Assembly: GCA_017442855.1 (NCBI GenBank)
Contig: JAFSPM010000024.1
Location: 124,001 to 188,000 of the forward strand
Direction: 5' to 3'
Origin: Bacteroidaceae bacterium
GTDB lineage: Bacteria > Bacteroidota > Bacteroidia > Bacteroidales > Bacteroidaceae
Length of the DNA: 64,000 nt
Part shown: positions 1-64,000 of the stretch, piece after piece
Position numbering within the stretch: position 1 is the stretch's first letter
Layout of the letters: each line of letters begins with the position of its first letter
The notes under the pieces: model-generated
What the model was told of the DNA's origin: nothing
Database searches by the model: none
The model's input: only the letters and a program-made list of their open reading frames with translations
Program-made: the position numbers and the translations under genes

Positions 1-890
1 ACTGGACACACCGTGATGCCTTGGACAACAAAGAACTGCCTCAGTCGCTGGTCATCATCGGCGGTGGTGTGATAGGTATGGAGTTTGCATCGTTCTTCAA
101 CAGTTTGGGCGTGAAGGTGACGGTGATTGAAATGATGGACGAGATACTGGGTGGCTTGGACAAGGAGATTGCTTCGCTGTTGCGTGCCGAGTATGCCAAG
201 AAGGGTGTGATGTTCCACTTGAGTTCGAAGGTTACGTCAGTATCTTATGAAGAAGGACTGACTACAAAAGTGTTCTTCGAGAAGGACGGTGGTTTGGAAA
301 CGGTGGAGGCCGACAAACTGCTGATGAGTGTGGGCAGACGACCGGTTACCAAGGGCTTTGGCTTGGAGAACCTGCAGCTGCAAACCGATGAGCGAGGTCG
401 TATCGTGGTGAACGACAGGATGCAGACATCGGTGCCTGATGTGTATGTATGTGGCGACCTGACGGGCTTCTCGCTCTTGGCACATACAGCGGTGAGAGAG
501 GCGGAGGTAGCTGTGAACGCTATTCTGGGGTTGCAGGATGCGATGAGTTACCGAGCTATTCCGGGTGTGGTTTATACTGTGCCAGAAGTGGCCAGTGTAG
601 GCATGACCGAAGAAGCGTTGCAACAAAGTGGACGTTCCTATCAGGTGGTGAAGTTGCCGATGGCTTTCTCTGGTCGTTTCGTGGCAGAGAACGAAGGCGT
701 GAATGGTGTTTGCAAGCTCCTTTTTGCCGATGATGATATGTTGTTGGGTGCCCATGTGTTGGGTAATCCCGCCTCTGAGATCATCACCTTGGCAGGTATG
801 GCCATTGAACTGCGTCTCAAACGGGAGGAGTGGAAGAAGATTGTCTTCCCGCATCCTACTGTAGGCGAGATATTCCGCGAGGCATTGTAA
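1..890 (+). CDS. lpdA: Dihydrolipoyl dehydrogenase, C-terminal part (5' end outside window)
   Basis: FAD-dependent dihydrolipoamide dehydrogenase (E3 of 2-oxoacid dehydrogenase or glycine cleavage complexes), cytoplasmic. The frame is open from position 3 with no convincing internal start, so the FAD-binding N-terminus with the redox-active disulfide lies before the window. What remains shows the NAD-binding Rossmann motif GGGVIGMEF, a second FAD contact VYVCGDLTG, and the dimerisation domain ending in HPTVGE, which supplies the His and Glu (five residues apart) of the catalytic dyad. A different flavin disulfide reductase is less likely because HPTxxE is typical of E3. The M13 peptidase gene follows after 36 bp. 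Confidence 0.9.
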   Translation, partial: WTHRDALDNKELPQSLVIIGGGVIGMEFASFFNSLGVKVTVIEMMDEILGGLDKEIASLLRAEYAKKGVMFHLSSKVTSVSYEEGLTTKVFFEKDGGLETVEADKLLMSVGRRPVTKGFGLENLQLQTDERGRIVVNDRMQTSVPDVYVCGDLTGFSLLAHTAVREAEVAVNAILGLQDAMSYRAIPGVVYTVPEVASVGMTEEALQQSGRSYQVVKLPMAFSGRFVAENEGVNGVCKLLFADDDMLLGAHVLGNPASEIITLAGMAIELRLKREEWKKIVFPHPTVGEIFREAL

Positions 891-926
891 ACAAGAATAA
901 TATAGTTGAATAATTAAAATAAAGCA

Positions 927-2966
927 ATGAAAAGTATTTGGATGAAAACCGTTTCATGTGTGGCTATCGCATTGGTAGTCATGACTGCATGTACTAAGAA
1001 ACAGGAGCCGATTGACCCCATTCTTTCTCACATAGACAATTCTGTCCGTCCGCAGGACGACTTCTTCGAGTATGCCAACGGCACTTGGTTCAAGCAGCAC
1101 CCTATCCCTGCTTCCGAGCAGAGTACGGGTATCTTTACCGCTGTAGATGATACGGTGCAGGCACAGGTGTATCAGATTTGCTTGGAGGCAGCTGTTACCG
1201 AGAACCCTAAGGGTAGCAACAAGCAGAAGATAGGCGACCTCTATGCTGCCGGTATGGATAGCGTGGCGCTCAATGCCAATGGTATCAATGAGTTGAAACC
1301 TGAGTTTGAGAAGATTGACGCGATGCAGTCATTGGCCGACTTGCCTGCTACGTTGGCTTATCTGCGTACGATTGGTGGTGGAGGTTTCTTCTATTTCGGC
1401 GTTTCTCAGGATGACAAGAACAGTAATGAAAACTCAGTGGGTCTGAGCCAGGGTGGTTTGAGTTTGCCCGATCGTCGTTTCTATATAGATGAAGATGAGA
1501 AATCGGCTGATATCCGTGCCAAGTTCGTGGATTATATGAAGGGCTTGTTCGTGACGATGGGCTATGCCGATGCGGAGGCTAAGGCATCAGCCGATAAGGT
1601 GATGGCACTGGAAATGGCAATGGCCAAGAGTTCTCGTAAGACGGAAGACACCCGTGACCCATTCAAGAACTACAATAAGATGTCGGTGGCGCAGGTAAGT
1701 AAACTGATGCCTGCGTTCAACTGGAACACGTATCTGAATGCTGTAGGACTGAGCAAGGTGGACAGTATCGTGGTGGGCCAGCCTGAGTTCTTCACGGCCC
1801 TCAACGGACACCTGAAGCAGTTTGATATCAAGGTACTGAAGGATTATCTGAAGGTGGGCTTGCTGGATGGTTATGCCAATTACCTGGATGATGCTACCTT
1901 CATGCAGTATTTCAATTTCTATTCCAAGACCTTGCGTGGCGTACAGGAGCCTCGTCCTCGTTGGAAGCGTGTGGTGGATGTAACCAACCGTGTATTAGGT
2001 GATTTGGTAGGTCAGGTGTATGTAGCTGAGTACTTGCCTAAGGGCACCAAGGAGAAGTTCGTGGAGATTGGCAATGCTATCAAGGCGGAATTTGAGAACC
2101 ATATCAAGAACCTCGACTGGATGAGTGAGCCTACTAAGGAGAAGGCACTCAAGAAGTTGGCCGCTGTGAACATGAAGTTGGCTTATCCCGACAAGTGGAA
2201 GGATATGAGCGCTTTGGAGATTACACGTGATTCTTACGTCCGTAACATGATGAACTATGCTGGCTGGAACTTCAAACGTATGATCAGTCGTTACGGTCAG
2301 CCTGTAGATCGCACAGAATGGCACATGCAGCCACAGACCTACAATGCTTATTATAGTCCGTCGAACAATGAGATTTGTATTCCTGGCTGTAACATCATCG
2401 TACCTGGTTTCGATGGTCGTATGCCTGATGACGCTATCCTGTATGCTATCATTGGTGGCAGTACGTTTGGCCATGAGGTGACACACGGATTCGATGATAC
2501 GGGTTGCAACTATGATGCTGAGGGCAACCTGAGCAACTGGTGGACGGACGAGGACAAGGCAAAGTTTGAGGCCAAGACGAAGATGATTGTGGAGCAGTTT
2601 GACAACTACGAGGTAGTGGATGGCTTGCACATCAACGGCGAGAATACACAGGGTGAGAATATCGCAGACTTAGGTGGTCTGATTATGGGCTTCGAAGCAT
2701 TCAAGAAGACTGATCAGTATAAGAATAATGTAATCATTGGTGGCTTTACCCCTGCTCAGCGTTACTTCTTAGGTCATGCGCAGGCTTGGATGATGCAGTT
2801 CCGTCCGGAGGCATTGGCTACTCGTGTGAAGAGCGACGAGCATGCTCCTGCCAAGTGGCGTGTGTTGGGTCCGTTGTCTAATACTGTTGAATTCTATGAG
2901 GCGTTCGATGTGAAGGAGGGCGATGCTATGTGGCGTCCAGAGGCTGAGCGAGTTAAGATCTGGTAA
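927..2966 (+). CDS. M13 family zinc metallopeptidase, lipoprotein (PepO/neprilysin-like)
   Basis: Zinc endopeptidase of the neprilysin/PepO family (679 aa, normal family length). It begins with a lipoprotein signal peptide whose lipobox reads MTAC, so it is probably anchored in the envelope. The large N-terminal M13 domain is followed by the catalytic domain: an NAYYSP substrate-binding segment, HEVTH at residues 516-520 (two zinc His plus catalytic Glu), and ENIADLGG with E577 as third zinc ligand and D581. The C-terminal end (ERVKIW) matches the usual family C-terminus. Such enzymes trim peptides outside the cytoplasm. The DD-carboxypeptidase gene starts 5 bp downstream, so the two are probably cotranscribed. 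Confidence 0.93.
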   Translation: MKSIWMKTVSCVAIALVVMTACTKKQEPIDPILSHIDNSVRPQDDFFEYANGTWFKQHPIPASEQSTGIFTAVDDTVQAQVYQICLEAAVTENPKGSNKQKIGDLYAAGMDSVALNANGINELKPEFEKIDAMQSLADLPATLAYLRTIGGGGFFYFGVSQDDKNSNENSVGLSQGGLSLPDRRFYIDEDEKSADIRAKFVDYMKGLFVTMGYADAEAKASADKVMALEMAMAKSSRKTEDTRDPFKNYNKMSVAQVSKLMPAFNWNTYLNAVGLSKVDSIVVGQPEFFTALNGHLKQFDIKVLKDYLKVGLLDGYANYLDDATFMQYFNFYSKTLRGVQEPRPRWKRVVDVTNRVLGDLVGQVYVAEYLPKGTKEKFVEIGNAIKAEFENHIKNLDWMSEPTKEKALKKLAAVNMKLAYPDKWKDMSALEITRDSYVRNMMNYAGWNFKRMISRYGQPVDRTEWHMQPQTYNAYYSPSNNEICIPGCNIIVPGFDGRMPDDAILYAIIGGSTFGHEVTHGFDDTGCNYDAEGNLSNWWTDEDKAKFEAKTKMIVEQFDNYEVVDGLHINGENTQGENIADLGGLIMGFEAFKKTDQYKNNVIIGGFTPAQRYFLGHAQAWMMQFRPEALATRVKSDEHAPAKWRVLGPLSNTVEFYEAFDVKEGDAMWRPEAERVKIW

Positions 2967-2971
2967 TTACA

Positions 2972-4390
2972 TTGAAAAGACTTATCATAATATGGTTTTT
3001 AGCTATTCCTCTCTTGGTCAATGCCCAAGAGAGGATAGCTGCTGATGCCCTTGCTCATCGTCTTGACTCCCTAATTCAGGCTAAGATGCCACAAGGAGGT
3101 ATGGTGGGCGTATCGGTGTTCGACCTGAACGACAACCAACCACTTTATGCTTATCAGGCCGACAGGCTTTGTCGTCCTGCCTCTACACAGAAACTTATTA
3201 CGGCCATTACTGCCCTGAATCAGCCTCGTGGTCAGGAGCCTTTCCGCACGGAAGTATGGGCAACGGGTGAGATTGCCAATGATACACTTCGTGGCGACCT
3301 GTATGTGGTGGGTGGTATGGACCCTGAGCTGATGGAAACGGCACTCGATACGCTGGTGGATCTGACGTCGGCCTTTCCGTTTCATGTAATTACCGGACAG
3401 GTGTATGGTGATGTTTCGATGCGTGATTCGATGTATTGGGGCAGAGGATGGATGTGGGATGATAACCCCGAGAGTTTTCAGCCTTATCTCTCTCCGCTGA
3501 TGCTGAACAAGGGCTTCGTGAAGGTGACCGCCATCCCTACCACCCCTGGAGAACCCGCTCGTTTGGAGGTAAAGCCTGCTTCCTCTTATTTCAATATCAT
3601 CAATGAGACCAAGACCAAGACGTCTTCTGCGGGTGATTTTGACGTGATGCGTGACTGGATGAACAATGAGAATGAGATTATCGTGAGTGGCAACATCACA
3701 TCTCGCAGGGTGGAGGAGATCAATGTCTATTCGTCACAAGACTATTTCATGCATACGTTTCTGGACAGATTGGGCACTCGCTTCACGCTGATGCAGCCTT
3801 GGTATAGCTTTGACGAACTGCAAAACGACTCTACTTGTCAGTTGGTGGCTGAGTATGAAACATCCGTTCAGAAAGTGTTGAAACACATGATGAAGGATAG
3901 TAACAACCTCAATGCTGAGGCTTTGTTTACCCGCTTGGGCGTACAGGCTTCCGGCAAACGACATGTCTCGGCCGATGAGGGGGTGGAGGCCATAAGGGCG
4001 CTTGTCAAGGCGATGGGCTTGAAGCCCGACGACTATCGCTTTGCCGATGGTTGCGGTCTTTCGATGTATGATTATGTGTCGCCCGACTTGCTGGTAGCTT
4101 TCTTGCGTTATGCCTATAATCGCGACAATATCTTCCCGCATCTGTTCCGCTCTTTGCCTGTGTCTGGCGTTGATGGTACTTTGAAGAACCGTATGCGTAA
4201 AGGCAATCCTGCCTACCAACGGGTCCATGCTAAGACGGGCTCCTATACGGGCATCAATTGCTTGGCTGGGTATCTGGAAACCAACTCGAAGCGCTACCTC
4301 GCCTTTGCCATCATGTGCCAGAACCAAATCAAGGCAAGTGAGGCTCGTGCCCTGCAGGATGCTATCTGCGAATTACTAGCAAAAGAATAA
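2972..4390 (+). CDS. dacB: D-alanyl-D-alanine carboxypeptidase/endopeptidase (PBP4 type)
   Basis: Class C low-molecular-weight penicillin-binding protein (peptidase S13) that trims or cleaves peptidoglycan peptides in the periplasm. A signal peptide (MKRLIIIWF...NAQ) starts exactly at a TTG codon 5 bp after the previous stop; no ATG fits, so TTG is the likely start. All three serine-acyltransferase motifs are present: S71-T-Q-K74 (SxxK), S310-N-N (SxN) and K421-T-G (KTG). The long insertion between motifs 1 and 2 is typical of PBP4. Length 472 aa is normal. No clear intrinsic terminator follows; instead a palindrome pair and a tandem repeat array begin within 10 bp. Confidence 0.93.
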   Translation: MKRLIIIWFLAIPLLVNAQERIAADALAHRLDSLIQAKMPQGGMVGVSVFDLNDNQPLYAYQADRLCRPASTQKLITAITALNQPRGQEPFRTEVWATGEIANDTLRGDLYVVGGMDPELMETALDTLVDLTSAFPFHVITGQVYGDVSMRDSMYWGRGWMWDDNPESFQPYLSPLMLNKGFVKVTAIPTTPGEPARLEVKPASSYFNIINETKTKTSSAGDFDVMRDWMNNENEIIVSGNITSRRVEEINVYSSQDYFMHTFLDRLGTRFTLMQPWYSFDELQNDSTCQLVAEYETSVQKVLKHMMKDSNNLNAEALFTRLGVQASGKRHVSADEGVEAIRALVKAMGLKPDDYRFADGCGLSMYDYVSPDLLVAFLRYAYNRDNIFPHLFRSLPVSGVDGTLKNRMRKGNPAYQRVHAKTGSYTGINCLAGYLETNSKRYLAFAIMCQNQIKASEARALQDAICELLAKE

Positions 4391-4394
4391 CGCT

Positions 4395-4481
4395 ACACCA
4401 AAACAACTTGTTTTGGTATAGTTAAAATGCTTCCTTCAAGTCGTTATCATATCTCCTACAACACCAAAACAACTTGTTTTG
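4395..4481. repeat. Paired 21-bp direct repeat containing a near-perfect palindrome
   Basis: The 21-mer ACACCAAAACAACTTGTTTTG occurs at 4395-4415 and 4461-4481, a 66-bp period. Its core is a 9+9 inverted repeat around one base (CCAAAACAA-C-TTGTTTTGG), complete at 4398-4416 and missing only the last base pair in the second copy. There is no T-run after either copy, so these do not look like ordinary terminators. Confidence 0.8.
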
Positions 4482-4502
4482 CTATGGCAGGAGGCATATT
4501 AA

Positions 4503-4590
4503 TCTCCTACGGGAAAGCAGGCGCTCTCCTACGGGAAGGCAGGCGATCTACTACGGGAGGATTGCCCTTCTACTACGGGAAGGTTGGTTA
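4503..4590. repeat. 22-bp tandem repeat, four units
   Basis: Four units of exactly 22 bp start at 4503, 4525, 4547 and 4569. Each opens with TCTMCTACGGGA (M = A or C) and then diverges: units 1 and 2 share AGCAGGCG or GGCAGGCG, units 3 and 4 are more degenerate. A fifth degenerate start (TCTCCTAC) lies near 4453. The array sits between dacB and the CoA-transferase terminator, and I see no gene in it. Confidence 0.85.
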
Positions 4591-4606
4591 CCCCCCCAAT
4601 AATAAC

Positions 4607-4655
4607 AAAAAGAACACCGCAAAGCTTTTAGGCTTGCGGTGCTCTTTCTTATATA
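4607..4655. terminator. Bidirectional intrinsic terminator between dacB and the CoA-transferase
   Basis: CACCGCAA and TTGCGGTG form a stem around an 11-nt loop. On the minus strand it is followed by TTCTTTTTGTT and on the plus strand by TCTTTCTTATAT. It probably ends the minus-strand CoA-transferase transcript. It lies just beyond the duplicated gene tail, as if it was the original terminator of that tail. Confidence 0.75.
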
Positions 4656-4669
4656 TAAATAAGGTGTAC

Positions 4670-4714
4670 TTATTTCACGCATTCTGCAAAGTCGGTCAGG
4701 TGCATGTCACCCTT
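4670..4714 (-). pseudogene. Duplicated 3' tail of the CoA-transferase gene
   Basis: Read on the minus strand this stretch encodes KGDMHLTDFAECVK followed by TAA. The functional gene ends KGDMHLTDFAEYVK-TAA at 4784-4740. A 34-bp block is identical at 4681-4714 and 4751-4784 (70-bp offset); the last codons differ (Tyr/Cys, GTA/GTG, AAG/AAA) and similarity fades upstream. It is a remnant of a duplicated or recombined gene copy, not an independent gene. Confidence 0.8.
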
Positions 4715-4739
4715 GCAACCGATATAAAGTAAAATTTTT

Positions 4740-6245
4740 TTACTTTACATATTCTGCAAAGTCGGTCAGGTGCATGTCACCCTTACGAGCCAATGTATCG
4801 TGGAAGGCGAATGCTGCTGGCAGACAATGGTGTGTCTGACCACCCTTAGCAATCTTCAGGTAATCCCACAACAGTTGCTTGTAGTCAGGATGTGCGCAGT
4901 TCTCGATAATGCACTTAGCACGCTCGATAGGAGCCTTGCCACGCAGGTCGGCTACACCCTGCTCAGTTACAATCACATTCACATCATGCTCTGAGTGATC
5001 CTGGTGACTTACGAAAGGAACGATAGAGCTGATGAGACCACCCTTGGCAGTAGAAGGACATGTGAAGATACTGATGTAAGCGTTGCGCTCGAAGTCGCCT
5101 GAACCACCGATACCGTTCATCATCTTCGTACCACTTACCTGGGTTGAGTTGGCGTTGCCGTAAAGGTCAACCTCAATAGCGGTGTTGATGGCGATAACGC
5201 CTAAGCGACGGATTACCTCAGGAGAGTTGGAAATCTCGCTCTGACGCAAGGTCAGATGATCCTTGAAGTAGTCGATATTGTCATATACCTGCATCAAGCA
5301 GTCGTTGGTAACGGTCAGTGAGCAAGCAGAAGCATCCTTCACACGACCTTCCAGCATCATAGCCACCACTGAATCCTGCAACACCTCAGTATAGATGTTG
5401 AAGTCAGGCACGTTCTTGTCCTTACCCAGTGCACCCAGGATAGCGTTAGCGGTAGTACCCACACCACTCTGCAAAGGCAGGAAGGTGCTTGGGATGATGC
5501 CACGCTTCATGTCGTTCACCAAGAACTCAGCGGTGTTGTGACCAATCTGAGTGGTGATAGGATCCTCACCCTTGAAACCACGAGCCTCGTCAGGGATGTT
5601 GCACTCTACCACACCCACAATCTTAGCAGGGTCAATCTCTACATAAGGCTTACCGATACGGTCGCTTACATGCTCGATTGGAATAGGTTTGCGGTAAGGA
5701 GGGTCAAGTGGCTGATAAACGTCGTGCAATAACTTGGCACCCTTAGAATGGAAGGCGTTTAACTCCAGGATGACGTGCTCTGCCAACATAGCCACTGTAG
5801 GACTGATACCACCGGCAGCGGTGAGGTAAGCACGTACCTTACCGTCTTTCTCCTCGATGTCGCATACTTCCAAGATACCCCAGTTCAGCTTGCCATAGAA
5901 GCCATAACGTAACTCCTGTGCCATGTGGCTCAGGTGAAGGTCGTTGTAAGCAATCTCATTCATGTTGACATGCTTACGGAAGTCAGGGTTGGTGGTGTAA
6001 GGAGCACGGAACTTGATAGCCTGTGCCAATGCCATATCGCCATCGGTACTCTGACCAGTAGAAGCACCAGTGAAAATGCTCACTTGGAAAGGACGGCCTG
6101 CTTCATGTTCTGCAGTGGCCAACTTTGCCAGTTCCTTTGTTGTTGCCTTAGCTGCACCAGCAGGTGTAAAACCACTAAGACCAATCTGATCGCCATTCTT
6201 TATCAGCGAAGCTGCCTCAAGGGCTGAAATGTACTTTAATGCCAT
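4740..6245 (-). CDS. Acetyl-CoA hydrolase/transferase family protein (probable succinate/acetate CoA-transferase)
   Basis: Class I CoA-transferase of the succinyl-CoA:acetate type (501 aa, full length), which moves CoA between acyl groups in acetate and succinate/propionate fermentation. Visible signatures are an N-terminal LSGFTPAGAAK segment, the central YTEVLQDS, whose Glu is likely the residue that forms the glutamyl-CoA intermediate, GIGGSGDFERN, and the C-terminal VTEQGVADLRGKAP acyl-CoA-site segment. It starts 22 bp after the small membrane protein gene and probably shares its promoter. Which carboxylate pair it prefers cannot be read from the sequence. Its last 15 codons are duplicated downstream. 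Confidence 0.9.
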   Translation of the reverse strand: MALKYISALEAASLIKNGDQIGLSGFTPAGAAKATTKELAKLATAEHEAGRPFQVSIFTGASTGQSTDGDMALAQAIKFRAPYTTNPDFRKHVNMNEIAYNDLHLSHMAQELRYGFYGKLNWGILEVCDIEEKDGKVRAYLTAAGGISPTVAMLAEHVILELNAFHSKGAKLLHDVYQPLDPPYRKPIPIEHVSDRIGKPYVEIDPAKIVGVVECNIPDEARGFKGEDPITTQIGHNTAEFLVNDMKRGIIPSTFLPLQSGVGTTANAILGALGKDKNVPDFNIYTEVLQDSVVAMMLEGRVKDASACSLTVTNDCLMQVYDNIDYFKDHLTLRQSEISNSPEVIRRLGVIAINTAIEVDLYGNANSTQVSGTKMMNGIGGSGDFERNAYISIFTCPSTAKGGLISSIVPFVSHQDHSEHDVNVIVTEQGVADLRGKAPIERAKCIIENCAHPDYKQLLWDYLKIAKGGQTHHCLPAAFAFHDTLARKGDMHLTDFAEYVK

Positions 6246-6267
6246 AATTGCTTTACCATTATAAATT

Positions 6268-6654
6268 TTAATATTTTCGTTTCAATATTTCCGACCAGAT
6301 GATGGCTTTGCGAGCATCCTCGGCAGAGTCTATCGCATATTCCGAGCGGGGCTGTACCTCAATCGGCTGGACGATGTTAGCCGTACTCCTCACGCCCTCG
6401 TTCTTAAACTCTGCCCGCTGGCTCATGTCTCCCGTCTGTCGCCAGGAGGTTACCGGCTCGCTTTTCCTAACTTTCTTAGCAGGTTTCTTCACTTGGGCAG
6501 GCTGCCGGGGCTGTTGTGTGGGAATATTCACAATAACAGGCTTAGGCCCTTCTTGCTCCTTCTGGGCGTTCTTCACCACTTTGTTTATCTTGTCGAAGAA
6601 GATACATACAGCTATGAATCCAGCGAAAAACAAAAAGTCTATCAGTCCGTCCAT
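6268..6654 (-). CDS. Small single-span membrane protein, function unknown
   Basis: A 128-residue protein I do not recognise by function. Residues about 4-20 form one hydrophobic membrane segment (LIDFLFFAGFIAVCIFF). It is followed by a Lys/Pro/Gln-rich, probably disordered cytoplasmic or periplasmic stretch, and then a conserved-looking C-terminus (SAEDARKAIIWSEILKRKY). A strong promoter sits 25 bp upstream of the ATG, which supports a real gene. It is probably cotranscribed with the CoA-transferase gene 22 bp downstream. No catalytic motif is visible. Confidence 0.75.
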   Translation of the reverse strand: MDGLIDFLFFAGFIAVCIFFDKINKVVKNAQKEQEGPKPVIVNIPTQQPRQPAQVKKPAKKVRKSEPVTSWRQTGDMSQRAEFKNEGVRSTANIVQPIEVQPRSEYAIDSAEDARKAIIWSEILKRKY

Positions 6655-6679
6655 AATAAGCCAAATCTAATATTTGGTG

Positions 6680-6710
6680 CAAATATACACATTATTTTTG
6701 TGCCATCAAA
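6680..6710 (-). promoter_or_regulatory. Bacteroidetes promoter for the 6654-4740 operon
   Basis: On the minus strand TTTG (6710-6707) is followed after 19 bp by TATATTTG (6687-6680), a complete -33/-7 pair. The ATG at 6654 lies 25 bp beyond the -7 box. Confidence 0.8.
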
Positions 6711-6763
6711 TATATATGTGTGAAAATAGCCGAGGGGTTACGACAGTTTTGAATGCAAAAAGC

Positions 6764-6939
6764 ATTGTTTTCCCCAAAAATGTTTATTAACTTTGCCATC
6801 GGAATATCAGAATAAAATTTGTGTCATAACGATAAAAAAAACCATGAAAGAAGAATACAATGAAAAAAGGGCAGTTTCACAACTCCCCCTCTTTCTTTTA
6901 ACCTAAACCTTAACTATGAAAAAATCTAATTCTTTTTAG
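6764..6939 (+). promoter_or_regulatory. Orphan promoter, leader and 7-codon open frame
   Basis: This lies in the 475-bp gap before miaB. A -7 box TAACTTTG is at 6788-6795, with ATTG in the -33 position (6764-6767). About 110 bp further comes AACCTAAACCTTAACT directly before ATG at 6916. The frame then reads MKKSNSF and stops at TAG (6937-6939). This arrangement resembles the leader of a SusC-type outer-membrane protein gene whose body is missing. It could be a decayed gene start or a short RNA. The rest of the gap to 7073 is AT-rich with nothing I recognise. Confidence 0.45.
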
Positions 6940-7073
6940 AATGATGCAAATTTCTACTTTTTTTCATTATTGTGCAAGAAATAATGATATTTTCGTACAA
7001 TCAATTAAAGTTTTTTAATAAAAAACGCCGGATTTGTGTAATTCTTACACTTTATATTGCAATCTGAAAGCAG

Positions 7074-7105
7074 TTTGCATATCTAAATCAAAATAGCTAT
7101 CTTTG
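7074..7105 (+). promoter_or_regulatory. Bacteroidetes promoter for miaB
   Basis: TTTG at 7074-7077, 20-bp spacer, TATCTTTG at 7098-7105. It overlaps the longest-frame TTG start (7103), which rules that start out and supports ATG 7130. Confidence 0.85.
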
Positions 7106-7129
7106 CAGCTGATTTTTAATAAACAGATT

Positions 7130-8500
7130 ATGGAGGAAATGACTGGGGCAGACTTAAAATCAGCAACTACAGGAACCAAGAAACTTTTTATTGAGACGTA
7201 TGGTTGCCAAATGAATGTAGCCGATAGCGAAGTAATTGCTTCTATCATGAAGATGGCAGGCTATGAGGTAACCGAACAGCTTGACGAAGCCGATGCTGTG
7301 TTTTTGAATACCTGCTCGGTGCGCGACAATGCCGAGCAAAAGATATATAACCGTTTGGAAGCATTGCATGCTATGCGCAAGCGACATCCACTTGTCATCG
7401 GTGTACTGGGGTGTATGGCGGAGCATGTGAAAGATGATTTGATTGAGCACCATCATACCGATTTGGTGGCAGGGCCTGATGCTTACTTGAGCTTGCCCGA
7501 CTTGATTGCTTCTGTAGAGGCTGGGCATAAGGCTATCAATGTAGAACTTTCTAAGACGGAAACCTATCGTGATATCATTCCTTCACGCATTTGTGGCAAT
7601 CATATCTCTGGTTTTGTTTCTATCATGCGTGGATGCAATAACTTTTGCACCTATTGTATTGTGCCTTATACCCGTGGCCGTGAACGAAGCCGTGATGTGG
7701 AGAGCATCCTGAACGAGGTGGCCGATTTGCAATCGAAAGGATATAAGGAAGTGACATTGCTGGGTCAGAATGTCAACTCCTATCGATTTGAGGGGGCAGA
7801 TGGCATCGTTACTTTTCCTATGTTGCTAAGGTTGGTGGGTGAGTCATTCCCCACTATGCGAATACGCTTCACCACTTCCCATCCGAAGGATATGAGTGAT
7901 GAGACCTTGCATGTGATTGCCGAGGTTCCTAATGTCTGCAAACATATCCATCTGCCTGTGCAAAGTGGCAGTGACCGCATTCTCAAGTTGATGAATCGTC
8001 ATTATGACCGCAAGTGGTATATGGAACGTGTGGCTGCTATCCGTAATATCATTCCTGATTGTGGTCTATCAACCGACATCTTTTGCGGCTTCCATTCTGA
8101 AACAGAGGAAGACCATCAAATGTCATTGTCTTTGATGGAAGAATGTGCATACGATGCTGCTTTTATGTTCAAGTATTCCGAGCGCGAGGGCACTTATGCT
8201 TCCAAGCATCTGGAGGATGATATCCCGGAAGAGGTGAAGATACGTCGCTTGAATGAGATTATCGCTTTGCAAAACCGTTTGTCAGCTGAGGCCAATGCCC
8301 GTGCGGTAGGCAAGGAATACGAAGTACTGGTAGAGGGCGTTTCCAAGCGCTCACGCGACCAACTGTTTGGCCGTACAGAACAAAACCGTGTGGTGGTGTT
8401 TAACCGAGGCAACCACCACATCGGCGAGTTGGTAAACGTGAAGATAACAGCTTCTACCTCTGCTACCTTGCTGGGCGAGGAAGTGTTTTTCTGGGGTTGA
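7130..8500 (+). CDS. miaB: tRNA-2-methylthio-N6-isopentenyladenosine37 methylthiotransferase MiaB
   Basis: Radical-SAM enzyme that adds the 2-methylthio group to i6A37 in tRNAs reading UNN codons. The order of domains is clear. The N-terminal UPF0004 domain carries three cluster cysteines (YGCQMN, NTCSVR, LGCMAE). The radical-SAM core has CNNFCTYC, with cysteines at about 169, 173 and 176 counted from ATG 7130. The C-terminal TRAM domain spans the last 65 residues. QMNVADSE and the VRDNAEQK segment favour MiaB over RimO or MtaB. An alternative ATG lies at 7139. Length 456 aa is normal. No partner gene is cotranscribed. Confidence 0.95.
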   Translation: MEEMTGADLKSATTGTKKLFIETYGCQMNVADSEVIASIMKMAGYEVTEQLDEADAVFLNTCSVRDNAEQKIYNRLEALHAMRKRHPLVIGVLGCMAEHVKDDLIEHHHTDLVAGPDAYLSLPDLIASVEAGHKAINVELSKTETYRDIIPSRICGNHISGFVSIMRGCNNFCTYCIVPYTRGRERSRDVESILNEVADLQSKGYKEVTLLGQNVNSYRFEGADGIVTFPMLLRLVGESFPTMRIRFTTSHPKDMSDETLHVIAEVPNVCKHIHLPVQSGSDRILKLMNRHYDRKWYMERVAAIRNIIPDCGLSTDIFCGFHSETEEDHQMSLSLMEECAYDAAFMFKYSEREGTYASKHLEDDIPEEVKIRRLNEIIALQNRLSAEANARAVGKEYEVLVEGVSKRSRDQLFGRTEQNRVVVFNRGNHHIGELVNVKITASTSATLLGEEVFFWG

Positions 8501-8604
8501 TATGCAGAAGAAGACGGGGTGTAGGATACCATCGGATAGGGAGATTGGTCGTAGCCCGCGACTTTTTAGCGTTCGCCAAAAAGTCTTGTACCGTCCGCAG
8601 AAAA

Positions 8605-8655
8605 CAATCATAGCGTACGCTGAGAATATTTTCGGCGCACGCTATGAACCGTTTT
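8605..8655. terminator. Hairpin between convergent miaB and the S41 protease
   Basis: CATAGCGT and ACGCTATG form an 8-bp stem with a long loop that can itself pair in part (CGTACGC/GCGCACG), followed on the plus strand by AACCGTTTTTCT. It most likely ends the miaB transcript. Confidence 0.55.
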
Positions 8656-8672
8656 TCTAATAGGAGCTGTGG

Positions 8673-10343
8673 CTAAGGATTCACAGAAAGAATCTCGTGA
8701 TACTTGGCCTTGTCAGAAAGAATCTCCTTTGCCCGTTTCAGATCTGGGTCATCTTTCAGCTGTTCGATGATGCTGCCTTTCTGATAGTAGTATCGCTTTA
8801 CGATTTCCTCAGAGATCAGCGGTTTGATATCGCTGGCAAAGAAATCGAGGTCGTGGTCAAGGTTATGTTGTAATTTCTTCTCCAAGGCCTCAAACTCAGC
8901 TGTGGCATCTTGCTCGTAGCCTTCAAATTCAGCCATTGCTTTCAGATCTTTCAGCAGCTTCTCACTTTGCTGGTCGTACTTGAAGTCGGTAGACTTCACC
9001 TTCTCCTTGAACTCCTCATAATCCTGGTCGGTCAGTACGAAATCTTGAGCAGCTGCAATTTTCTTATGCTTGATGCAATAGTCGGTGGCATAGTCAAAGA
9101 TCAGGTTGTCGCGCGACAGATAATAGATAATATTAGGTGTCTGTTTCTTCTCCACTACGATATCTGGCGTTACGCCACCACCATCACGCACTTCACGACC
9201 AGCTGCGGTGTGGAATACGGTAGTCAGACTGTCGGGGATGCGTCCTACGCTTCCATCAACATTTCGATGAGAGTAGTCGATGGCTTGCACGCATCGTCCG
9301 CTTGGGATATAATACTTGGAGGTAGTCAGTTTAATGGTTCCTCCGTAGGGCAAGGGACGAGTGGTTTGTACCAATCCTTTTCCGTATGTGCGTGTTCCGA
9401 TAATCACTGCACGGTCAAGGTCTTGCAGAGAACCTGCTAAGATTTCAGAAGATGAAGCCGTACCGCTATTTACCAGAACAGCAATAGGTATGTCAAGGTC
9501 GAGAGGTTCTCTCAGCGTTTTATATGTCTCGCTGGCTTGACGCGTTTTGCCCCTGGTGGTTACCAGTGTTTGTCCTTTGGGTACAAAGAAATTGGCTATT
9601 TCGATGGCTTCGTCAAGCAAGCCACCGCCATTGCTGCGTAGGTCGATTATTAAAGAGCTGATGCCTTGTGCTTTCAATTCTTGGAAAACACGTTTGAACT
9701 CCTTTGACGGGTTGCCGGAAAATGTGCTTAGATTAATATATCCAATGCCATCTTCTATTTTTGCATAATAAGGAATCAACGGAAGCTCTATGTATTTCCT
9801 GACGATGTTGAAAGTCAGCAGATTCTTCTCTCCCGGGCGTTGCACCTTTAATGTGAACGAGGTGCCGGCATCTCCACGTAACATTTCGCTTACTTGTTGG
9901 TTGTCCTTGCCCAACAGGTCTTCTCCGTCAAGTTCCATGAGAATATCACCTACTTTCAACCCCACCTCGGCAGCAGGCATCCCTTCGTATGGCTCTGAAA
10001 TGACGGAGCGTTTCAGTTGCTCATTCCATGTGATGATAGAACCGATGCCGCCATATTTATTACGGAGCATTTGTTCCAACTCATCCCGGTCGTCTTCTGG
10101 GAAATATACGGTATAGGGATCGAGGGAATATAGCATGTTATCTATACCCTCACGGATGGTTTTGTCGGCATTCAGGGAGTCAACATAGAACATGTCAAGC
10201 TCTTTGACGATGGAGTTGAATATGTCCAGGTTCTTGGCAATCTGGAAATCATGGTTCTCACCTTTTTCAAATCCCCAGAAAGCAACAGCACTTACTGTCA
10301 GCGCCAGTAGGGCGGCTGCATGCCAACTTCTCATTTTCTTCAT
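8673..10343 (-). CDS. C-terminal processing peptidase (S41 family, PDZ domain)
   Basis: Tail-specific serine protease of the CtpA/Prc type (556 aa), exported to the periplasm by an N-terminal signal or anchor segment (residues about 8-24). A PDZ domain at about 90-170 binds the C-termini of substrates. The S41 core follows, with DLRSNGGGLLDEA and the Ser-Lys dyad: S297 in TASSSE and K322 in YGKG, exactly 25 residues apart as in the family. The C-terminal 150 residues are a helical extension common in Bacteroidetes homologues. Its ATG overlaps the stop of the upstream PfkB gene by 4 bp (ATGA), so the two are translationally coupled. Confidence 0.93.
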   Translation of the reverse strand: MKKMRSWHAAALLALTVSAVAFWGFEKGENHDFQIAKNLDIFNSIVKELDMFYVDSLNADKTIREGIDNMLYSLDPYTVYFPEDDRDELEQMLRNKYGGIGSIITWNEQLKRSVISEPYEGMPAAEVGLKVGDILMELDGEDLLGKDNQQVSEMLRGDAGTSFTLKVQRPGEKNLLTFNIVRKYIELPLIPYYAKIEDGIGYINLSTFSGNPSKEFKRVFQELKAQGISSLIIDLRSNGGGLLDEAIEIANFFVPKGQTLVTTRGKTRQASETYKTLREPLDLDIPIAVLVNSGTASSSEILAGSLQDLDRAVIIGTRTYGKGLVQTTRPLPYGGTIKLTTSKYYIPSGRCVQAIDYSHRNVDGSVGRIPDSLTTVFHTAAGREVRDGGGVTPDIVVEKKQTPNIIYYLSRDNLIFDYATDYCIKHKKIAAAQDFVLTDQDYEEFKEKVKSTDFKYDQQSEKLLKDLKAMAEFEGYEQDATAEFEALEKKLQHNLDHDLDFFASDIKPLISEEIVKRYYYQKGSIIEQLKDDPDLKRAKEILSDKAKYHEILSVNP

Positions 10344-11317
10344 ACTTTTGCAATTTTATGTTTGATCTCAATCCATTTCTCTTGTGGAAGCTCTGTTCCT
10401 ATCACTTGCACTACCTCAGCAGCTATGATAGACCCTATCTCAGCACACTGACTGAGGCTGTGGCCATTGATAAGACCGTAAAGGAAACCAGCTGCATAAT
10501 AGTCGCCTGCTCCTGTACTGTCAAGGCAGTTGACCGTCTGTGCCGGTACCTCCGAAAACTGTTCTTTTGTGGCAATAAGCGATCCTTTTTCACCTATCTT
10601 TACTATGACTATTTTGCAATAGTCTGTCAATTTTTTCGCCGCTTCATAAGGTTCGAGGCCAGTAAATGCTTTAGCTTCTTTTTCGTTGGCGAAAATAATA
10701 TCGATGTATTTGTCCACCAAATTAGTGTAAAAGTCATGGTCTTCCTGTATGATGTTATAGCTGGCCATATCCATAACCACCTTCATGCCTGCCTCTTTCG
10801 CCATTTTGGCTCCTCTTTCTATCAACTCGTGGTTTTGTACCAGATAACCTTCAAGGAAAAGGTATTGATATCCATTGAACATTTCCGGCTGTAGGTCCTC
10901 TGCTTTCAGGTCGATTGAAGCGCCCATGTGGCCGGCAAAGGTGCGTTCTCCTCCTTGTGAGATAAATGATGTACATACACCTGAGCTTAGGGTTGGCGAC
11001 AGCACCATTATGTTTTCAACGCCTACATCTGTGAGGCTTTTAGCATATTCCTGACCCACTTTGTCGTGCCCCACTTTGCCAATAAAGCCAACAGGAACGC
11101 CAAGGTGTCCCATTGCCCTGCATGAGTTGGCTATAGAACCTCCAGGAGTAATGGTGACATGATGTTGACCAATCATCTGCTGTATTTTCCCATACAGTTC
11201 ATCGCTGATATGTACCATTCCACCCTTGGGCAGATGCAACGCTGTTAGTATGTCGTCATTTTTTAGGATAACGGAAACATCTGTCAATGCATTACCAAGT
11301 CCTAAAATTTTATTCAT
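10340..11317 (-). CDS. PfkB-family carbohydrate/nucleoside kinase (adenosine kinase-like)
   Basis: Ribokinase-fold sugar or nucleoside kinase, cytoplasmic. The N-terminal segment GLGNALTDVSV, the GGSIANSCRAMGHLG substrate/lid motif and the C-terminal NCLDSTGAGDYYAAGFLYG signature (Asp of GAGD is the catalytic base) define the family. The closest pattern I know is the Bacteroidetes 'adenosine kinase' group, but the substrate cannot be proved from sequence. The start is set to ATG 11317 because a promoter -7 box at 11341-11334 lies inside the longer frame (TTG/ATG 11347). The gene overlaps the protease gene by 4 bp. About 326 aa, normal length. Confidence 0.88.
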   Translation of the reverse strand: MNKILGLGNALTDVSVILKNDDILTALHLPKGGMVHISDELYGKIQQMIGQHHVTITPGGSIANSCRAMGHLGVPVGFIGKVGHDKVGQEYAKSLTDVGVENIMVLSPTLSSGVCTSFISQGGERTFAGHMGASIDLKAEDLQPEMFNGYQYLFLEGYLVQNHELIERGAKMAKEAGMKVVMDMASYNIIQEDHDFYTNLVDKYIDIIFANEKEAKAFTGLEPYEAAKKLTDYCKIVIVKIGEKGSLIATKEQFSEVPAQTVNCLDSTGAGDYYAAGFLYGLINGHSLSQCAEIGSIIAAEVVQVIGTELPQEKWIEIKHKIAKV

Positions 11318-11333
11318 AAGATGATTTTTTTTG

Positions 11334-11341
11334 CAAAGATA
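11334..11341 (-). promoter_or_regulatory. Promoter -7 box for the PfkB kinase/protease operon
   Basis: TATCTTTG read on the minus strand, 17 bp before ATG 11317. No good -33 TTTG is visible at the right distance. Confidence 0.65.
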
Positions 11342-11364
11342 TTGCATATTTCAAAATATCCTAT

Positions 11365-11372
11365 TAATTTTG
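11365..11372 (+). promoter_or_regulatory. Promoter -7 box for the tRNA-Asn pair
   Basis: TAATTTTG, 28 bp before the first tRNA-Asn. The -33 position holds TTGC near 11342, a weak match. Confidence 0.5.
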
Positions 11373-11400
11373 CACCGCATTTAAGAAAATAAAACAAAAT

Positions 11401-11474
11401 TCTTCCTTAGCTCAGTCGGTTAGAGCATCTGACTGTTAATCAGAGGGTCCTTGGTTCAAGTCCAAGAGGAAGAG
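11401..11474 (+). tRNA. tRNA-Asn (GTT), copy 1
   Basis: 74 nt with a full cloverleaf: acceptor TCTTCCT/AGGAAGA, D-arm GCTC/GAGC, anticodon arm TCTGA-CTGTTAA-TCAGA with anticodon GTT, T-arm CTTGG/CCAAG with TTCAAGT loop, discriminator G. CCA is not encoded. Confidence 0.97.
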
Positions 11475-11498
11475 CTAAAAGCAAGGTTTTATTTTCAT

Positions 11499-11572
11499 TC
11501 TTCCTTAGCTCAGTCGGTTAGAGCATCTGACTGTTAATCAGAGGGTCCTTGGTTCAAGTCCAAGAGGAAGAG
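11499..11572 (+). tRNA. tRNA-Asn (GTT), copy 2
   Basis: Identical over all 74 nt to the copy at 11401, separated from it by 24 bp. Both are probably processed from one transcript that ends at the hairpin just downstream. Confidence 0.97.
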
Positions 11573-11573
11573 C

Positions 11574-11616
11574 AAGAGAGGGGAAGCAATTTTGTTTCCC
11601 CTCTCTTCTTTTTTAA
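11574..11616 (+). terminator. Strong intrinsic terminator of the tRNA-Asn operon
   Basis: Perfect 12-bp stem AAGAGAGGGGAA/TTCCCCTCTCTT (11574-11585, 11596-11607) followed by CTTTTTTAA. Confidence 0.92.
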
Positions 11617-11638
11617 TCAAGGCATGAAATACCGATTA

Positions 11639-11941
11639 TCATTTAATGATAAACAGTTTGTTGAAGCCAGTCATTTCAAAAACCTTCTTGATTTCGTCGT
11701 TGATGTTCTTAACGACTACTGTGCCTTTTCTAGCTTTTACACTCTTCAAGATGCTGATGAAAATACGCAGACCCGAACTGCTGATATATTCCAATTCTTC
11801 GCAGTCAAGTTCTACGTCGGTGCAATCAGAATCTATTACACACTGAACATCCTTAGCTGTCTGTACTGCTGCCAAGGTGTCAAGTCTTCCACTAAAAAAT
11901 GCAATCATCTTGCCTTCTTCTTCTTTAATCGTTGTGTTCAT
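11639..11941 (-). CDS. STAS-domain protein, anti-sigma factor antagonist-like
   Basis: A 100-residue stand-alone STAS domain of the SpoIIAA/RsbV class, cytoplasmic. The conserved segment YISSSGLRIF contains the Ser that is normally phosphorylated by a cognate GHKL anti-sigma kinase and released by a PP2C phosphatase. ATG 11941 is preferred to the upstream TTG 11947. The gene is last in a row of three: GHKL kinase (13772-14203), SLC13 transporter, STAS. The kinase is the natural partner. No sigma factor or PP2C gene lies next to them. The role is inferred from family knowledge; the pairing with the transporter is an inference from position only. Confidence 0.85.
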   Translation of the reverse strand: MNTTIKEEEGKMIAFFSGRLDTLAAVQTAKDVQCVIDSDCTDVELDCEELEYISSSGLRIFISILKSVKARKGTVVVKNINDEIKKVFEMTGFNKLFIIK

Positions 11942-11977
11942 TGTCAATCTATTTTTAAGTTATTTATTTTAAATATA

Positions 11978-13771
11978 TTATAATGGGAATACTATAATTA
12001 CAGTCGCTATGTTTACAGCCAATAGCACCAAGTGCATCAAAATTCCTAAATGGAGGAAATCGGTGAACTTAAATCCGCCAGGACCATAAATGTGCATGTG
12101 CGTTACTGAGCCGACGGGTGTTGCATAACTGATAGTTACCGATGTCATTAGCGCGATGGTAAATGGCAATGGGTCACACCCTAACGTAATAGCCTGGTGG
12201 TAAATAATGGGGAAGAACACCGCAGCAGCTGACACATTGCTAAATATCTCACTTACGAAGGATGCCAGGAAACACATTACTATCATGATGATATATGGAT
12301 TTCCCCCACACATCTCCAAGATGGGGTCTGAAATCATTGAAACCAGACCTGTCTTGGAAATGGCAGTTGAAAACACCATCATGGCACCTAGTGTTAGCAG
12401 GAAATTCCAATCGATGTATTTGGTAACGCTATCCATGCGGCAACATCCAAAAGCGAGCATGGCACCAGCTGCTATCATGACAGAAGTAATCAAATGAACT
12501 ACTTGAGAAGATGAAAATACGAACATCAGTACCAGTATGCAAGCTGAGACGATAGTCCGATATCCCAGATGAGGAACAAATTGCGAGTCAAAAAATGTCA
12601 GTGATCGTTTGTAGGTGTCTTCAAGGAGGTTGTCTCTTTTGGATGGACATTCTAATAACAACGAATCACCTGCTTGTAGTATTACCTGTCTGGGTTGCTC
12701 GTTTACTCGTTTACCTTGTCTGGCCACAGCTACCAAAACCATATCACTTCGTCTCTCAAAGTCGTTTTCGCACATGCGTGTGTCAATCAAGTCACTGCCA
12801 AAGTTTACATAGGCAGTACGCATCTTACGGTTGCTGTCTATCTCGTTGATGCTATATACATGATGGTCGGCTGCTACCAGTCCGTGACTGTTTTTTAACT
12901 CCAACAGCTCATTGATCTGTCCTGAATATATCAGACGGTCACCACCAAAAATATATTCGTCAGCTGGTACAGGAGAAATTACCTCTTTGTCGAAGCGCAC
13001 AATCTCTATCAACGAACCGCCATGAACGTTTCTTAATCCTGCCTCGTCGATGGTTTGCATCACTGCTTCGTTATCGGTAGGGACCAACAGTTCTACTGTA
13101 TAGTCGCTTGTTTCTTCGAACGATAATTCTGGGGACTCTCTGGGTGGAATCTTGTCGCGCAAGATTACCATCAGGATAATGCCTACTATAGTACAAGTCA
13201 ATCCGGGAACCAATGGCGCGAAAAGATTGAGCGCCTTGCCAGTTTGTTCTACATAAAGGCCTGCCACCACCAAGTTTGATGTATGTCCCAGTAATGTGCA
13301 CATACCACCAAAAGTCGCGGCATAGCTTAAAGGCATGAGCAATTTAGATGGAGCAATGGCTAACTTGCGTGCCCAAATCTTTACCATGTCAGTAAATAGA
13401 TGGGTAACTTCCAGACAGCCTAACATAGCGCCTAATATTGCAGCAGGGGCAGTTAGACTGACAATGGCTTTCTTGAAAGACGAGGGCTCGCCAAGCATAT
13501 GCTTGCTCAACCAGTAAAGCACTCCGGTATTCATTAAGCCTGCCAATATAATATAGAAAGCACCTGTCACTAAAATTGCTTCAGAGCCAAAAGACTCCAA
13601 CACATCTTGTTCGGCAATCACCCCTGTAGCAAGTAGGAAAGTAACAGCTCCAAGGAAAGCCACTTCAGCCGGCACGCGAGTGCGTGTCAGCAAATAGAAT
13701 AGTCCGATCACCATGATGATGACCATCCATATTTGAAATGACAATCCAAAGAAAGTAGTTACTTCGCCCAT
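11978..13771 (-). CDS. SLC13/DASS-family anion transporter with two TrkA-C domains
   Basis: Inner-membrane carrier of 597 aa. The N-terminal half (about residues 10-210) and C-terminal half (about 400-597) each hold several hydrophobic spans. The central soluble part (about 220-395) contains two RCK/TrkA-C-like regulatory domains (ESLIEIVR-type and GDSLLLECPS-type strands). This layout is typical of Bacteroidetes SLC13 permeases for dicarboxylates, sulfate or related anions; the substrate is not readable. It starts directly after the stop of the GHKL kinase gene (TAA-ATG, no gap), and the STAS gene follows 36 bp downstream, so it sits inside a partner-switching operon. Confidence 0.88.
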   Translation of the reverse strand: MGEVTTFFGLSFQIWMVIIMVIGLFYLLTRTRVPAEVAFLGAVTFLLATGVIAEQDVLESFGSEAILVTGAFYIILAGLMNTGVLYWLSKHMLGEPSSFKKAIVSLTAPAAILGAMLGCLEVTHLFTDMVKIWARKLAIAPSKLLMPLSYAATFGGMCTLLGHTSNLVVAGLYVEQTGKALNLFAPLVPGLTCTIVGIILMVILRDKIPPRESPELSFEETSDYTVELLVPTDNEAVMQTIDEAGLRNVHGGSLIEIVRFDKEVISPVPADEYIFGGDRLIYSGQINELLELKNSHGLVAADHHVYSINEIDSNRKMRTAYVNFGSDLIDTRMCENDFERRSDMVLVAVARQGKRVNEQPRQVILQAGDSLLLECPSKRDNLLEDTYKRSLTFFDSQFVPHLGYRTIVSACILVLMFVFSSSQVVHLITSVMIAAGAMLAFGCCRMDSVTKYIDWNFLLTLGAMMVFSTAISKTGLVSMISDPILEMCGGNPYIIMIVMCFLASFVSEIFSNVSAAAVFFPIIYHQAITLGCDPLPFTIALMTSVTISYATPVGSVTHMHIYGPGGFKFTDFLHLGILMHLVLLAVNIATVIIVFPL

Positions 13772-14203
13772 TTACAGTAGATCCTCGATTTCTGAATTCT
13801 TGTTTTTTTGCAACGTCAGAATATTCTTGCCATCTATGCGTTCGTATTTTACGCTATCCATAATTTTGCGTACCAAGTGAATACCTAAACCTCCAATGGG
13901 TCGGTCTTCTACCTCCTGGTTAACATCTACATCGGCTTTAGCAGTAGGGTCAAAAGCCGTGCCTGAATCGCTGATGACAAATATTACGTCATCTCCTTCA
14001 ACGCTGGCAGAAATATCTACTTTCCCTTGTGTCCCTTCAGGGTAGGCATACTCCATTACATTGACAACAGCCTCTTCCATGGCGAGATTTAAGCTCATCG
14101 TCAATGAAAAATCCAAACCGGCTTCTTCGGAAAAGCTATCTATAAAAGCCGAAAGCTGAGGTATGTCAGCGATATCGTTATTAAGTTCAATCGTTCGTTG
14201 CAT
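13772..14203 (-). CDS. GHKL ATP-binding protein, RsbW/SpoIIAB-like anti-sigma kinase
   Basis: A 143-residue single GHKL ATPase domain. Visible motifs are the N-box (LAMEEAVVNVMEYAYP), the G1 box (DSGTAFDP) and the G2 box (GGLGIHLV). These small serine kinases bind a sigma factor or another output protein and phosphorylate a STAS antagonist, and such an antagonist is encoded two genes downstream. A promoter with TTTG and TTATTTTG lies 26 bp upstream. No zinc or membrane segment is present. Which output it controls is unknown; no sigma factor gene is adjacent, the ECF sigma at 28270 being far away. Confidence 0.87.
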   Translation of the reverse strand: MQRTIELNNDIADIPQLSAFIDSFSEEAGLDFSLTMSLNLAMEEAVVNVMEYAYPEGTQGKVDISASVEGDDVIFVISDSGTAFDPTAKADVDVNQEVEDRPIGGLGIHLVRKIMDSVKYERIDGKNILTLQKNKNSEIEDLL

Positions 14204-14228
14204 AACGTTTTGTTTTTACTAAAAGCTA

Positions 14229-14260
14229 CAAAATAATAAAGAAAAATTGATAACTCCAAA
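14229..14260 (-). promoter_or_regulatory. Probable promoter of the GHKL-SLC13-STAS operon
   Basis: On the minus strand TTTG (14260-14257), 20-bp spacer, TTATTTTG (14236-14229), one mismatch to TAnnTTTG. Confidence 0.55.
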
Positions 14261-14300
14261 AATCGGACTTCCTTTTTATTATTAAATAGGTGTAAAGTGT

Positions 14301-15002
14301 TTATTGACTGCTTAAAGCCAGTGTCAGTAAACTGAATCTGATCCCATCCACCTCCCGAAGGGCGTCTGCACATGCTGTCAGGGTAGCAGATGTTGTCATT
14401 ACGTCATCTACCAGCAATACGTGTTTGCCTGTCAGGGCATCTTTTTCTTTTGCCACAAATACTCCCTTTGTGTTCTCGAACCTTTCTCGGGCCGATTTTT
14501 TAGTTTGCGTCATCGTAGGTTTTGTTCGCTCCACTGCATCGTTTACTACGTTTAAGCCCGTTGTCGTAGCAATGCCATATGCAATCCATTCACTTTGGTT
14601 GTAGCCACGTGACTTTTCTTTGTCCTTATGAAGAGGAACTGGTACGATACAGTTGATGCCTTCAAAAAAGCCGGAAGGTTGAATTTCAGAAGCCATTAAT
14701 TGACCCAAAGCGAAAGCCAACCTTTTCCGACCATGATATTTGAACAGATGAATCATGTGAGCATACGGTGAACCATGTGTATAGAAGAACCAGGTAGTGG
14801 CTTTTTCCACAGGAAACTTTCCCCAAAACTCTTTGACCATAGGATTATCGTCCCATACATGATACATGGTACGTGGCAGTTTTTTGAGGCATGATTCACA
14901 GATGGCTTGTTCGTTGTCGTATAGTCTTTTTCCGCAAACAGGACAATAGTGAGGGAGTATCAATCCAATCAGAGGGTTCCACCATTTTTCGATAAATTTC
15001 AT
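14301..15002 (-). CDS. ComF family protein (phosphoribosyltransferase fold)
   Basis: ComF-like protein of about 233 aa with an N-terminal zinc-finger-like pair (CPVCG and CESC), a central PVPLHKDKEKSRGYNQSE segment and a C-terminal PRTase motif VLLVDDVMTTSATLTAC. Relatives are needed for DNA uptake in some bacteria; in Bacteroidetes the role is mostly unproved. The start is placed at ATG 15002 (or 15011) because a -7-like TATCTTCG at 15038-15031 lies within the longer frame that begins at 15044. It is transcribed towards the partner-switching operon, 97 bp away, which has its own promoter. Confidence 0.87.
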   Translation of the reverse strand: MKFIEKWWNPLIGLILPHYCPVCGKRLYDNEQAICESCLKKLPRTMYHVWDDNPMVKEFWGKFPVEKATTWFFYTHGSPYAHMIHLFKYHGRKRLAFALGQLMASEIQPSGFFEGINCIVPVPLHKDKEKSRGYNQSEWIAYGIATTTGLNVVNDAVERTKPTMTQTKKSARERFENTKGVFVAKEKDALTGKHVLLVDDVMTTSATLTACADALREVDGIRFSLLTLALSSQ

Positions 15003-15125
15003 ACGAAGCATCGTTAAAGAATTTCGGCTGCGAAGATACAACATTGTTTTTAAATGACATACACATTCCCATAAAATTTTTCGAAAAAAAAGTCATATTG
15101 GATGCACAATGTTGGAGAAAAGTAG

Positions 15126-15133
15126 TATCTTTG
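15126..15133 (+). promoter_or_regulatory. Promoter -7 box for nrdDG
   Basis: TATCTTTG, about 115 bp before the nrdD start. The -33 site is weak (ATTG at 15097-15100). It leaves a long leader that holds two hairpins. Confidence 0.65.
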
Positions 15134-15145
15134 TAACCATGTTCG

Positions 15146-15211
15146 GTTTACCAAAACGGGAAACTTTTTAAAGAAATTTTTGAGAAAAGTTGTCCAAAAC
15201 GGACAACTTTT
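15146..15211 (+). promoter_or_regulatory. Twin hairpins with identical CCAAAACGG tops in the nrdD leader
   Basis: Hairpin 1 (15146-15164): GTTTACC-AAAAC-GGGAAAC, with one mismatch. Hairpin 2 (15185-15211): AAAAGTTGTCC-AAAAC-GGACAACTTTT, a perfect 11-bp stem. Both close on CC-AAAAC-GG, placed 43 bp apart. They lie between the -7 box and the nrdD start, so they would be in the mRNA. They could be an RNA control element or a pair of binding sites for a DNA-binding regulator. No known riboswitch class is recognised. Confidence 0.6.
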
Positions 15212-15248
15212 GATGATAGCATACCGTGAAAAATAAGAAATTACAGAT

Positions 15249-17369
15249 ATGATGGAGATTAAGAATTTTACGATTACCAAGCGAGACGGCTCGAAAGACC
15301 GCTTCTCATTAGACAAGATTATGAATGCCATTGTTAAGGCGTTCGAGAGTGTGGAACAACCTGCAGATCTGGGTACTATCTCAAAGATACTGAGTCACTT
15401 GGATATGCATGATGACATCAAGGTGGAAGACATCCAAAACCAAGTGGAAGAGGCTTTGATGCGTGAAGGCTTCTATAAAGTTGCCAAGTCATTCATGTTG
15501 TATCGTCAGCAACACTCGGAAGACAGAGAGACAATGGCAAAGCTTCAGTTCTTGTCAGATTATTGTGATTCAGTGAATGCTGCATCTGGATCAAAGTATG
15601 ACGCAAATGCAAACGTAGAACATAAAAATATAGCCACTTTGATAGGCGAATTACCTAAGTCAAACTTCATCCGTCTGAACCGCCGTATGCTTACCGACCG
15701 AATCAAGAAAATGTATGGCAAGCAGTTGGCTGATGAGTATATCGACAAACTAACACACCACTTTATATATAAGAACGACGAGACAAGTCTGGCTAACTAT
15801 TGTGCTTCTATTACGATGTATCCCTGGCTGATTGGCGGCACAATCTCTATCGGTGGCAACAGCACAGCTCCAACCAACCTCAAAAGTTTCTGTGGCAGCT
15901 TCGTCAACATGGTGTTCATGGTATCCAGTATGTTGAGTGGTGCCTGTGCTACTCCTGAATTTCTGATGTACATGAATTATTTCATTGGCAGGGAGTATGG
16001 CGCAGATTACTATAAGCGTCCGAATGATCAGGCAGACCTCAGCTTGAAAAAACGCACCATTGACAAGGTTATCACCGACTGCTTCGAGCAGATTGTATAT
16101 ACACTGAACCAGCCAACAGGTGCACGTAATTATCAGGCAGTATTCTGGAACATTGCTTACTACGATAAGTATTACTTCGACAGTATCTTCGGCGAATTCT
16201 ATTTCCCTGATGGCTCAAGACCAGATTGGGAAGGTCTCTCTTGGCTACAGAAACGCTTTATGAAGTGGTTCAACAAAGAACGCACCAAGACTTTGCTTAC
16301 TTTCCCTGTGGAAACTATGGCTTTGCTTACTAATAAAGATGGCGAGTGCCTTGATCCGGAATGGGGCGATTTCACTGCAGAGATGTATGCTGAGGGCCAT
16401 TCATTCTTTACCTATATGAGTGACAATGCCGATTCTTTGAGCTCTTGCTGCCGACTGCGTAATGAGATTACCGACAACGGTTTCAGCTACACATTGGGCG
16501 CTGGAGGTGTTTCTACAGGCTCTAAGAGTGTGCTGACCATCAACCTCAACCGTTGCGTTCAGTATGCCGTGAATCATCGTCTGGATTATCTGGAATACCT
16601 CGGTACCATTATCGATCTTTGCCACAAGGTACAGTTGGCTTACAATGAAAACCTCAAGGAACTGCAGGCACATGGCATGTTGCCATTGTTTGATGCTGGC
16701 TATATTAATATCTCACGTCAGTATCTTACTATCGGTATTAATGGCTTGGTAGAGGCAGCTGAGTTCATGGGGCTGAAGATTACGCCTAACGACGATTACT
16801 TGCACTTTGTGCAGGGCATCCTGGGCTTGATTGAGAAATATAACAAGCAATACCGTACGAAAGAGGTAATGTTCAATTGCGAGATGATTCCTGCTGAGAA
16901 TGTGGGTGTGAAGCATGCTAAGTGGGACCGTGAGGATGGCTATTTTGTGCCACGCGACTGCTATAACTCCTATTTTTATGTTGTGGAAGACGACTCATTG
17001 ACCATCTTGGATAAGTTCAAGTTGCATGGTGCACCTTACATCGAACACCTCACCGGTGGTTCTGCACTGCACATGAACTTAGAGGAACACCTCAGCAAGA
17101 GCCAGTACAAGCAATTACTGAAGGTAGCAGCCAAGGAAGGTTGCAACTACTTTACCTTCAACATCCCTAATACCATCTGCAACGATTGCGGTACGATCGA
17201 TAAGCGCTACCTGCATGAGTGCCCGCATTGCCACTCAAAGAATGTTGACTATATGACTCGTATCATCGGATATCTGAAGAGGGTGAGCAACTTCTCACAG
17301 CAGCGTCAGGAAGAGGCCGCTCGCAGGTATTATGCATCGGCAAATAAAAAAGAGGAGTTGGCATGCTAA
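15249..17369 (+). CDS. nrdD: Anaerobic (class III) ribonucleoside-triphosphate reductase
   Basis: Glycyl-radical enzyme making deoxyribonucleotides from NTPs without oxygen (706 aa). The N-terminal ATP-cone (about residues 5-95, ITKRDGSKDRF start) gives allosteric control. The catalytic barrel contains the LSSCCRLRNE cysteine segment. Near the C-terminus are two CxxC pairs (CNDCG and CPHCH) for the structural zinc, followed by TRIIGYLKRVSNF, in which the Gly is the radical site. It starts with ATG-ATG at 15249 after a long structured leader. The activase gene nrdG overlaps its last 7 bp. This fits a strict or facultative anaerobe. Confidence 0.96.
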   Translation: MMEIKNFTITKRDGSKDRFSLDKIMNAIVKAFESVEQPADLGTISKILSHLDMHDDIKVEDIQNQVEEALMREGFYKVAKSFMLYRQQHSEDRETMAKLQFLSDYCDSVNAASGSKYDANANVEHKNIATLIGELPKSNFIRLNRRMLTDRIKKMYGKQLADEYIDKLTHHFIYKNDETSLANYCASITMYPWLIGGTISIGGNSTAPTNLKSFCGSFVNMVFMVSSMLSGACATPEFLMYMNYFIGREYGADYYKRPNDQADLSLKKRTIDKVITDCFEQIVYTLNQPTGARNYQAVFWNIAYYDKYYFDSIFGEFYFPDGSRPDWEGLSWLQKRFMKWFNKERTKTLLTFPVETMALLTNKDGECLDPEWGDFTAEMYAEGHSFFTYMSDNADSLSSCCRLRNEITDNGFSYTLGAGGVSTGSKSVLTINLNRCVQYAVNHRLDYLEYLGTIIDLCHKVQLAYNENLKELQAHGMLPLFDAGYINISRQYLTIGINGLVEAAEFMGLKITPNDDYLHFVQGILGLIEKYNKQYRTKEVMFNCEMIPAENVGVKHAKWDREDGYFVPRDCYNSYFYVVEDDSLTILDKFKLHGAPYIEHLTGGSALHMNLEEHLSKSQYKQLLKVAAKEGCNYFTFNIPNTICNDCGTIDKRYLHECPHCHSKNVDYMTRIIGYLKRVSNFSQQRQEEAARRYYASANKKEELAC

Positions 17370-17830
17370 AGTATGTAAATACTGATGTGGTGTTCCAAGA
17401 GATCCCCGATGAGGTGACCCTGGCAGTGAACATCTCTAATTGTCCTTGTCACTGCCCGGGTTGTCATAGCCATTATCTGTGGGAGGACATCGGACTTCCC
17501 TTGGACACCGACGCAATAGATGCTTTTGTAACAAAATACGGGAAAGATATCACGTGCCTGGCTTTTATGGGGGGTGATTGCGATCCTAAAGGCGTGAATA
17601 GGCTGGCGCAGTATATTCACGAAGAGTATCCTCAATACAAGGTAGGCTGGTACAGTGGCCGACTGCGCATTCCTTCAGATGTAAAGAAAACAGATTTCGA
17701 TTACATCAAGGTAGGACCGTATATACGGCATTTGGGACCGTTGGGCAAGCCCACTACTAATCAAAGGATGTATAAACAAAACAATGCAGGCACGTTTGAT
17801 GATATAACCGAAAGGTTCTGGAGGAAATGA
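17363..17830 (+). CDS. nrdG: Anaerobic ribonucleotide reductase-activating protein
   Basis: Small radical-SAM activase (155 aa) that installs the glycyl radical on NrdD. The cluster motif CxxxCxxC is present at C28, C32 and C35 (NCPCHCPGC); an extra Cys at 30 lies within it. The family VGPYI segment (usual form DGPF) is at about residues 114-118. The ATG lies inside the last codons of nrdD (7-bp overlap), so translation is coupled. A perfect hairpin terminator shared with convergent topA follows the stop. Confidence 0.95.
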   Translation: MLKYVNTDVVFQEIPDEVTLAVNISNCPCHCPGCHSHYLWEDIGLPLDTDAIDAFVTKYGKDITCLAFMGGDCDPKGVNRLAQYIHEEYPQYKVGWYSGRLRIPSDVKKTDFDYIKVGPYIRHLGPLGKPTTNQRMYKQNNAGTFDDITERFWRK

Positions 17831-17832
17831 AG

Positions 17833-17866
17833 AGAGGCGGATGAAAACATCCGCCTCTTCTTTGTT
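17833..17866. terminator. Bidirectional terminator between nrdG and topA
   Basis: Perfect 11-bp stem AGAGGCGGATG/CATCCGCCTCT with AAAA loop (17833-17858), followed by TCTTTGTTATTT on the plus strand. It abuts the topA stop codon, so it may serve both genes. Confidence 0.85.
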
Positions 17867-20228
17867 ATTTACGCTTGCGAGTAGCTTTTGGTGTCGCTTC
17901 TCCCTCAGCATTTGCCGTTTCCTTGGTACCCTTACGTTGCTCCTCCTTGGCTACAATCTCTTTGCAAGCTGCTAAGGTAAGCGTTGTCGGGTCTTTCACG
18001 CTCTTCGGTATCTTGTAGTTCACACCGTTGTAAGCAATATAAGGTCCATAACGTCCGTTCATGATTTCCAGCTCTGGTTCTTCCTCAAACTTCTTGAGGT
18101 GCTTCTTAGCATTGCTGTCTTCCTTATCCTTGAGCAAATCAATCGCTTCTTCCAGCGTGATCTCTAATGGATCAATGGTCTTGGGAACTGACACATAGGT
18201 TTTGCCGTAATGTATGTACGGACCAAACTTGCCAGTTCCTACTGTCACGTCCTTACCTTCATGTTCGCCAAGGGTACGTGGCAATTTGAACAGGTCGAGT
18301 ACTTCTTCCAAGCTAACGGTTTCAATCGACATGTTTTTCTTCAGCTGTGCAAAGCGTGGCTTCACGGAATCATCTGCAGAGCCTATCTGTGCCATTGGTC
18401 CGAAACGACCGATCTTCACACTCACAGGCTTACCCGTCTTGGGGTCTTTGCCTAATACACGTTCGCCTACCTTGTGCTCACCCTTCTTAGAAGTAGCTTT
18501 CTCTACCATTGGATGGAACTCTTTGTAGAACGACTGCATGGCATCGGTCCATTCCTCCTTACCTTCTGCAATGTCGTCAAATTCCTTCTCCACATTGGCG
18601 GTGAAGTTATAGTCCATGATCTTAGGGAAATTCTCATCCAGGAAGTCGTTTACCACCGTACCAATGTCTGTAGGCAGCAGCTTGCCTTTCTCCACTCCTG
18701 CCATCTCGGAAGCTGTCTTCGATGATATCTTGTTGCCAGTAAGGGTAATTACCTGATAGTTGCGCTTCACGCCAGGCTTATCACCTTTGACTACATACTC
18801 ACGCTGTTGGATAGTTGAAATGGTAGGTGCGTAGGTGGATGGTCGGCCAATGCCTAACTCCTCCAATTTGTGCACCAAACCAGCTTCGGTATAGCGAGTA
18901 GGCTGCTGACTGAAACGCTCGGTAGCACAGATGCTCTTCCTGTTTACAGCCTGTCCCTTGACAACGGGAGGCAACTGACGGATTTCGTCCTCTACCACTT
19001 CATCATCGGTAGATTCGCGATAAACCTTGAGGAAACCATCGAATTTCACTACTTCACCAGTGGCAATAAATTGCTCGGCATTATTGTCCATACTGATGGT
19101 AACAGTGGTCTTTTCCAGCTCGGCCTCAGCCATCTGAGAGGCGATGGTGCGTTTCCAAATCAAGTCATACAGACGCTTCTCGGCTCCGGTGCCTTCTATG
19201 GTAGTTTGTTCTATATAGGTAGGTCGGATAGCTTCGTGTGCTTCCTGTGCACCCTTGACTTTGGTGGTAAACTGACGATTGTGTACATACTTCTCACCCA
19301 TCAACTCGGCAATCGCTTTACGGCTGGTGTTTATGGCCAAGCTACTCAGGTTGACTGAGTCAGTTCGCATGTAGGTGATTTTTCCTGATTCATACAGGCT
19401 CTGTGCCAAACGCATGGTCTGTGCCACCGACAAGCCTAACTTTCGACTGGCTTCCTGTTGCAGCGTACTGGTGGTGAAGGGGGGAGCAGGATATTTCTTA
19501 ACAGGATGCTTCTCCACCTCACTGATGGTAAACTGCGCGTTCTTGCAACTTTCTAAGAAGTCTATGGTCTCTTTCTCTGTATTGAATCGTTTGGTCAATT
19601 CAGCTTTCAGTTCGCATGCCTTACCGTCCTTGCCCTCCCAGGTAAAGTCGGCCGTTACGCGGAAAGCAGCTTTGGGTTGGAAGGCCTGGATCTCACGCTC
19701 ACGCTCCACAATCAGTTTAACAGTTACGCTCTGTACGCGACCCGCAGAAAGTGCTGGTTTCACCTTCTTCCAAAGCACGGGTGATAGTTCGAAACCCACA
19801 ATACGGTCAAGTACGCGACGTGCCTGTTGAGCATTCACCAGATTGATGTCAATGTTACGAGGCTCTTCGATGGCCTGCAATATAGCGTTCTTGGTAATCT
19901 CATGAAATACTATTCGCTTGGTATTCTCAGGCTTCAGCTTCAACACTTCTGTAAGATGCCATGAAATAGCTTCTCCTTCACGGTCCTCATCGGAAGCCAG
20001 CCACACCATGTCAGCTTTCTCCGCCTGTGACATCAGTTTGTTCACCACTTCTTTCTTGTCATCTGGGATTTCATATACAGGTGAGAAAGTATCTGTGTCT
20101 ATACTGAATGTCTTTTTCTTCAAATCTCTGATATGACCATAGCTCGGCATTACCTTGTAATCCTTTCCAAGGAACCTCTCTATGGTCTTGGCTTTAGCTG
20201 GTGACTCAACTATGACTAAGTTTTGCAT
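17865..20228 (-). CDS. topA: DNA topoisomerase I (type IA)
   Basis: Relaxes negative supercoils (787 aa). The N-terminal Toprim domain (VIVESPAKAKTIERFLG; DEDREGEAISW acidic triad) is followed by the gate and catalytic domains with the active Tyr in GKITYMRTDSVNLS. The C-terminus lacks the four-Cys zinc fingers of E. coli. Instead it has several basic topoisomerase C-terminal repeats (FGPMAQIG, FGPYIHYG, YGPYIAYN) and a Lys/Arg-rich tail ending KATRKRK, the usual Bacteroidetes layout. It begins 34 bp after the argS stop, with no clear promoter between, so it is probably cotranscribed with argS. Confidence 0.96.
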   Translation of the reverse strand: MQNLVIVESPAKAKTIERFLGKDYKVMPSYGHIRDLKKKTFSIDTDTFSPVYEIPDDKKEVVNKLMSQAEKADMVWLASDEDREGEAISWHLTEVLKLKPENTKRIVFHEITKNAILQAIEEPRNIDINLVNAQQARRVLDRIVGFELSPVLWKKVKPALSAGRVQSVTVKLIVEREREIQAFQPKAAFRVTADFTWEGKDGKACELKAELTKRFNTEKETIDFLESCKNAQFTISEVEKHPVKKYPAPPFTTSTLQQEASRKLGLSVAQTMRLAQSLYESGKITYMRTDSVNLSSLAINTSRKAIAELMGEKYVHNRQFTTKVKGAQEAHEAIRPTYIEQTTIEGTGAEKRLYDLIWKRTIASQMAEAELEKTTVTISMDNNAEQFIATGEVVKFDGFLKVYRESTDDEVVEDEIRQLPPVVKGQAVNRKSICATERFSQQPTRYTEAGLVHKLEELGIGRPSTYAPTISTIQQREYVVKGDKPGVKRNYQVITLTGNKISSKTASEMAGVEKGKLLPTDIGTVVNDFLDENFPKIMDYNFTANVEKEFDDIAEGKEEWTDAMQSFYKEFHPMVEKATSKKGEHKVGERVLGKDPKTGKPVSVKIGRFGPMAQIGSADDSVKPRFAQLKKNMSIETVSLEEVLDLFKLPRTLGEHEGKDVTVGTGKFGPYIHYGKTYVSVPKTIDPLEITLEEAIDLLKDKEDSNAKKHLKKFEEEPELEIMNGRYGPYIAYNGVNYKIPKSVKDPTTLTLAACKEIVAKEEQRKGTKETANAEGEATPKATRKRK

Positions 20229-20262
20229 ATTTTTGTTTCAAATAATTGTCATTATAATCTTA

Positions 20263-22056
20263 TTACATCCTCTCAGGAACCTCTATTCCAAGAAGGCTCA
20301 AGGCCAGTCGTATTACCTTTGCCACATTAGCCGACAGTGCCAAGCGGAACAGCTTCAGTTGCTCGTTCTCCTCGCGCAGGATGCTGAAATCGTGGTAGAA
20401 CTGGTTGAATTCCTTCACCAGATCGTAGGTGTAATTAGCTATATCCGAAGGACTATACCCTTTGGCTGCTTCAGCAATGATAGCAGGGAAATCTGCCAGG
20501 TGCTGTATCAGACTTTCTTCCTTCTCATTCAATTGAATGTCCATCTTCAAATCTGCAGGAATCTGGAGTCCTGCCTCTTCTGCCTTACGCAATACGGAAC
20601 GGATACGAGCATAGGTATATTGGATAAACGGACCCGTGTTTCCGTTAAAGTCGATGGATTCCTGTGGGTTGAACGTCATGTTCTTGCGAGCATCCACCTT
20701 CAGGATAAAGTATTTCAGTGCACCCATACCTACTATGCGGGCAATCTCGGCAGCTTCCTCGGTGGTCAGACCGTCCAGCTTGCCCAGTTCCTGTGATGTC
20801 TCCTGAGCAGTAGCCACCATTTCGTCCATCAGGTCGTCGGCATCCACCACCGTTCCTTCACGGCTCTTCATCTTGCCGTTAGGCAGTTCCACCATACCGT
20901 AGGAGAAATGAATCAGGTCTTTGCCCCACTTGAAACCCAGTTTGTCGAGCAGTATGCTCAGTACCTGGAAGTGGTAGTTCTGTTCGTTGCCTACTACATA
21001 GATCATCTGGTCGATAGGGTAGTCGTTGAATCGCTGCTGAGCGGTACCGATATCCTGTGTCATATATACCGATGTGCCATCTGAACGAAGCAACAGCTTA
21101 TGGTCAAGTCCTTCAGAAGTGAGGTCTGCCCATACAGAACCATCTTCCTTCTGGTAGAACAGTCCTTTTTCCAAGCCCTCAAGCACTTTCTTCTTGCCGT
21201 CGATATAGGTATTTGACTCATAATAGATCTTGTCGAACGAAACGCCCATGCGCTGGTAAGTCTCGTCGAAGCCGGCATATACCCAACTGTTCATCTTTTC
21301 CCACAAGGCACGTACCTCAGGGTCACCAGCCTCCCATTTCACCAGCATCTCATGTGCTTCTTTTATCAGAGGAGCATTGGCTTCAGCCTCTTCCTTGCTC
21401 ATGCCCTTTTGCATCAGCTCTTCTATCTCCGCCTTATAATGCTTGTCGAAAGCTACGTAATAGTCGCCAATCAGGTGGTCGCCTTTCTTGCCAGCTGATT
21501 CTGGTGTTTCTCCATTGCCCCATTTCAGCCAAGCCAACATTGATTTGCAAATGTGGATACCACGGTCGTTCACGATGTTGGTCTTCACCACCTTGTTGCC
21601 GTTGGCTTGCATGATATTGGCAAGCGATGCGCCCAACAGATTATTACGCACATGCCCTAAGTGCAGCGGCTTATTGGTGTTAGGAGAAGAATACTCTATC
21701 ATCACCAAAGGCGACTTGTCAGTTACTGGTTGGTAACCGAACAGTGGTTGCTGGTTAATGTCATTCAGCATACCTATCCATTCTGATGATGCGATGGTAA
21801 GATTCAAGAAGCCCTTTATCACATTGAATGCAGCCACAGCTGGTTGGTGTGCCACTAAATACTCACCAATCTCCTGCGCTGTCTGCTCGGGTTTCTTCTT
21901 TGAAATCTTTAGAAAAGGGAAAACCACCAATGTGAGGTGACCTTCAAACTCTTTCTTGGTTTTCTGCAACTGGATAAGGGCGGTAGGTACTTCTTGCCCG
22001 TATAATGATTGGATTGCCTCTGTAATCGAGCCAGTCAGTTTCTCTTCTATCTTCAT
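20263..22056 (-). CDS. argS: Arginyl-tRNA synthetase
   Basis: Class I synthetase charging tRNA-Arg (597 aa from the chosen start). The N-terminal Add-1 domain is followed by the Rossmann core with HIGH-like LHLGHVRNN and the weak KMSK equivalent GKMKSREGT, then the DALR anticodon domain near the C-terminus (TGPFIQYTYARIRSVLRKAEE). ATG 22056 (MKIEEKL) is the start because a complete promoter at 22105-22075 lies inside the longer frame starting at 22104. topA follows 34 bp downstream. Confidence 0.96.
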   Translation of the reverse strand: MKIEEKLTGSITEAIQSLYGQEVPTALIQLQKTKKEFEGHLTLVVFPFLKISKKKPEQTAQEIGEYLVAHQPAVAAFNVIKGFLNLTIASSEWIGMLNDINQQPLFGYQPVTDKSPLVMIEYSSPNTNKPLHLGHVRNNLLGASLANIMQANGNKVVKTNIVNDRGIHICKSMLAWLKWGNGETPESAGKKGDHLIGDYYVAFDKHYKAEIEELMQKGMSKEEAEANAPLIKEAHEMLVKWEAGDPEVRALWEKMNSWVYAGFDETYQRMGVSFDKIYYESNTYIDGKKKVLEGLEKGLFYQKEDGSVWADLTSEGLDHKLLLRSDGTSVYMTQDIGTAQQRFNDYPIDQMIYVVGNEQNYHFQVLSILLDKLGFKWGKDLIHFSYGMVELPNGKMKSREGTVVDADDLMDEMVATAQETSQELGKLDGLTTEEAAEIARIVGMGALKYFILKVDARKNMTFNPQESIDFNGNTGPFIQYTYARIRSVLRKAEEAGLQIPADLKMDIQLNEKEESLIQHLADFPAIIAEAAKGYSPSDIANYTYDLVKEFNQFYHDFSILREENEQLKLFRLALSANVAKVIRLALSLLGIEVPERM

Positions 22057-22074
22057 GTTTTTAAAATTTGGGTG

Positions 22075-22105
22075 CAAAGATAGTGTAAAGGAGAAAACCA
22101 GCAAA
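22075..22105 (-). promoter_or_regulatory. Bacteroidetes promoter for argS-topA
   Basis: On the minus strand TTTG (22105-22102), 19-bp spacer, TATCTTTG (22082-22075), ATG 18 bp further. Confidence 0.85.
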
Positions 22106-22169
22106 ATTAATTAAGTCTTTTTTTTAATAAGGTATATTCCTATCTTATAAAGATAGATTTTTTTAACGG

Positions 22170-23090
22170 TCACGCCTTGAAGTCACCTTTAAGGGTACGC
22201 TTGATGCGTCGCCATGCTTTTGCCCAAAAAGAGTTGGTGCGCCCATAATACAGCTCAAACTGTCGTCTTGCGAAAAGGTTTTCTTCTATCACAGGTTCCT
22301 TCACTACAGGTATGGGTTGCATCCAGAGGTCGGCACTGTAGAGGTTGCCTCCTCCGCAGTTGGTGCCACTATTGTCAAAGCCCTCGTTTTGTACCAATGA
22401 GCGCCCCACGTTCAGCGAGAGCATATCGTTCAGGAACAACGAGGCATTCCATCTGATGGCCCACGAGTTGTTCAAGCCGGCTATCTGACGTCGCAGCATA
22501 CGGGTAAAGCCATATTTGCCGTTGAAATCGAATGTTTTTGTCAACTTTCTCTCCTCCAGTTGTTGTAACAGCTGCAGTCCGTTGGCGTTATAATACTGCC
22601 ATGCACGCTCCCAGGTGCCCCATCCCCAGCTACCTGTCCATTTAATGAGGAAAGTCATTGGCAGCTCCTTGCTGTTGGTGAAATCGCAGGCCTGTATATG
22701 CCCTACACGAGGCTCATCCTTATAGATTTCCAGTGCATCGTTCATGAACTGCAGGAAGTAGGGAGCCAGTACCAAGTCGTCCTCCACCACAATCACCCTT
22801 CCGAAGTCTTTGGTAAAGCGAGTCACTGCCTCAACAATGTTGTCGGCCAATCCCCAATTGGCAGTCCGTTCTATGATGGTAACGCTTTTGAACACCGACT
22901 GCGAATCGTTAAGTGTTCTCAGGTAGGCACGCACCTCATCCACTCCTGCCTGTGCCTCCTTGTTTTTGGCATCGTCGGAGATAACATAAAGATCGCTTTC
23001 TGCAGCGAGGGTGTTCTGTTGCAATGACTCAATGCAGCGTTTCAGGTGCGCCGGACGGTTATAAGCGAAGAGTAGGATGGGAGCGTACAT
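22170..23090 (-). CDS. Glycosyltransferase, GNT-I-like fold
   Basis: Probable sugar transferase (306 aa from ATG 23090, MYAPILLFAYNRPAHL), cytoplasmic or membrane-associated. It has a GT-A-like start, a VISDDAKN segment, NWGLADNIVEA, and the metal-binding VVEDDLVLAP followed by WTGSWGWGTWERAW. These match the Bacteroidetes proteins related to GNT-I/sugar transferases of surface polysaccharide clusters. The long frame from 23195 is rejected because it runs through the end of the previous gene and lacks the fold. The gene is last in the metG-flippase-GT2-GT operon. Donor and acceptor sugars are unknown. Confidence 0.85.
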   Translation of the reverse strand: MYAPILLFAYNRPAHLKRCIESLQQNTLAAESDLYVISDDAKNKEAQAGVDEVRAYLRTLNDSQSVFKSVTIIERTANWGLADNIVEAVTRFTKDFGRVIVVEDDLVLAPYFLQFMNDALEIYKDEPRVGHIQACDFTNSKELPMTFLIKWTGSWGWGTWERAWQYYNANGLQLLQQLEERKLTKTFDFNGKYGFTRMLRRQIAGLNNSWAIRWNASLFLNDMLSLNVGRSLVQNEGFDNSGTNCGGGNLYSADLWMQPIPVVKEPVIEENLFARRQFELYYGRTNSFWAKAWRRIKRTLKGDFKA

Positions 23091-23112
23091 ATAATTGAGA
23101 ATTAAGAATTGA

Positions 23113-24030
23113 CTACGTCCTATTCTGTCGCGACTCGGCCAAATTGATGTTAACATCTTTGGCGCTCGCTGCTCCAGAATGTGATAATTGAACATTATAC
23201 TTTTTTGTATGATTTCGGCTGTGAAGAACCTGGGGCGTTTGCATCATAAGTTGGAAGCTGATGCTGATAAAGGCGGCGTAGTTGCTCCACTGTCCTTTTG
23301 CCAAGGCTTGAAAGGCTTTCTTTACAGGTGCCAACACACCCATTGCAAATGCCTTGGTAAAGGAGTAGTTGATGTTGGCGTATTCAGAGAGGTGGTACAC
23401 CCGCTCCGTACGCAGGAACAAAGAACGGTTAAAGGGCCGCTCTGCTCGGTCGTGGTAGCCTAAGGCAGTGGGTACATATCCTATCTGATAGCCGTAGTAA
23501 TGGATGCGGTTGACATAGTCCTTGTCCTCGCCATAGTGGTAGAACAGGGGGGCAAACATGCCCACCTTTCGGATGACAGACGTTGGAAGGTACCAAAGGG
23601 CTGCATTAATGAATGAGCCTCCATTTTCGATATAGGAAGCAAATCCAGGATCCATCTTCCTGCCATCCCCTGTCAGATGTTTGGGCGATATGATACCATA
23701 TTCCGGATGTTGCAAGCTGACTTCTACCAACTGCTGCAGGGCATCGGGCGCTAACCAGGCATCCTGGTTAATCAGCAGTACACCATCGTATCCCTCATCC
23801 AAAGCTGTCTGCATACCTATGTTATTGGCAGCACCGAAGCCTAGGTTGCGGTTGTTCCTTATCAGTCGCACTTGCGGATAATGCTCGCGCACATGGGCAA
23901 CGGTCTCATCTTTTGAGTCGTTGTCAATCACCAAGATGTCTGTCGGTTGCGTGCCCTGCAACAGCGAGGGCAGACAGCGGTCTATCCATGGCATGAAGTT
24001 ATAAGATATGACGATGGCCAGCGTCTTCAT
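23113..24030 (-). CDS. Glycosyltransferase family 2 protein
   Basis: GT-A glycosyltransferase of the rhamnosyltransferase-like GT2 group (305 aa). MKTLAIVISYNFMPWIDRCLPSLL, the nucleotide-sugar-binding LVIDNDSKDET and NLGFGAANNIGM, and INQDAWL in place of DxD are visible. The C-terminal part is basic, as often seen in membrane-associated enzymes. ATG 24030 overlaps the TGA of the flippase gene by one base (TGATG), preceded by a strong GGAGG-like site, which is better than the GTG at 24033. Probably adds a sugar to a lipid-linked glycan. Confidence 0.88.
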   Translation of the reverse strand: MKTLAIVISYNFMPWIDRCLPSLLQGTQPTDILVIDNDSKDETVAHVREHYPQVRLIRNNRNLGFGAANNIGMQTALDEGYDGVLLINQDAWLAPDALQQLVEVSLQHPEYGIISPKHLTGDGRKMDPGFASYIENGGSFINAALWYLPTSVIRKVGMFAPLFYHYGEDKDYVNRIHYYGYQIGYVPTALGYHDRAERPFNRSLFLRTERVYHLSEYANINYSFTKAFAMGVLAPVKKAFQALAKGQWSNYAAFISISFQLMMQTPQVLHSRNHTKKYNVQLSHSGAASAKDVNINLAESRQNRT

Positions 24031-25475
24031 CACTCCTCCTTTCTGCCTTTACCTAACAGGAAGCCAACGCTCTCCTTCAAGATGACAGAGCCTGCCATCC
24101 AAAGAATAGCCACATACAAGATGCCCACTATCAGTACTTTCAATAGCAGACTAAGATAGATATTATCCATTCCTGCTAACAGATAGTGGCATCCTATGGT
24201 CAGAGCTGCCGATAGCAACAGATAAGGTGATAGGTCTCGCAGCAAATCCACGAAACGCAATCCTATCTCACGATGCACGAACCACCACCATACCAGCAAC
24301 CACCCAATGTTGATACCCACGAATGCCCATAGCATCCACTCAAAGCCAAAGGGATAAGCGCCTATCACGGCACCCAGGAGCAAGAGGCAAAGCGCGATAG
24401 TACTCCACATATAGACATTAGAATGCCCACGCGTAATGATGAGGTTGGCAAACAAATTGTTGATAGGTACGAAAGCGCCCCAGATGCAGAGAACGCTCAG
24501 GATATGGGCGCTGGCCAACCACTTCTCTGTAATGGCGATGACAATAATCTCTTGCGATACCAAGCTCAAACCAAACATGGCAGGGAAGCTGACAAAAGCC
24601 GTAAAGCGCAACAATTTGCGGAATACACGCAACTGTCTTTCTCTGTCGTCATCCACCTTGGCAAATACGGGTTGTGCCACCCCATTCAGCATACTGTTCA
24701 CAAAGGTATGTCCCATCTGGTTCCATTTGTTGGCTTGCGAGAAGTTACCTACCTCTGTTACGCTGTAGAACTTACCAATCAGGTTGGCAAACAGGTTCTG
24801 GTTGATGATGGTAAAAACATTGGTAACCACCAGCTTACTACTGAAACCTATCATGTCACGGATAGGCTGAATGCTGACGCGCAGTGAGGGATGCCAACGG
24901 GTAAAGGCGTATGAGAGCACGGTCATCATGCTCACAAATACGATGCTCTGCGTGGCGATGCCCCAGTAAGCAAAGCCGTTGGCAGCCAAGGTCACACCCA
25001 CGATGCCGGCGATAGTCAGAGCAATGAGGGTGATGAGGTTCATATCCTTGACCATGAGGTTGCGGAACATCATGGCGCGAGGTACGATGTTAAGACTGGA
25101 AATGACAAAGCCCAGGAACAGATAGCGTGCCAGTGGGGTGAGTTGCGGTTCGTTGTAGAAGTCGGCCACAAGGGGTGCCGCCAGATACAGCAGCAGGTAA
25201 ATGGCCACGCTGCAAGAGGCATTGAACCAGAACACCGCGTTGTAATCCTCGTGACTCACCACTTTCTTCCGGTTCAGTGCAGAGATAAAACCACCCTCCT
25301 GCAAGGCAGAAGCAATGCTGGAGAAGACCGTCAGCAGTCCCACCATGCCATAGTCGGCTTGTGTCAGCAGACGTGCCAAAAAGATGCCGAAGGCGAGGTT
25401 CAGCAACTGCTGTATGCCGTTGCTTACCCCGCCCCAAAGCAGTCCCTTAGCGGTCTTATCTTTTAAAGTTTCCAT
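24030..25475 (-). CDS. Wzx/WzxC-type polysaccharide flippase
   Basis: Multi-span membrane protein (481 aa, about 12-14 hydrophobic segments) of the MOP/Polysacc_synt family, which flips lipid-linked oligosaccharides across the inner membrane. The N-terminal signature KGLLWGGVSNGIQQLLNL...FGIFLARLLTQADYGMVGL is typical of WzxC-like lipopolysaccharide/exopolysaccharide flippases. ATG 25475 begins 2 bp after the metG stop; the longer frame starts with TTG 25481 and overlaps metG by 3 bp. Followed directly by two glycosyltransferases, so it likely serves a small surface glycan pathway, although the operon is headed by a housekeeping synthetase gene. Confidence 0.9.
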   Translation of the reverse strand: METLKDKTAKGLLWGGVSNGIQQLLNLAFGIFLARLLTQADYGMVGLLTVFSSIASALQEGGFISALNRKKVVSHEDYNAVFWFNASCSVAIYLLLYLAAPLVADFYNEPQLTPLARYLFLGFVISSLNIVPRAMMFRNLMVKDMNLITLIALTIAGIVGVTLAANGFAYWGIATQSIVFVSMMTVLSYAFTRWHPSLRVSIQPIRDMIGFSSKLVVTNVFTIINQNLFANLIGKFYSVTEVGNFSQANKWNQMGHTFVNSMLNGVAQPVFAKVDDDRERQLRVFRKLLRFTAFVSFPAMFGLSLVSQEIIVIAITEKWLASAHILSVLCIWGAFVPINNLFANLIITRGHSNVYMWSTIALCLLLLGAVIGAYPFGFEWMLWAFVGINIGWLLVWWWFVHREIGLRFVDLLRDLSPYLLLSAALTIGCHYLLAGMDNIYLSLLLKVLIVGILYVAILWMAGSVILKESVGFLLGKGRKEE

Positions 25476-25477
25476 TT

Positions 25478-27541
25478 TCAAGAAACTTGACTTCCTGGCT
25501 TCACGTCTTTAGAGGTAGTCACTACGCTGAGGCTCTCGTCGCTGTCAACAGCTGAGAGGATCATGCCTTGACTGTCGATACCCATCATCTTACGGGTAGC
25601 GAAGTTGGCCACGAAGAGGATGCGGCGTCCCACCAGTTCCTCTGGCTTCTCATAGAAAGCAGCGATGCCCGAGCAGATGGTACGGTCGGTACCTGTTCCA
25701 TCGTCGATAGTAAATTGCAGCAACTTCTTTGACTTAGGTACTGGCTGACAAGCCTTCACCAACCCCACGCGGATATCGAGCTTCTGGAAATCCTCAAAGC
25801 TCACAGTATCCTTGATGGCAGCAGGCTTCCACTGTGCCTGTTCGTTGGCTTTTTTGGTGTCGAGCAACTTCTGTACCTGTGCTTCAATCACGCTGTCTTC
25901 AATCTTCTCGAACAGCAGTTCAGGCTCTGCCAACTGATGACCAGCTGCCAGCAGATCTGTACGACCTAATTGTTCCCACTCGAAGCTTTCCATGTTCAGC
26001 ATCTTGCGCAGCTTTGCACTGCTGAATGGCAGGAACGGCTCGAAAGCAATGGCCAAGTTGGCTGTCAGCTGCAGGGAGATATTCAAGATGGTCTCCACAC
26101 GCTTAGGATCCGTCTTCCATACCTTCCAAGGCTCACAGTCGGCGATGTACTTGTTGCCGATACGTGCCAGGTTCATGGCTTCCTTCTGTGCATCACGGAA
26201 CTTGAAACCGTCCAGCAGTTCCTCCACCTTGGCCTTCACGTCAGCAAACTCTTGCAGGGTCTGCTTGTCGTAGTCGGTCATCTCGCCACAAGCTGGTACC
26301 ACACCATTCCAGTATTTCTTCGTCAGTTGCAAGGCACGATTCACGAAGTTGCCATACACAGCCACCAGTTCATTGTTGTTACGCTCCTGATAGTCTTTCC
26401 ATGTAAAGTTGTTATCCTTGGTCTCTGGAGCGTTGGCGGTCAGCACATAGCGCAGCACATCCTGCTTACCAGGGAACTCCTCCAAGTATTCGTTCAGCCA
26501 CACCGCCCAGTTACGAGAGGTAGAAATCTTATCGTTCTCCAAATTCAGGAACTCGTTCGATGGCACATTGTCGGGCATGATATACTTGCCGTGTGCCTTC
26601 ATCATAATAGGGAAGATGATGCAGTGGAACACAATGTTGTCCTTGCCTATGAAGTGTACCAAGCGGGTATCTTCATCCTGCCACCATTTCTCCCACGAAC
26701 CCCATTTCTCAGGTTCCTTGTCGCACAGCTCCTTGGTGTTACTGATGTAGCCGATGGGGGCGTCAAACCATACGTAGAGCACCTTGCCCTCAGCACCCTC
26801 TACAGGCACAGGAATACCCCAGTCTAAGTCGCGTGTCATGGCACGAGGCTGCAGGTCCATCGAGAGCCAGCTCTTGCACTGTCCATATACGTTACTGCGC
26901 CATTCCTTATGACCTTCCAGGATCCACTCCTTCAGCCAGTCTTGGTATTGGTTCAGTGGCAGATACCAGTTCTTGGTGTCTTTCAGCACAGGAGCCGAAC
27001 CACTGATGGTACTCTTAGGGTTGATCAACTCAGTAGGCGAGAGGTCGCGTCCGCACTTCTCGCACTGGTCACCATAGGCACCCTGGTTATGGCAGTGAGG
27101 GCATTCGCCCGTGATATAGCGGTCGGCCAAGAACTGCTTTGCCTCCTCGTCGTAATATTGCTGAGTGGTCTTCTCAATCAGTTTGCCCTCTTCGTAGAGC
27201 TTACGGAAGAAGTCGGCAGCAAATTTATGATGAATGTCTGATGTCGTGCGACTATAGATGTCGAACGAGATACCGAAGTCCTCAAACGACTTCTTGATGA
27301 GGCTATGGTAGCGATCCACCACATCCTGTGGCGTTACCCCTTCCTTACGGGCACGAATGGTGATGGGCACTCCATGCTCGTCAGAGCCACCAATGAAGAT
27401 AACCTCCTGCTTCTTCAGTCGCAGGTAGCGGGCATAAATATCGGCTGGCACATACACACCTGCCATGTGTCCAATATGAACAGGACCATTGGCGTAGGGC
27501 AATGCTGCCGTTACGGTAGTTCTCTTGAATTTCTTTTCCAT
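25478..27541 (-). CDS. metG: Methionyl-tRNA synthetase with C-terminal tRNA-binding domain
   Basis: Class I synthetase charging tRNA-Met (687 aa). The HIGH motif is in [14 protein letters not shown], the zinc knuckle has CPHC and CEKC, and the KMSKS equivalent is KISTS ([11 protein letters not shown]). The last 110 residues form an EMAP-II/ARC1-like tRNA-binding domain ([11 protein letters not shown]...SQGMILSA), the long-form MetG. ATG 27541 is chosen because a -7 box at 27582-27575 lies within the longer frame. The flippase and two glycosyltransferase genes follow with gaps of 2 bp, -1 bp and 22 bp. Confidence 0.96.
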
Positions 27542-27574
27542 ATATGGTTTTAGTTTTATAGCTATTAATGGCTG

Positions 27575-27582
27575 CAAAAATA
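27575..27582 (-). promoter_or_regulatory. Promoter -7 box for the metG operon
   Basis: TATTTTTG on the minus strand, 33 bp before ATG 27541. TTTC occupies the -33 position. Confidence 0.6.
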
Positions 27583-27600
27583 GTGAAAAACATTGAAATA

Positions 27601-27633
27601 TAAAAAAGAACTCTCACTAAATGTAATTGAGAG
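27601..27633 (-). terminator. Terminator of the sigma/anti-sigma operon
   Basis: Read on the minus strand: CTCTCA, 11-nt loop, TGAGAG, then TTCTTTTTTA. It lies just upstream of the metG promoter. Confidence 0.6.
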
Positions 27634-27644
27634 TTTATTTAAAG

Positions 27645-27681
27645 CAGAAAGGGACGCTGCGTCACGCAGTGTCCCTTTCTG
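27645..27681. terminator. Very stable 17-bp hairpin downstream of the sigma operon
   Basis: CAGAAAGGGAC-G-CTGCG / CGCAG-T-GTCCCTTTCTG with a 3-nt TCA loop; the only imperfect pair is a G-T wobble. It precedes the T-run hairpin at 27601-27633 in the direction of the minus-strand operon. The rest of the 27682-27797 gap is AT-rich and holds a 15-bp direct repeat TAAAGCAAATGAAAA at 27752 and 27778. Confidence 0.7.
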
Positions 27682-27797
27682 TTAGTTAGTGTTATTAGGT
27701 TTTGAGAGAATGAAACTTCACAGCTTCGTAGGTCACTAACTATATAATGTTTAAAGCAAATGAAAATGTTATATTAATAAAGCAAATGAAAAAACTT

Positions 27798-28295
27798 CTA
27801 TTTCTTGATGCTCTCTTGTTGCTCAATGGTCTTCAGCTGGCGTGACAGACTGTCTTTGACTTGCAGTTCGCCACCCTCGGCATCATCACCCAGTGCCACA
27901 GAAGGCGAGGTGATTTGTTGACCGATGGTGTCGTTCACCGCCATCTGATGATAGTCTTGCAACAAGGTTCGTTCAGCGAGGTTTCCCAATGCCAGCAACA
28001 TAGTCACCGCAGCTGCTGCTTTAGCGATAGGAGCCAAACGACTGAAGATGGACACGCTCTTGGCCTTTACCACAGGCATCTCAACCTGCTTGAGCAAGCG
28101 CTCGTCGAAATCATCACCCAGATGGTCTTGCTGCATGAACTTCTCATAAACGAACAGGTCTTTGTAGCGCAGTAAGTGCTGAGGCACATGGTCACCGTTG
28201 AAGAACTGGCGCAACTGCCTTTCTTCATCGACGGTGGTTTCACCATCCCAATACCGTTGCAAAAGATGTTCAATTTGTTGGGCGTTCATAAGCAT
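27798..28295 (-). CDS. Probable anti-sigma factor (single-pass membrane protein)
   Basis: 165-residue protein with no strong family motif. It has a cytoplasmic N-terminal half (EHLLQRYWDGETTVDEERQL, a helical segment common in Bacteroidetes proteins encoded after ECF sigma genes), one hydrophobic stretch at about residues 88-105 (AKAAAAVTMLLALGNLA) and a polar C-terminal half. It overlaps the sigma factor gene by 26 bp (or 20 bp if ATG 28289 is used), so the two are translationally coupled. This position and topology are the basis for the call. No zinc-binding HxxxCxxC motif is seen. Confidence 0.65.
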   Translation of the reverse strand: MLMNAQQIEHLLQRYWDGETTVDEERQLRQFFNGDHVPQHLLRYKDLFVYEKFMQQDHLGDDFDERLLKQVEMPVVKAKSVSIFSRLAPIAKAAAAVTMLLALGNLAERTLLQDYHQMAVNDTIGQQITSPSVALGDDAEGGELQVKDSLSRQLKTIEQQESIKK

Positions 28296-28788
28296 CCAAT
28301 CTTAATAAACCTTGCTTCACTTTTTGCCTGGCCCTGAACAGGTTAATCTTCACTTGTTCTTCAGTGATGTCCAGCGCTTGGGCAATCTCCTTATAGCTTT
28401 TTTCCTCGATGTCGCGCATCTGCATGATTTTGCGTTGCTTGTCGGGCAACTCATCCATCAGCCTATGCACCCACATGAGGCGTTCTTTTTGCTCCAGCTC
28501 TTCATACGGATTGGCATCATCTTGTGTCCGGTCATGCTGTTCGGTCAGTTCCTCTGTTCTGGCATCCATCTTCTCGCGCAGGTCAATGGCGAGGTTCTTG
28601 GTCAGTGTGAGGCAATAAGCCTCGATAGATTCCAGCGAGTTCCATTCCTCCCTTTTGTTCCAGACCTTGATGAGCGTTTCCTGCACGATATCCTCTGCTT
28701 CGGCCCTGTCGAATGTAATGCGCAGTGCCACTCGGAAGAGTTTGTCCTTCAGCGGAAGAATATCGTCACGAAAGCTGATCTCTTTCAT
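28270..28788 (-). CDS. ECF-type RNA polymerase sigma factor
   Basis: 172-residue sigma-70 family protein with only regions 2 and 4. Region 2 reads LFRVALRITFDRAEAEDIVQETLIKVWNK (core binding and -10 recognition). Region 4 is LPDKQRKIMQMRDIEEKSYKEIAQALDITEEQVKINLFRARQKVK, a helix-turn-helix for the -35 element. A typical ECF promoter (GTAAC, 16 bp, CGTCTA) lies just upstream, which suggests it drives its own operon. The probable anti-sigma gene overlaps its 3' end. The signal it responds to is unknown. Confidence 0.93.
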   Translation of the reverse strand: MKEISFRDDILPLKDKLFRVALRITFDRAEAEDIVQETLIKVWNKREEWNSLESIEAYCLTLTKNLAIDLREKMDARTEELTEQHDRTQDDANPYEELEQKERLMWVHRLMDELPDKQRKIMQMRDIEEKSYKEIAQALDITEEQVKINLFRARQKVKQGLLRLDAYERPTN

Positions 28789-28800
28789 CTCTTCATTAAT

Positions 28801-28828
28801 ATAGACGGATGAAACCGTGAAAAGTTAC
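28801..28828 (-). promoter_or_regulatory. ECF-type promoter of the sigma/anti-sigma operon
   Basis: On the minus strand GTAAC (28828-28824), 16-bp spacer, CGTCTAT (28807-28801), 12 bp before the ATG at 28788. This is the AAC/CGTC pattern of ECF sigma factors rather than TTTG/TAnnTTTG, so autoregulation is likely. I saw no second match in the window. Confidence 0.7.
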
Positions 28829-28845
28829 ACGTTCTCTCAAAAAAA

Positions 28846-29613
28846 TTATCTGATTATTGTTCCTTGATGGCCATCAAGGGCATTAGCAGCGGTGATAATC
28901 ACCTCTTTCACGCCAGCATCGATGGCTTGAAAGGCGTTCTCCAGTTTGGGTATCATACCTCCTTGTATCACGCCTTGCTCTACCAATTCGGCAAACTGCT
29001 GGCGGTTGATGTTGGCTATCACACTGTCGTCATCAGCCTCATCGCGCAACACGCCTTTCTTCTCGAAGCAAAACACTAGGGTCACATCGAAGAAGGAGGC
29101 TAATGCCTTGGCCGTTTCACCGGCAATGGTGTCGGCATTGGTGTTGAGGATGTTGCCCTTGCCGTCGTGGGTGAGGGGCGCCATCACAGGCACGATGCTT
29201 GCGTTCAAAAGGCTGCTCAGTCGCTCACCATCCACCTGTTTCACATCTCCCACAAAGCCATAGTCGATGTCTTTGACAGGGCGCTTGTCGGAAAGGATGA
29301 CGTTCATGTCGGCACCGGTAAGTCCTACGGCATTGATGCCTCGTGCTTGCAGTCCTGCCACAATGTTCTTGTTGACCAAGCCACCATAAACCATCGTCAC
29401 CACCTTCAGCATCTCGGCATCAGTGATACGACGGCCGTTCACCATCTGGGTCTCGATGCCCATGCTGGCAGCTAACTTAGTAGCAGAACGGCCACCACCG
29501 TGCACCAGCACTTTGGGACCTGGGATAGCGGCAAAGTCGCTGAACAGCTGTTGTAAACTTTCAGCTTCCTCAACAATCTTACCTCCGACTTTAATTACTG
29601 TTAGTTTATTCAT
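28846..29613 (-). CDS. argB: Acetylglutamate kinase
   Basis: Amino-acid kinase family enzyme (255 aa) phosphorylating N-acetylglutamate (or N-succinyl-ornithine-route equivalents in Bacteroidetes) in arginine synthesis. Motifs: N-terminal TVIKVGGKIVE, VHGGGRSATKLAA, NADTIAGETAKAL and C-terminal GGMIPKLENAFQAIDAGVKEVII. The protein is short, like unregulated forms without an N-terminal arginine-sensing helix. Its ATG overlaps the stop of speA by one base (TAATG), tying an arginine-making gene to an arginine-consuming one. Confidence 0.93.
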   Translation of the reverse strand: MNKLTVIKVGGKIVEEAESLQQLFSDFAAIPGPKVLVHGGGRSATKLAASMGIETQMVNGRRITDAEMLKVVTMVYGGLVNKNIVAGLQARGINAVGLTGADMNVILSDKRPVKDIDYGFVGDVKQVDGERLSSLLNASIVPVMAPLTHDGKGNILNTNADTIAGETAKALASFFDVTLVFCFEKKGVLRDEADDDSVIANINRQQFAELVEQGVIQGGMIPKLENAFQAIDAGVKEVIITAANALDGHQGTIIR

Positions 29614-31505
29614 TATTCAAGATATGTATAGCCATAGAGGCCAGAGCGGTAGTTGGACAGGAACTCCTTGCCCTCATCCACCGTAATCTTGCCTTCTTTT
29701 ACTGACTTGCTGACCCATGTCTCCAGGGTGCGTACCAGCTTCTTGGCACTGAACTGCACATAGTCGAGCACCTCGGCCACCGTCTCACCATCTATCACTT
29801 GGTCGATGGTGTAGCCCTTCTCATCTACAGAGATATGTACGGCATTGGTGTCGCCAAACAGGTTGTGCATGTCGCCCAGGATTTCCTGATAGGCACCTAC
29901 GAGGAACACGCCCAAGTAATAGTGCTCTTTCTGTTTCAGCGAATGCACGGGCAGGTAGTTGGATACACTGCGGGTGGTGATGAAACTGGCAATCTTGCCA
30001 TCAGAGTCGCAAGTGATATCCTGCAAGGTGGCTTCCTTATCAGGCTTCTCGTCCAAGCGTTGCAGCGGCATGATGGGGAATATCTGGTCGATAGACCAAG
30101 AGTCGGGCAGCGATTGGAACAATGAGAAATTGCAGAAATATTTATCTGCCAACAGCTTGGGCAAACCACGCAACTCATCGGGCGTGTGCTTTAAGTTCTG
30201 TGCAATATGGTTCACTTCGCGCATCACGCTCCAGTAAAGACATTCTATCTGTGCACGTGTTTGCAGGTCCACCAGTCCGTGACTGAACAGGTTCAATGAC
30301 TCGTCGCGAATCTGCTCGGCATCGTGAAATGCCTCCAGCATGGTGTTCTGGTTTAGCTTGTCCCAGATAGAATACAACTCACGTACCAGCTCGTGGTCCT
30401 CAGGCTTGATGTCAATATCATCATCCCATTCAGGCAGATGCGCCGTTTCCAGTACATCGAAAATCAACACAGAATGATAGGCTGACAGGGCACGACCACT
30501 CTCGGTAATGATATTGGGATGCGGTATATTGTTCTTGTCGCTGATATCTACCAGTGTAGAGATGGCATCGTTCACATACTCCTGAATAGAATAATTCACG
30601 CTGCCTTCGTTGGTACCCGAACGGGTGCCGTCGTAGTCAACACCCAGACCACCGCCGATATCCACGAACTCAACGTTGAAGCCTAAGCGGTGCAGCTGCA
30701 CATAGAACTGTGAGGACTCTACCAAGGCACGTTGGATATGGCGTATTTTCGTAACCTGACTACCGATATGGAAATGAATCAGTTTGAGGCAATCCTCCAT
30801 CTTTTTCTCCTTCAGGTAGTCAAGGGCTTCAAGCAGCTCGCTGGATGTCAAACCAAACTTGCTGGCATCGCCACCGCTCTGCTCCCACTTGCCACTGCCA
30901 GAAGAAGCCAGCTTGATTCGGATACCGATGTTTGGGCGCAAGTTCAGGGTCTTGGCCACCTTGGTAATCAGTGGCAGCTCGTTCATCTTCTCCACCACGA
31001 GGAAGATGCGCTTGCCCATCTTCTGTGCCAGCAGTGCCAGTTCGATATAGCTCTCGTCCTTATAACCGTTGCAGATAATCAGCGAATCTGAGTCCATGTT
31101 GGTGGCAATCACGGCATGCAACTCAGGTTTCGAACCAGCCTCCAGTCCGAGGTTATATTTCTTACCATGGCTTACCACCTCTTCCACTACGGGTCTCATC
31201 TGGTTTACCTTGATGGGGTAGATGATAAAGTTCTGAGCTTTATAATTGTATTCCTCAGATGCCCGCTTGAAGCAGTGTGAAATCTTCTCGATACGGTTGT
31301 CGAGGATATCAGGGAAACGCACCAGCATGGGAGCCGTTACGTCGCGCAAAGCCAGCTCGTCCACCAGCTCTCTCAGATCGACCTCTACACCGTCTTTCAA
31401 CGGAGTAACCACCACATGACCTTTGTCATTGATACCAAAGTACGAAGCTCCCCACCCCTTAATGTTGTAGAGCTCTTCAGAATCTTCAATACGCCATTTT
31501 CTCAT
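29613..31505 (-). CDS. speA: Biosynthetic arginine decarboxylase
   Basis: PLP-dependent fold-III decarboxylase (630 aa, normal for SpeA) converting arginine to agmatine for polyamine synthesis. Visible: IYPIKVNQ with the PLP-binding Lys, HFHIGSQ, GGGLGVDYDG and the later ESGRALSAYHSVLIFDVLE. The C-terminal part (YLPVHSLKQKEHYYLGVFLVGAYQEILGDMHNLFGDTNAVHI) supplies the second half of the active site. Translationally coupled to argB (TAATG). A divergent promoter region separates it from cutC. Agmatine could feed the agmatine deiminase-like or ureohydrolase-like proteins in this window. Confidence 0.96.
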   Translation of the reverse strand: MRKWRIEDSEELYNIKGWGASYFGINDKGHVVVTPLKDGVEVDLRELVDELALRDVTAPMLVRFPDILDNRIEKISHCFKRASEEYNYKAQNFIIYPIKVNQMRPVVEEVVSHGKKYNLGLEAGSKPELHAVIATNMDSDSLIICNGYKDESYIELALLAQKMGKRIFLVVEKMNELPLITKVAKTLNLRPNIGIRIKLASSGSGKWEQSGGDASKFGLTSSELLEALDYLKEKKMEDCLKLIHFHIGSQVTKIRHIQRALVESSQFYVQLHRLGFNVEFVDIGGGLGVDYDGTRSGTNEGSVNYSIQEYVNDAISTLVDISDKNNIPHPNIITESGRALSAYHSVLIFDVLETAHLPEWDDDIDIKPEDHELVRELYSIWDKLNQNTMLEAFHDAEQIRDESLNLFSHGLVDLQTRAQIECLYWSVMREVNHIAQNLKHTPDELRGLPKLLADKYFCNFSLFQSLPDSWSIDQIFPIMPLQRLDEKPDKEATLQDITCDSDGKIASFITTRSVSNYLPVHSLKQKEHYYLGVFLVGAYQEILGDMHNLFGDTNAVHISVDEKGYTIDQVIDGETVAEVLDYVQFSAKKLVRTLETWVSKSVKEGKITVDEGKEFLSNYRSGLYGYTYLE

Positions 31506-31547
31506 TTCACTGTTATCTCGCTAATAAATAATAATAGGTTTGGATGG

Positions 31548-31585
31548 CAAAAGTAATAAAAATAAGGATAAAACTATTATATTTG
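31548..31585. promoter_or_regulatory. Divergent -7 boxes for speA and cutC
   Basis: TACTTTTG on the minus strand (31555-31548) faces speA. TATATTTG on the plus strand (31578-31585) faces cutC and lies inside the longer cutC frame. The two promoters back onto each other within 38 bp; no clean -33 boxes are seen. Confidence 0.6.
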
Positions 31586-31602
31586 CAAGAAAAACAACAG
31601 AT

Positions 31603-32352
31603 ATGAAGAATTATAAGATTGAAATCTGTGCCAATTCGGCTGAAAGTGTTGTCATGGCACAACGTGGAGGAGCTAATAGGGTAGAACTTTGTGCGGGCAT
31701 TCCCGAAGGAGGTACCACCCCGTCTTTTGGTGAAATAGCAGCAGCGAGAAGCCAACTGAAGAAGACCAAGCTGCATGTGATTATCCGTCCTCGTGGGGGC
31801 GACTTTTGCTATTCTTCTCTTGAGAGGAAGATCATGCTTTCAGACATTACGAATAGCAAGCTCTTAGACGTTGACGGATTTGTATTTGGATGCCTCACTC
31901 CTGAAGGAGATGTGGATATCAAGGTCATGAAGCAACTGATGAAAGCTGCCAAAGGGAAGAGTGTGACTTTCCATCGTGCTTTTGATATGTGTCGCGATCC
32001 TTTCCAGGCATTGGAGGACATCATTGCCTTGGGATGCGACCGCATCCTTACCTCTGGGCAACGGGCTACTGCTGAAGAGGGTATTCCTCTCATTAAGAAG
32101 TTGGTGGAGCGGGCTGCCGGGCGCATCATCATTATGCCTGGTGGGGGCGTCTCGTCACTGGATATCCGAAAGATAGCCGATGAAACAGGTGCTACTGAGT
32201 TCCATTTCACAGCACGCAAATCGGTGGAGAGTCCTATGCAGTATCGCAACCCCTATGTATCGATGGGTGACGTGGTGAAAATAGAGGAATACAGTAAGTT
32301 AGTGACAGATCCTCACTTGGTGAAGGCAACTATTAGGGCGTTAAAAGATTGA
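31603..32352 (+). CDS. cutC: CutC family protein (copper homeostasis-type TIM barrel)
   Basis: 249-residue TIM-barrel protein of the CutC family. Family segments include IEICANSAESVVMAQRGGANRVELC, GGTTPSFGEIA, VIIRPRGGDFCYS, VTFHRAFDMCRDPFQALEDI and IMPGGGVSS. The family is linked to copper tolerance by older genetics, but a biochemical function is not established. ATG 31603 is used because the -7 box at 31578-31585 lies within the longer frame from 31540. A secreted esterase-like gene follows after 37 bp and may be cotranscribed. Confidence 0.9.
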   Translation: MKNYKIEICANSAESVVMAQRGGANRVELCAGIPEGGTTPSFGEIAAARSQLKKTKLHVIIRPRGGDFCYSSLERKIMLSDITNSKLLDVDGFVFGCLTPEGDVDIKVMKQLMKAAKGKSVTFHRAFDMCRDPFQALEDIIALGCDRILTSGQRATAEEGIPLIKKLVERAAGRIIIMPGGGVSSLDIRKIADETGATEFHFTARKSVESPMQYRNPYVSMGDVVKIEEYSKLVTDPHLVKATIRALKD

Positions 32353-32389
32353 AAAATGTTACGTAGGTAAATTGAGAATAAAAGATACT

Positions 32390-33838
32390 ATGAAAAAGTT
32401 TTTTGGATTGTTGGCACTGGCTCTGATGATTGGAGCCAATGCAGAAGCAAAGGTGAGGTTGCCACACCTGTTGGGTGACAACATGGTATTGCAACAACAG
32501 ACTGATGCCCGCTTGTGGGGATGGGCAGATGCTGGCAAAACCGTGAAGGTAACGGTATCGTGGAACAACGATACTTATACTGCCAAGGCTGATGCACAAG
32601 GGAAGTGGAAACTCACTGTCAAGACTCCAGAGGCATCGTTTACTCCACTGAGCATCACATTTGATGATGGTGAGAAGACCACGCTGAACAATATCCTCAG
32701 TGGTGAGGTGTGGGTATGTGCAGGGCAGAGTAATATGGAGATGACTGTTAAAGGTTACAGCGATTGTCCTGTAGAGGATTATAACCATGTGGTAGCCGAT
32801 GCGGTTCATTCTTCTGGCGTTCGCCATGCCAAGATACCAAGTGTCATGCGTATGACACCGCAGGAGGATGCCAATACCGAGTGGATAGACTGTAATCCTA
32901 ATACCGTGGGCGACTTTAGCGCTACTGGTTATTTCTTTGCCCGTATGGTGAGCAGAACCTTGAGCATTCCTGTGGGACTGATTGAGGCCAATAAGGGCGG
33001 TAGCCGTGTGGAAGGATGGCTCACCAGGGAGAACCTGCAAAAATATACAGACGAGTCGTTGGATTCTTTGGAGATTGTCAAGAAATGGCCGATTGACATG
33101 AACCGCCAGTTGGTATGGGGCAATGGTACTTTCAATCCTATATTGAATTATACCGTGAAGGGCATCTTGTTCTATCAGGGTTGCTCGAATGTAGGGGATC
33201 CCGGCGACCAGTATTCTAATCGTTTGGCACTGTTGGTTAAGCAATGGCGTGAGCAGTTTGCTTTAGGTGATATTCCTTTTTACTTTGTGGAGATTGCACC
33301 TTATATATATGGAGGAGTGAATGAAACTCCTGCAGCCTACTTGCGTGAGCAACAGTTTAAGGCACAGAGCCTGATACCTAATAGCGGTCTGGTTGGCACC
33401 AACGATGGGTCTTATCCATATGAGACAGAGAATATCCACCCGACTCAGAAACAGAAGGTGGGTGAGAGGTTGGCTTTCTTGGCCCTCAACGAGACCTATG
33501 GCATGGAAGGCATCCGTTGTAAGAATCCTTCGTTCAAGAGCATGACCATAAAGGATAACGAGGTGACCATGCAGTTTGATAATACCTATGTTGGCTTTAC
33601 CCGTCAGTATGGTTTTGAGGGCTTTGAGATAGCAGGCGAGGACAAGGTGTTCCACAAAGTAACCAAATCGCATTCCACCATGTCGTGGGCAACGGGCTCG
33701 GTGAGCATCACTATATCATCTGATGAAGTACCTCATCCTGTGGCTGTACGCTATTGCTTCCGCAATTTCCAGTTAGGCAACGTGGCCAATATGGCTGGCT
33801 TGCCACTTATTCCTTTCCGTACGGACGATTGGGATTAG
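32390..33838 (+). CDS. Secreted sialate O-acetylesterase-like protein (SASA/SGNH)
   Basis: 482-residue exported protein (signal peptide MKKFFGLLALALMIGANAEA; ATG 32390 preferred over 32372). After an N-terminal beta domain comes the SGNH esterase core: block I CAGQSNMEM (nucleophile Ser), block II NKGGSRVEGW, block III FYQGCSNVGDP and block V ENIHPTQKQK (catalytic His). The C-terminal domain is beta-rich. Such enzymes remove O-acetyl groups from sialic acid or plant glycans; the substrate is not clear here. Its last 32 bp overlap the convergent glycosidase-like gene. Confidence 0.88.
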   Translation: MKKFFGLLALALMIGANAEAKVRLPHLLGDNMVLQQQTDARLWGWADAGKTVKVTVSWNNDTYTAKADAQGKWKLTVKTPEASFTPLSITFDDGEKTTLNNILSGEVWVCAGQSNMEMTVKGYSDCPVEDYNHVVADAVHSSGVRHAKIPSVMRMTPQEDANTEWIDCNPNTVGDFSATGYFFARMVSRTLSIPVGLIEANKGGSRVEGWLTRENLQKYTDESLDSLEIVKKWPIDMNRQLVWGNGTFNPILNYTVKGILFYQGCSNVGDPGDQYSNRLALLVKQWREQFALGDIPFYFVEIAPYIYGGVNETPAAYLREQQFKAQSLIPNSGLVGTNDGSYPYETENIHPTQKQKVGERLAFLALNETYGMEGIRCKNPSFKSMTIKDNEVTMQFDNTYVGFTRQYGFEGFEIAGEDKVFHKVTKSHSTMSWATGSVSITISSDEVPHPVAVRYCFRNFQLGNVANMAGLPLIPFRTDDWD

Positions 33839-35819
33839 TAAGTTCGGGATATTTCACATCAAAGTGTCCTGTGATGGCTGCTAACAAGAAGTAGTAATTA
33901 TCCGCCAAATAGTTATAACCAGAGGGAGCGCCTCCTTTCGTGCGCCAATCCACACTCTGTACATATCCTGGGAATACACCTGAATGGGTGTATTCCCTTT
34001 CAAATGTAGCCAGCATCTTGAAGAGAATATCGTCTGCTTCTGCTCTCAAGTCCACGTGATAGAGGGCATTGAGGAAATGACAGGCAGCTTGTCCACAAAG
34101 TCCACCGTTCTCATAGCGTCCCCAGCGTGTCATCTCGTCCCAGGTTCCTTTATCTTCCTTCGCTACAGGCAACAAGGGGCCTGGAATCCCATATACTCCA
34201 TCGTAGCCTTGCTCCTGCATCTTGGCAAGCATGATTCGCATCATTTTTTTACCCAACTCCTGAGGTACCAAGCCTTCGTTGATGGCCATCGAAGTGATGA
34301 AGGTAAACATATAGTCGTGCATCCTTCCATTCTGACTTACCCATCCTGCATAGACTCCCGTCTCTGGATTGTAAAATGTACGATGAAAAGTCTGCTTAAA
34401 CATTGCCAATGCCTGTTCGATAGTCCGTGTATTTTCCTGTAACTTATCAAATATCTTCTTTGTACTTTCCAGTGCCCTATAAGCCTGCAAGTTCAAGTAG
34501 GCGTCCTTGTGTCCAAAGGCAAAATCGTCCCACCAGTTGAAACTACTTCTGCCATCTTCTAACTTATTGCCATGAAAGGGAGCTTCAAAGATGCCGTCAT
34601 GGTCAATATCCCTATCCAATACCCCCTTCACCAAACGCTTGATTTCTGGCAGATACTGTCGGATAAAAGCCCAATCGTGGGTAGTAATCAGATAGTCATA
34701 GATGGCGATAAGGGTTATCTCTGTACACTCGTAGCCAAAGTCGGCAATGCGGTTGGACTGTGGGTCTATTCGCTCTCGGAGCGCTATCTCAATAGAGTTC
34801 TTCAAGCCGTCAATCATGGAAAACGAGGCATCCAACGCAGGAGTAAAAGGCAACAAATCGGCACGGAAAGCTAAAGCCAGGTGACCAATGCCAGAAAGCA
34901 TGATGTTATCGCCCATTGTCATGGTCTCGGGATTTAAGGTAAAGGCATTTTGCCAACAACGGCGCAGACCATCGAACTTGGCGTCACTCAGGTCAACACC
35001 TGCCAGATGTGGATAGTTGTCTTCCAGAACGGTAAACTTGATAGTAGTTTCCTCAATGGGTTTACGTGCATGAAATGATAGTGCTACAGAACCTAAATGT
35101 ACTGACTTCCGATAGGTATGCCCGCCTCTATTAAAAGGGCCCAAGGATAGTCCCGTATTATCATAGTCTGGTAGGAAATGTTCTTGTAAATAGACATCTG
35201 GTTCACTGGCCTCAATTTTTACCAGTCCATAGTCGGGGAAATGTAAAACGGCAGGCAATTGAAACGATGCTTTTACGATTCGAGGGGTATAAAAAGTTTC
35301 AGGGGTGTCATATCGTGACGTGGGTGGGTCGTCCGTCTTCTTTGACCACACCGATACAGGCGATACATCGGGGGCTGTATGGATACAGAATAGCTCACCT
35401 TTCATCTTGCCCTCAGCTGTGATATCCAACGCAAAAGTATGTGCACCTTGTGGATAGATGGAGCAATTGCGAATCTCTCCGTTCCCAAAATTCACCTGCT
35501 CATAACTGATAATCCCACCATGATAGGAAGCTTTGGCTTTTCTCTTATTAAAAGAATCCTGTTGGTTGCCTATCAGTACACCGCCCTTGCCTGGGCGTAA
35601 CAACGAACGGTCGGTATAGCGCGTACTCCTGGCACCAGCCTCCACGCCCCAGTACGACATCATGGGAAATGCTTTAGCCCAAGCCACAGCATAATAGGGA
35701 GATACAAACGTGATGAATTCTCCACTTCGGTCAATCTTGACTTCAGTGGAATCTACTTGTGCCATGATGGCGTTGCAACTCAACAAACTGCAAAGACAAA
35801 GTATGATTATTCTTCTCAT
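33807..35819 (-). CDS. Secreted six-hairpin glycosidase-like protein
   Basis: 670-residue protein with a signal peptide (MRRIIILCLCSLLSCNAIMA). The first about 270 residues look like a beta-sandwich. The second half resembles an (alpha/alpha)6 barrel: ECTEITLIAIYDYLITTHDWAFIRQYLPEIKRL, RDIDHDGIFEAP, NWWDDFAFGHKDAY, FYNPETGVYAGW and RWGRYENGGLCGQA. This matches the general plan of GH63/GH78/GH94-like enzymes, but I cannot assign a family or a catalytic pair. It starts within the last bases of the polysaccharide deacetylase gene (ATGA overlap), so the two act in one operon, probably on one glycan. Confidence 0.7.
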   Translation of the reverse strand: MRRIIILCLCSLLSCNAIMAQVDSTEVKIDRSGEFITFVSPYYAVAWAKAFPMMSYWGVEAGARSTRYTDRSLLRPGKGGVLIGNQQDSFNKRKAKASYHGGIISYEQVNFGNGEIRNCSIYPQGAHTFALDITAEGKMKGELFCIHTAPDVSPVSVWSKKTDDPPTSRYDTPETFYTPRIVKASFQLPAVLHFPDYGLVKIEASEPDVYLQEHFLPDYDNTGLSLGPFNRGGHTYRKSVHLGSVALSFHARKPIEETTIKFTVLEDNYPHLAGVDLSDAKFDGLRRCWQNAFTLNPETMTMGDNIMLSGIGHLALAFRADLLPFTPALDASFSMIDGLKNSIEIALRERIDPQSNRIADFGYECTEITLIAIYDYLITTHDWAFIRQYLPEIKRLVKGVLDRDIDHDGIFEAPFHGNKLEDGRSSFNWWDDFAFGHKDAYLNLQAYRALESTKKIFDKLQENTRTIEQALAMFKQTFHRTFYNPETGVYAGWVSQNGRMHDYMFTFITSMAINEGLVPQELGKKMMRIMLAKMQEQGYDGVYGIPGPLLPVAKEDKGTWDEMTRWGRYENGGLCGQAACHFLNALYHVDLRAEADDILFKMLATFEREYTHSGVFPGYVQSVDWRTKGGAPSGYNYLADNYYFLLAAITGHFDVKYPELTNPNRPYGKE

Positions 35820-36601
35820 TTTTGCTGTTGTATATATGACAATACATCAGAGAAAGTGCCTACCCATATTTCAGGATGGGATGCCAAGTATTCTATCATC
35901 TGCTGATGCTCAGCAGTATCTACTGTCACCCAGTCGCCCCCTATACCATGAAACAAAATTACACCTGCTCCACCATTAGCCAATACCTTTTCGATGAATG
36001 CTATCATTTGAGATGCCTTATAATTAGGAAAGGCGGTAAAGGCAGGTACGTTGGCAGGGTTTAGTTGAGAAGGCGATGTAATTATATCTTCAGTGTCACT
36101 CATTCGGGCAAAGCTGCAGATACCTTGCTCAATCATGGGTGCGCCATAGTCCTTACCACCTGCCTTGGGCTGTCCGCAAGGATAGGCAAAGCTATGCTCT
36201 TGTTTCCCATCGATAGCACTAAGCATGCTATTCATAATCTTGATTTCTGTAAGCATTTCATCGATAGTATAGCATTCAAGCGAGCGACAATGCCCCGACA
36301 AAGTATCAGCTTTCGCATCATTGCACGCATGATAGATAGTATGATTACCCAACTCATGACCTTGTTGACTTACATTCCGCCAACGGGGAATATCTTGTTC
36401 TGTCAAATAACAGCCCATCAGAAAGAAGGTGCCCTTGAATCCGTGTTTGTTTAGTGCTGGTACCACGTTTTCCCATTGTGTGTGGCATCCATCGTCGTAG
36501 GTAAGCATGATGGCAGCTTTCTTGCCTGTTGGCCATTGTATCTGCGCCATCGCCCACAATGGAAGGCAAATTAACAAACTATATGTAATCAGTCTTTTCA
36601 T
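35816..36601 (-). CDS. Secreted polysaccharide deacetylase (NodB/CE4 fold)
   Basis: 261-residue exported protein starting at ATG 36601 (MKRLITYSLLICLPLWAMAQ signal peptide). The NodB domain shows motif 1 LTYDDGCHTQW (catalytic and metal Asp pair), motif 2 HELGNHTIYHA (two metal His, here H...H separated by five residues), and FAYPCGQPK as motif 3. Removes N- or O-acetyl groups from a polysaccharide. Overlaps the downstream glycosidase-like gene by 4 bp and follows aroK by 17 bp, so it may share the aroK promoter. Confidence 0.88.
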   Translation of the reverse strand: MKRLITYSLLICLPLWAMAQIQWPTGKKAAIMLTYDDGCHTQWENVVPALNKHGFKGTFFLMGCYLTEQDIPRWRNVSQQGHELGNHTIYHACNDAKADTLSGHCRSLECYTIDEMLTEIKIMNSMLSAIDGKQEHSFAYPCGQPKAGGKDYGAPMIEQGICSFARMSDTEDIITSPSQLNPANVPAFTAFPNYKASQMIAFIEKVLANGGAGVILFHGIGGDWVTVDTAEHQQMIEYLASHPEIWVGTFSDVLSYIQQQK

Positions 36602-36618
36602 GGTTAATGGCATATGGT

Positions 36619-37146
36619 TTATAACCCTAACAGCTGTCGGAGTTCTTCTATGGACTTGTCTATCTGATGACGGCTCTCTAATCTGTTACTGTCGAATACA
36701 TAGGTGGCCTGACTATAGAACGGTTCCCGATGGGCCAGTTGTTCGGTGATATACTGCTTCATCTCCTCGTCGGTCTTGTTCATCAGCAGAGGGCGTTTGG
36801 CCTTACCTATCTGTAAGCGGCTGAAGAGGGTATCAACATCGGCTTTCATATATACCGTCTGCCCTTGCTGATTCATGTACTGCACATTGTCGAAGAAACA
36901 GGCTGTTCCGCCACCGGTAGCTATCATTACGTTTTCAAAGTCACCCACTTCATGTAGCATCTTGCGCTCCATCTCACGAAAAGCTTCCTCGCCTAACTCG
37001 GCAAATATCTGCTTTACCGTCTTGTGGAATCGTCCTTCGATGTACCAGTCCATGTCAATGAACTGCAATCCCATCTTTAGAGCAAAAGCCCTTCCTAAGG
37101 TGGTCTTGCCCGAACACATATATCCTATTAGAAATATTCTTATCAT
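36619..37146 (-). CDS. aroK: Shikimate kinase
   Basis: 175-residue P-loop kinase of the aromatic amino-acid pathway. Walker A is GYMCSGKTTLG. The shikimate-binding FIDMDWYIE (Asp), GEEAFREMERKML and GGGTACF segments are all in order, as is the lid Arg in GKAKRPLL. Length is normal. A -7-like TAACTTTA (37164-37157, minus strand) lies just before the start, back to back with the RNase H promoter. Confidence 0.95.
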   Translation of the reverse strand: MIRIFLIGYMCSGKTTLGRAFALKMGLQFIDMDWYIEGRFHKTVKQIFAELGEEAFREMERKMLHEVGDFENVMIATGGGTACFFDNVQYMNQQGQTVYMKADVDTLFSRLQIGKAKRPLLMNKTDEEMKQYITEQLAHREPFYSQATYVFDSNRLESRHQIDKSIEELRQLLGL

Positions 37147-37185
37147 AATTTGGGTGTAAAGTTAGCGATATAATTTTGTTTTGTG

Positions 37186-37193
37186 TATCTTCG
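37186..37193 (+). promoter_or_regulatory. Promoter -7 box for the RNase H gene
   Basis: TATCTTCG, one mismatch to TAnnTTTG, 31 bp before ATG 37225. It lies inside the longer frame from TTG 37183 and so argues against that start. Confidence 0.5.
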
Positions 37194-37224
37194 CAGTGAA
37201 AAGTTATTACTTTGGATAAAAAAG

Positions 37225-37905
37225 ATGGCGAAACGACAGAAATATTATGTGGTGTGGCGCGGTATTCAGCCTGGCATCTACCTCACTTGGGAAGAGTGCG
37301 AACACCAAGTAAAGGGATTCCCCAACCCTAAGTATAAGGCGTTCGATACCGAGGCAGAAGCAATGGCTGCTTTTGCCGACCCTGATTATCCCCTGGAAAA
37401 CCATACGGATGAGCCTTCTCGCCACAACGAGTCGAAGATAGAAGTGATAAAGGCTGTGAAGGATGGGAACGATACGTTAATCAATAAGGCAGTCTCTGGC
37501 GGTTTGCAACTGAATGCCTTAGCTGTAGATGCAGCTTGCAGTGGCAATCCTGGTATGATGGAGTATCAGGGAGTGTATGTGGGAACTGGCCAGCGCATCT
37601 TCCACTTCGGTCCTGTGTTTGGTACCAATAACATCGGCGAGTTCCTGGCTATTGTACACGCTCTTGCCTATATGAAGAAGAACAATATCAGTATGCCTAT
37701 TTATAGCGACAGTCGCAATGCCATGAGTTGGGTGAAGCAGAAGAAATGTCGCACCAAGCTGGAGCGTAATGCCAAGACCGAACAGCTGTTTCAACTGATT
37801 GAACGGGCTGAAAAATGGTTACAAGATAATCCGTTATCCGTTCCCATTATTAAGTGGGATAAGAACTTATGGGGTGAAACACCTGCTGATTTCGGACGAA
37901 AGTAA
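37225..37905 (+). CDS. Ribonuclease H family protein with N-terminal viroplasmin-like domain
   Basis: 226-residue protein in two parts. Residues 1-50 (KYYVVWRGIQPGIYLTWEECEHQVKGFPNPKYKAFDTEAEA) form the RNase H1 hybrid-binding/caulimovirus viroplasmin-like domain. From about residue 95 comes an RNase H fold with VDAACSGNPG (first Asp), NNIGEFLAIVHAL (Glu) and IYSDSRNAMSWV (second Asp). It cuts RNA in RNA-DNA hybrids. A separate RNase HII gene (rnhB) is at 45452, so the window holds both types. Confidence 0.9.
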   Translation: MAKRQKYYVVWRGIQPGIYLTWEECEHQVKGFPNPKYKAFDTEAEAMAAFADPDYPLENHTDEPSRHNESKIEVIKAVKDGNDTLINKAVSGGLQLNALAVDAACSGNPGMMEYQGVYVGTGQRIFHFGPVFGTNNIGEFLAIVHALAYMKKNNISMPIYSDSRNAMSWVKQKKCRTKLERNAKTEQLFQLIERAEKWLQDNPLSVPIIKWDKNLWGETPADFGRK

Positions 37906-37968
37906 CTTATCCTTCTTTTTTTTCGTCAAAAATTATACTTTCGTTATATTTGGTTCTCTTTTATTCTT

Positions 37969-37976
37969 TATATTTG
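37969..37976 (+). promoter_or_regulatory. Promoter -7 box for plug-only protein A
   Basis: TATATTTG, 29 bp before ATG 38005. A TTTG lies at 37949-37952, giving a 16-bp spacer, shorter than usual. Confidence 0.6.
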
Positions 37977-38004
37977 CAACAACAGGACATAAAACACAAA
38001 GACC

Positions 38005-38703
38005 ATGAAGAAAATATTAGAAATTTTAGGGATATTTGCACTGCTATTGTGTCAAGCCGTTCAGGCGCAGGAACTGACGGGCACCATCCTGAAGGATGGG
38101 AAGCCACAGAAGAATATCAGGGTGTGGCTGAAACATAATAAGGGTGTTGCCAAGACAGACAAACAGGGGCAGTTCACTTTGTTCAATGTGTTGCCTACTG
38201 ATACATTGGTAATGGGTGTAAGCAACAAGTATGACGCTCAACTGGCTATAGGTTCGCAAAGTAATATCACTATTCATCTAGAAGATGATGGTTTTACTGT
38301 GGAGGCAGGGTTGGATGAGGTAACGGTGACTGCACCTACCAAGATGAGGAAAGAATATACTTCTGTCATTACTTTGAAGAAAATGCGCGTCTTAAATCAT
38401 GATGCCATCATGCGCGAATCTATTAGAAGCGTTTCTGCAGCTATTAAGAGATTTGTGCCTGGGGCGATGCAGATAGGTAGCAGTTCGGAATTGAGCATTA
38501 TACGTGGTCGTAACTCCATGCGATTACCAGAGCCTCCTTTGTATGTCATCGATGGGGTGCCATATGATGTTACAGAAGTTGACAGCTTCCTTGCTATAGA
38601 AGATGTGGCGGAAATTACCGTAGATCGTGATGGCAGTGGCTATGGCGCACGTGGCGCCAATGGCGTGGTAATTATCCGGACATTGAGAGGAAGTGACAGA
38701 TAA
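38005..38703 (+). CDS. Plug-only SusC-like protein A (carboxypeptidase-regulatory-like plus TonB plug, no barrel)
   Basis: 232-residue exported protein. A signal peptide (LLLCQAVQAQ) is followed by a carboxypeptidase-D-regulatory-like beta domain (about 23-105: ELTGTILKDGKPQKNIRVW) and a TonB-dependent receptor plug domain (about 106-225: RGRNSMRLPEPPLYVIDGVPY, then DGSGYGARGANGVVIIRT, the SusC signature at the end of the plug). The frame then stops. A normal SusC would continue with about 700 residues of beta-barrel, and no barrel sequence follows. A second copy lies at 40913-41626 with an 89-bp identical stretch (38113-38201). Both frames are intact with their own promoters, so they look functional. 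Convergent with the histidine kinase gene 8 bp away. Confidence 0.8.
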   Translation: MKKILEILGIFALLLCQAVQAQELTGTILKDGKPQKNIRVWLKHNKGVAKTDKQGQFTLFNVLPTDTLVMGVSNKYDAQLAIGSQSNITIHLEDDGFTVEAGLDEVTVTAPTKMRKEYTSVITLKKMRVLNHDAIMRESIRSVSAAIKRFVPGAMQIGSSSELSIIRGRNSMRLPEPPLYVIDGVPYDVTEVDSFLAIEDVAEITVDRDGSGYGARGANGVVIIRTLRGSDR

Positions 38704-38711
38704 TATTTCCC

Positions 38712-40091
38712 TTATGTTTGGGGCAATGAAAAGCTAAAGGTACTGCCTTTGCCCAGTTCACTTTGCACCCATATTTTACCATTATGTGCATGAACTAAGT
38801 GAAGGGAATTCGTGAGTCCCATTCCGTGTCCATTACGATGACGACCTACTGGTTGTTCAATTCGATAATAAGGCTTGAAAATTTTCTTGATGTGTTGCGG
38901 GGCAATACCCCAACCATTATCCTGTACCATTACCACAGGTACATTGTTTTGTAAAGCAAGGCATATCTGTACCTCTACCCCAGCATCAGCATATTTTACG
39001 GCATTTTCCACCAGGTTGCGGAGAATGCGTTCCACCTTATCGGCATCTACCTCTGGCTTTAAGTTCTGAGGCAACTGGTTATCAATGCTGATGGTATGTC
39101 GTTTGGCCTGATATACCATATCTACTTCCTGCTTTACCGTTTCTGCCAAAAAGGCTATATCTGTAGGCTTCCGGTTGACGATGATGTGCATTCGTTCCTC
39201 ACGAATGGTATTACCCAGTGTCTCAATCTCATGTTGCACATGTCTAAGCATTATTGCATTATGGTTTTCGATATCTTTCATGTCCCCATCTTTCTCTGCA
39301 TCTTTTAGGTTCTCCATAATTGAAATAGCGGTAGTGACAGGCCCTTTCAGATCGTGAATAATGCCACCTGTTGCAGCTTCCCTGTGCGTCAATGCTTGCT
39401 CTTTCCTGCGGATGACAGTGAGTTGTATCAGAACGCATCCCAAAGCCAGCAACATCAGCGAGAAGCTTAATAACAAGGGTAATACCTCAGCTTTCACAAA
39501 GTTCTTTATGGGTATGGATGCTTGCAAAAAAAGAGTCTGCTTTTCTTTTAGTCCAACTCGCTTCATTTCCGAGTAGTTACCCTTTTTGATGCTAGCATCT
39601 CCATAACTTTTCAATTGAATGGTATCTTGATCAAGTAAGGTAAACCGATGAGGAATGTCTGTTTGAAGCCAATAGCAGAAAATACTGTCAAGCACAGGCA
39701 TGTCTATATATATGTTGTGTCTGATGTACCTATCTTGATTATGCATCCTGGTAATCTCTAATTCTGGAACACCTTCCGCACGTTCTTTTCTACCGTCAAC
39801 AATATCAACCCGATAAGTACCATCCTTGACTTGAGGCAAGTTCATAATGCTATCAACAACGTCTTGGGTAGTAAGGTGTAGTCTGATTCCAAACATTGGA
39901 CCTTCCAAATCTTTGAAATGAATCTTTTTTTGCCTGATACCCAATTCTTCTTCCATAGCTATATCCAAAGATTTGTCTATTTGCTTTGACATCTCCTGAA
40001 TATAACCATTATATTTATTCTGTATACCTACAATAAGTAACACCACTATAGCCGTCATGGCCACCAATGCTATGATATAATACTTTTTCAT
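38712..40091 (-). CDS. Sensor histidine kinase
   Basis: 459-residue two-pass membrane kinase. Membrane segments are at about 5-23 and 203-226, enclosing a periplasmic sensor domain of about 180 residues with no recognised family. HisKA carries the phospho-accepting H246 in GGIIHDLKGP. The ATPase domain has the N box (NLVENAVKYAD), G1 (VQDNGWGIAP), F box (IFKPYYRIE) and G2 (GHGMGLTNS). Its ATG overlaps the stop of the response-regulator DNA-binding part by 4 bp. Regulator and kinase form one operon running between two convergently placed plug-only genes, so a shared signal is plausible but unproved. Confidence 0.93.
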   Translation of the reverse strand: MKKYYIIALVAMTAIVVLLIVGIQNKYNGYIQEMSKQIDKSLDIAMEEELGIRQKKIHFKDLEGPMFGIRLHLTTQDVVDSIMNLPQVKDGTYRVDIVDGRKERAEGVPELEITRMHNQDRYIRHNIYIDMPVLDSIFCYWLQTDIPHRFTLLDQDTIQLKSYGDASIKKGNYSEMKRVGLKEKQTLFLQASIPIKNFVKAEVLPLLLSFSLMLLALGCVLIQLTVIRRKEQALTHREAATGGIIHDLKGPVTTAISIMENLKDAEKDGDMKDIENHNAIMLRHVQHEIETLGNTIREERMHIIVNRKPTDIAFLAETVKQEVDMVYQAKRHTISIDNQLPQNLKPEVDADKVERILRNLVENAVKYADAGVEVQICLALQNNVPVVMVQDNGWGIAPQHIKKIFKPYYRIEQPVGRHRNGHGMGLTNSLHLVHAHNGKIWVQSELGKGSTFSFSLPQT

Positions 40092-40336
40092 TCTTTTACC
40101 ATCAGTTTATATCCTATACCCCAAATAGTCTCAATCTCCACACCGCTGTCAGGTGTAAAGAACTCCCTTAGATGACAAACCAAGTTGTTTAGGCTCGCAG
40201 CTGTGCTATCATCACCTCTCCATAGGTGTTGATATATCTCTGCTCTCGTCACCGCATTACCTCGGTTCATAGCCAATAGATTTAGCAATCGACTCTCAAG
40301 GGCAGTAAGTTGAAACGTCTGCTTACCATCGCTCAA
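40088..40336 (-). CDS. OmpR-type DNA-binding domain, C-terminal half of a response regulator split by a stop codon
   Basis: 82-residue winged-helix Trans_reg_C domain (FQLTALESRLLNLLAMNRGNAVTRAEIYQHLW, DSTAASLNNLVCHLREF, IETIWGIGYKLMV). It continues in the same reading frame as the receiver at 40346-40753; only one TAA codon (40348-40346) and three codons separate them. A TTG at 40336-40334 could start it as a separate protein. Otherwise it is made only by readthrough, or not at all. Ends with a 4-bp overlap with the kinase gene. Confidence 0.7.
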   Translation of the reverse strand: MSDGKQTFQLTALESRLLNLLAMNRGNAVTRAEIYQHLWRGDDSTAASLNNLVCHLREFFTPDSGVEIETIWGIGYKLMVKE

Positions 40337-40345
40337 TGTCTGGTT

Positions 40346-40753
40346 TTACGTTTTAAAGTCGAAGGTGCCTATTTTGATAGCAGGATTACCAGCAATTAAA
40401 TTGCGTTTTTGACTGTTGATGATAGCAGTCAGTTCATCCATCTGCAAGGGCTTTTTTATATAATAGTTGCCACCTGCTTTGAGTGCTCTCACCATTTCAG
40501 CGCTCTCGGTATGGGAGGTAATAAAAATGATGGAGGCAAATGGAGCAGCATTTTCGATGGTTGGCAGTGACCAAACACCATCAGCACCTTCAAAACCGAT
40601 GTCTAATAGAATAATATCGGGCTGAGTTTCTTTGACACTTGCACTGACATTCTCCAAATCATATAGGCAATCACAGTCGTCACCGTTTTTCTCTAAATGC
40701 CTCTTCACGAGAGCACACAAGGCAATATCGTCATCTATTATCAGAATCTTCAT
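40346..40753 (-). CDS. Response-regulator receiver domain (N-terminal half, followed by in-frame TAA)
   Basis: 135-residue receiver: acidic pocket IIDDD at 5-9, phosphorylation site D51 in LLDIGFEG, T79 in FITSHTES, K101 in YIKKP. The frame stops with TAA after GTFDFKT, which is exactly where the linker to the DNA-binding domain begins; translation past it reads NQTLSDGKQTF, a normal OmpR-type linker. The whole regulator (40088-40753) would be 221 residues. A single C-to-T change in a CAA codon would explain the stop. A promoter -7 box lies upstream, so transcription seems intact. Confidence 0.8.
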   Translation of the reverse strand: MKILIIDDDIALCALVKRHLEKNGDDCDCLYDLENVSASVKETQPDIILLDIGFEGADGVWSLPTIENAAPFASIIFITSHTESAEMVRALKAGGNYYIKKPLQMDELTAIINSQKRNLIAGNPAIKIGTFDFKT

Positions 40754-40771
40754 ATTTTATCTTCTATGTTA

Positions 40772-40779
40772 CGAAGGTA
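40772..40779 (-). promoter_or_regulatory. Promoter -7 box for the two-component operon
   Basis: TACCTTCG on the minus strand, one mismatch to TAnnTTTG, 18 bp before ATG 40753. Confidence 0.5.
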
Positions 40780-40877
40780 AGCAATTCAAGTCATAATCGT
40801 TTGCTCTTTGAAGTTAAAAAAGCATTAATGCTGAACAAATATTACAATTAGATTATATTTTTTATGTTACCATACTA

Positions 40878-40885
40878 TACTTTTG
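40878..40885 (+). promoter_or_regulatory. Promoter -7 box for plug-only protein B
   Basis: TACTTTTG, 27 bp before ATG 40913. The -33 region is a T-rich run without a clear TTTG. Confidence 0.55.
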
Positions 40886-40912
40886 TTTTGCTTAATATAA
40901 AACACTAAGGCT

Positions 40913-41626
40913 ATGAAAAAAGTGATTGGACTTTTAGGACTATTAGCACTGATATTATGCCAAGCCATTCGAGCACAAGAACTGACGGGAACTATCTTGA
41001 AAGATGGGAAGCCACAGAAAAATATCAGGGTGTGGCTGAAACATAATAAGGGTGTTGCCAAGACAGACAAACAGGGGCAGTTCACTTTGTTCAATGTGTT
41101 GCCTACTGACACATTAGTAATGGGTGTAAGCAACAAGTATGATGCTCAGTTGGCCATAGGGTCGCAGAGCAACATCACTATTCATCTAGAAGATGATGGC
41201 TTTACTGTTGAGGCAGGGTTGGATGAAATAACAATAACTGCGCCCACTAAAATGAGGACAGAATATACCTCTGTAATTACTTTGAAGAAGATGCAGGTGG
41301 TTAATCATGATGTGATAATACGGGAGAATATTAAGTCAGTTTATGATGCGGTAAGACGTATTATACCTGGAGCGCAATTACAAGTTGATCCCTTAACTTT
41401 TGAAAAACATTTTAATATTATTCGAGGTCGTAATTCTATGCGTAATCCTGAGCCTCCTTTGTTTGTCATCGACGGGATTCCATATGAGTCAGGTGTTGAT
41501 GTTGATCACTTCCTGTCAATGGAGGATGTGGCAGAACTGTCCGTTGACCGTGATGGCAGTGGCTATGGTGCACGTGGTGCCAATGGGGTGGTGATAATTC
41601 GTACACTTAATGGTAGTGACAAATAA
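40913..41626 (+). CDS. Plug-only SusC-like protein B (paralogue of the 38005 gene)
   Basis: 237-residue exported protein with the same layout as copy A: signal peptide, carboxypeptidase-regulatory-like domain, TonB plug domain, then a stop directly after DGSGYGARGANGVVIIRTLNGSDK. Residues about 22-105 are almost identical to copy A, and 89 bp (41021-41109) match it base for base. The plug domain diverges more (for example VDPLTFEKHFNIIRGRN against GSSSELSIIRGRN, plus small insertions). This is a pattern expected from duplication followed by gene conversion of the 5' half, or from selection to vary the plug. A strong terminator follows at 41659. Confidence 0.8.
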   Translation: MKKVIGLLGLLALILCQAIRAQELTGTILKDGKPQKNIRVWLKHNKGVAKTDKQGQFTLFNVLPTDTLVMGVSNKYDAQLAIGSQSNITIHLEDDGFTVEAGLDEITITAPTKMRTEYTSVITLKKMQVVNHDVIIRENIKSVYDAVRRIIPGAQLQVDPLTFEKHFNIIRGRNSMRNPEPPLFVIDGIPYESGVDVDHFLSMEDVAELSVDRDGSGYGARGANGVVIIRTLNGSDK

Positions 41627-41658
41627 CCTCACATTTGTATTATGATGACAAAAATAGT

Positions 41659-41690
41659 AAGAGGGTGCCGAAGCACCCTCTTTTCTTTTA
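41659..41690. terminator. Bidirectional terminator after plug-only protein B
   Basis: Perfect 10-bp stem AAGAGGGTGC/GCACCCTCTT with CGAA loop (41659-41682), followed by TTCTTTTATT. It also abuts the stop of the convergent carboxylesterase gene. Confidence 0.9.
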
Positions 41691-43048
41691 TTCGATATCG
41701 AATACGTATGTGAAGTCGTTTTCGGGATCGTAAGGTTTCCAATCGTCGGTATCTGGCGCATTGGGATTGCCATACTTGGCGAAGTTTGTCCAAGCATCAG
41801 TCATCTTGTCGGCTAACGCATAGTCAGCTTCCGTGAATGGACGCCATGCACGGTCGAGGGTGTGGAACATAAACCACAATTCTGACGAGTGGAAAGAGCC
41901 TGCATTGTCGCCTGGTAACGGACGAGCAAATAAGTAAGTATATACTGGCTTGGTATGCTGCTTCTTACGCTCAGTGGCGAAACGCTGGATGCCTGCTCCC
42001 ATAGTGGGGTTGTCGTTGGCGCAATAACCGATCATATATGGTATGTTGGCAATGGTGCCATCAAACGTAGCAGTGGTAAAGCCATAACGTTGTACCACAC
42101 CGTCGCTATGTGGGCGAAAACGTAGACTGGCTGGTTTGCTGTTGAATATCTTCAGCAATTCGTCGGCACTGGCTGCTCTCATTTTCTGGAGGTCGGTAAG
42201 ACCATTCTCATCCATCAGCTGCTTGCACAAACCGGCAAACTCTTCTAATGACTGCTCAGGCATGACCTGCTCGTCGATACCGCCACCACTTTGGATGATG
42301 GCGTGACTGATAAGGTTTCTTGACAAAGGTGAGCTCACCAGATTCTTGATGCTGGCAGCTCCTGCACTCTGTCCGAGGATAGTGACGTTCGTAGGGTCGC
42401 CACCAAACTGATCGATGTTGTTCTTAATCCACTTCAGGGCTGCTATCTGGTCTTGTGTACCATAGTTGCCTGATGAATGCTGAGTGTCTTCGGCTATCAG
42501 TTCTGGATGAGCCAGGAAGCCAAAGATACCTACACGGTAGTTGATGGTGACAAGGATGACACCACGCTTAGCCCAAGCATCGCCATCCATCGTAATCTCG
42601 TAGCCATAGCCATGATCGTAGGCACCACCATGAATCCACATCGCTACAGGCAGTTTCTTATCGGCATTTCCCACAGCATCGGCAGGTGTCCAGATGTTCA
42701 GAAAGAGACAATCTTCGCTAAACTCAGGGTCGCCATCAGCATAAAACTCCTTGTAGTAAAAATCGCCCGTGGCCTTACCGCTGTTCTGCATAGCGGCAGC
42801 TCCCCATTTGTCGGCCACTTTCACGCCCTCCCAAGGGGTAACGGGTTGGGGTGCTTTCCAACGCAGGTCGCCCACAGGAGCCGCTGCATAGGGTACCCCT
42901 TTATATACCATCACGTCAGGGTCGTTGGAGATCACACCCTGAATCTGTCCGCCCTCGATGTTGAGAACAGGGTTATTAACAGACTGCTGGCTTGAGCAAG
43001 AAGCCAAAGCCAGCAGTGTTATTGCAAATAAGTGAAGTTTCATGTTCA

Positions 43049-43049
<1 letters not shown>
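41688..43049 (-). CDS. Type B carboxylesterase, lipoprotein
   Basis: 453-residue alpha/beta-hydrolase with a lipoprotein signal peptide (LALASC). The family pattern is clear: GVPYAAAPVGDLRWKAPQP, EDCLFLNIWTP, MWIHGGAYDHGYG (oxyanion hole), nucleophile Ser in GQSAGAAS and a late FHSSELWFMF with the catalytic His. Shorter than many type B enzymes (500 or more). The ATG shares one base with the stop of the upstream CE1-like gene (TAATG). Last of a three-gene secreted esterase operon, probably removing acyl or feruloyl groups from plant glycans. Confidence 0.9.
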
Positions 43050-44257
<1,208 letters not shown>

Positions 44258-44260
44258 TTA

Positions 44261-45379
44261 TTATTTGAATATTCTCGGAGCGAGGTCACGCAGGTTGTGC
44301 CTCCATACATGCCAGCTATGACCACCAGGCATTTCGCTGAACTCGTACTTGATACCCGCCTCGTCAAATAACTTGAGTGTTTCCTTGCAGTTGTTGTAAG
44401 CGATGTCCTCAGGGCCACCCTGGGTAAACACCAACTGCTTTACGTTGGCATTGATCTTGGCAGCATCCTTCTTCAAGTGGATGCGCTCTGCCTCATATTT
44501 ATCTTTGTTGCCTGGGGCGAAAGAAGAACTGAGCACCCAAACATAGCTGAACATCTCAGGATGATAAAGTGCTGTCTCCATCGTCTCCATGCCACCCATT
44601 GACAAGCCTGCCATAGCACGATGGTCCTTGTCGGTCAGTACGCGGTAGTTGCTCTCGATAAAAGGAATGATGCTCTCCATCATGTCCTCAGCAAACACAG
44701 GTACTTCACCCTGGATATTGCCATCAGGCATGTCGATGCTGCCATTAGGCATCACTACAACCATAGGCACCATCTTACCCTCGGCGAGCAGGTTGTCGAG
44801 GATGAAGCCTGCATGACCAACACCTGGCCAAGAAGTGTCGTTGTCACCACCACCATGTACCAAATACAATACTGGTAGCTTATCGGCACTCTTCTCATAA
44901 CCAGCAGGTGTCCATACATGCATTCTGCGCATCTCTTTCAAGGTCTTTGAATAATACCAGCGTTGAGCTACGGCACCGTGAGGTACATCTTTGTTAACAA
45001 AGAATGCGTTAGGATCGGTGGCTACCACCGCCAAAGCACGAGCATTAGCTACACCAGAATCTTTAGCATCTTGTACGGTAACACCATCCACCACGAAGTT
45101 ATAACGATACACACCGTCTTTCATACCAGGGATGGTGGCTGACCAAACGCCTACATCGTTCTTCACCACATTCACGGGTTGACCGTAAGGAGCGCATTCA
45201 GCACTGATTCTTACTTCCTTGGCATTTGGTGCGTAAATACTAAAGGTAACATCTCCTTTTGGAGAAACTCTGACAGACTGCAATGTGTCATTAGGAGTAG
45301 GAGTGCGGCGGAACTGTGCCGCAACAGGCAATGTGACTGCTACAGTCACTGCCATCAAGAAAATTTTTGTAAATTTCAT
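44261..45379 (-). CDS. Secreted esterase with N-terminal E-set domain (CE1-like), copy 2
   Basis: 372-residue exported paralogue of the 43049-44236 protein and first gene of the operon. Signal peptide, then E-set domain (VTFSIYAPNAKEVRISAEC, YRYNFVVDGVTVQDAKD), then the hydrolase with LPVLYLVHGGGDNDTSWPG, nucleophile Ser in MAGLSMGGMETM and catalytic His in GGHSWHVWRHNL. The two copies differ enough to suggest distinct substrates. A promoter with TACATTTG lies 33 bp upstream of the ATG. Likely acts on acylated hemicellulose with its operon partners; this is inferred from the family, not shown. Confidence 0.88.
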   Translation of the reverse strand: MKFTKIFLMAVTVAVTLPVAAQFRRTPTPNDTLQSVRVSPKGDVTFSIYAPNAKEVRISAECAPYGQPVNVVKNDVGVWSATIPGMKDGVYRYNFVVDGVTVQDAKDSGVANARALAVVATDPNAFFVNKDVPHGAVAQRWYYSKTLKEMRRMHVWTPAGYEKSADKLPVLYLVHGGGDNDTSWPGVGHAGFILDNLLAEGKMVPMVVVMPNGSIDMPDGNIQGEVPVFAEDMMESIIPFIESNYRVLTDKDHRAMAGLSMGGMETMETALYHPEMFSYVWVLSSSFAPGNKDKYEAERIHLKKDAAKINANVKQLVFTQGGPEDIAYNNCKETLKLFDEAGIKYEFSEMPGGHSWHVWRHNLRDLAPRIFK

Positions 45380-45411
45380 TATAATAGGTATTAAATTTAT
45401 ATCCTAAAATG

Positions 45412-45419
45412 CAAATGTA
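45412..45419 (-). promoter_or_regulatory. Promoter -7 box for the esterase operon
   Basis: TACATTTG on the minus strand, with TTTC about 19 bp upstream in the -33 position. Confidence 0.65.
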
Positions 45420-45451
45420 CTACTTTGCTTTGAAATGTGAAAGTATTCAGC

Positions 45452-46057
45452 TTAAAAATTAAAATCAAACGAGAGTTGTCCGTCGCCCAGTAAGTTATAG
45501 CTCATGCGATGGAAAGGTGTCACACCCATTTTCTTAATGGCCTCTCGGTGTGCCTTGGTGGGGTAGCCCTTGTTATGGCACCAATTGTATCCCGGGTATT
45601 GGGCATCGAGCTTGTTCATGTAGTCGTCGCGGTATGTCTTTGCCAGAATGGAGGCAGCGGCAATGCTCAGGTATTTACCGTCGCCTTTTACCACGGTTTG
45701 GTAGGGAATGTTACTATATGGTTTAAAGCGATTGCCATCGACAATGATGTGCAAGGGTTGAAGCTTGAGCTGTTCCAAAGCTCGATGCATGGCCAGTATC
45801 GAAGCATTGAGAATGTTTATCTTGTCAATCTCCTGAGGGGTGACTATGCCTACAGCCCAAGCCAGTGCGTCCCTTTCAATAATGGGACGCAACAAGTAGC
45901 GTTGGTGCTCGGTGAGTTGCTTGGAGTCATTCAACAGGTTATTTTGATAATCATTGGGCAAGATAACGGCGGCAGCATAGACAGAACCTGCCAAGCAACC
46001 CCTGCCTGCTTCGTCACAGCCTGCTTCTATGGTGTTTTTTAAATATGGTAATAACAT
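45452..46057 (-). CDS. rnhB: Ribonuclease HII
   Basis: 201-residue enzyme cutting at ribonucleotides in DNA and RNA-DNA hybrids. The catalytic DE pair is in [13 protein letters not shown]. Further family segments are [19 protein letters not shown] (third acidic residue) and [17 protein letters not shown] (fourth Asp), with [14 protein letters not shown] near the end. Length is normal. It is a single gene between the esterase operon and the divergent TIM-barrel triplet. Confidence 0.96.
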
Positions 46058-46169
46058 AAAACTATAGCATATTCAAATAATGGGAATAGTAAATTACTTT
46101 TTTTTCTCCAAAATTAGGGAATATTGCTGAATTACAAAAGCCTGTTGATAAGTTTTTCTTCTTATTTGT

Positions 46170-46200
46170 TTTGATTTCTCATATTATTGTCGTAACTTTG
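46170..46200 (+). promoter_or_regulatory. Bacteroidetes promoter for the Tat TIM-barrel cluster
   Basis: TTTG (46170-46173), 19-bp spacer, TAACTTTG (46193-46200), 47 bp before ATG 46248. The rest of the 190-bp gap is AT-rich with no other feature seen. Confidence 0.85.
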
Positions 46201-46247
46201 AACCCAAATAGTGATTTTTAAATTCTTATTTATACACTTTATTATTT

Positions 46248-47279
46248 ATGGCAAACAGAAGAGAATTTCTGAAGAGTGCGTCTTTCATGACGCTGGGTGC
46301 TTTGGCAGCTTCTAAAATGAGCGCTGCTAACGGCATGAATGGTGTTGACGGCATTTCTGCTGCTACAGCACAGGCTCCTATGGCTGGCACCAACCTTGGT
46401 TTCCAGGCTTATTCTCTCGGCGGTGAGTTGCTGAACAATCCAGCTGACGCACTGAAGAAGATGAAGGGCTATGGTTATGACCAGGTGGAGTTGGCTTTCT
46501 ACGGCTTTGATGACAAAGCTGGTCATGGTCAGTTTACCAGTTGGGGTGGCGGTAGCAATCCTACATCAGCTGCTGACTTCAAGAAAATGGCTGATGACGC
46601 TGGTATCAAGATTGTCAGTTCACACATGACTCCAACCTTGGATCGTGGTGCAAAGTACGACAAGAGTACAGAGACTAAGATTCTGGATTTCTGGAAGAAG
46701 ATTATTCCAGATCACAAGATGTTCGGTGTTGAGTACATTGTTCAGCCAAGTCTGCCTACTATCAACAACCTGGAAGACGCACAGAATGTAGCTGACATCT
46801 TCAATAAGGTGGGTGCTTTGCTGAAGGAGAATGGTATCAAGTTCGGTTACCACAACCACAGTAATGAGTTCAACAAGGTGGTTCCTGGTGGCGAGGCTGT
46901 AACTCCTTATTATCAGCGTGCTTTCCGTCGTCCTGGTGATACTTCTCCAGAACCAAAGACCATCGAGGAAGTATTCATCGAGGGTACTGAAAAGCAGAAT
47001 GTGCTGTTCGAGCTCGACTGCTATTGGACTGTAATGGGTCAGCAGGATCCTCTCGTTTGGATCAACAAGTACAAAGATCGTATCCAGCTGTTGCACATCA
47101 AGGACTTCATCGTTATCGGTGCTTCTGGTGCTATGAACTTTGAGAATATCTTCCACGATTTCTATGCAAACGGTCATCGCAACTGGTTCGTAGAGATTGA
47201 AGATATCAATAGTGGCAAACAGCTTGAGCGTGCTGAGGCCAGTGCAAAATGGCTGAAGAGCAAAGGCTTTGTAAAATAA
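46248..47279 (+). CDS. Tat-exported sugar isomerase/epimerase-like TIM-barrel protein 1
   Basis: 343-residue AP-endonuclease-2/xylose-isomerase-like TIM barrel. The N-terminus ANRREFLKSASF is a twin-arginine motif (R4-R5-x-F-L-K) followed by a hydrophobic stretch, so export in folded form is likely. Position 22 is Ser (LAAS), unlike its two paralogues, so it is not a lipoprotein by this signal. Barrel motifs: [47 protein letters not shown] and FVEIEDI, which hold the usual Glu/Asp/His metal ligands. Related Bacteroides enzymes act on oxidised (3-keto) sugars; the substrate here is unknown. Confidence 0.85.
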   Translation: MANRREFLKSASFMTLGALAASKMSAANGMNGVDGISAATAQAPMAGTNLGFQAYSLGGELLNNPADALKKMKGYGYDQVELAFYGFDDKAGHGQFTSWGGGSNPTSAADFKKMADDAGIKIVSSHMTPTLDRGAKYDKSTETKILDFWKKIIPDHKMFGVEYIVQPSLPTINNLEDAQNVADIFNKVGALLKENGIKFGYHNHSNEFNKVVPGGEAVTPYYQRAFRRPGDTSPEPKTIEEVFIEGTEKQNVLFELDCYWTVMGQQDPLVWINKYKDRIQLLHIKDFIVIGASGAMNFENIFHDFYANGHRNWFVEIEDINSGKQLERAEASAKWLKSKGFVK

Positions 47280-47310
47280 GAATTATACATTGGGTTAAAA
47301 ACTATAAGTC

Positions 47311-47345
47311 AGAGCTGGCTGTGAAGCCGGCTCTGTTCTTTTTAT
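47311..47345 (+). terminator. Hairpin terminator or attenuator after TIM-barrel gene 1
   Basis: AGAGCTGGCT-GTGA-AGCCGGCTCT, a 10-bp stem with one T-G pair, followed by GTTCTTTTTA. Confidence 0.75.
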
Positions 47346-47457
47346 GCTCTTTTTGAGGCAAAATCTATGATTTTTAGAAAATTTAATCGGACAAATGGAT
47401 ATAATCTCATTGAAAAACACTAATTTTACAGCCAAATACACTAAATTTTATAAAATT

Positions 47458-48459
47458 ATGGTAAATAGAAGAGATTTTCTGAAGAGCGCTTCAATGTTGT
47501 CATTGGGTGCTTTGGCTGCTTGCAACGCTAAGGGTGCTGAGGCAGCAGGGGCTGTTGAGGCAAACAACCCAAACAAGTACTTTGGTTTGCAAATCTACAC
47601 TTTAGGCAACGAGTTGTATGCTGGTAATCTGGCAGACAACCTCAAGAAGCTGCAGAGCTTCGGTATCAAGTATCTGGAGCTGGCTGGTTACGATGTTAAT
47701 ACCAACAAGGTGGGTGGCGTTGACTTCAGCGAGTTCAAGAAGATGGCTAACGATGCTGGTTTGGAGATCCCAAGTTCACACGTTAATGCTCCTGGTTTGT
47801 TCTCTGGTGTTGCTGGTCGTGAGAGTCGCGATGGTAGCGATGGTCAGTTCAACCGTTCTTTGATTGACAAAGTTGCTGAGTCATTCAAGAAGGTAGCTGA
47901 TGATCATGCTGCTCAGGGTATCGAATATGTTGTTCACCCAATGATGGCTTACTTGAACACTGAGGATGACGTGAAGGCTTTTGCAGAGATGCTGAATAAG
48001 AGTGGTGAGATATTCAAGGCAGCTGGTATCAAGTTTGGTTACCACCACCACAACATGGAGTTCGCTCGCATGGTTCCTGGTGTAGCTGGTTTCCGTTTGC
48101 CTACCGTTTTGACTCCGCTGACAGCTGCTGATGGTCCTATGATCATGGATCTGCTGATGGACAACACCGATCCTTCAAACGTTATCTATGAGATGGATAC
48201 TTATTGGACCGTTATGGGCCAGCAGGATCCTGTGGTTTGGTTGAAGAAGCGTGCTGACCGCATCAAGTTGATGCACGTGAAGGACTTCGTGGTACTGGGT
48301 GATTCTGGTGCTATGAACTTCAAGAACATCTTCGAGCAGTTCTATGCTAACGGCAACAAGTATCTGTTCTGCGAGATCGAGGATATCGATAGCGGTAAGC
48401 AGATGGAGCGTGTTGAGGCTTCAATGAAGTTCATCAATGCTCAGCCTTGGGTGAAATAA
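47458..48459 (+). CDS. Tat-exported sugar isomerase/epimerase-like TIM-barrel lipoprotein 2
   Basis: 333-residue paralogue of the genes at 46248 and 48536. ATG 47458 ([12 protein letters not shown]) is used because the Tat motif must be N-terminal; the longer frame from 47395 adds an unrelated head. R4-R5-D-F-L-K is followed by a lipobox LAAC with C22, which predicts a Tat-dependent lipoprotein. Barrel motifs: [55 protein letters not shown]. Hairpins on both sides suggest partly separate expression of the three copies. Confidence 0.85.
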   Translation: MVNRRDFLKSASMLSLGALAACNAKGAEAAGAVEANNPNKYFGLQIYTLGNELYAGNLADNLKKLQSFGIKYLELAGYDVNTNKVGGVDFSEFKKMANDAGLEIPSSHVNAPGLFSGVAGRESRDGSDGQFNRSLIDKVAESFKKVADDHAAQGIEYVVHPMMAYLNTEDDVKAFAEMLNKSGEIFKAAGIKFGYHHHNMEFARMVPGVAGFRLPTVLTPLTAADGPMIMDLLMDNTDPSNVIYEMDTYWTVMGQQDPVVWLKKRADRIKLMHVKDFVVLGDSGAMNFKNIFEQFYANGNKYLFCEIEDIDSGKQMERVEASMKFINAQPWVK

Positions 48460-48475
48460 TTTTAGACAATCTTTG

Positions 48476-48510
48476 AAGGCATGACCTCAAGGCCATGCCT
48501 TCTTTATATT
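48476..48510 (+). terminator. Hairpin terminator or attenuator after TIM-barrel gene 2
   Basis: AAGGCATG...CATGCCTT, 8-bp stem extended by CCT/AGG after one mismatch (48476-48501), followed by CTTTATATTT. Confidence 0.7.
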
Positions 48511-48535
48511 TATACCTTATATAATTATTACAAAA

Positions 48536-49537
48536 ATGATCAATAGAAGAGATTTCTTAAAAAGCGCTTCTCTCCTGTCATTAGGCGCTTTGGCAGCATG
48601 TAACGCAAAGGAAGCTACACCAGCTGCTCCAGTAGAGAACAAGAACAAGGGTTTGGGTCTGCAGATTTACACACTGGGTCCGGAGCTGACTCAGGGCGAC
48701 TTGGCAGCTAATTTGAAGCGCATCCGTGAGATGGGCATCAAGAACCTCGAGTTGGCAGGTTACAGCGCAGATCAGCACAACATCAGTGGCGTTGCATTGG
48801 AAGACTTCAAGAAGGCTTGCGATGACAATGACCTGAAGATTGTGAGCTCTCATGTTACTCCTGGTGTGCTGATGGGTGGCATGTTCCAGCGTCCTGGCGC
48901 TCCTGCACAGAAGCCTAAGACCTTGAAGGAGATGGTAAACGACGTAAAGGAGTTCTGGAAACCAGTAGTAGAAGACCACGCTAAGTTGGGTTGCGAGTAC
49001 CTGGTACAGCCAATGATGCCTCCTAGAACTGTTAACAATATTGAGGATGCAAAGGACTTTGCTAACTTGCTGAACGTATCAGGTGAGGTAGTAAAGGCTG
49101 GTGGTATCCAGTTCGGTTATCACAACCACAACATGGAGATGGCTAAGGTAACTGTTGACAGTCAGGCTGCTGTGCTGGGCGACTTGTTCTCTGGCATGGG
49201 TATGCAGGGTGCACAGATCATCGAAGATGTTTACATGGACAACACCGATCCTGCAAACGTGATCTTCGAGCTGGATGTATACTGGACCGTTATGGGCCAG
49301 CAGGATCCTGTGGCTTGGTTGACCAGACGTGCCGACCGCATCAAGATGTTGCACATCAAGGACTTCATGGTACTGGGTGAGTCTGGTGCTATGAACTTTA
49401 AGAACATCTTCGAGAAGTTCTATGCTAATGGCAACAAGTACTTCTTCATTGAGATTGAGGATACCAACAGCGGCAAGCAGTTCGAGCGTCTGGAAGCTTC
49501 TGCTAAGTTCTTGAACATGTCTGACTTTGTGAAGTAA
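48536..49537 (+). CDS. Tat-exported sugar isomerase/epimerase-like TIM-barrel lipoprotein 3
   Basis: 333-residue third copy. It shows [12 protein letters not shown] (twin-arginine), lipobox LAAC with C22, and barrel motifs [50 protein letters not shown] and FIEIEDT. The insertion after SSHVTPG (Met/Pro-rich) is shared in position with copy 2 but differs in sequence. Its stop overlaps the gpmI start by one base (TAATG), so a central glycolytic gene is translationally coupled to an exported enzyme. Function is unknown beyond the fold. Confidence 0.85.
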
Positions 49538-51054
49538 TGGCAAAGAAAGCTCTCTTAATGATTTTGGATGGGTGGGGTATTGGCGATCGTCAGAAAGACG
49601 ACGTGATTTCTTGTACCCCAACCCCTTATTGGGACTCTCTGTTAGCTAACTACCCTAACTCCCAGCTCCAGGCATCTGGCGAGAATGTGGGTCTGCCTGA
49701 CGGACAGATGGGTAACTCAGAGGTAGGTCACCTGAATATCGGTGCTGGTCGCATTGTTTATCAGGACTTGGTAAAGATCAACCGTGCCTGCAAGGATGGC
49801 AGCATCATGAAGAACAAGGAAATCATCGCTGCTTACAGCTATGCTAAGGAAAAAGGCGTTGGTCTGCATATCATGGGTCTGACCAGCAACGGTGGTGTAC
49901 ATAGTTCTTTGGATCATCTGTTCAAGCTATGCGACATTGCTAAGGAATATGGCTTGGAAGGCCGTACCTTCATTCACTGTCTCATGGATGGTCGTGATAC
50001 CGATCCTCGTAGTGGTAAGGGCTTCATCGAAGAAGTTGAGGCTCACTGTAAGCAGAGTGCCGGAGTGGTGGCATCTATCATTGGCCGCTTCTATACGATG
50101 GATCGCGACAAGCGTTGGGAACGTGTGAAGGTGGGTTATGACCAGCTGGTACACGGCGAAGGCAAACAGAGCGATAATATGGTTCGCGCTATGCAGGAGT
50201 CATACGACGAGGGTGTAACTGACGAGTTCATCAAGCCTATCGTCAATAGCACCGTGGATGGTCGCGTGAAGGAAGGTGATGTGTTCATCTTCTTCAACTA
50301 CCGTAATGACCGTGCTAAGGAAATCACTACCGTATTGACACAACAAGATATGCCTGAGCAGGGCATGCACACCATTAAGGACTTACAGTTTTACTGCATG
50401 ACTCCTTATGATGCATCCTTCAAGGGTGTTCATATCTTGTTCGACAAGGAGAATGTGGAGAATACGCTGGGCGAATATCTGTCAAACAACGGCAAGAAGC
50501 AGTTGCACATTGCCGAAACAGAGAAGTATGCTCACGTTACCTTCTTCTTCAACGGTGGTCGTGAGGCTCCTTATCCTAACGAAGATCGCATCCTGGTACC
50601 TTCTCCTAAGGTGGCTACCTACGATTTGAAGCCTGAGATGAGTGCTTACGAGGTGAAAGATAAGCTGGTAGCAGCAATCAACACCCAGCAGTACGACTTC
50701 ATCGTGGTGAACTATGCCAATGGTGATATGGTAGGCCATACAGGTATCTATCCTGCTATTGAGAAAGCTGTTGTGGCTATCGATAATTGTGTAAAGGAAA
50801 CTGTTGAGGCTGCTAAGTCCAATGACTATGAGGTAATTATCATTGCCGATCATGGTAATGCCGACCATGCCCTCAATGAAGATGGTACGCCTAATACGGC
50901 TCACTCTTTGAATCCTGTGCCTTTTGTTTATGTTACTGCTAACAAGAACGCAAAGGTGGAGAATGGAGTGCTGGCCGATGTGGCTCCTTCTATCTTGCAT
51001 ATCATGGGTATGCCTCAGCCAGCTGAGATGACTGGTAACGACCTGATTAAATAA
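49537..51054 (+). CDS. gpmI: 2,3-bisphosphoglycerate-independent phosphoglycerate mutase
   Basis: 505-residue alkaline-phosphatase-superfamily enzyme interconverting 3- and 2-phosphoglycerate in glycolysis, cytoplasmic, manganese-dependent. Motifs: [13 protein letters not shown] (metal Asp), [17 protein letters not shown] (phospho-Ser), [39 protein letters not shown] and [11 protein letters not shown]. Length is normal. Coupled by TAATG to the TIM-barrel gene upstream; no promoter of its own is evident. Confidence 0.96.
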
Positions 51055-51061
51055 TTTTGCT

Positions 51062-51101
51062 CCTCCCCTGTTTAGGGGAGGTGCCCATTTGGGCAGAGGG
51101 G
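51062..51101. repeat. REP-like double palindrome
   Basis: CCTCCCC-TGTTTA-GGGGAGG (51062-51081, perfect 7-bp stem) followed by GCCCA-TT-TGGGC (51083-51094) and AGAGGGG. This GC-rich element contrasts with the surroundings and resembles short palindromic repeats scattered between genes in Bacteroidales. It fills the gpmI-DUF3109 gap up to 2 bp before the next ATG. Confidence 0.7.
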
Positions 51102-51102
51102 T

Positions 51103-51687
51103 ATGTATCAGATAGGTGATGTACTGATAAGCGACGAAGTGCTGACTGAGCGCTTTGTCTGCGACTTGGAAAAATGTATGGGTGCCTGCTGCATTGAAGG
51201 TGATGCAGGGGCACCTGTTGATTTGGATGAGATCATGCAAATCGAAGAGGTGTTGCCCGTCATCTGGGACCAACTCTCTATCCCCGCGCGCAAGGTCATC
51301 AACAAACAAGGTGTGGCTTATACCGACCCAGAAGGTCAGTTGGTCACCTCTATCGTAAATAATAAAGACTGCGTCTTTACCTGTTACGACGAGAAGGGTT
51401 GTTGCTTTTGCGCTTTGGAGAAAGCCTATCGTGAGGGCAAGACGAAGTTTTACAAACCGCTTTCGTGTCACCTCTATCCCATTCGCCACAAGAGGGTAGG
51501 CGATTTGGATGCTTTAAACTATCATCAGTGGGAGGTGTGCAAGGCAGCTGTTCTCTTAGGACAAAAGAATGATGTACGAGTCTATGAGTTTCTAAAAGAG
51601 CCGCTCATCCGAAAATTCGGCGAGGCCTGGTATCAAGAACTGACGGAGGCCGTTGAGGAACTGAAGAGGCGAAAGTACATCGAATAA
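51103..51687 (+). CDS. DUF3109 family cysteine-rich protein
   Basis: 194-residue cytoplasmic protein of the DUF3109/YkgJ-like cysteine-cluster type. Cysteines occur in FVCDLEKCMGACC, NKDCVFTCYDEKGCCFCALE, LSCHLYPI and WEVCKAA, a pattern suited to zinc or Fe-S binding. The function is not known. The REP-like palindrome ends directly at its start, so its ribosome-binding region (AGAGGGGT) is part of the repeat. Probably cotranscribed with gpmI. Confidence 0.88.
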   Translation: MYQIGDVLISDEVLTERFVCDLEKCMGACCIEGDAGAPVDLDEIMQIEEVLPVIWDQLSIPARKVINKQGVAYTDPEGQLVTSIVNNKDCVFTCYDEKGCCFCALEKAYREGKTKFYKPLSCHLYPIRHKRVGDLDALNYHQWEVCKAAVLLGQKNDVRVYEFLKEPLIRKFGEAWYQELTEAVEELKRRKYIE

Positions 51688-51692
51688 AAAAG

Positions 51693-51745
51693 AAACGCTC
51701 TGGTAAACGAGAAATAACGTTTTAACCAGAGCGTTTTGCTTTTCT
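51693..51745. terminator. Terminator between the DUF3109 gene and gyrB
   Basis: AAACGCTCTGGT/ACCAGAGCGTTT, a perfect 12-bp stem (51693-51704, 51725-51736) with a 20-nt loop, followed by TGCTTTTCTTTTAT. Probably used from both sides. Confidence 0.85.
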
Positions 51746-51768
51746 TTTATATAAGGTGTGGAAAACCT

Positions 51769-53844
<2,076 letters not shown>

Positions 53845-53853
53845 TTACATTTA

Positions 53854-53894
53854 GACAATAAAAATACAGGCTGAGTCTTAACAACTCAACCTGT
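53854..53894 (-). terminator. Terminator after rpsT
   Basis: Minus strand: ACAGG-T-TGAGT, 7-nt loop, ACTCA-G-CCTGT (one mismatch in an 11-bp stem; plus-strand arms 53866-53876 and 53884-53894), then ATTTTTATTGT. Confidence 0.75.
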
Positions 53895-53933
53895 TTATAA
53901 GGTATGCAAGCAAAGCTTTAAACAAAGCCTTTC

Positions 53934-54188
53934 TTACGCCAGCTTGTTGATGTATTTAGCCAGCTTTGACTTCAGGTTACTAGCCTTGTTCTTGTGGATT
54001 ACATTGGTCTTTGCCAACTTGTCCAGCAACTTGGTTACGCCTGGCAACATGGCAGCTGCCTCTTCCTTGTTAGTGGTTGCACGAAGCTTGCGAACAGCGT
54101 TTCTCATGGTCTTGCCATAATACCTGTTGTGCAGTCTTCTTTTCTCTGCTTGTCTGATTCTTTTCAGTGCTGATTTATGATTTGCCAT
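53934..54188 (-). CDS. rpsT: 30S ribosomal protein S20
   Basis: 84-residue basic helical ribosomal protein that binds 16S rRNA early in assembly. It begins [21 protein letters not shown] and contains the family segment [17 protein letters not shown]. The start is 48 bp after the 3' end of tRNA-Glu, with no separate promoter seen, so the tRNA and the protein gene are probably cotranscribed and separated by tRNA processing. Confidence 0.97.
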
Positions 54189-54236
54189 CTCGACTAATCT
54201 TTTAAATTGTTATTTTACTATTTTTCTTATTTTTTG

Positions 54237-54308
54237 TAGCCCATAGCAGAGTCGAACTGCTCTTTAGAGAATGAAAATCTCTCGTCCTAGCCGATAGACG
54301 AATGGGCC
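54237..54308 (-). tRNA. tRNA-Glu (TTC)
   Basis: 72 nt on the minus strand: acceptor GGCCCAT/ATGGGCT (first pair G-T), D-arm, anticodon arm AGAGA-TTTTCAT-TCTCT with anticodon TTC, T-arm AGCAG/CTGCT with TTCGACT loop, discriminator A; CCA is not encoded. Confidence 0.95.
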
Positions 54309-54336
54309 TCCGTCAATTTTTGCCGTTAAGCGGATG

Positions 54337-54367
54337 CAAAGGTAGGTACTATTTTTGAATTGACAAA
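54337..54367 (-). promoter_or_regulatory. Bacteroidetes promoter for tRNA-Glu/rpsT
   Basis: On the minus strand TTTG (54367-54364), 19-bp spacer, TACCTTTG (54344-54337), 28 bp before the tRNA 5' end. Confidence 0.85.
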
Positions 54368-54420
54368 ACATTCTATGAAAAAAAATCTCTTTTTTTGCTT
54401 TTCTTTGGATTTAGATGTAG

Positions 54421-54428
54421 TATCTTTG
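54421..54428 (+). promoter_or_regulatory. Promoter -7 box for recO
   Basis: TATCTTTG, 21 bp before ATG 54450. Candidate TTTG boxes at 54394 and 54404 give spacers of 23 and 13 bp, neither ideal. Confidence 0.65.
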
Positions 54429-54449
54429 CAACTAAAGAGTTATTTCAAT

Positions 54450-55181
54450 ATGTTACAGCGCACTAAAGGCATTGTTATCCATACCTTCAAGATAAAGGAC
54501 AACCAACTCATTGCGGTGCTTTACACCCAGCAATGGGGCAGGGTTTCTTACATCACTTCCATCCCCAAGACGCATAAGTCAGGTGCCAAACACTTGCTCT
54601 TGCAGCCTTTGGCCGAGGTGGAGGTGGAGGCTGATATGAAACCTACTGTGCAGCTCTTCAGGGTGAAGTCGGTGCAGACAGTGCAACCATTGACCAGCAT
54701 CCCTTATCATCCCATCAAGTCTGTCATTGCCCTCTTTTTGCAGGAGTTTCTTTATCGTGCCATTCGTGAGGAAGGGCAACCAAACGAGTCGCTTTATGCC
54801 TATCTCTCGCATTCGGTGCGTTGGCTTGATACGGCCGATCGCAATTATGCCAACTTCCACTTGGTGTTCCTCATGCGAGTATCTCGTTTCTTGGGATTGC
54901 AACCCAATATTGAAAACTATTATGATGGGTGCTGGTTCGATATGCTCAACGCCTCGTTTGTGCCCACCAAGCCGCAATCACATGCCTATTCCGTAGCTCC
55001 AGAGGAATGCTGTCATCTGGTCAACCTCATGCGCCTCAACTTCGCCACCATGCATCTTTTCAAGATGAACCGCCAAGAGCGTTTGCGCCTTCTTACCCTC
55101 ATCAACGACTACTATCGTCTGCACTTGCCCGACTTTCCTGAGCTCAATTCCCTACAGGTCTTGAAGGAAGTCTTCGACTAA
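54450..55181 (+). CDS. recO: DNA repair protein RecO
   Basis: 243-residue recombination mediator that helps load RecA on SSB-coated single-stranded DNA. The N-terminal OB-fold reads MLQRTKGIVIHTFKIKDNQLIAVLYTQQWGRVSYI. The middle is helical (IALFLQEFLYRAIREE; FHLVFLMRVSRFLGLQPN). The zinc cysteines of some RecO proteins are absent, as is common in Bacteroidetes. ATG 54450 is used because the -7 box lies inside the longer frame from 54360. Overlaps the convergent DnaJ-like gene by 4 bp at their 3' ends. Confidence 0.9.
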   Translation: MLQRTKGIVIHTFKIKDNQLIAVLYTQQWGRVSYITSIPKTHKSGAKHLLLQPLAEVEVEADMKPTVQLFRVKSVQTVQPLTSIPYHPIKSVIALFLQEFLYRAIREEGQPNESLYAYLSHSVRWLDTADRNYANFHLVFLMRVSRFLGLQPNIENYYDGCWFDMLNASFVPTKPQSHAYSVAPEECCHLVNLMRLNFATMHLFKMNRQERLRLLTLINDYYRLHLPDFPELNSLQVLKEVFD

Positions 55182-55990
55182 TTCATCCCCCTTGCTTGGT
55201 AAATCATTTCCTTCGCCTTGTTGATTTCCTGCAACTTCTTTGTTGCAGCTTCTTTCACATCTTCTCCCAAGTTTGAAACCTTGTCGGGATGATGTTGAAT
55301 CACCATCTTGCGGTAAGCCTTGCGTACCTCCTCGTCTGTGGCATCAGAACTAACACCCAGCACTTTGTAGGCATCCTCCAATGTCGAGCCACCCAATGAC
55401 AGCATCTGGTCGACGAGCGAAGTGTTTAGCTTTAGGTGGAGGGTGATTTCTCGCAATGCCTCCACCTCTTTTTGGTGTATTTTGCCATCTGCCTTTGCTA
55501 TTTGAGCTAAGAATGCCACCAGTTGTATACGTTGCTCTTCCGGCATGGCAAAGGCCATTTCCGAACAAGCTTGACGAATCTGTTGTTGCCAAGCCGTCTC
55601 GCCCTGTTGTTTCTTATAGTCAAACAGCTTAAGCAGTATGTTGTTACCCTCGGTAGCTGCTGTTGCTCCGAACGAGTCGCGCAACCACTTGCGCACCATC
55701 TCCATTTCCGAGTGCATAATCTTGCCATCGGCATGAATCATTTGAGCCGCCAGCACCATCAGCGAAAAGAGGAAATCATTTCTGGCACCTGCGTTTACTT
55801 GTTGTCCGTAACCACCATTGTGAGTGCCATATCCACCTTCACCATCCATATCCTCCTCCACATAACGTTGTTGTGCCTTGTCGGTAAAGGCATCAAACAC
55901 CGAGCCAAGCACAAACCCAGCTATTGCCCCCAATATGCTACCCGTATTGATGAAGCCAAACAAGCCTCCTATCCATTTTCCAAATGCCAT
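55178..55990 (-). CDS. TerB-DnaJ domain protein (DjlA-like co-chaperone)
   Basis: 270-residue protein. Residues about 6-35 (IGGLFGFINTGSILGAIAGFVLGSVF) are hydrophobic and Gly-rich and probably anchor it in the membrane. A TerB-like helical domain follows (about 75-180, with two MAAQMIHADGKIMHSEM / LAQIAKADGKIHQKEVEAL halves, each with an acidic DGK metal-type motif). It ends in a J domain (about 200-265) with the HPD motif in VIQHHPDKVSN, which stimulates DnaK. ATG 55990 chosen from the promoter -7 box upstream. The layout matches DjlA. Confidence 0.9.
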   Translation of the reverse strand: MAFGKWIGGLFGFINTGSILGAIAGFVLGSVFDAFTDKAQQRYVEEDMDGEGGYGTHNGGYGQQVNAGARNDFLFSLMVLAAQMIHADGKIMHSEMEMVRKWLRDSFGATAATEGNNILLKLFDYKKQQGETAWQQQIRQACSEMAFAMPEEQRIQLVAFLAQIAKADGKIHQKEVEALREITLHLKLNTSLVDQMLSLGGSTLEDAYKVLGVSSDATDEEVRKAYRKMVIQHHPDKVSNLGEDVKEAATKKLQEINKAKEMIYQARGMN

Positions 55991-56026
55991 AACGTCAAAT
56001 AAAATGATCAATTTTATGTTATGGTG

Positions 56027-56034
56027 CAAAGATA
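56027..56034 (-). promoter_or_regulatory. Promoter -7 box for the TerB-DnaJ gene
   Basis: TATCTTTG on the minus strand, 36 bp before ATG 55990, inside the longer frame from 56029. Confidence 0.65.
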
Positions 56035-56063
56035 CTACTTTATTTTAAATTCTGACAAGATAA

Positions 56064-56094
56064 TTTGTTCTCCACTTGTTTTTCTCTATCTTTG
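56064..56094 (+). promoter_or_regulatory. Bacteroidetes promoter for the 56174 gene
   Basis: TTTG (56064-56067), 19-bp spacer, TATCTTTG (56087-56094), with a leader of about 75 nt before ATG 56174. Confidence 0.8.
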
Positions 56095-56173
56095 CAATTA
56101 GTTAAGTGGACAATGAAACAGGAGAATAAGGACGAAAACGGGAACCCTCAATTAATAATCTACCCCTCGAGAT

Positions 56174-56854
56174 ATGAAAATAGATGAATTTAGAAATAAA
56201 ATGTGTATCCCTGCCGATGCGAGCAAGGATTACATTATGAAGACTTTTGAGGAAATAGCAGACGTACTTAAGAATGAATGTGTGATTAAATATGGGAAAG
56301 AGGAATACCGTATTCTTGATTTTGAGTTCTATTTCTTTAATAAAAATCATCAAGATATTTCAGTTCATCCAAGAAACTCAAAAGCTTTAAGTTGGTACAT
56401 CAATGAATTCGGCGGTATAGATTTGAACTTTGAGAGTAACATTGAAAAGGAGATGGTAGAAAAAGGCAAGATATGGTCTTTCAAATACAATCTTACTAAT
56501 AATTCATACTATGGTGGAATACTTATCCGTCAGATACAGAAACTGTCTGGTGATAAAAAAATATTTGATGGTCCACTCAAAGTTGCCGAACTATTCCGTA
56601 TTCTTGATGCTACTAATCAATGCCAGGACAACCCAGTTTTAGAGATGAAATCTTTAGATAAAAAGGCCTTCATTAAAGGGAAAAGGCATAACCTGTTAGG
56701 TAGCTATAAAAATAAGGAGGACAAATATAAAGCAAAAGCTGATTATAACATTAAAGAATGGTTCATTAAAGTATCCGAATCCCAAAAACGGGAAATAGAG
56801 GATAGCTTTGCGTCTTTCGTTGAAAGTGAAGAATACCATTTTTGCTGTAAATGA
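56174..56854 (+). CDS. Hypothetical protein in an AT-rich module
   Basis: 226-residue soluble, charged protein with no signal peptide or membrane span. I do not recognise the family. The pattern DFEFYFF...DISVHPR...GIDLNFES...YYGGILIRQIQKL...GPLKVAELFRIL recalls in a weak way the 3-methyladenine-DNA-glycosylase (AAG/MPG) fold, where an ILIRA-like strand precedes the DNA-binding site; this is a guess from pattern only. Base composition is more AT-rich than its neighbours. It has its own strong promoter and ends 5 bp from the stop of the convergent deiminase-like gene. A late-acquired pair is possible. Confidence 0.65.
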   Translation: MKIDEFRNKMCIPADASKDYIMKTFEEIADVLKNECVIKYGKEEYRILDFEFYFFNKNHQDISVHPRNSKALSWYINEFGGIDLNFESNIEKEMVEKGKIWSFKYNLTNNSYYGGILIRQIQKLSGDKKIFDGPLKVAELFRILDATNQCQDNPVLEMKSLDKKAFIKGKRHNLLGSYKNKEDKYKAKADYNIKEWFIKVSESQKREIEDSFASFVESEEYHFCCK

Positions 56855-56859
56855 TGGAG

Positions 56860-57690
56860 TTACCTGTCTGCTTGAATGTTCCAAGTACAGCAATTCAACG
56901 CTCCACCTTCTCGAACAATATTGTCGCAATCCCATATCGGATGACATTCACATTTAGGAAATGCCTCTGCTATCTGCTTGAATGCAATCTCTGCGAGTTT
57001 GTCTTCCAGCATAGGGATAAAGAGATGCTGGCCTACATGTAAGAAGTTGATATAAGCCCAACTTTTATCTGTGTTAGTGTCATAATGAAGTTCGGAAATA
57101 TCGAAATGAGGTTTTAGTGCAGAAATGAGTTTCTTTCGTAAGGCTTTGTCAAAATCACAATAATTATTGAGCAACACACAACCATCACCCATGTATCTCA
57201 CCATCCCATCTGCATGACCATACTCATCATAGTAATCTTCTGGTATTAGAATGATTTCTGTCTCCAATAATTTACTTAGCTTGTCAATGAGTATGTTATG
57301 ATTATAATTTGAATTCTCCCTATAAATCTTGTCTGTCATAATCACCTTGTCACCACAACTAATGACATTACCTCCATCAATAATGATGTCGGAATTGATG
57401 ACATGTATACCAAGTTCTTGGAGGATGGAGGATTTGTCAGGCTTGTATTCAGGGTTGTCTTTTAGATAGTTAGGACTGTAGTTGAATCTGACAAACTTCT
57501 CTTTGTTTACTTGAACGGGCATATAGTCGCGAGCCCAAATATGGTATGGGGATGAGGCGTTAGGTAGATAGCTCCATTCAATTCCTTTGCTATGCATGAT
57601 GTCTAAAAGATGCCTTGTTGCATTTACATAAGCATGAAAAGTCATTCCTTTTGCAAGTAAAACTTTATTAGTTTCAAAATTAGTAATCAT
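56860..57690 (-). CDS. Agmatine deiminase/peptidylarginine deiminase-like protein, short form
   Basis: 276-residue member of the guanidine-modifying (pentein) superfamily, shorter than true agmatine deiminases (about 350). The substrate-binding and catalytic signatures are present: IWARDYMPV, IIIDGGNV, DEYGHADGMVRYM (His and Asp) and EGGALNCCTW, where the first Cys is in the nucleophile position. No signal peptide. It could hydrolyse agmatine, arginine or another guanidine; the N-terminal trimming makes the exact substrate uncertain. AT-rich like the convergent gene at 56174. A -7 box lies 40 bp upstream. Confidence 0.8.
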   Translation of the reverse strand: MITNFETNKVLLAKGMTFHAYVNATRHLLDIMHSKGIEWSYLPNASSPYHIWARDYMPVQVNKEKFVRFNYSPNYLKDNPEYKPDKSSILQELGIHVINSDIIIDGGNVISCGDKVIMTDKIYRENSNYNHNILIDKLSKLLETEIILIPEDYYDEYGHADGMVRYMGDGCVLLNNYCDFDKALRKKLISALKPHFDISELHYDTNTDKSWAYINFLHVGQHLFIPMLEDKLAEIAFKQIAEAFPKCECHPIWDCDNIVREGGALNCCTWNIQADR

Positions 57691-57730
57691 AATATTTTAT
57701 TTATTGATATTTAAATGTTTACGTTTTATG

Positions 57731-57738
57731 CAAAGGTA
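57731..57738 (-). promoter_or_regulatory. Promoter -7 box for the deiminase-like gene
   Basis: TACCTTTG on the minus strand, 40 bp before ATG 57690. Confidence 0.6.
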
Positions 57739-57857
57739 TGAAGAGATGCTCGTTCCTTCAAACTTTTTATGTTAAAAGGCGGTTAAAGTTTTCGAAGGAG
57801 TTATTATAATTATATCATGGGAAAACTATCAAAAATAAACCATTACTTGTTTCTAAA

Positions 57858-58126
57858 TCGTTTAGCGGTAGCTGGCAGGCCGTTTAACGGTAGTAAACGG
57901 GTGGCTTAACGGTACTAAGCTCTGAAATTCTCTAGAAAATTTTGCCGTTTACTAGTAGTAAAGGAATCGCGAGCCCGTAGCGAGCCATTAAATTCTCTAG
58001 AGAATTATAGAGCGTGCTACGTTCTCGCAAAGGACGAGAACCGTTCTCGTTTGCGACGAGATACGTCCTCGTTTTTTCTCCCTAGTTACAAAAAAAGATT
58101 TTCCTAGTTACTAAAAAAGTTTTTCC
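57858..58126. repeat. Non-coding island of small palindromes and direct repeats
   Basis: Within the 974-bp gap before metK. GTTTA-ACGGTAG-TAAAC and GCTTA-ACGGTAC-TAAGC (57882-57920) share a loop but have compensating stem bases, and TTTAC-TAGTA-GTAAA follows near 57948. AAATTCTCTAGAAAATTT (57925) and the perfect palindrome AATTCTCTAGAGAATT (57991-58006) come next, with GCGAGCC twice between them. Then GTTCTCG...CGAGAAC inverted repeats (58020-58072) and the direct repeat CCTAGTTACnAAAAAAG (58081 and 58103). No open frame or known RNA is recognised. Confidence 0.7.
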
Positions 58127-58190
58127 TAACGTTGCAACAGATCAAGAGAAATATAGGACACTAAAAAGTAAAGAAAAAGTTTTTGCAAAA

Positions 58191-58468
58191 AACTCTTCAC
58201 TCTTCACTTTTAGAGTATAATCTACTGGTATTTATACAATTAAAGGAGTGAAGAGTCTTTCCAACTCTTCACTAACTCTACACCACCCTACACATATATA
58301 AATATTTGGCGCTTATAAAAGGCGATTTGAAAGGCTAATAAAGGGAATAAGACTTCAGCAAAAGTGAAAAGAGTGAAGAGTTAGTGAAGAGTGAGAGGCA
58401 CTATTCACCAACATAACACATTATATAACAAAGTTTTACAACCAAATAGTGAAGAGTGAAGGGTGAAA
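58191..58468. repeat. GTGAAGAGT repeat cluster in both orientations
   Basis: The motif GTGAAGAGT or its complement occurs at least seven times: 58191-58207 (complement, twice), 58246, 58264 (complement), 58374, 58384 and 58448. ACTCTTCACTAACTCT (58264-58279) and AGAGTTAGTGAAGAGT (58377-58392) are a perfect 16-bp inverted repeat 97 bp apart. Units are not evenly spaced, so this is neither a CRISPR nor a simple tandem array. Confidence 0.75.
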
Positions 58469-58553
58469 TCAAAATTCATTTTATTTTTATTATAAAATGT
58501 AGTTGTCAAATCTCAGCATGGAAGATTAGTGAAGAAATAAATATGGAAGGTTA

Positions 58554-58585
58554 TTTGGCTTGGGTAAAGAAAAAGTGTATCTTTG
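58554..58585 (+). promoter_or_regulatory. Bacteroidetes promoter for metK
   Basis: TTTG (58554-58557), 20-bp spacer, TATCTTTG (58578-58585), leader of about 70 nt before ATG 58665. No SAM riboswitch fold was recognised in the short leader. Confidence 0.85.
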
Positions 58586-58664
58586 CAGACGAATTACTAT
58601 TATATATTAACAAGGTGGATGGATTTGCATTGCTTGCAACCACACTAAAAAATGCTAAAATATT

Positions 58665-59957
58665 ATGGGATACTTATTTACATCTGAATCGGTGTCGGAA
58701 GGACACCCAGACAAAGTGGCGGATCAGATATCTGACGCCATCCTTGACAAACTTCTTGCTTACGACCCTCAATCAAAAGTGGCTTGCGAAACGTTGGTGA
58801 CTACCGGACAGGTAGTGCTGGCTGGTGAGGTAAAGACCAAGGCGTATATCGATATGCCATTGGTGGCTCGCCAAGTGATCAAGCGCATTGGATATACCAA
58901 AGGGGAGTATATGTTTGAAAGCAACTCATGCGGTGTGCTGAGTGCCATTCATGAACAGAGTCCTGATATTAATCGTGGTGTGGAGCGTGAAGACCCTATG
59001 AATCAGGGCGCTGGCGACCAAGGCATGATGTTTGGCTATGCCACCAACGAGACAGAAAACTTTATGCCGTTGTCACTGGATCTGGCTCATCGCATACTGA
59101 GAGTGCTGGCCGAGATACGTCGCGAAGGCAAGGTAATGACCTACCTCAGACCTGATGCCAAAAGTCAGGTGACCATTGAGTACGACGACAATGGACAACC
59201 AGCACGCATAGACACTATCGTAGTTTCGACCCAGCACGATGATTTTATACAACCTGTTGACGATAGCAAAGAGTCTGAGGAGAAGGCCGACGAGGAGATG
59301 CTGACCATCATCCGCAATGATGTGAAGCAAGTGCTGATGCCTCGTGTGTTGGCTACCATCAAGGCCGAGCATGTAAGAAAGCTCTTTAATGATGATATTA
59401 CTTTCCACGTGAATCCTACGGGCAAGTTTGTGATTGGTGGTCCGCATGGGGATACGGGTCTCACTGGACGAAAGATTATTGTTGATACCTATGGCGGCAA
59501 GGGTGCTCATGGTGGTGGTGCTTTCTCTGGCAAAGACCCCAGCAAGGTGGACAGAAGTGCGGCTTATGCGGCACGACACATTGCCAAGAACTTGGTGGCC
59601 GCTGGTGTGAGTGACGAGGTGTTGGTTCAGGTATCTTATGCCATCGGTGTGGCAGAGCCAGTGAGCATCTATGTGAATACCTACGGACGCAGTCATGTGA
59701 AGATGAGCGATGGTGAGATAGCCAAGGTGGTGGGGCGCTTGTTCGACCTCAGGCCCAAGGCAATAGAAGACCGACTGAAGTTGCGTAACCCCATCTATGA
59801 GGAGACAGCTGCTTATGGACACATGGGACGCGAGCCACAGACGGTGGTGAAGCATTTCCGTTCAATTTATGAGGGCGACAAAGATGTGGAGGTAGAGCTG
59901 TTTACATGGGAGAAGCTGGATTATGTTGAAAAGGTAAAGCATGCCTTCGGTATTTAA
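58665..59957 (+). CDS. metK: S-adenosylmethionine synthetase
   Basis: 430-residue enzyme making SAM from methionine and ATP, cytoplasmic. Motifs: [22 protein letters not shown] (ATP/Mg), [12 protein letters not shown] (methionine site), [21 protein letters not shown] and [22 protein letters not shown] (P-loop-like). A 25-residue acidic insertion ([14 protein letters not shown], about 205-218) makes it longer than E. coli MetK (384), a form found in Bacteroidetes. The ureohydrolase-like gene starts within its last 17 bp, and the cluster continues to the window end. Confidence 0.96.
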
Positions 59958-60678
59958 TTTCACGCATGTGTATGAGGCCTATGCCTTCATGCAGGACGAG
60001 GCTTTCAGTTGGGTGGATTGTGCCCAGGTGGAGGGTACCGACTGCTATTGCGATACTGAGGCCGAGAAACAACTGAAGGAGCTGATGGCTCAACAACCAT
60101 TGAAGGATGTTCATTGGATAGATTCTGGCGACTATCACTATTTGAGCAAGTTGTGGACAGATTGTATAGAGGTGCCGTTTACCTTGGTGGTGCTCGACCA
60201 TCATCCTGATATGCAACGTCCTATGTTTGGTGAACTGCTTTCGTGTGGCAGTTGGGTAAGGGTAGCACTCGAACAGAACCCAATGCTGAAACAGGTATGG
60301 CTCATTGGGGTGGATGACAAGCTGATAGAGGAGACATCGGGCTTTGGTGACAAGGTAAAGGTGGTGAGCGAAAGCAACTTGCTGCACAAGCCGTTGGATG
60401 AGATCATTAGGGAAATTCAGATTGACTATCCTGTATATCTATCCATAGACAAGGATGTGATGAGTCCTAATGAATGTACCACCAACTGGGATCAAGGCTC
60501 CATGAGTTGGCGACAACTGGAAATCTTACTGAAGCAGTTGGCGAAGTACGAAGTGCTGGGCATTGACATTTGTGGGGAGGAGCCTAAGATACTCACTGAG
60601 TGTTGCTATGGGCAGGATGCCAAGTTCAATGCCAAATTTAACGAAGGTCTTTATAATCTAATAAAGGAGATATTTTAA
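59941..60678 (+). CDS. Divergent arginase/agmatinase-family protein
   Basis: 245-residue protein of the ureohydrolase fold, shorter than arginase or agmatinase (about 300). The manganese-site motifs are recognisable but altered: SGDYHY (usual GGDHS), VLDHHPDM (usual DAHxD) and SIDKDVMSP (usual SxDxDxxDP), with the late GIDICGE Glu. It may hydrolyse a guanidine compound or have another hydrolase role. ATG 59941 overlaps metK by 17 bp and its stop overlaps the LOG gene start. Position next to metK, with speA in the same window, hints at polyamine or arginine metabolism, but this is an inference. Confidence 0.75.
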
Positions 60679-61268
60679 TGTTCAATCAGATTAAGGCGGT
60701 GGCTGTTTATTGTGCCTCCAGCACACAAGTGAAACAAGCCTATATAGAGGATGCTGCTAAGTTGGGTGAGTTATTCGCTAAGCACGGTGTAACCTTGGTG
60801 TATGGTGGTGGTGCCGTAGGTTTGATGGGTGCCATTTGTGATGCCGTGAAAGCACATGGAGGCAAGGCCATCGGTGTGATACCCCGTTTTATGGTGGAAA
60901 AAGGATGGTTGCGTCCAGGACTTGACGAAGTGATTGAGGTGGAGACGATGGCTGAACGCAAGCGCATCATGGCAGAGATAACAGATGCTGCTGTTGCCCT
61001 TCCAGGTGGGGTAGGTACTTTCGACGAACTGATGGACATTGTGGCGCTCAAGAAGTTGGGCCTTTATCTCAAGCCAGTGGTGATTGTCAATACCCAGGAC
61101 TATTACCGACCATTGGCAACTTTGCTGGAACGATCAGTTACTGAGCATTTCCAGGACGAGAAGTTCCGCCATGTTTGGAGAATGGCCAATACACCAGAAG
61201 AGGCCATGGACTTCGTTTTCTCTGAACCTTACTGGACAGAAGATGTGATTGTGAATGCTGCTTTATGA
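60678..61268 (+). CDS. LOG family protein (TIGR00730, nucleotide phosphoribohydrolase)
   Basis: 196-residue Rossmann-like enzyme of the LOG/YgdH group, which removes ribose 5-phosphate from nucleoside monophosphates (cytokinin activation in plants). It shows VAVYCASST, VYGGGAVGLMGA, MAERKRIM and the signature PGGVGTFDELMD, where the Glu is catalytic. Length is normal for the short form. Its ATG overlaps the stop of the ureohydrolase-like gene by one base (TTTTAATG), and it overlaps the DUF4271 gene by 4 bp. Confidence 0.93.
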   Translation: MFNQIKAVAVYCASSTQVKQAYIEDAAKLGELFAKHGVTLVYGGGAVGLMGAICDAVKAHGGKAIGVIPRFMVEKGWLRPGLDEVIEVETMAERKRIMAEITDAAVALPGGVGTFDELMDIVALKKLGLYLKPVVIVNTQDYYRPLATLLERSVTEHFQDEKFRHVWRMANTPEEAMDFVFSEPYWTEDVIVNAAL

Positions 61269-61966
61269 TAGGGGAACCGATAACATATCAGTTGAAGTCG
61301 GATGATGTCGTGACAATCACTTTGATTATCTGTGCATTTCTGGTGACAGCTGCATTGGTGATGATAGGCAAGCCTTGGCTGCGAAAGATAGGACAGTTTC
61401 CCTTGTTTAACTTCCGTCAGAACGACTTGATGGTGACAGAAACACCTGGTGGCATTCAGTCTTTCTTGGTGTTGCAGATGGGGCTGGCTATAAGTATCCT
61501 GCTACTTGATATTTCCTTTCGCATGATTCCAAATGTGTCCGAACTGCCTTTGCCATCGTTGGTTATACTGGTCTATTTTTTTATTCTTGCAGCTATTTTT
61601 TTAGCGTTCCGCTGGTTGCTTTATAAGTTTGTGCTTTGGATGTTTGTTCAGCCAGCTCAGATACCACTTATCATGGAGGCATGGACCAACTCTGTTTGCT
61701 TGGAGGGGGTGTTGTTATTGCCATTCCTAATGATTGATATATATTACAACATTCCCTTTGTTTTGTTCGTTATAGGCTTGTCTGTAGTATCGTTTTTTCC
61801 AAGATTTTGGTACTTTTATTGGCTAAAAAAACTTTTTTGCCTGAATTTGTATGGCAGTTTGCTAATATTTTTGTACTTTTGTGCGCTCGAATTCGTTCCT
61901 CTGCTTTTTATAATCTTTGGAACGAGTAATTTGAACCGATATTTACTATTTAATTTTTATTATTAG
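61265..61966 (+). CDS. DUF4271 family integral membrane protein
   Basis: 233-residue protein with about six hydrophobic spans (VVTITLIICAFLVTAALVMIG; LPSLVILVYFFILAAIFLA; a central VLLLPFLMIDIYYN; and others to the C-terminus). It matches the Bacteroidetes DUF4271 proteins typically encoded directly before hemD, as here. The function is unknown. Its start overlaps the LOG stop by 4 bp (ATGA), and hemD begins 19 bp after its stop. Confidence 0.85.
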   Translation: MIGEPITYQLKSDDVVTITLIICAFLVTAALVMIGKPWLRKIGQFPLFNFRQNDLMVTETPGGIQSFLVLQMGLAISILLLDISFRMIPNVSELPLPSLVILVYFFILAAIFLAFRWLLYKFVLWMFVQPAQIPLIMEAWTNSVCLEGVLLLPFLMIDIYYNIPFVLFVIGLSVVSFFPRFWYFYWLKKLFCLNLYGSLLIFLYFCALEFVPLLFIIFGTSNLNRYLLFNFYY

Positions 61967-61985
61967 TTTTTAAGTCGCTTTGGAA

Positions 61986-62723
61986 ATGAAGAAGTTATTA
62001 GTTTCTCAACCCAAGCCAGCTACGGATAAGTCACCGTATTACGATATCGCGGCAAAATATGGTATTGAGATTGAATTTAAACCATTCATCAAGGTAGAAA
62101 GATTGTCTGCTAAGGATTTCCGTGCACAGAAGATTAACATCTTAGATCACACTGCCATCATCTTTACCTCCCGTCATGGTATCGACCATTTCTTTCATTT
62201 GTGTGAAGACATGCGCATTGTCATTCCTGAGACAATGAAGTATTTCTGTGTAGCTGAGAAGATTGCTCTCTATATACAGAAGTACGTGCAGTATCGCAAG
62301 CGTAAGGTGTTCTATGGTGCTACCGGCAAGTTTGAGGATCTGCTTCCTGCTATCGTGAAGCATAAGAACGAGAAATATTTCATTCCAATGTCTGATGTGC
62401 ACAACGATGACATCAAGAACATGCTTGATGCTGTAAAGATTCAGCATACTGAGGGTGTGATGTATCGTACCATCAGCAATGACTTTACGCCAGAAGAAAT
62501 TGCACAGTATGACGGATTTATCTTCTTCAGTCCGGCAGGAATAGCCTCTTTGAAAAAGAACGATCCTAACTTTGTGCAGGGTAAGGTGAAGATTGGCGCA
62601 TTGGGCGCCACTACTGCTCAGGCAGTGAAGGATGCAGGTTTGCGACTTGATTTCCAGGCTCCAACGCCAGAAGCACCATCAATGACCGCTGCCCTTGAGA
62701 ATTTTTTGAAGGATCATTCCTAA
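61986..62723 (+). CDS. hemD: Uroporphyrinogen-III synthase
   Basis: 245-residue two-lobed HemD-family protein that closes hydroxymethylbilane to uroporphyrinogen III. It shows KKLLVSQPKP, IIFTSRHGIDHFF (first lobe), YFCVAEKIALYIQ, and in the second lobe DGFIFFSPAGIASL and IGALGATTAQAVKDAGLRLDFQAPTPEAPSM, the conserved end of the family. ATG 61986 is used rather than TTG 61980. The pathway may be partial in Bacteroidales, which often need haem, so the family call is firmer than the pathway role. Confidence 0.87.
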   Translation: MKKLLVSQPKPATDKSPYYDIAAKYGIEIEFKPFIKVERLSAKDFRAQKINILDHTAIIFTSRHGIDHFFHLCEDMRIVIPETMKYFCVAEKIALYIQKYVQYRKRKVFYGATGKFEDLLPAIVKHKNEKYFIPMSDVHNDDIKNMLDAVKIQHTEGVMYRTISNDFTPEEIAQYDGFIFFSPAGIASLKKNDPNFVQGKVKIGALGATTAQAVKDAGLRLDFQAPTPEAPSMTAALENFLKDHS

Positions 62724-62735
62724 AACATAATATGT

Positions 62736-63164
62736 ATGCCCAACACACTGAAGAAAGCCGAAAGGCTTGACCGGAAAAAGGTGATTGGGAAGATGTTCAC
62801 AGGAGGGGCAGGTGCCCATTCGTTCACCGTCTTCCCTCTTCGTGTGGTGTACCTTACGGAGCCTGAGCTGAAGTCTCAGGCTTCTGTGCTTATTTCTGTG
62901 TCCAAGCGATACTTCAAACATGCTGTTGATCGCAACAGGGTGAAAAGACAGATACGTGAGGCTTACAGGCTGAACAAACATAGCCTGTTGGAGATGTTGG
63001 CTATCCGTAATGAGAAGATGGCTGTGTCGTTCATTTACCTTACTGATGAGTTGATGCCTACTGACTTTATAGAGAAACGCATGAAGATGGCTTTGGAAAA
63101 GATGGTGGAGAAGCTGACAATAGAGCATCCTAACACTGTAGCTCATGAGAAAAGTGTTGTCTGA
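62736..63164 (+). CDS. rnpA: Ribonuclease P protein component
   Basis: 142-residue basic protein that helps the RNase P RNA mature tRNA 5' ends. Family features: an N-terminal [19 protein letters not shown] and the RNR motif in [21 protein letters not shown]. In most bacteria rnpA lies beside rpmH; here it stands between hemD and yidD, the usual Bacteroidetes order. It overlaps yidD by 20 bp. Confidence 0.95.
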
Positions 63165-63366
63165 GATATTGCTGTTGCCCATCTATTTCTATCAAAGGTT
63201 CATCTCACCCATGATAGGTCCTTCGTGTAGGTTTACTCCCACCTGCTCGCAATATGCGGTGGAGGCTATCAAGAAACATGGTCCGTTGAAAGGGTTATAT
63301 TTAGCTGTTAAAAGAATACTCAGATGTCATCCGTGGGGTGGCTCTGGTTATGACCCTGTCCCATGA
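63145..63366 (+). CDS. yidD: Membrane protein insertion efficiency factor
   Basis: 73-residue protein of the YidD/DUF37 family, linked to membrane protein insertion by YidC. The family core is plain: [27 protein letters not shown]...[15 protein letters not shown], with the conserved Cys residues. It overlaps rnpA by 20 bp and TatD by 4 bp (ATGA). Confidence 0.96.
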
Positions 63367-64000
63367 ATCAGCATGTATTAGACATTCATACCCATCATGA
63401 AGATGGGAAACCTGGAGAGGCCATTATTTGCAAGATGCCTCACGATTTTGTTCCTACACCTGGCTATTGGTATTCTGTGGGCATACATCCTTGGGAAGTG
63501 TTGAATATCCATGGTAAAGAGCTGCTTGATCTGCATTCTTTAGCTCAGCACCATCAAGTGGTGGCCATTGGCGAGACGGGTTTCGACAGGATTAGACCGT
63601 TAAGTCAGTTTACGCAGACTTTATTGTTTGGTAACCATTCAAATATCGCAGACGAAGTGGGTAAGCCCTTAATTATTCATATGGTGAAGGCTGCCGATTT
63701 GCTATTGGCCGAGAAGAAGAAGTTAAATCCTCAGGTGCCCTGGGTCATTCATGGTTTTCGTGGGAAACCTCAGGAAGCTGAGCAATTGCTAAATGCTGGT
63801 CTGTATCTATCGTTTGGCGAACATTATAATGTGGATACTTTGCGGGCAACCCCGCTTGATCGTCTTTTCTTGGAAACTGATGAGGCTACTTGTGGCATAG
63901 GTTTCATATACGATAAGGTGGCGGCAGACCTTGGAATGGAGGTGGAAAGACTGAAAGAGGTGGTGAAAAAGAACATCGATTGCATCTTTTTTAATGGAGA
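63363..64000 (+). CDS. TatD family metal-dependent hydrolase, 3' end outside window
   Basis: Open frame from ATG 63363 to the window edge (about 212 codons; no stop reached). It starts [15 protein letters not shown], with the DxHxH metal site. Further motifs are VAIGETGFD (Glu ligand), [17 protein letters not shown] (His) and FLETDEA (Asp). These are TatD-type amidohydrolase fold features, as in DNA or D-aminoacyl-tRNA-like nucleases of the family. The short spacing between GETGFD and the next motif suggests a compact form. ATG overlaps the yidD TGA by 4 bp. Confidence 0.9.

Follow-up and report, generated by a model that had tools for sequence, protein, structure and literature searches.

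A two-component system of a Bacteroidaceae bacterium probably controls, to judge from sequence, a regulon for peptide secretion and efflux, and two barrel-less TonB plug proteins encoded on either side of it would be the periplasmic, TonB-box-bearing members of this regulon. The plug genes and the genes for peptide secretion and pumps appear to have a DNA switch in common, and the plug-only proteins are, by sequence comparison, members of an old conserved family and not fresh truncations; the results point to a peptide response of bacteria in which loose plugs may take part. The locus lies in a window of 64,000 nucleotides, meaning the whole stretch of DNA analysed, from a MAG that is 80% complete (Table 1). 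In keeping with an earlier note on this DNA, two exported plug-only proteins are present as complete frames, each with its own promoter element (TAnnTTTG) and neither followed by a barrel, both frames ending after the SusC signature. The note had also placed a kinase and a response regulator between them on the opposite strand; both are located there, but the frame of the regulator is interrupted.

Table 1. Features of the plug/kinase locus, in positions of the window (GCA_017442855.1, contig JAFSPM010000024.1, 124,001-188,000, forward strand)
Feature	Position	Strand	Details
Direct-repeat box, plug gene 1	37932..37949	+	ATTATACTTTCGTTATAT
-7 element, plug gene 1	37969..37976	+	TATATTTG; offset 19 from box end
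Plug-only protein 1	38005..38703	+	232 aa; signal peptide, NTE, TonB-box motif LDEVTV, plug
Membrane histidine kinase	38712..40091	-	459 aa; unassigned periplasmic domain
Trans_reg_C (DNA-binding) half of response regulator	40088..40345	-	beyond in-frame stop
Response-regulator receiver ORF	40346..40753	-	135 aa; ends at in-frame TAA 40346-40348
Direct-repeat box, plug gene 2	40841..40858	+	ATTACAATTAGATTATAT
-7 element, plug gene 2	40878..40885	+	TACTTTTG; offset 19 from box end
Plug-only protein 2	40913..41626	+	237 aa; signal peptide, NTE, TonB-box motif LDEITI, plug

In both plug-only proteins, the signal peptide (read by eye) is followed by an NTE that is CarboxypepD_reg-like, under the Pfam cut-offs, and the chain stops six residues past GANGVVIIRT. 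Pfam Plug reports protein 2 above its cut-off (7e-9) and returns no match with protein 1 at E<=1; the latter is matched by positions 14-207 of TIGR04056 (5.7e-22), far under the full-length cut-off, the two proteins scoring 77.9 and 65.3 bits against a cut-off of 368. Neither reaches the full TIGR04056 length or has the 22-strand barrel, as the ORFs end after the plug. The NTE and plug are nevertheless of the SusC/RagA transporter type according to profile, predicted model, and PDB and Foldseek comparison. The plug-only family profile matched 12 distinct PDB sequences, nine of them SusC/RagA-type, through the N-terminal part every time. Foldseek analysis of the predicted model of protein 2 (pLDDT 79) gives a SusC NTE structure as best match, followed by SusC 5fq6, and has BtuB at rank 16; each of these has a probability of 1.00, yet an E above 0.001. 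The TonB-box motif, LDEVTV or LDEITI, resembles VDEVVV of Bt1763, and within the two-component-linked clade 15 out of 15 proteins retain it; TonB binding is putative, and the decoy for TonB suggested in the earlier note is a candidate role. The plug-only proteins share with the SusC/RagA transporters (TIGR04056) the NTE, the position of the TonB box, the plug and its GANGVVII end, but differ in having no barrel, a separate lineage and their own box-bearing promoters. FecA-type cell-surface signalling, which likewise links regulation to the periplasmic portion of a TonB-dependent receptor, is rejected, because no STN domain is found in either protein at E<=1; in the window, moreover, the receptor part is a separate protein, and a kinase and regulator stand in place of a sigma/anti-sigma pair.

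Phylogenetic analysis of the plug-only set (A1, 34 rows minus 3 near-copies) places these proteins in a lineage separate from the SusC sample, with SH-aLRT of 98-100 as the only support measure of a quick method, in one tree without the copies L087, L088 and L090 and in a second also without the long rows L137 and L148. The best 34 relatives are frames of 205-284 aa from 13 of 60 genomes, and the early stop is conserved. The dN/dS of the plug genes is 0.05-0.18 in 10 unsaturated pairs out of 12, ratios that are rough because dS exceeds 1 in most pairs. Among the 80 loci listed in a scan of the genome contigs, 4 are plug-only and 76 are SusC-type frames (at most 3 of them cut by a contig end), and the matches listed in an order-wide search are mostly SusC. 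The earlier note would have given up its reading had close relatives all carried a full barrel and the plugs been under relaxed selection; instead, the closest relatives are plug-only and selection is purifying. A recent truncation is therefore rejected, given these relatives, the separate lineage, the purifying selection and the conserved ends. That the plug genes are relics, SusC genes truncated and freed from strict selection next to a kinase unrelated to them, would fit the missing barrels and the interrupted regulator of the window, but is scarcely credible in view of the same relatives, lineage and ratios and of the conservation of protein ends and of promoters.

Another possibility is that the plug-only proteins act in trans as plugs for a barrel made elsewhere, an idea lent some appeal by the ability of the Bt1763 plug to leave its barrel, as reported in excerpts of PMC7782687. 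TIGR04056 gives 21 matches in the own genome (80% complete), among them three full-length SusC that are intact, one that carries an in-frame TAG, and several weak partial matches; the full-length SusC retain their own plug, and no plug-less SusC barrel was recognised in this search, which covered SusC-type (TIGR04056) barrels. The in-trans role is thereby weakened and considered very unlikely, and the suggestion of the earlier note that the plugs might regulate a SusC made elsewhere finds no support so far.

Among the kinase loci, 7 of the 9 with at least 42% identity have a plug gene next to them, as against 0 of the 8 with 30-36% identity, adjacency being defined by ORFs of at least 80 aa in the stretches fetched, some of which lie at contig ends (G006, G133, G118, G068). 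In 7 of 7 cases, a plug gene is divergent from the regulator across 159-173 bp. The association of plug, kinase and regulator recurs in relatives, an outcome that the earlier note had named as one that would support it; the kinase paralogues at C12:4 of the own genome and C56:2403 of G101 have no adjoining plug gene. In the window, the in-frame TAA separates the receiver from the DNA-binding domain, and Trans_reg_C is readable past it; both domains are present, but not in one frame. The receiver is joined to Trans_reg_C in an unbroken frame in 6 out of 6 relatives with this locus. Because the stop lies within the frame, the regulator of this MAG is either broken or split, and the same may hold for the whole system in this strain. 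The pair resembles OmpR/PhoB-type systems in its receiver and Trans_reg_C domains and its membrane kinase with HATPase_c. RprXY orthology is rejected: against RprY, the nearest named NCBIfam model (NF051850, cut-off 370), the receiver scores 53.8 and the DNA-binding half 40.5 bits, and the window regulator further differs in being split by a stop and linked to plug genes.

The adjacency in seven genomes, and the fact that sensor domain and plug are both variable and recombining, could also mean that the plug protein is a direct ligand of the periplasmic domain of the kinase and carries the signal to it, a role of the kind that the earlier note had proposed. We consider this quite unlikely: the types of sensor and of plug agree incompletely, the sensor of G122 being of the G027 type and its plug of the G013 type, and the predicted model of the kinase is unusable (pLDDT 42, from a two-row alignment). 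In G027, G092 and G013, plug-only genes also have as neighbours M56 proteins with TonB_C, members of BlaI-M56 (BlaR1-like) pairs; these are protease/repressor and not kinase pairs, and are absent beside the window locus.

Both plug promoters carry a direct repeat, ATTAyA-N5-RTTAyAT, with an 11-bp period, 19 bp ahead of the -7 element. This box was first spotted by eye and tested afterwards. Its pattern has 5 matches in the own genome, and the reversed pattern none. In the seven system-bearing genomes, TAnnTTTG stands 19 or 20 bp past the box at 18 of 28 sites (5 of 5 in the own genome; 28 of 29 boxes covered, all but G101:C8), the remaining 10 having no -7 element at the expected distance. The same spacing is found in 0 of 40 control boxes from other genomes, which are a non-random set from the top of the listed matches, with some sites of G066, G067 and G069 skipped, all of G014, G018 and G070 left out, and two taken from G068 (35% kinase). 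Without the 11 pattern-defining sites, the count is 7/17 versus 0/40 (p=7e-5). Of three further boxes from G036/G057, none shows such a -7 element, one being too short to judge. The bare pattern is unspecific, with a match in at least 112 of the 157 genus genomes, and 6 of the 17 plug upstream regions examined have no box within 160 bp; two of these belong to second genes of tandems and one lies behind a boxed RiPP precursor. A mere AT-rich promoter feature is rejected on the spacing in the controls.

Box sites outside the defining set precede NVEALA-peptide, RiPP-precursor and RND-pump operons: a DUF1573/NVEALA/propeller/signal-peptidase operon, a TIGR04149 precursor, and RND adaptors with RND and outer-channel genes behind them. 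In G101, all three kinds of target are linked on a single contig. The peptide link holds in 5 of 7 genomes, since G027 and G092 have no NVEALA genes; these genes occur in 84 of the 157 genus genomes and are far commoner than the plug-linked kinase. The common box and the tie to peptide and RND-pump operons, like the stop in the regulator, had been overlooked in the earlier note. If the box belonged to another regulator, plug genes and two-component system would be neighbours only through hot-spot recombination. The cassettes do occupy different sites, and these genomes have further OmpR-type regulators, namely RR2 of the own genome and DNA-binding-domain-only proteins, two of which (L237, L238) have a box match just upstream. 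We nonetheless hold this to be unlikely, as the RR2 cluster (C12:1-12000) has no pattern match, the plug/regulator promoter is divergent in 7 of 7, and G027, G092, G122 and G013 carry the box with at least one kinase of this family each, the single match among the candidates scored (at most 10 per genome, which makes kinase counts lower bounds).

Regulation in common has good support. Under the regulon reading, the kinase would sense an envelope signal, and the OmpR-family regulator would bind the 11-bp-period repeat that lies immediately ahead of the promoter and thereby switch the flanking plug-only genes, the direction of this regulation being likewise putative; in the same genomes, it would also switch the NVEALA/RiPP peptide operons, with their signal peptidase, and the RND pumps. 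The plug-only proteins, presumably periplasmic and built of SusC NTE, TonB box and plug, would most likely either present the TonB box, together with a variable face of the plug, to TonB or a sensor that bears TonB_C, or bind the peptides once these are secreted, in a feedback or immunity role; these partners (TonB, TonB_C sensors, peptide) are the ones we infer. A bolder proposal, rather doubtful as it stands, is that plug/TonB-box proteins standing alone serve in the periplasm for immunity to, or feedback on, self-secreted Cys-rich peptides. The kinase would then sense the peptide or the damage that it does, whereupon the regulator would raise peptide secretion, pump and plugs together, and the plugs would occupy TonB or peptide so that the TonB-dependent channels of the producer stop importing it, with sensor domain and plug face diversifying by recombination.

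According to excerpts of PMC8939145, among ATP-grasp loci an OmpR-family regulator occurs specifically in the Bacteroidetes branch. The present system resembles these graspetide/RiPP-locus regulators in its OmpR family and in its kinase paralogues (C12:1-12000 of the own genome, and G101), which lie by TIGR04149/TIGR04148 genes. It differs in its plug-only proteins, box and RND/NVEALA operons, which those excerpts do not describe, and no RiPP gene was recognised beside the window locus, a simple scan for leaders across the window giving none. The box would represent a concrete promoter code by which NVEALA peptides, RiPP precursors and RND pumps of Bacteroidales are tied to a two-component system.

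TonB plugs are usually studied as parts of barrels, and conserved, separately regulated barrel-less plugs with NTE and TonB box would provide a natural soluble system for NTE/plug function. The function of the NTE is given as unknown in excerpts of PMC7782687. In the titles and abstract beginnings searched, no layout of this kind is described for stand-alone plugs, NVEALA is not mentioned in the literature searched, and the stand-alone-plug wording of PMC7568257 is applied there, as far as its excerpt tells, to a BtuB receptor.

The plug-kinase-regulator layout is a real, conserved arrangement, for which no description was found in the literature searched. A kinase search of 158 genus genomes (at most ten candidates scored per genome) returned at least 17 matches in 15 genomes. 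Plug genes lie at seven of the nine kinase loci of at least 42% identity: the window and the relatives G013, G027, G122, G092, G101 and G006. The other two, C12:4 of the source genome and C56:2403 of G101, have none, and neither do the eight loci of 30-36% identity within the stretches fetched. The association of plug, kinase and regulator described in the earlier note recurs, and plugs flank the kinase-regulator pair on either side in four of the seven loci (window, G027, G101 and G013, one G013 plug being inverted). In G122, G092 and G006 both plugs stand in tandem next to the regulator, and the contig end cuts the second one of G006. Plug and regulator are divergent across 159-173 bp in all seven loci. 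The cassette's genomic location differs between genomes: the window's RNase H-esterase site holds BlaI-M56-plug3 in G092 (plug3 is a further plug type of relatives), and a lone plug3 next to RNase H in RUI513 (L089). The cassette likely moves by recombination between plug paralogues.

The source MAG comprises 2.76 Mb in 49 contigs and is 80% complete, the window being 64 kb of contig C12; a genome scan gave RGIG4876, RUI513 and RUG828 (rumen Bacteroidaceae/Prevotellaceae MAGs) as closest named relatives among the matches listed. The AlphaFold2 model of the plug protein (pLDDT 79, pTM 0.47) shows residues 22-93 as an NTE barrel, followed by a linker of poor order (about 103-125) within which the TonB-box motif falls, and then the plug. 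Its Foldseek matches, all of probability 1.00 yet with E > 0.001, are headed by the SusC NTE structure 9hfj, followed by SusC 5fq6, with BtuB at rank 16. The earlier note had named isolated truncation, with full barrels in all close relatives, as what would refute its reading; the data speak against truncation. The best 34 matches to the plug protein, from 13 of 60 genus genomes searched, are open frames of 205-284 aa, full-length SusC frames appearing only from E 7e-18 on, and the C-terminal end is conserved. One branch divides 32 plug-only proteins from 41 SusC N-termini (SH-aLRT 100), and 51 SusC and 33 plug-only rows remain apart (97 and 98) in a larger tree that adds SusC from the source genome and from the same operons. 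Lastly, dN/dS is 0.05-0.18 in the 10 unsaturated of 12 plug gene pairs, these ratios being rough because dS exceeds 1 in most pairs. Five tandem plug-only genes of G331 (L198, 5738-9544) are separate from the window's family and make up a second lineage, which the larger tree places on the SusC side. Further plug-only proteins occur inside SusC-SusD operons (L049, 1407-11534; similar in L048 and L053-L055), that of L049 having lipoprotein-like genes on one side, one of which encodes a fasciclin domain, and an MG2-domain protein on the other. A SusC match of the source genome, among its few long ones (G000:C14:64852-67467), has an in-frame TAG.

Comparison of the regions upstream of 17 plug genes reveals a direct repeat of 11-bp period, ATTAyA-N5-RTTAyAT, before 11 of them (both window plugs and nine in relatives). 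Such repeats are the kind of site bound by OmpR/PhoB-type regulators. One of these nine, in G006, sits on another contig, with no kinase in the 18 kb covered there. The box is absent within 160 bp of the remaining six: the second genes of two tandems, plug3 of G027 and of G013, one on C31 of the source genome, and the first G101 plug, which comes after a precursor gene that has the box. The search pattern ATTANANWTNNRTTAYAT gives 29 matches in the seven genomes with the system versus 2 for the reversed pattern, and 3 versus 5 in five other small genus genomes. The bare box is found in 112 of 157 genus genomes, and promoter geometry was therefore used as the test. The -7 element TAnnTTTG lies exactly 19/20 bp downstream of the box at 18 of 28 sites in the seven genomes, against none of 40 control sites, which were boxes from matches listed in other genus genomes and not random (Fisher 1e-9); once the 11 defining sites are set aside, the counts are 7/17 and 0/40 (7e-5). 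A relaxed pattern including the -7 element matches exactly twice in the whole window, at the two plug promoters.

Outside the 11 defining sites, seven independent boxes have this geometry (see table). The boxed RND adaptors share 79-80% identity with that of the source genome, which RND genes follow; outer-channel genes also follow the adaptor in C22, G013, G006 and G101. Ten independent boxes lack the geometry, yet some precede related genes: the G122 adaptor, the G092 plug3 and two truncated G101 regulators. In L237 (4850-5333) and L238 (6407 downward), a box match immediately precedes the gene of a truncated regulator-like protein of 147 aa in which the DNA-binding domain is retained; relatives of this protein adjoin propeller lipoproteins in L038, L039 and L074.

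Features of the plug system and genes behind the independent boxes
Feature	Location	Description
plug1	window, 38005-38703	232 aa ORF; NTE + plug, exported
plug2	window, 40913-41626	237 aa ORF; NTE + plug, exported
RiPP cluster	source genome C12; L078 6515-6721, 8003-9487, 10737-10949	two TIGR04149 precursors, TIGR04148 radical SAM maturase
TonB_C cluster	source genome C15; L258 1435-4735	M56 peptidase (two copies), propeller lipoprotein
Independent site 1	source genome C15	before operon of DUF1573, NVEALA, propeller and signal-peptidase proteins
Independent site 2	source genome C15	before contig end
Independent site 3	source genome C22	before RND adaptor
Independent sites 4, 5	G013, G101	before RND adaptors
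Independent site 6	G006	before lipoprotein-like gene, then RND adaptor
Independent site 7	G101	before TIGR04149 RiPP precursor, plug gene directly next

One G101 contig carries, in order, an exporter ATPase with an HlyD protein, a precursor, plug-HK-RR-plug, an RND pump and NVEALA peptide genes. The second kinase/regulator pair of the source genome adjoins its RiPP cluster, and among the eight kinases most distant from the window's, at least four (chosen by eye and profile-confirmed) have a peptidase-ABC exporter nearby. NVEALA genes occur in 84 of 157 genus genomes and in five of the seven with the system, G027 and G092 being the exceptions. Plug, peptide and pump genes likely share regulation, and the plugs without a barrel appear to belong to the regulon of a peptide-linked two-component system. 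PMC8939145 reports, for graspetide loci, an OmpR-family regulator specific to their Bacteroidetes branch, together with TonB-receptor-like proteins there; regulators next to peptide clusters are thus of a known kind. The literature searched yielded no description of plug-only members or of the box.

Both the H-box and the ATPase domain are present in the window kinase (459 aa). The regulator, as sequenced here, is interrupted: the receiver stops at an in-frame TAA (40346-40348, minus strand) before the DNA-binding domain, and a Trans_reg_C domain (59 bits) is readable past it in the same frame. The regulator is whole in the six relatives with the locus, as it is in two paralogues that have no plugs beside them. 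Compared with G027, the sequence near the stop looks like one A gained and one A lost within ~10 bases, which may be either a real mutation pair, breaking or splitting the gene, or an assembly error. A TTG codon shortly past the TAA might, in principle, serve as a new start for the DNA-binding half.

The TonB-box motif E-[VIL]-T occurs in all 15 proteins of the two-component-linked clade and in three of four plug3-type rows, and in none of the 12 rows of the two outer clades; the TonB box of Bt1763 is VDEVVV (PMC7782687). M56 proteins with TonB_C at their C-terminus, accompanied by a BlaI-type repressor, lie next to plug3 (G092, G013) and plug1 (G027). We favour, by this association, plug action through TonB-box/TonB_C recognition. 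Three of the four TonB_C domains of the source genome are in M56/propeller proteins and one is in a 233-aa TonB-like ORF; no plug gene adjoins its M56 cluster.

Between plug1 and plug2 of the window, NTE residues are identical (pN 0, pS 0.35) and positions 127-165 strongly divergent (pN 0.40), which suggests that the N-terminal half was converted and that the plug face is variable. The window kinase looks mosaic, with pN 0.42 in the sensor and 0.04 in the kinase part against G027, and 0.10 and 0.14 against G013. Sensor and plug types agree only in part: in G122 the sensor is of the G027 type and the plug of the G013 type.
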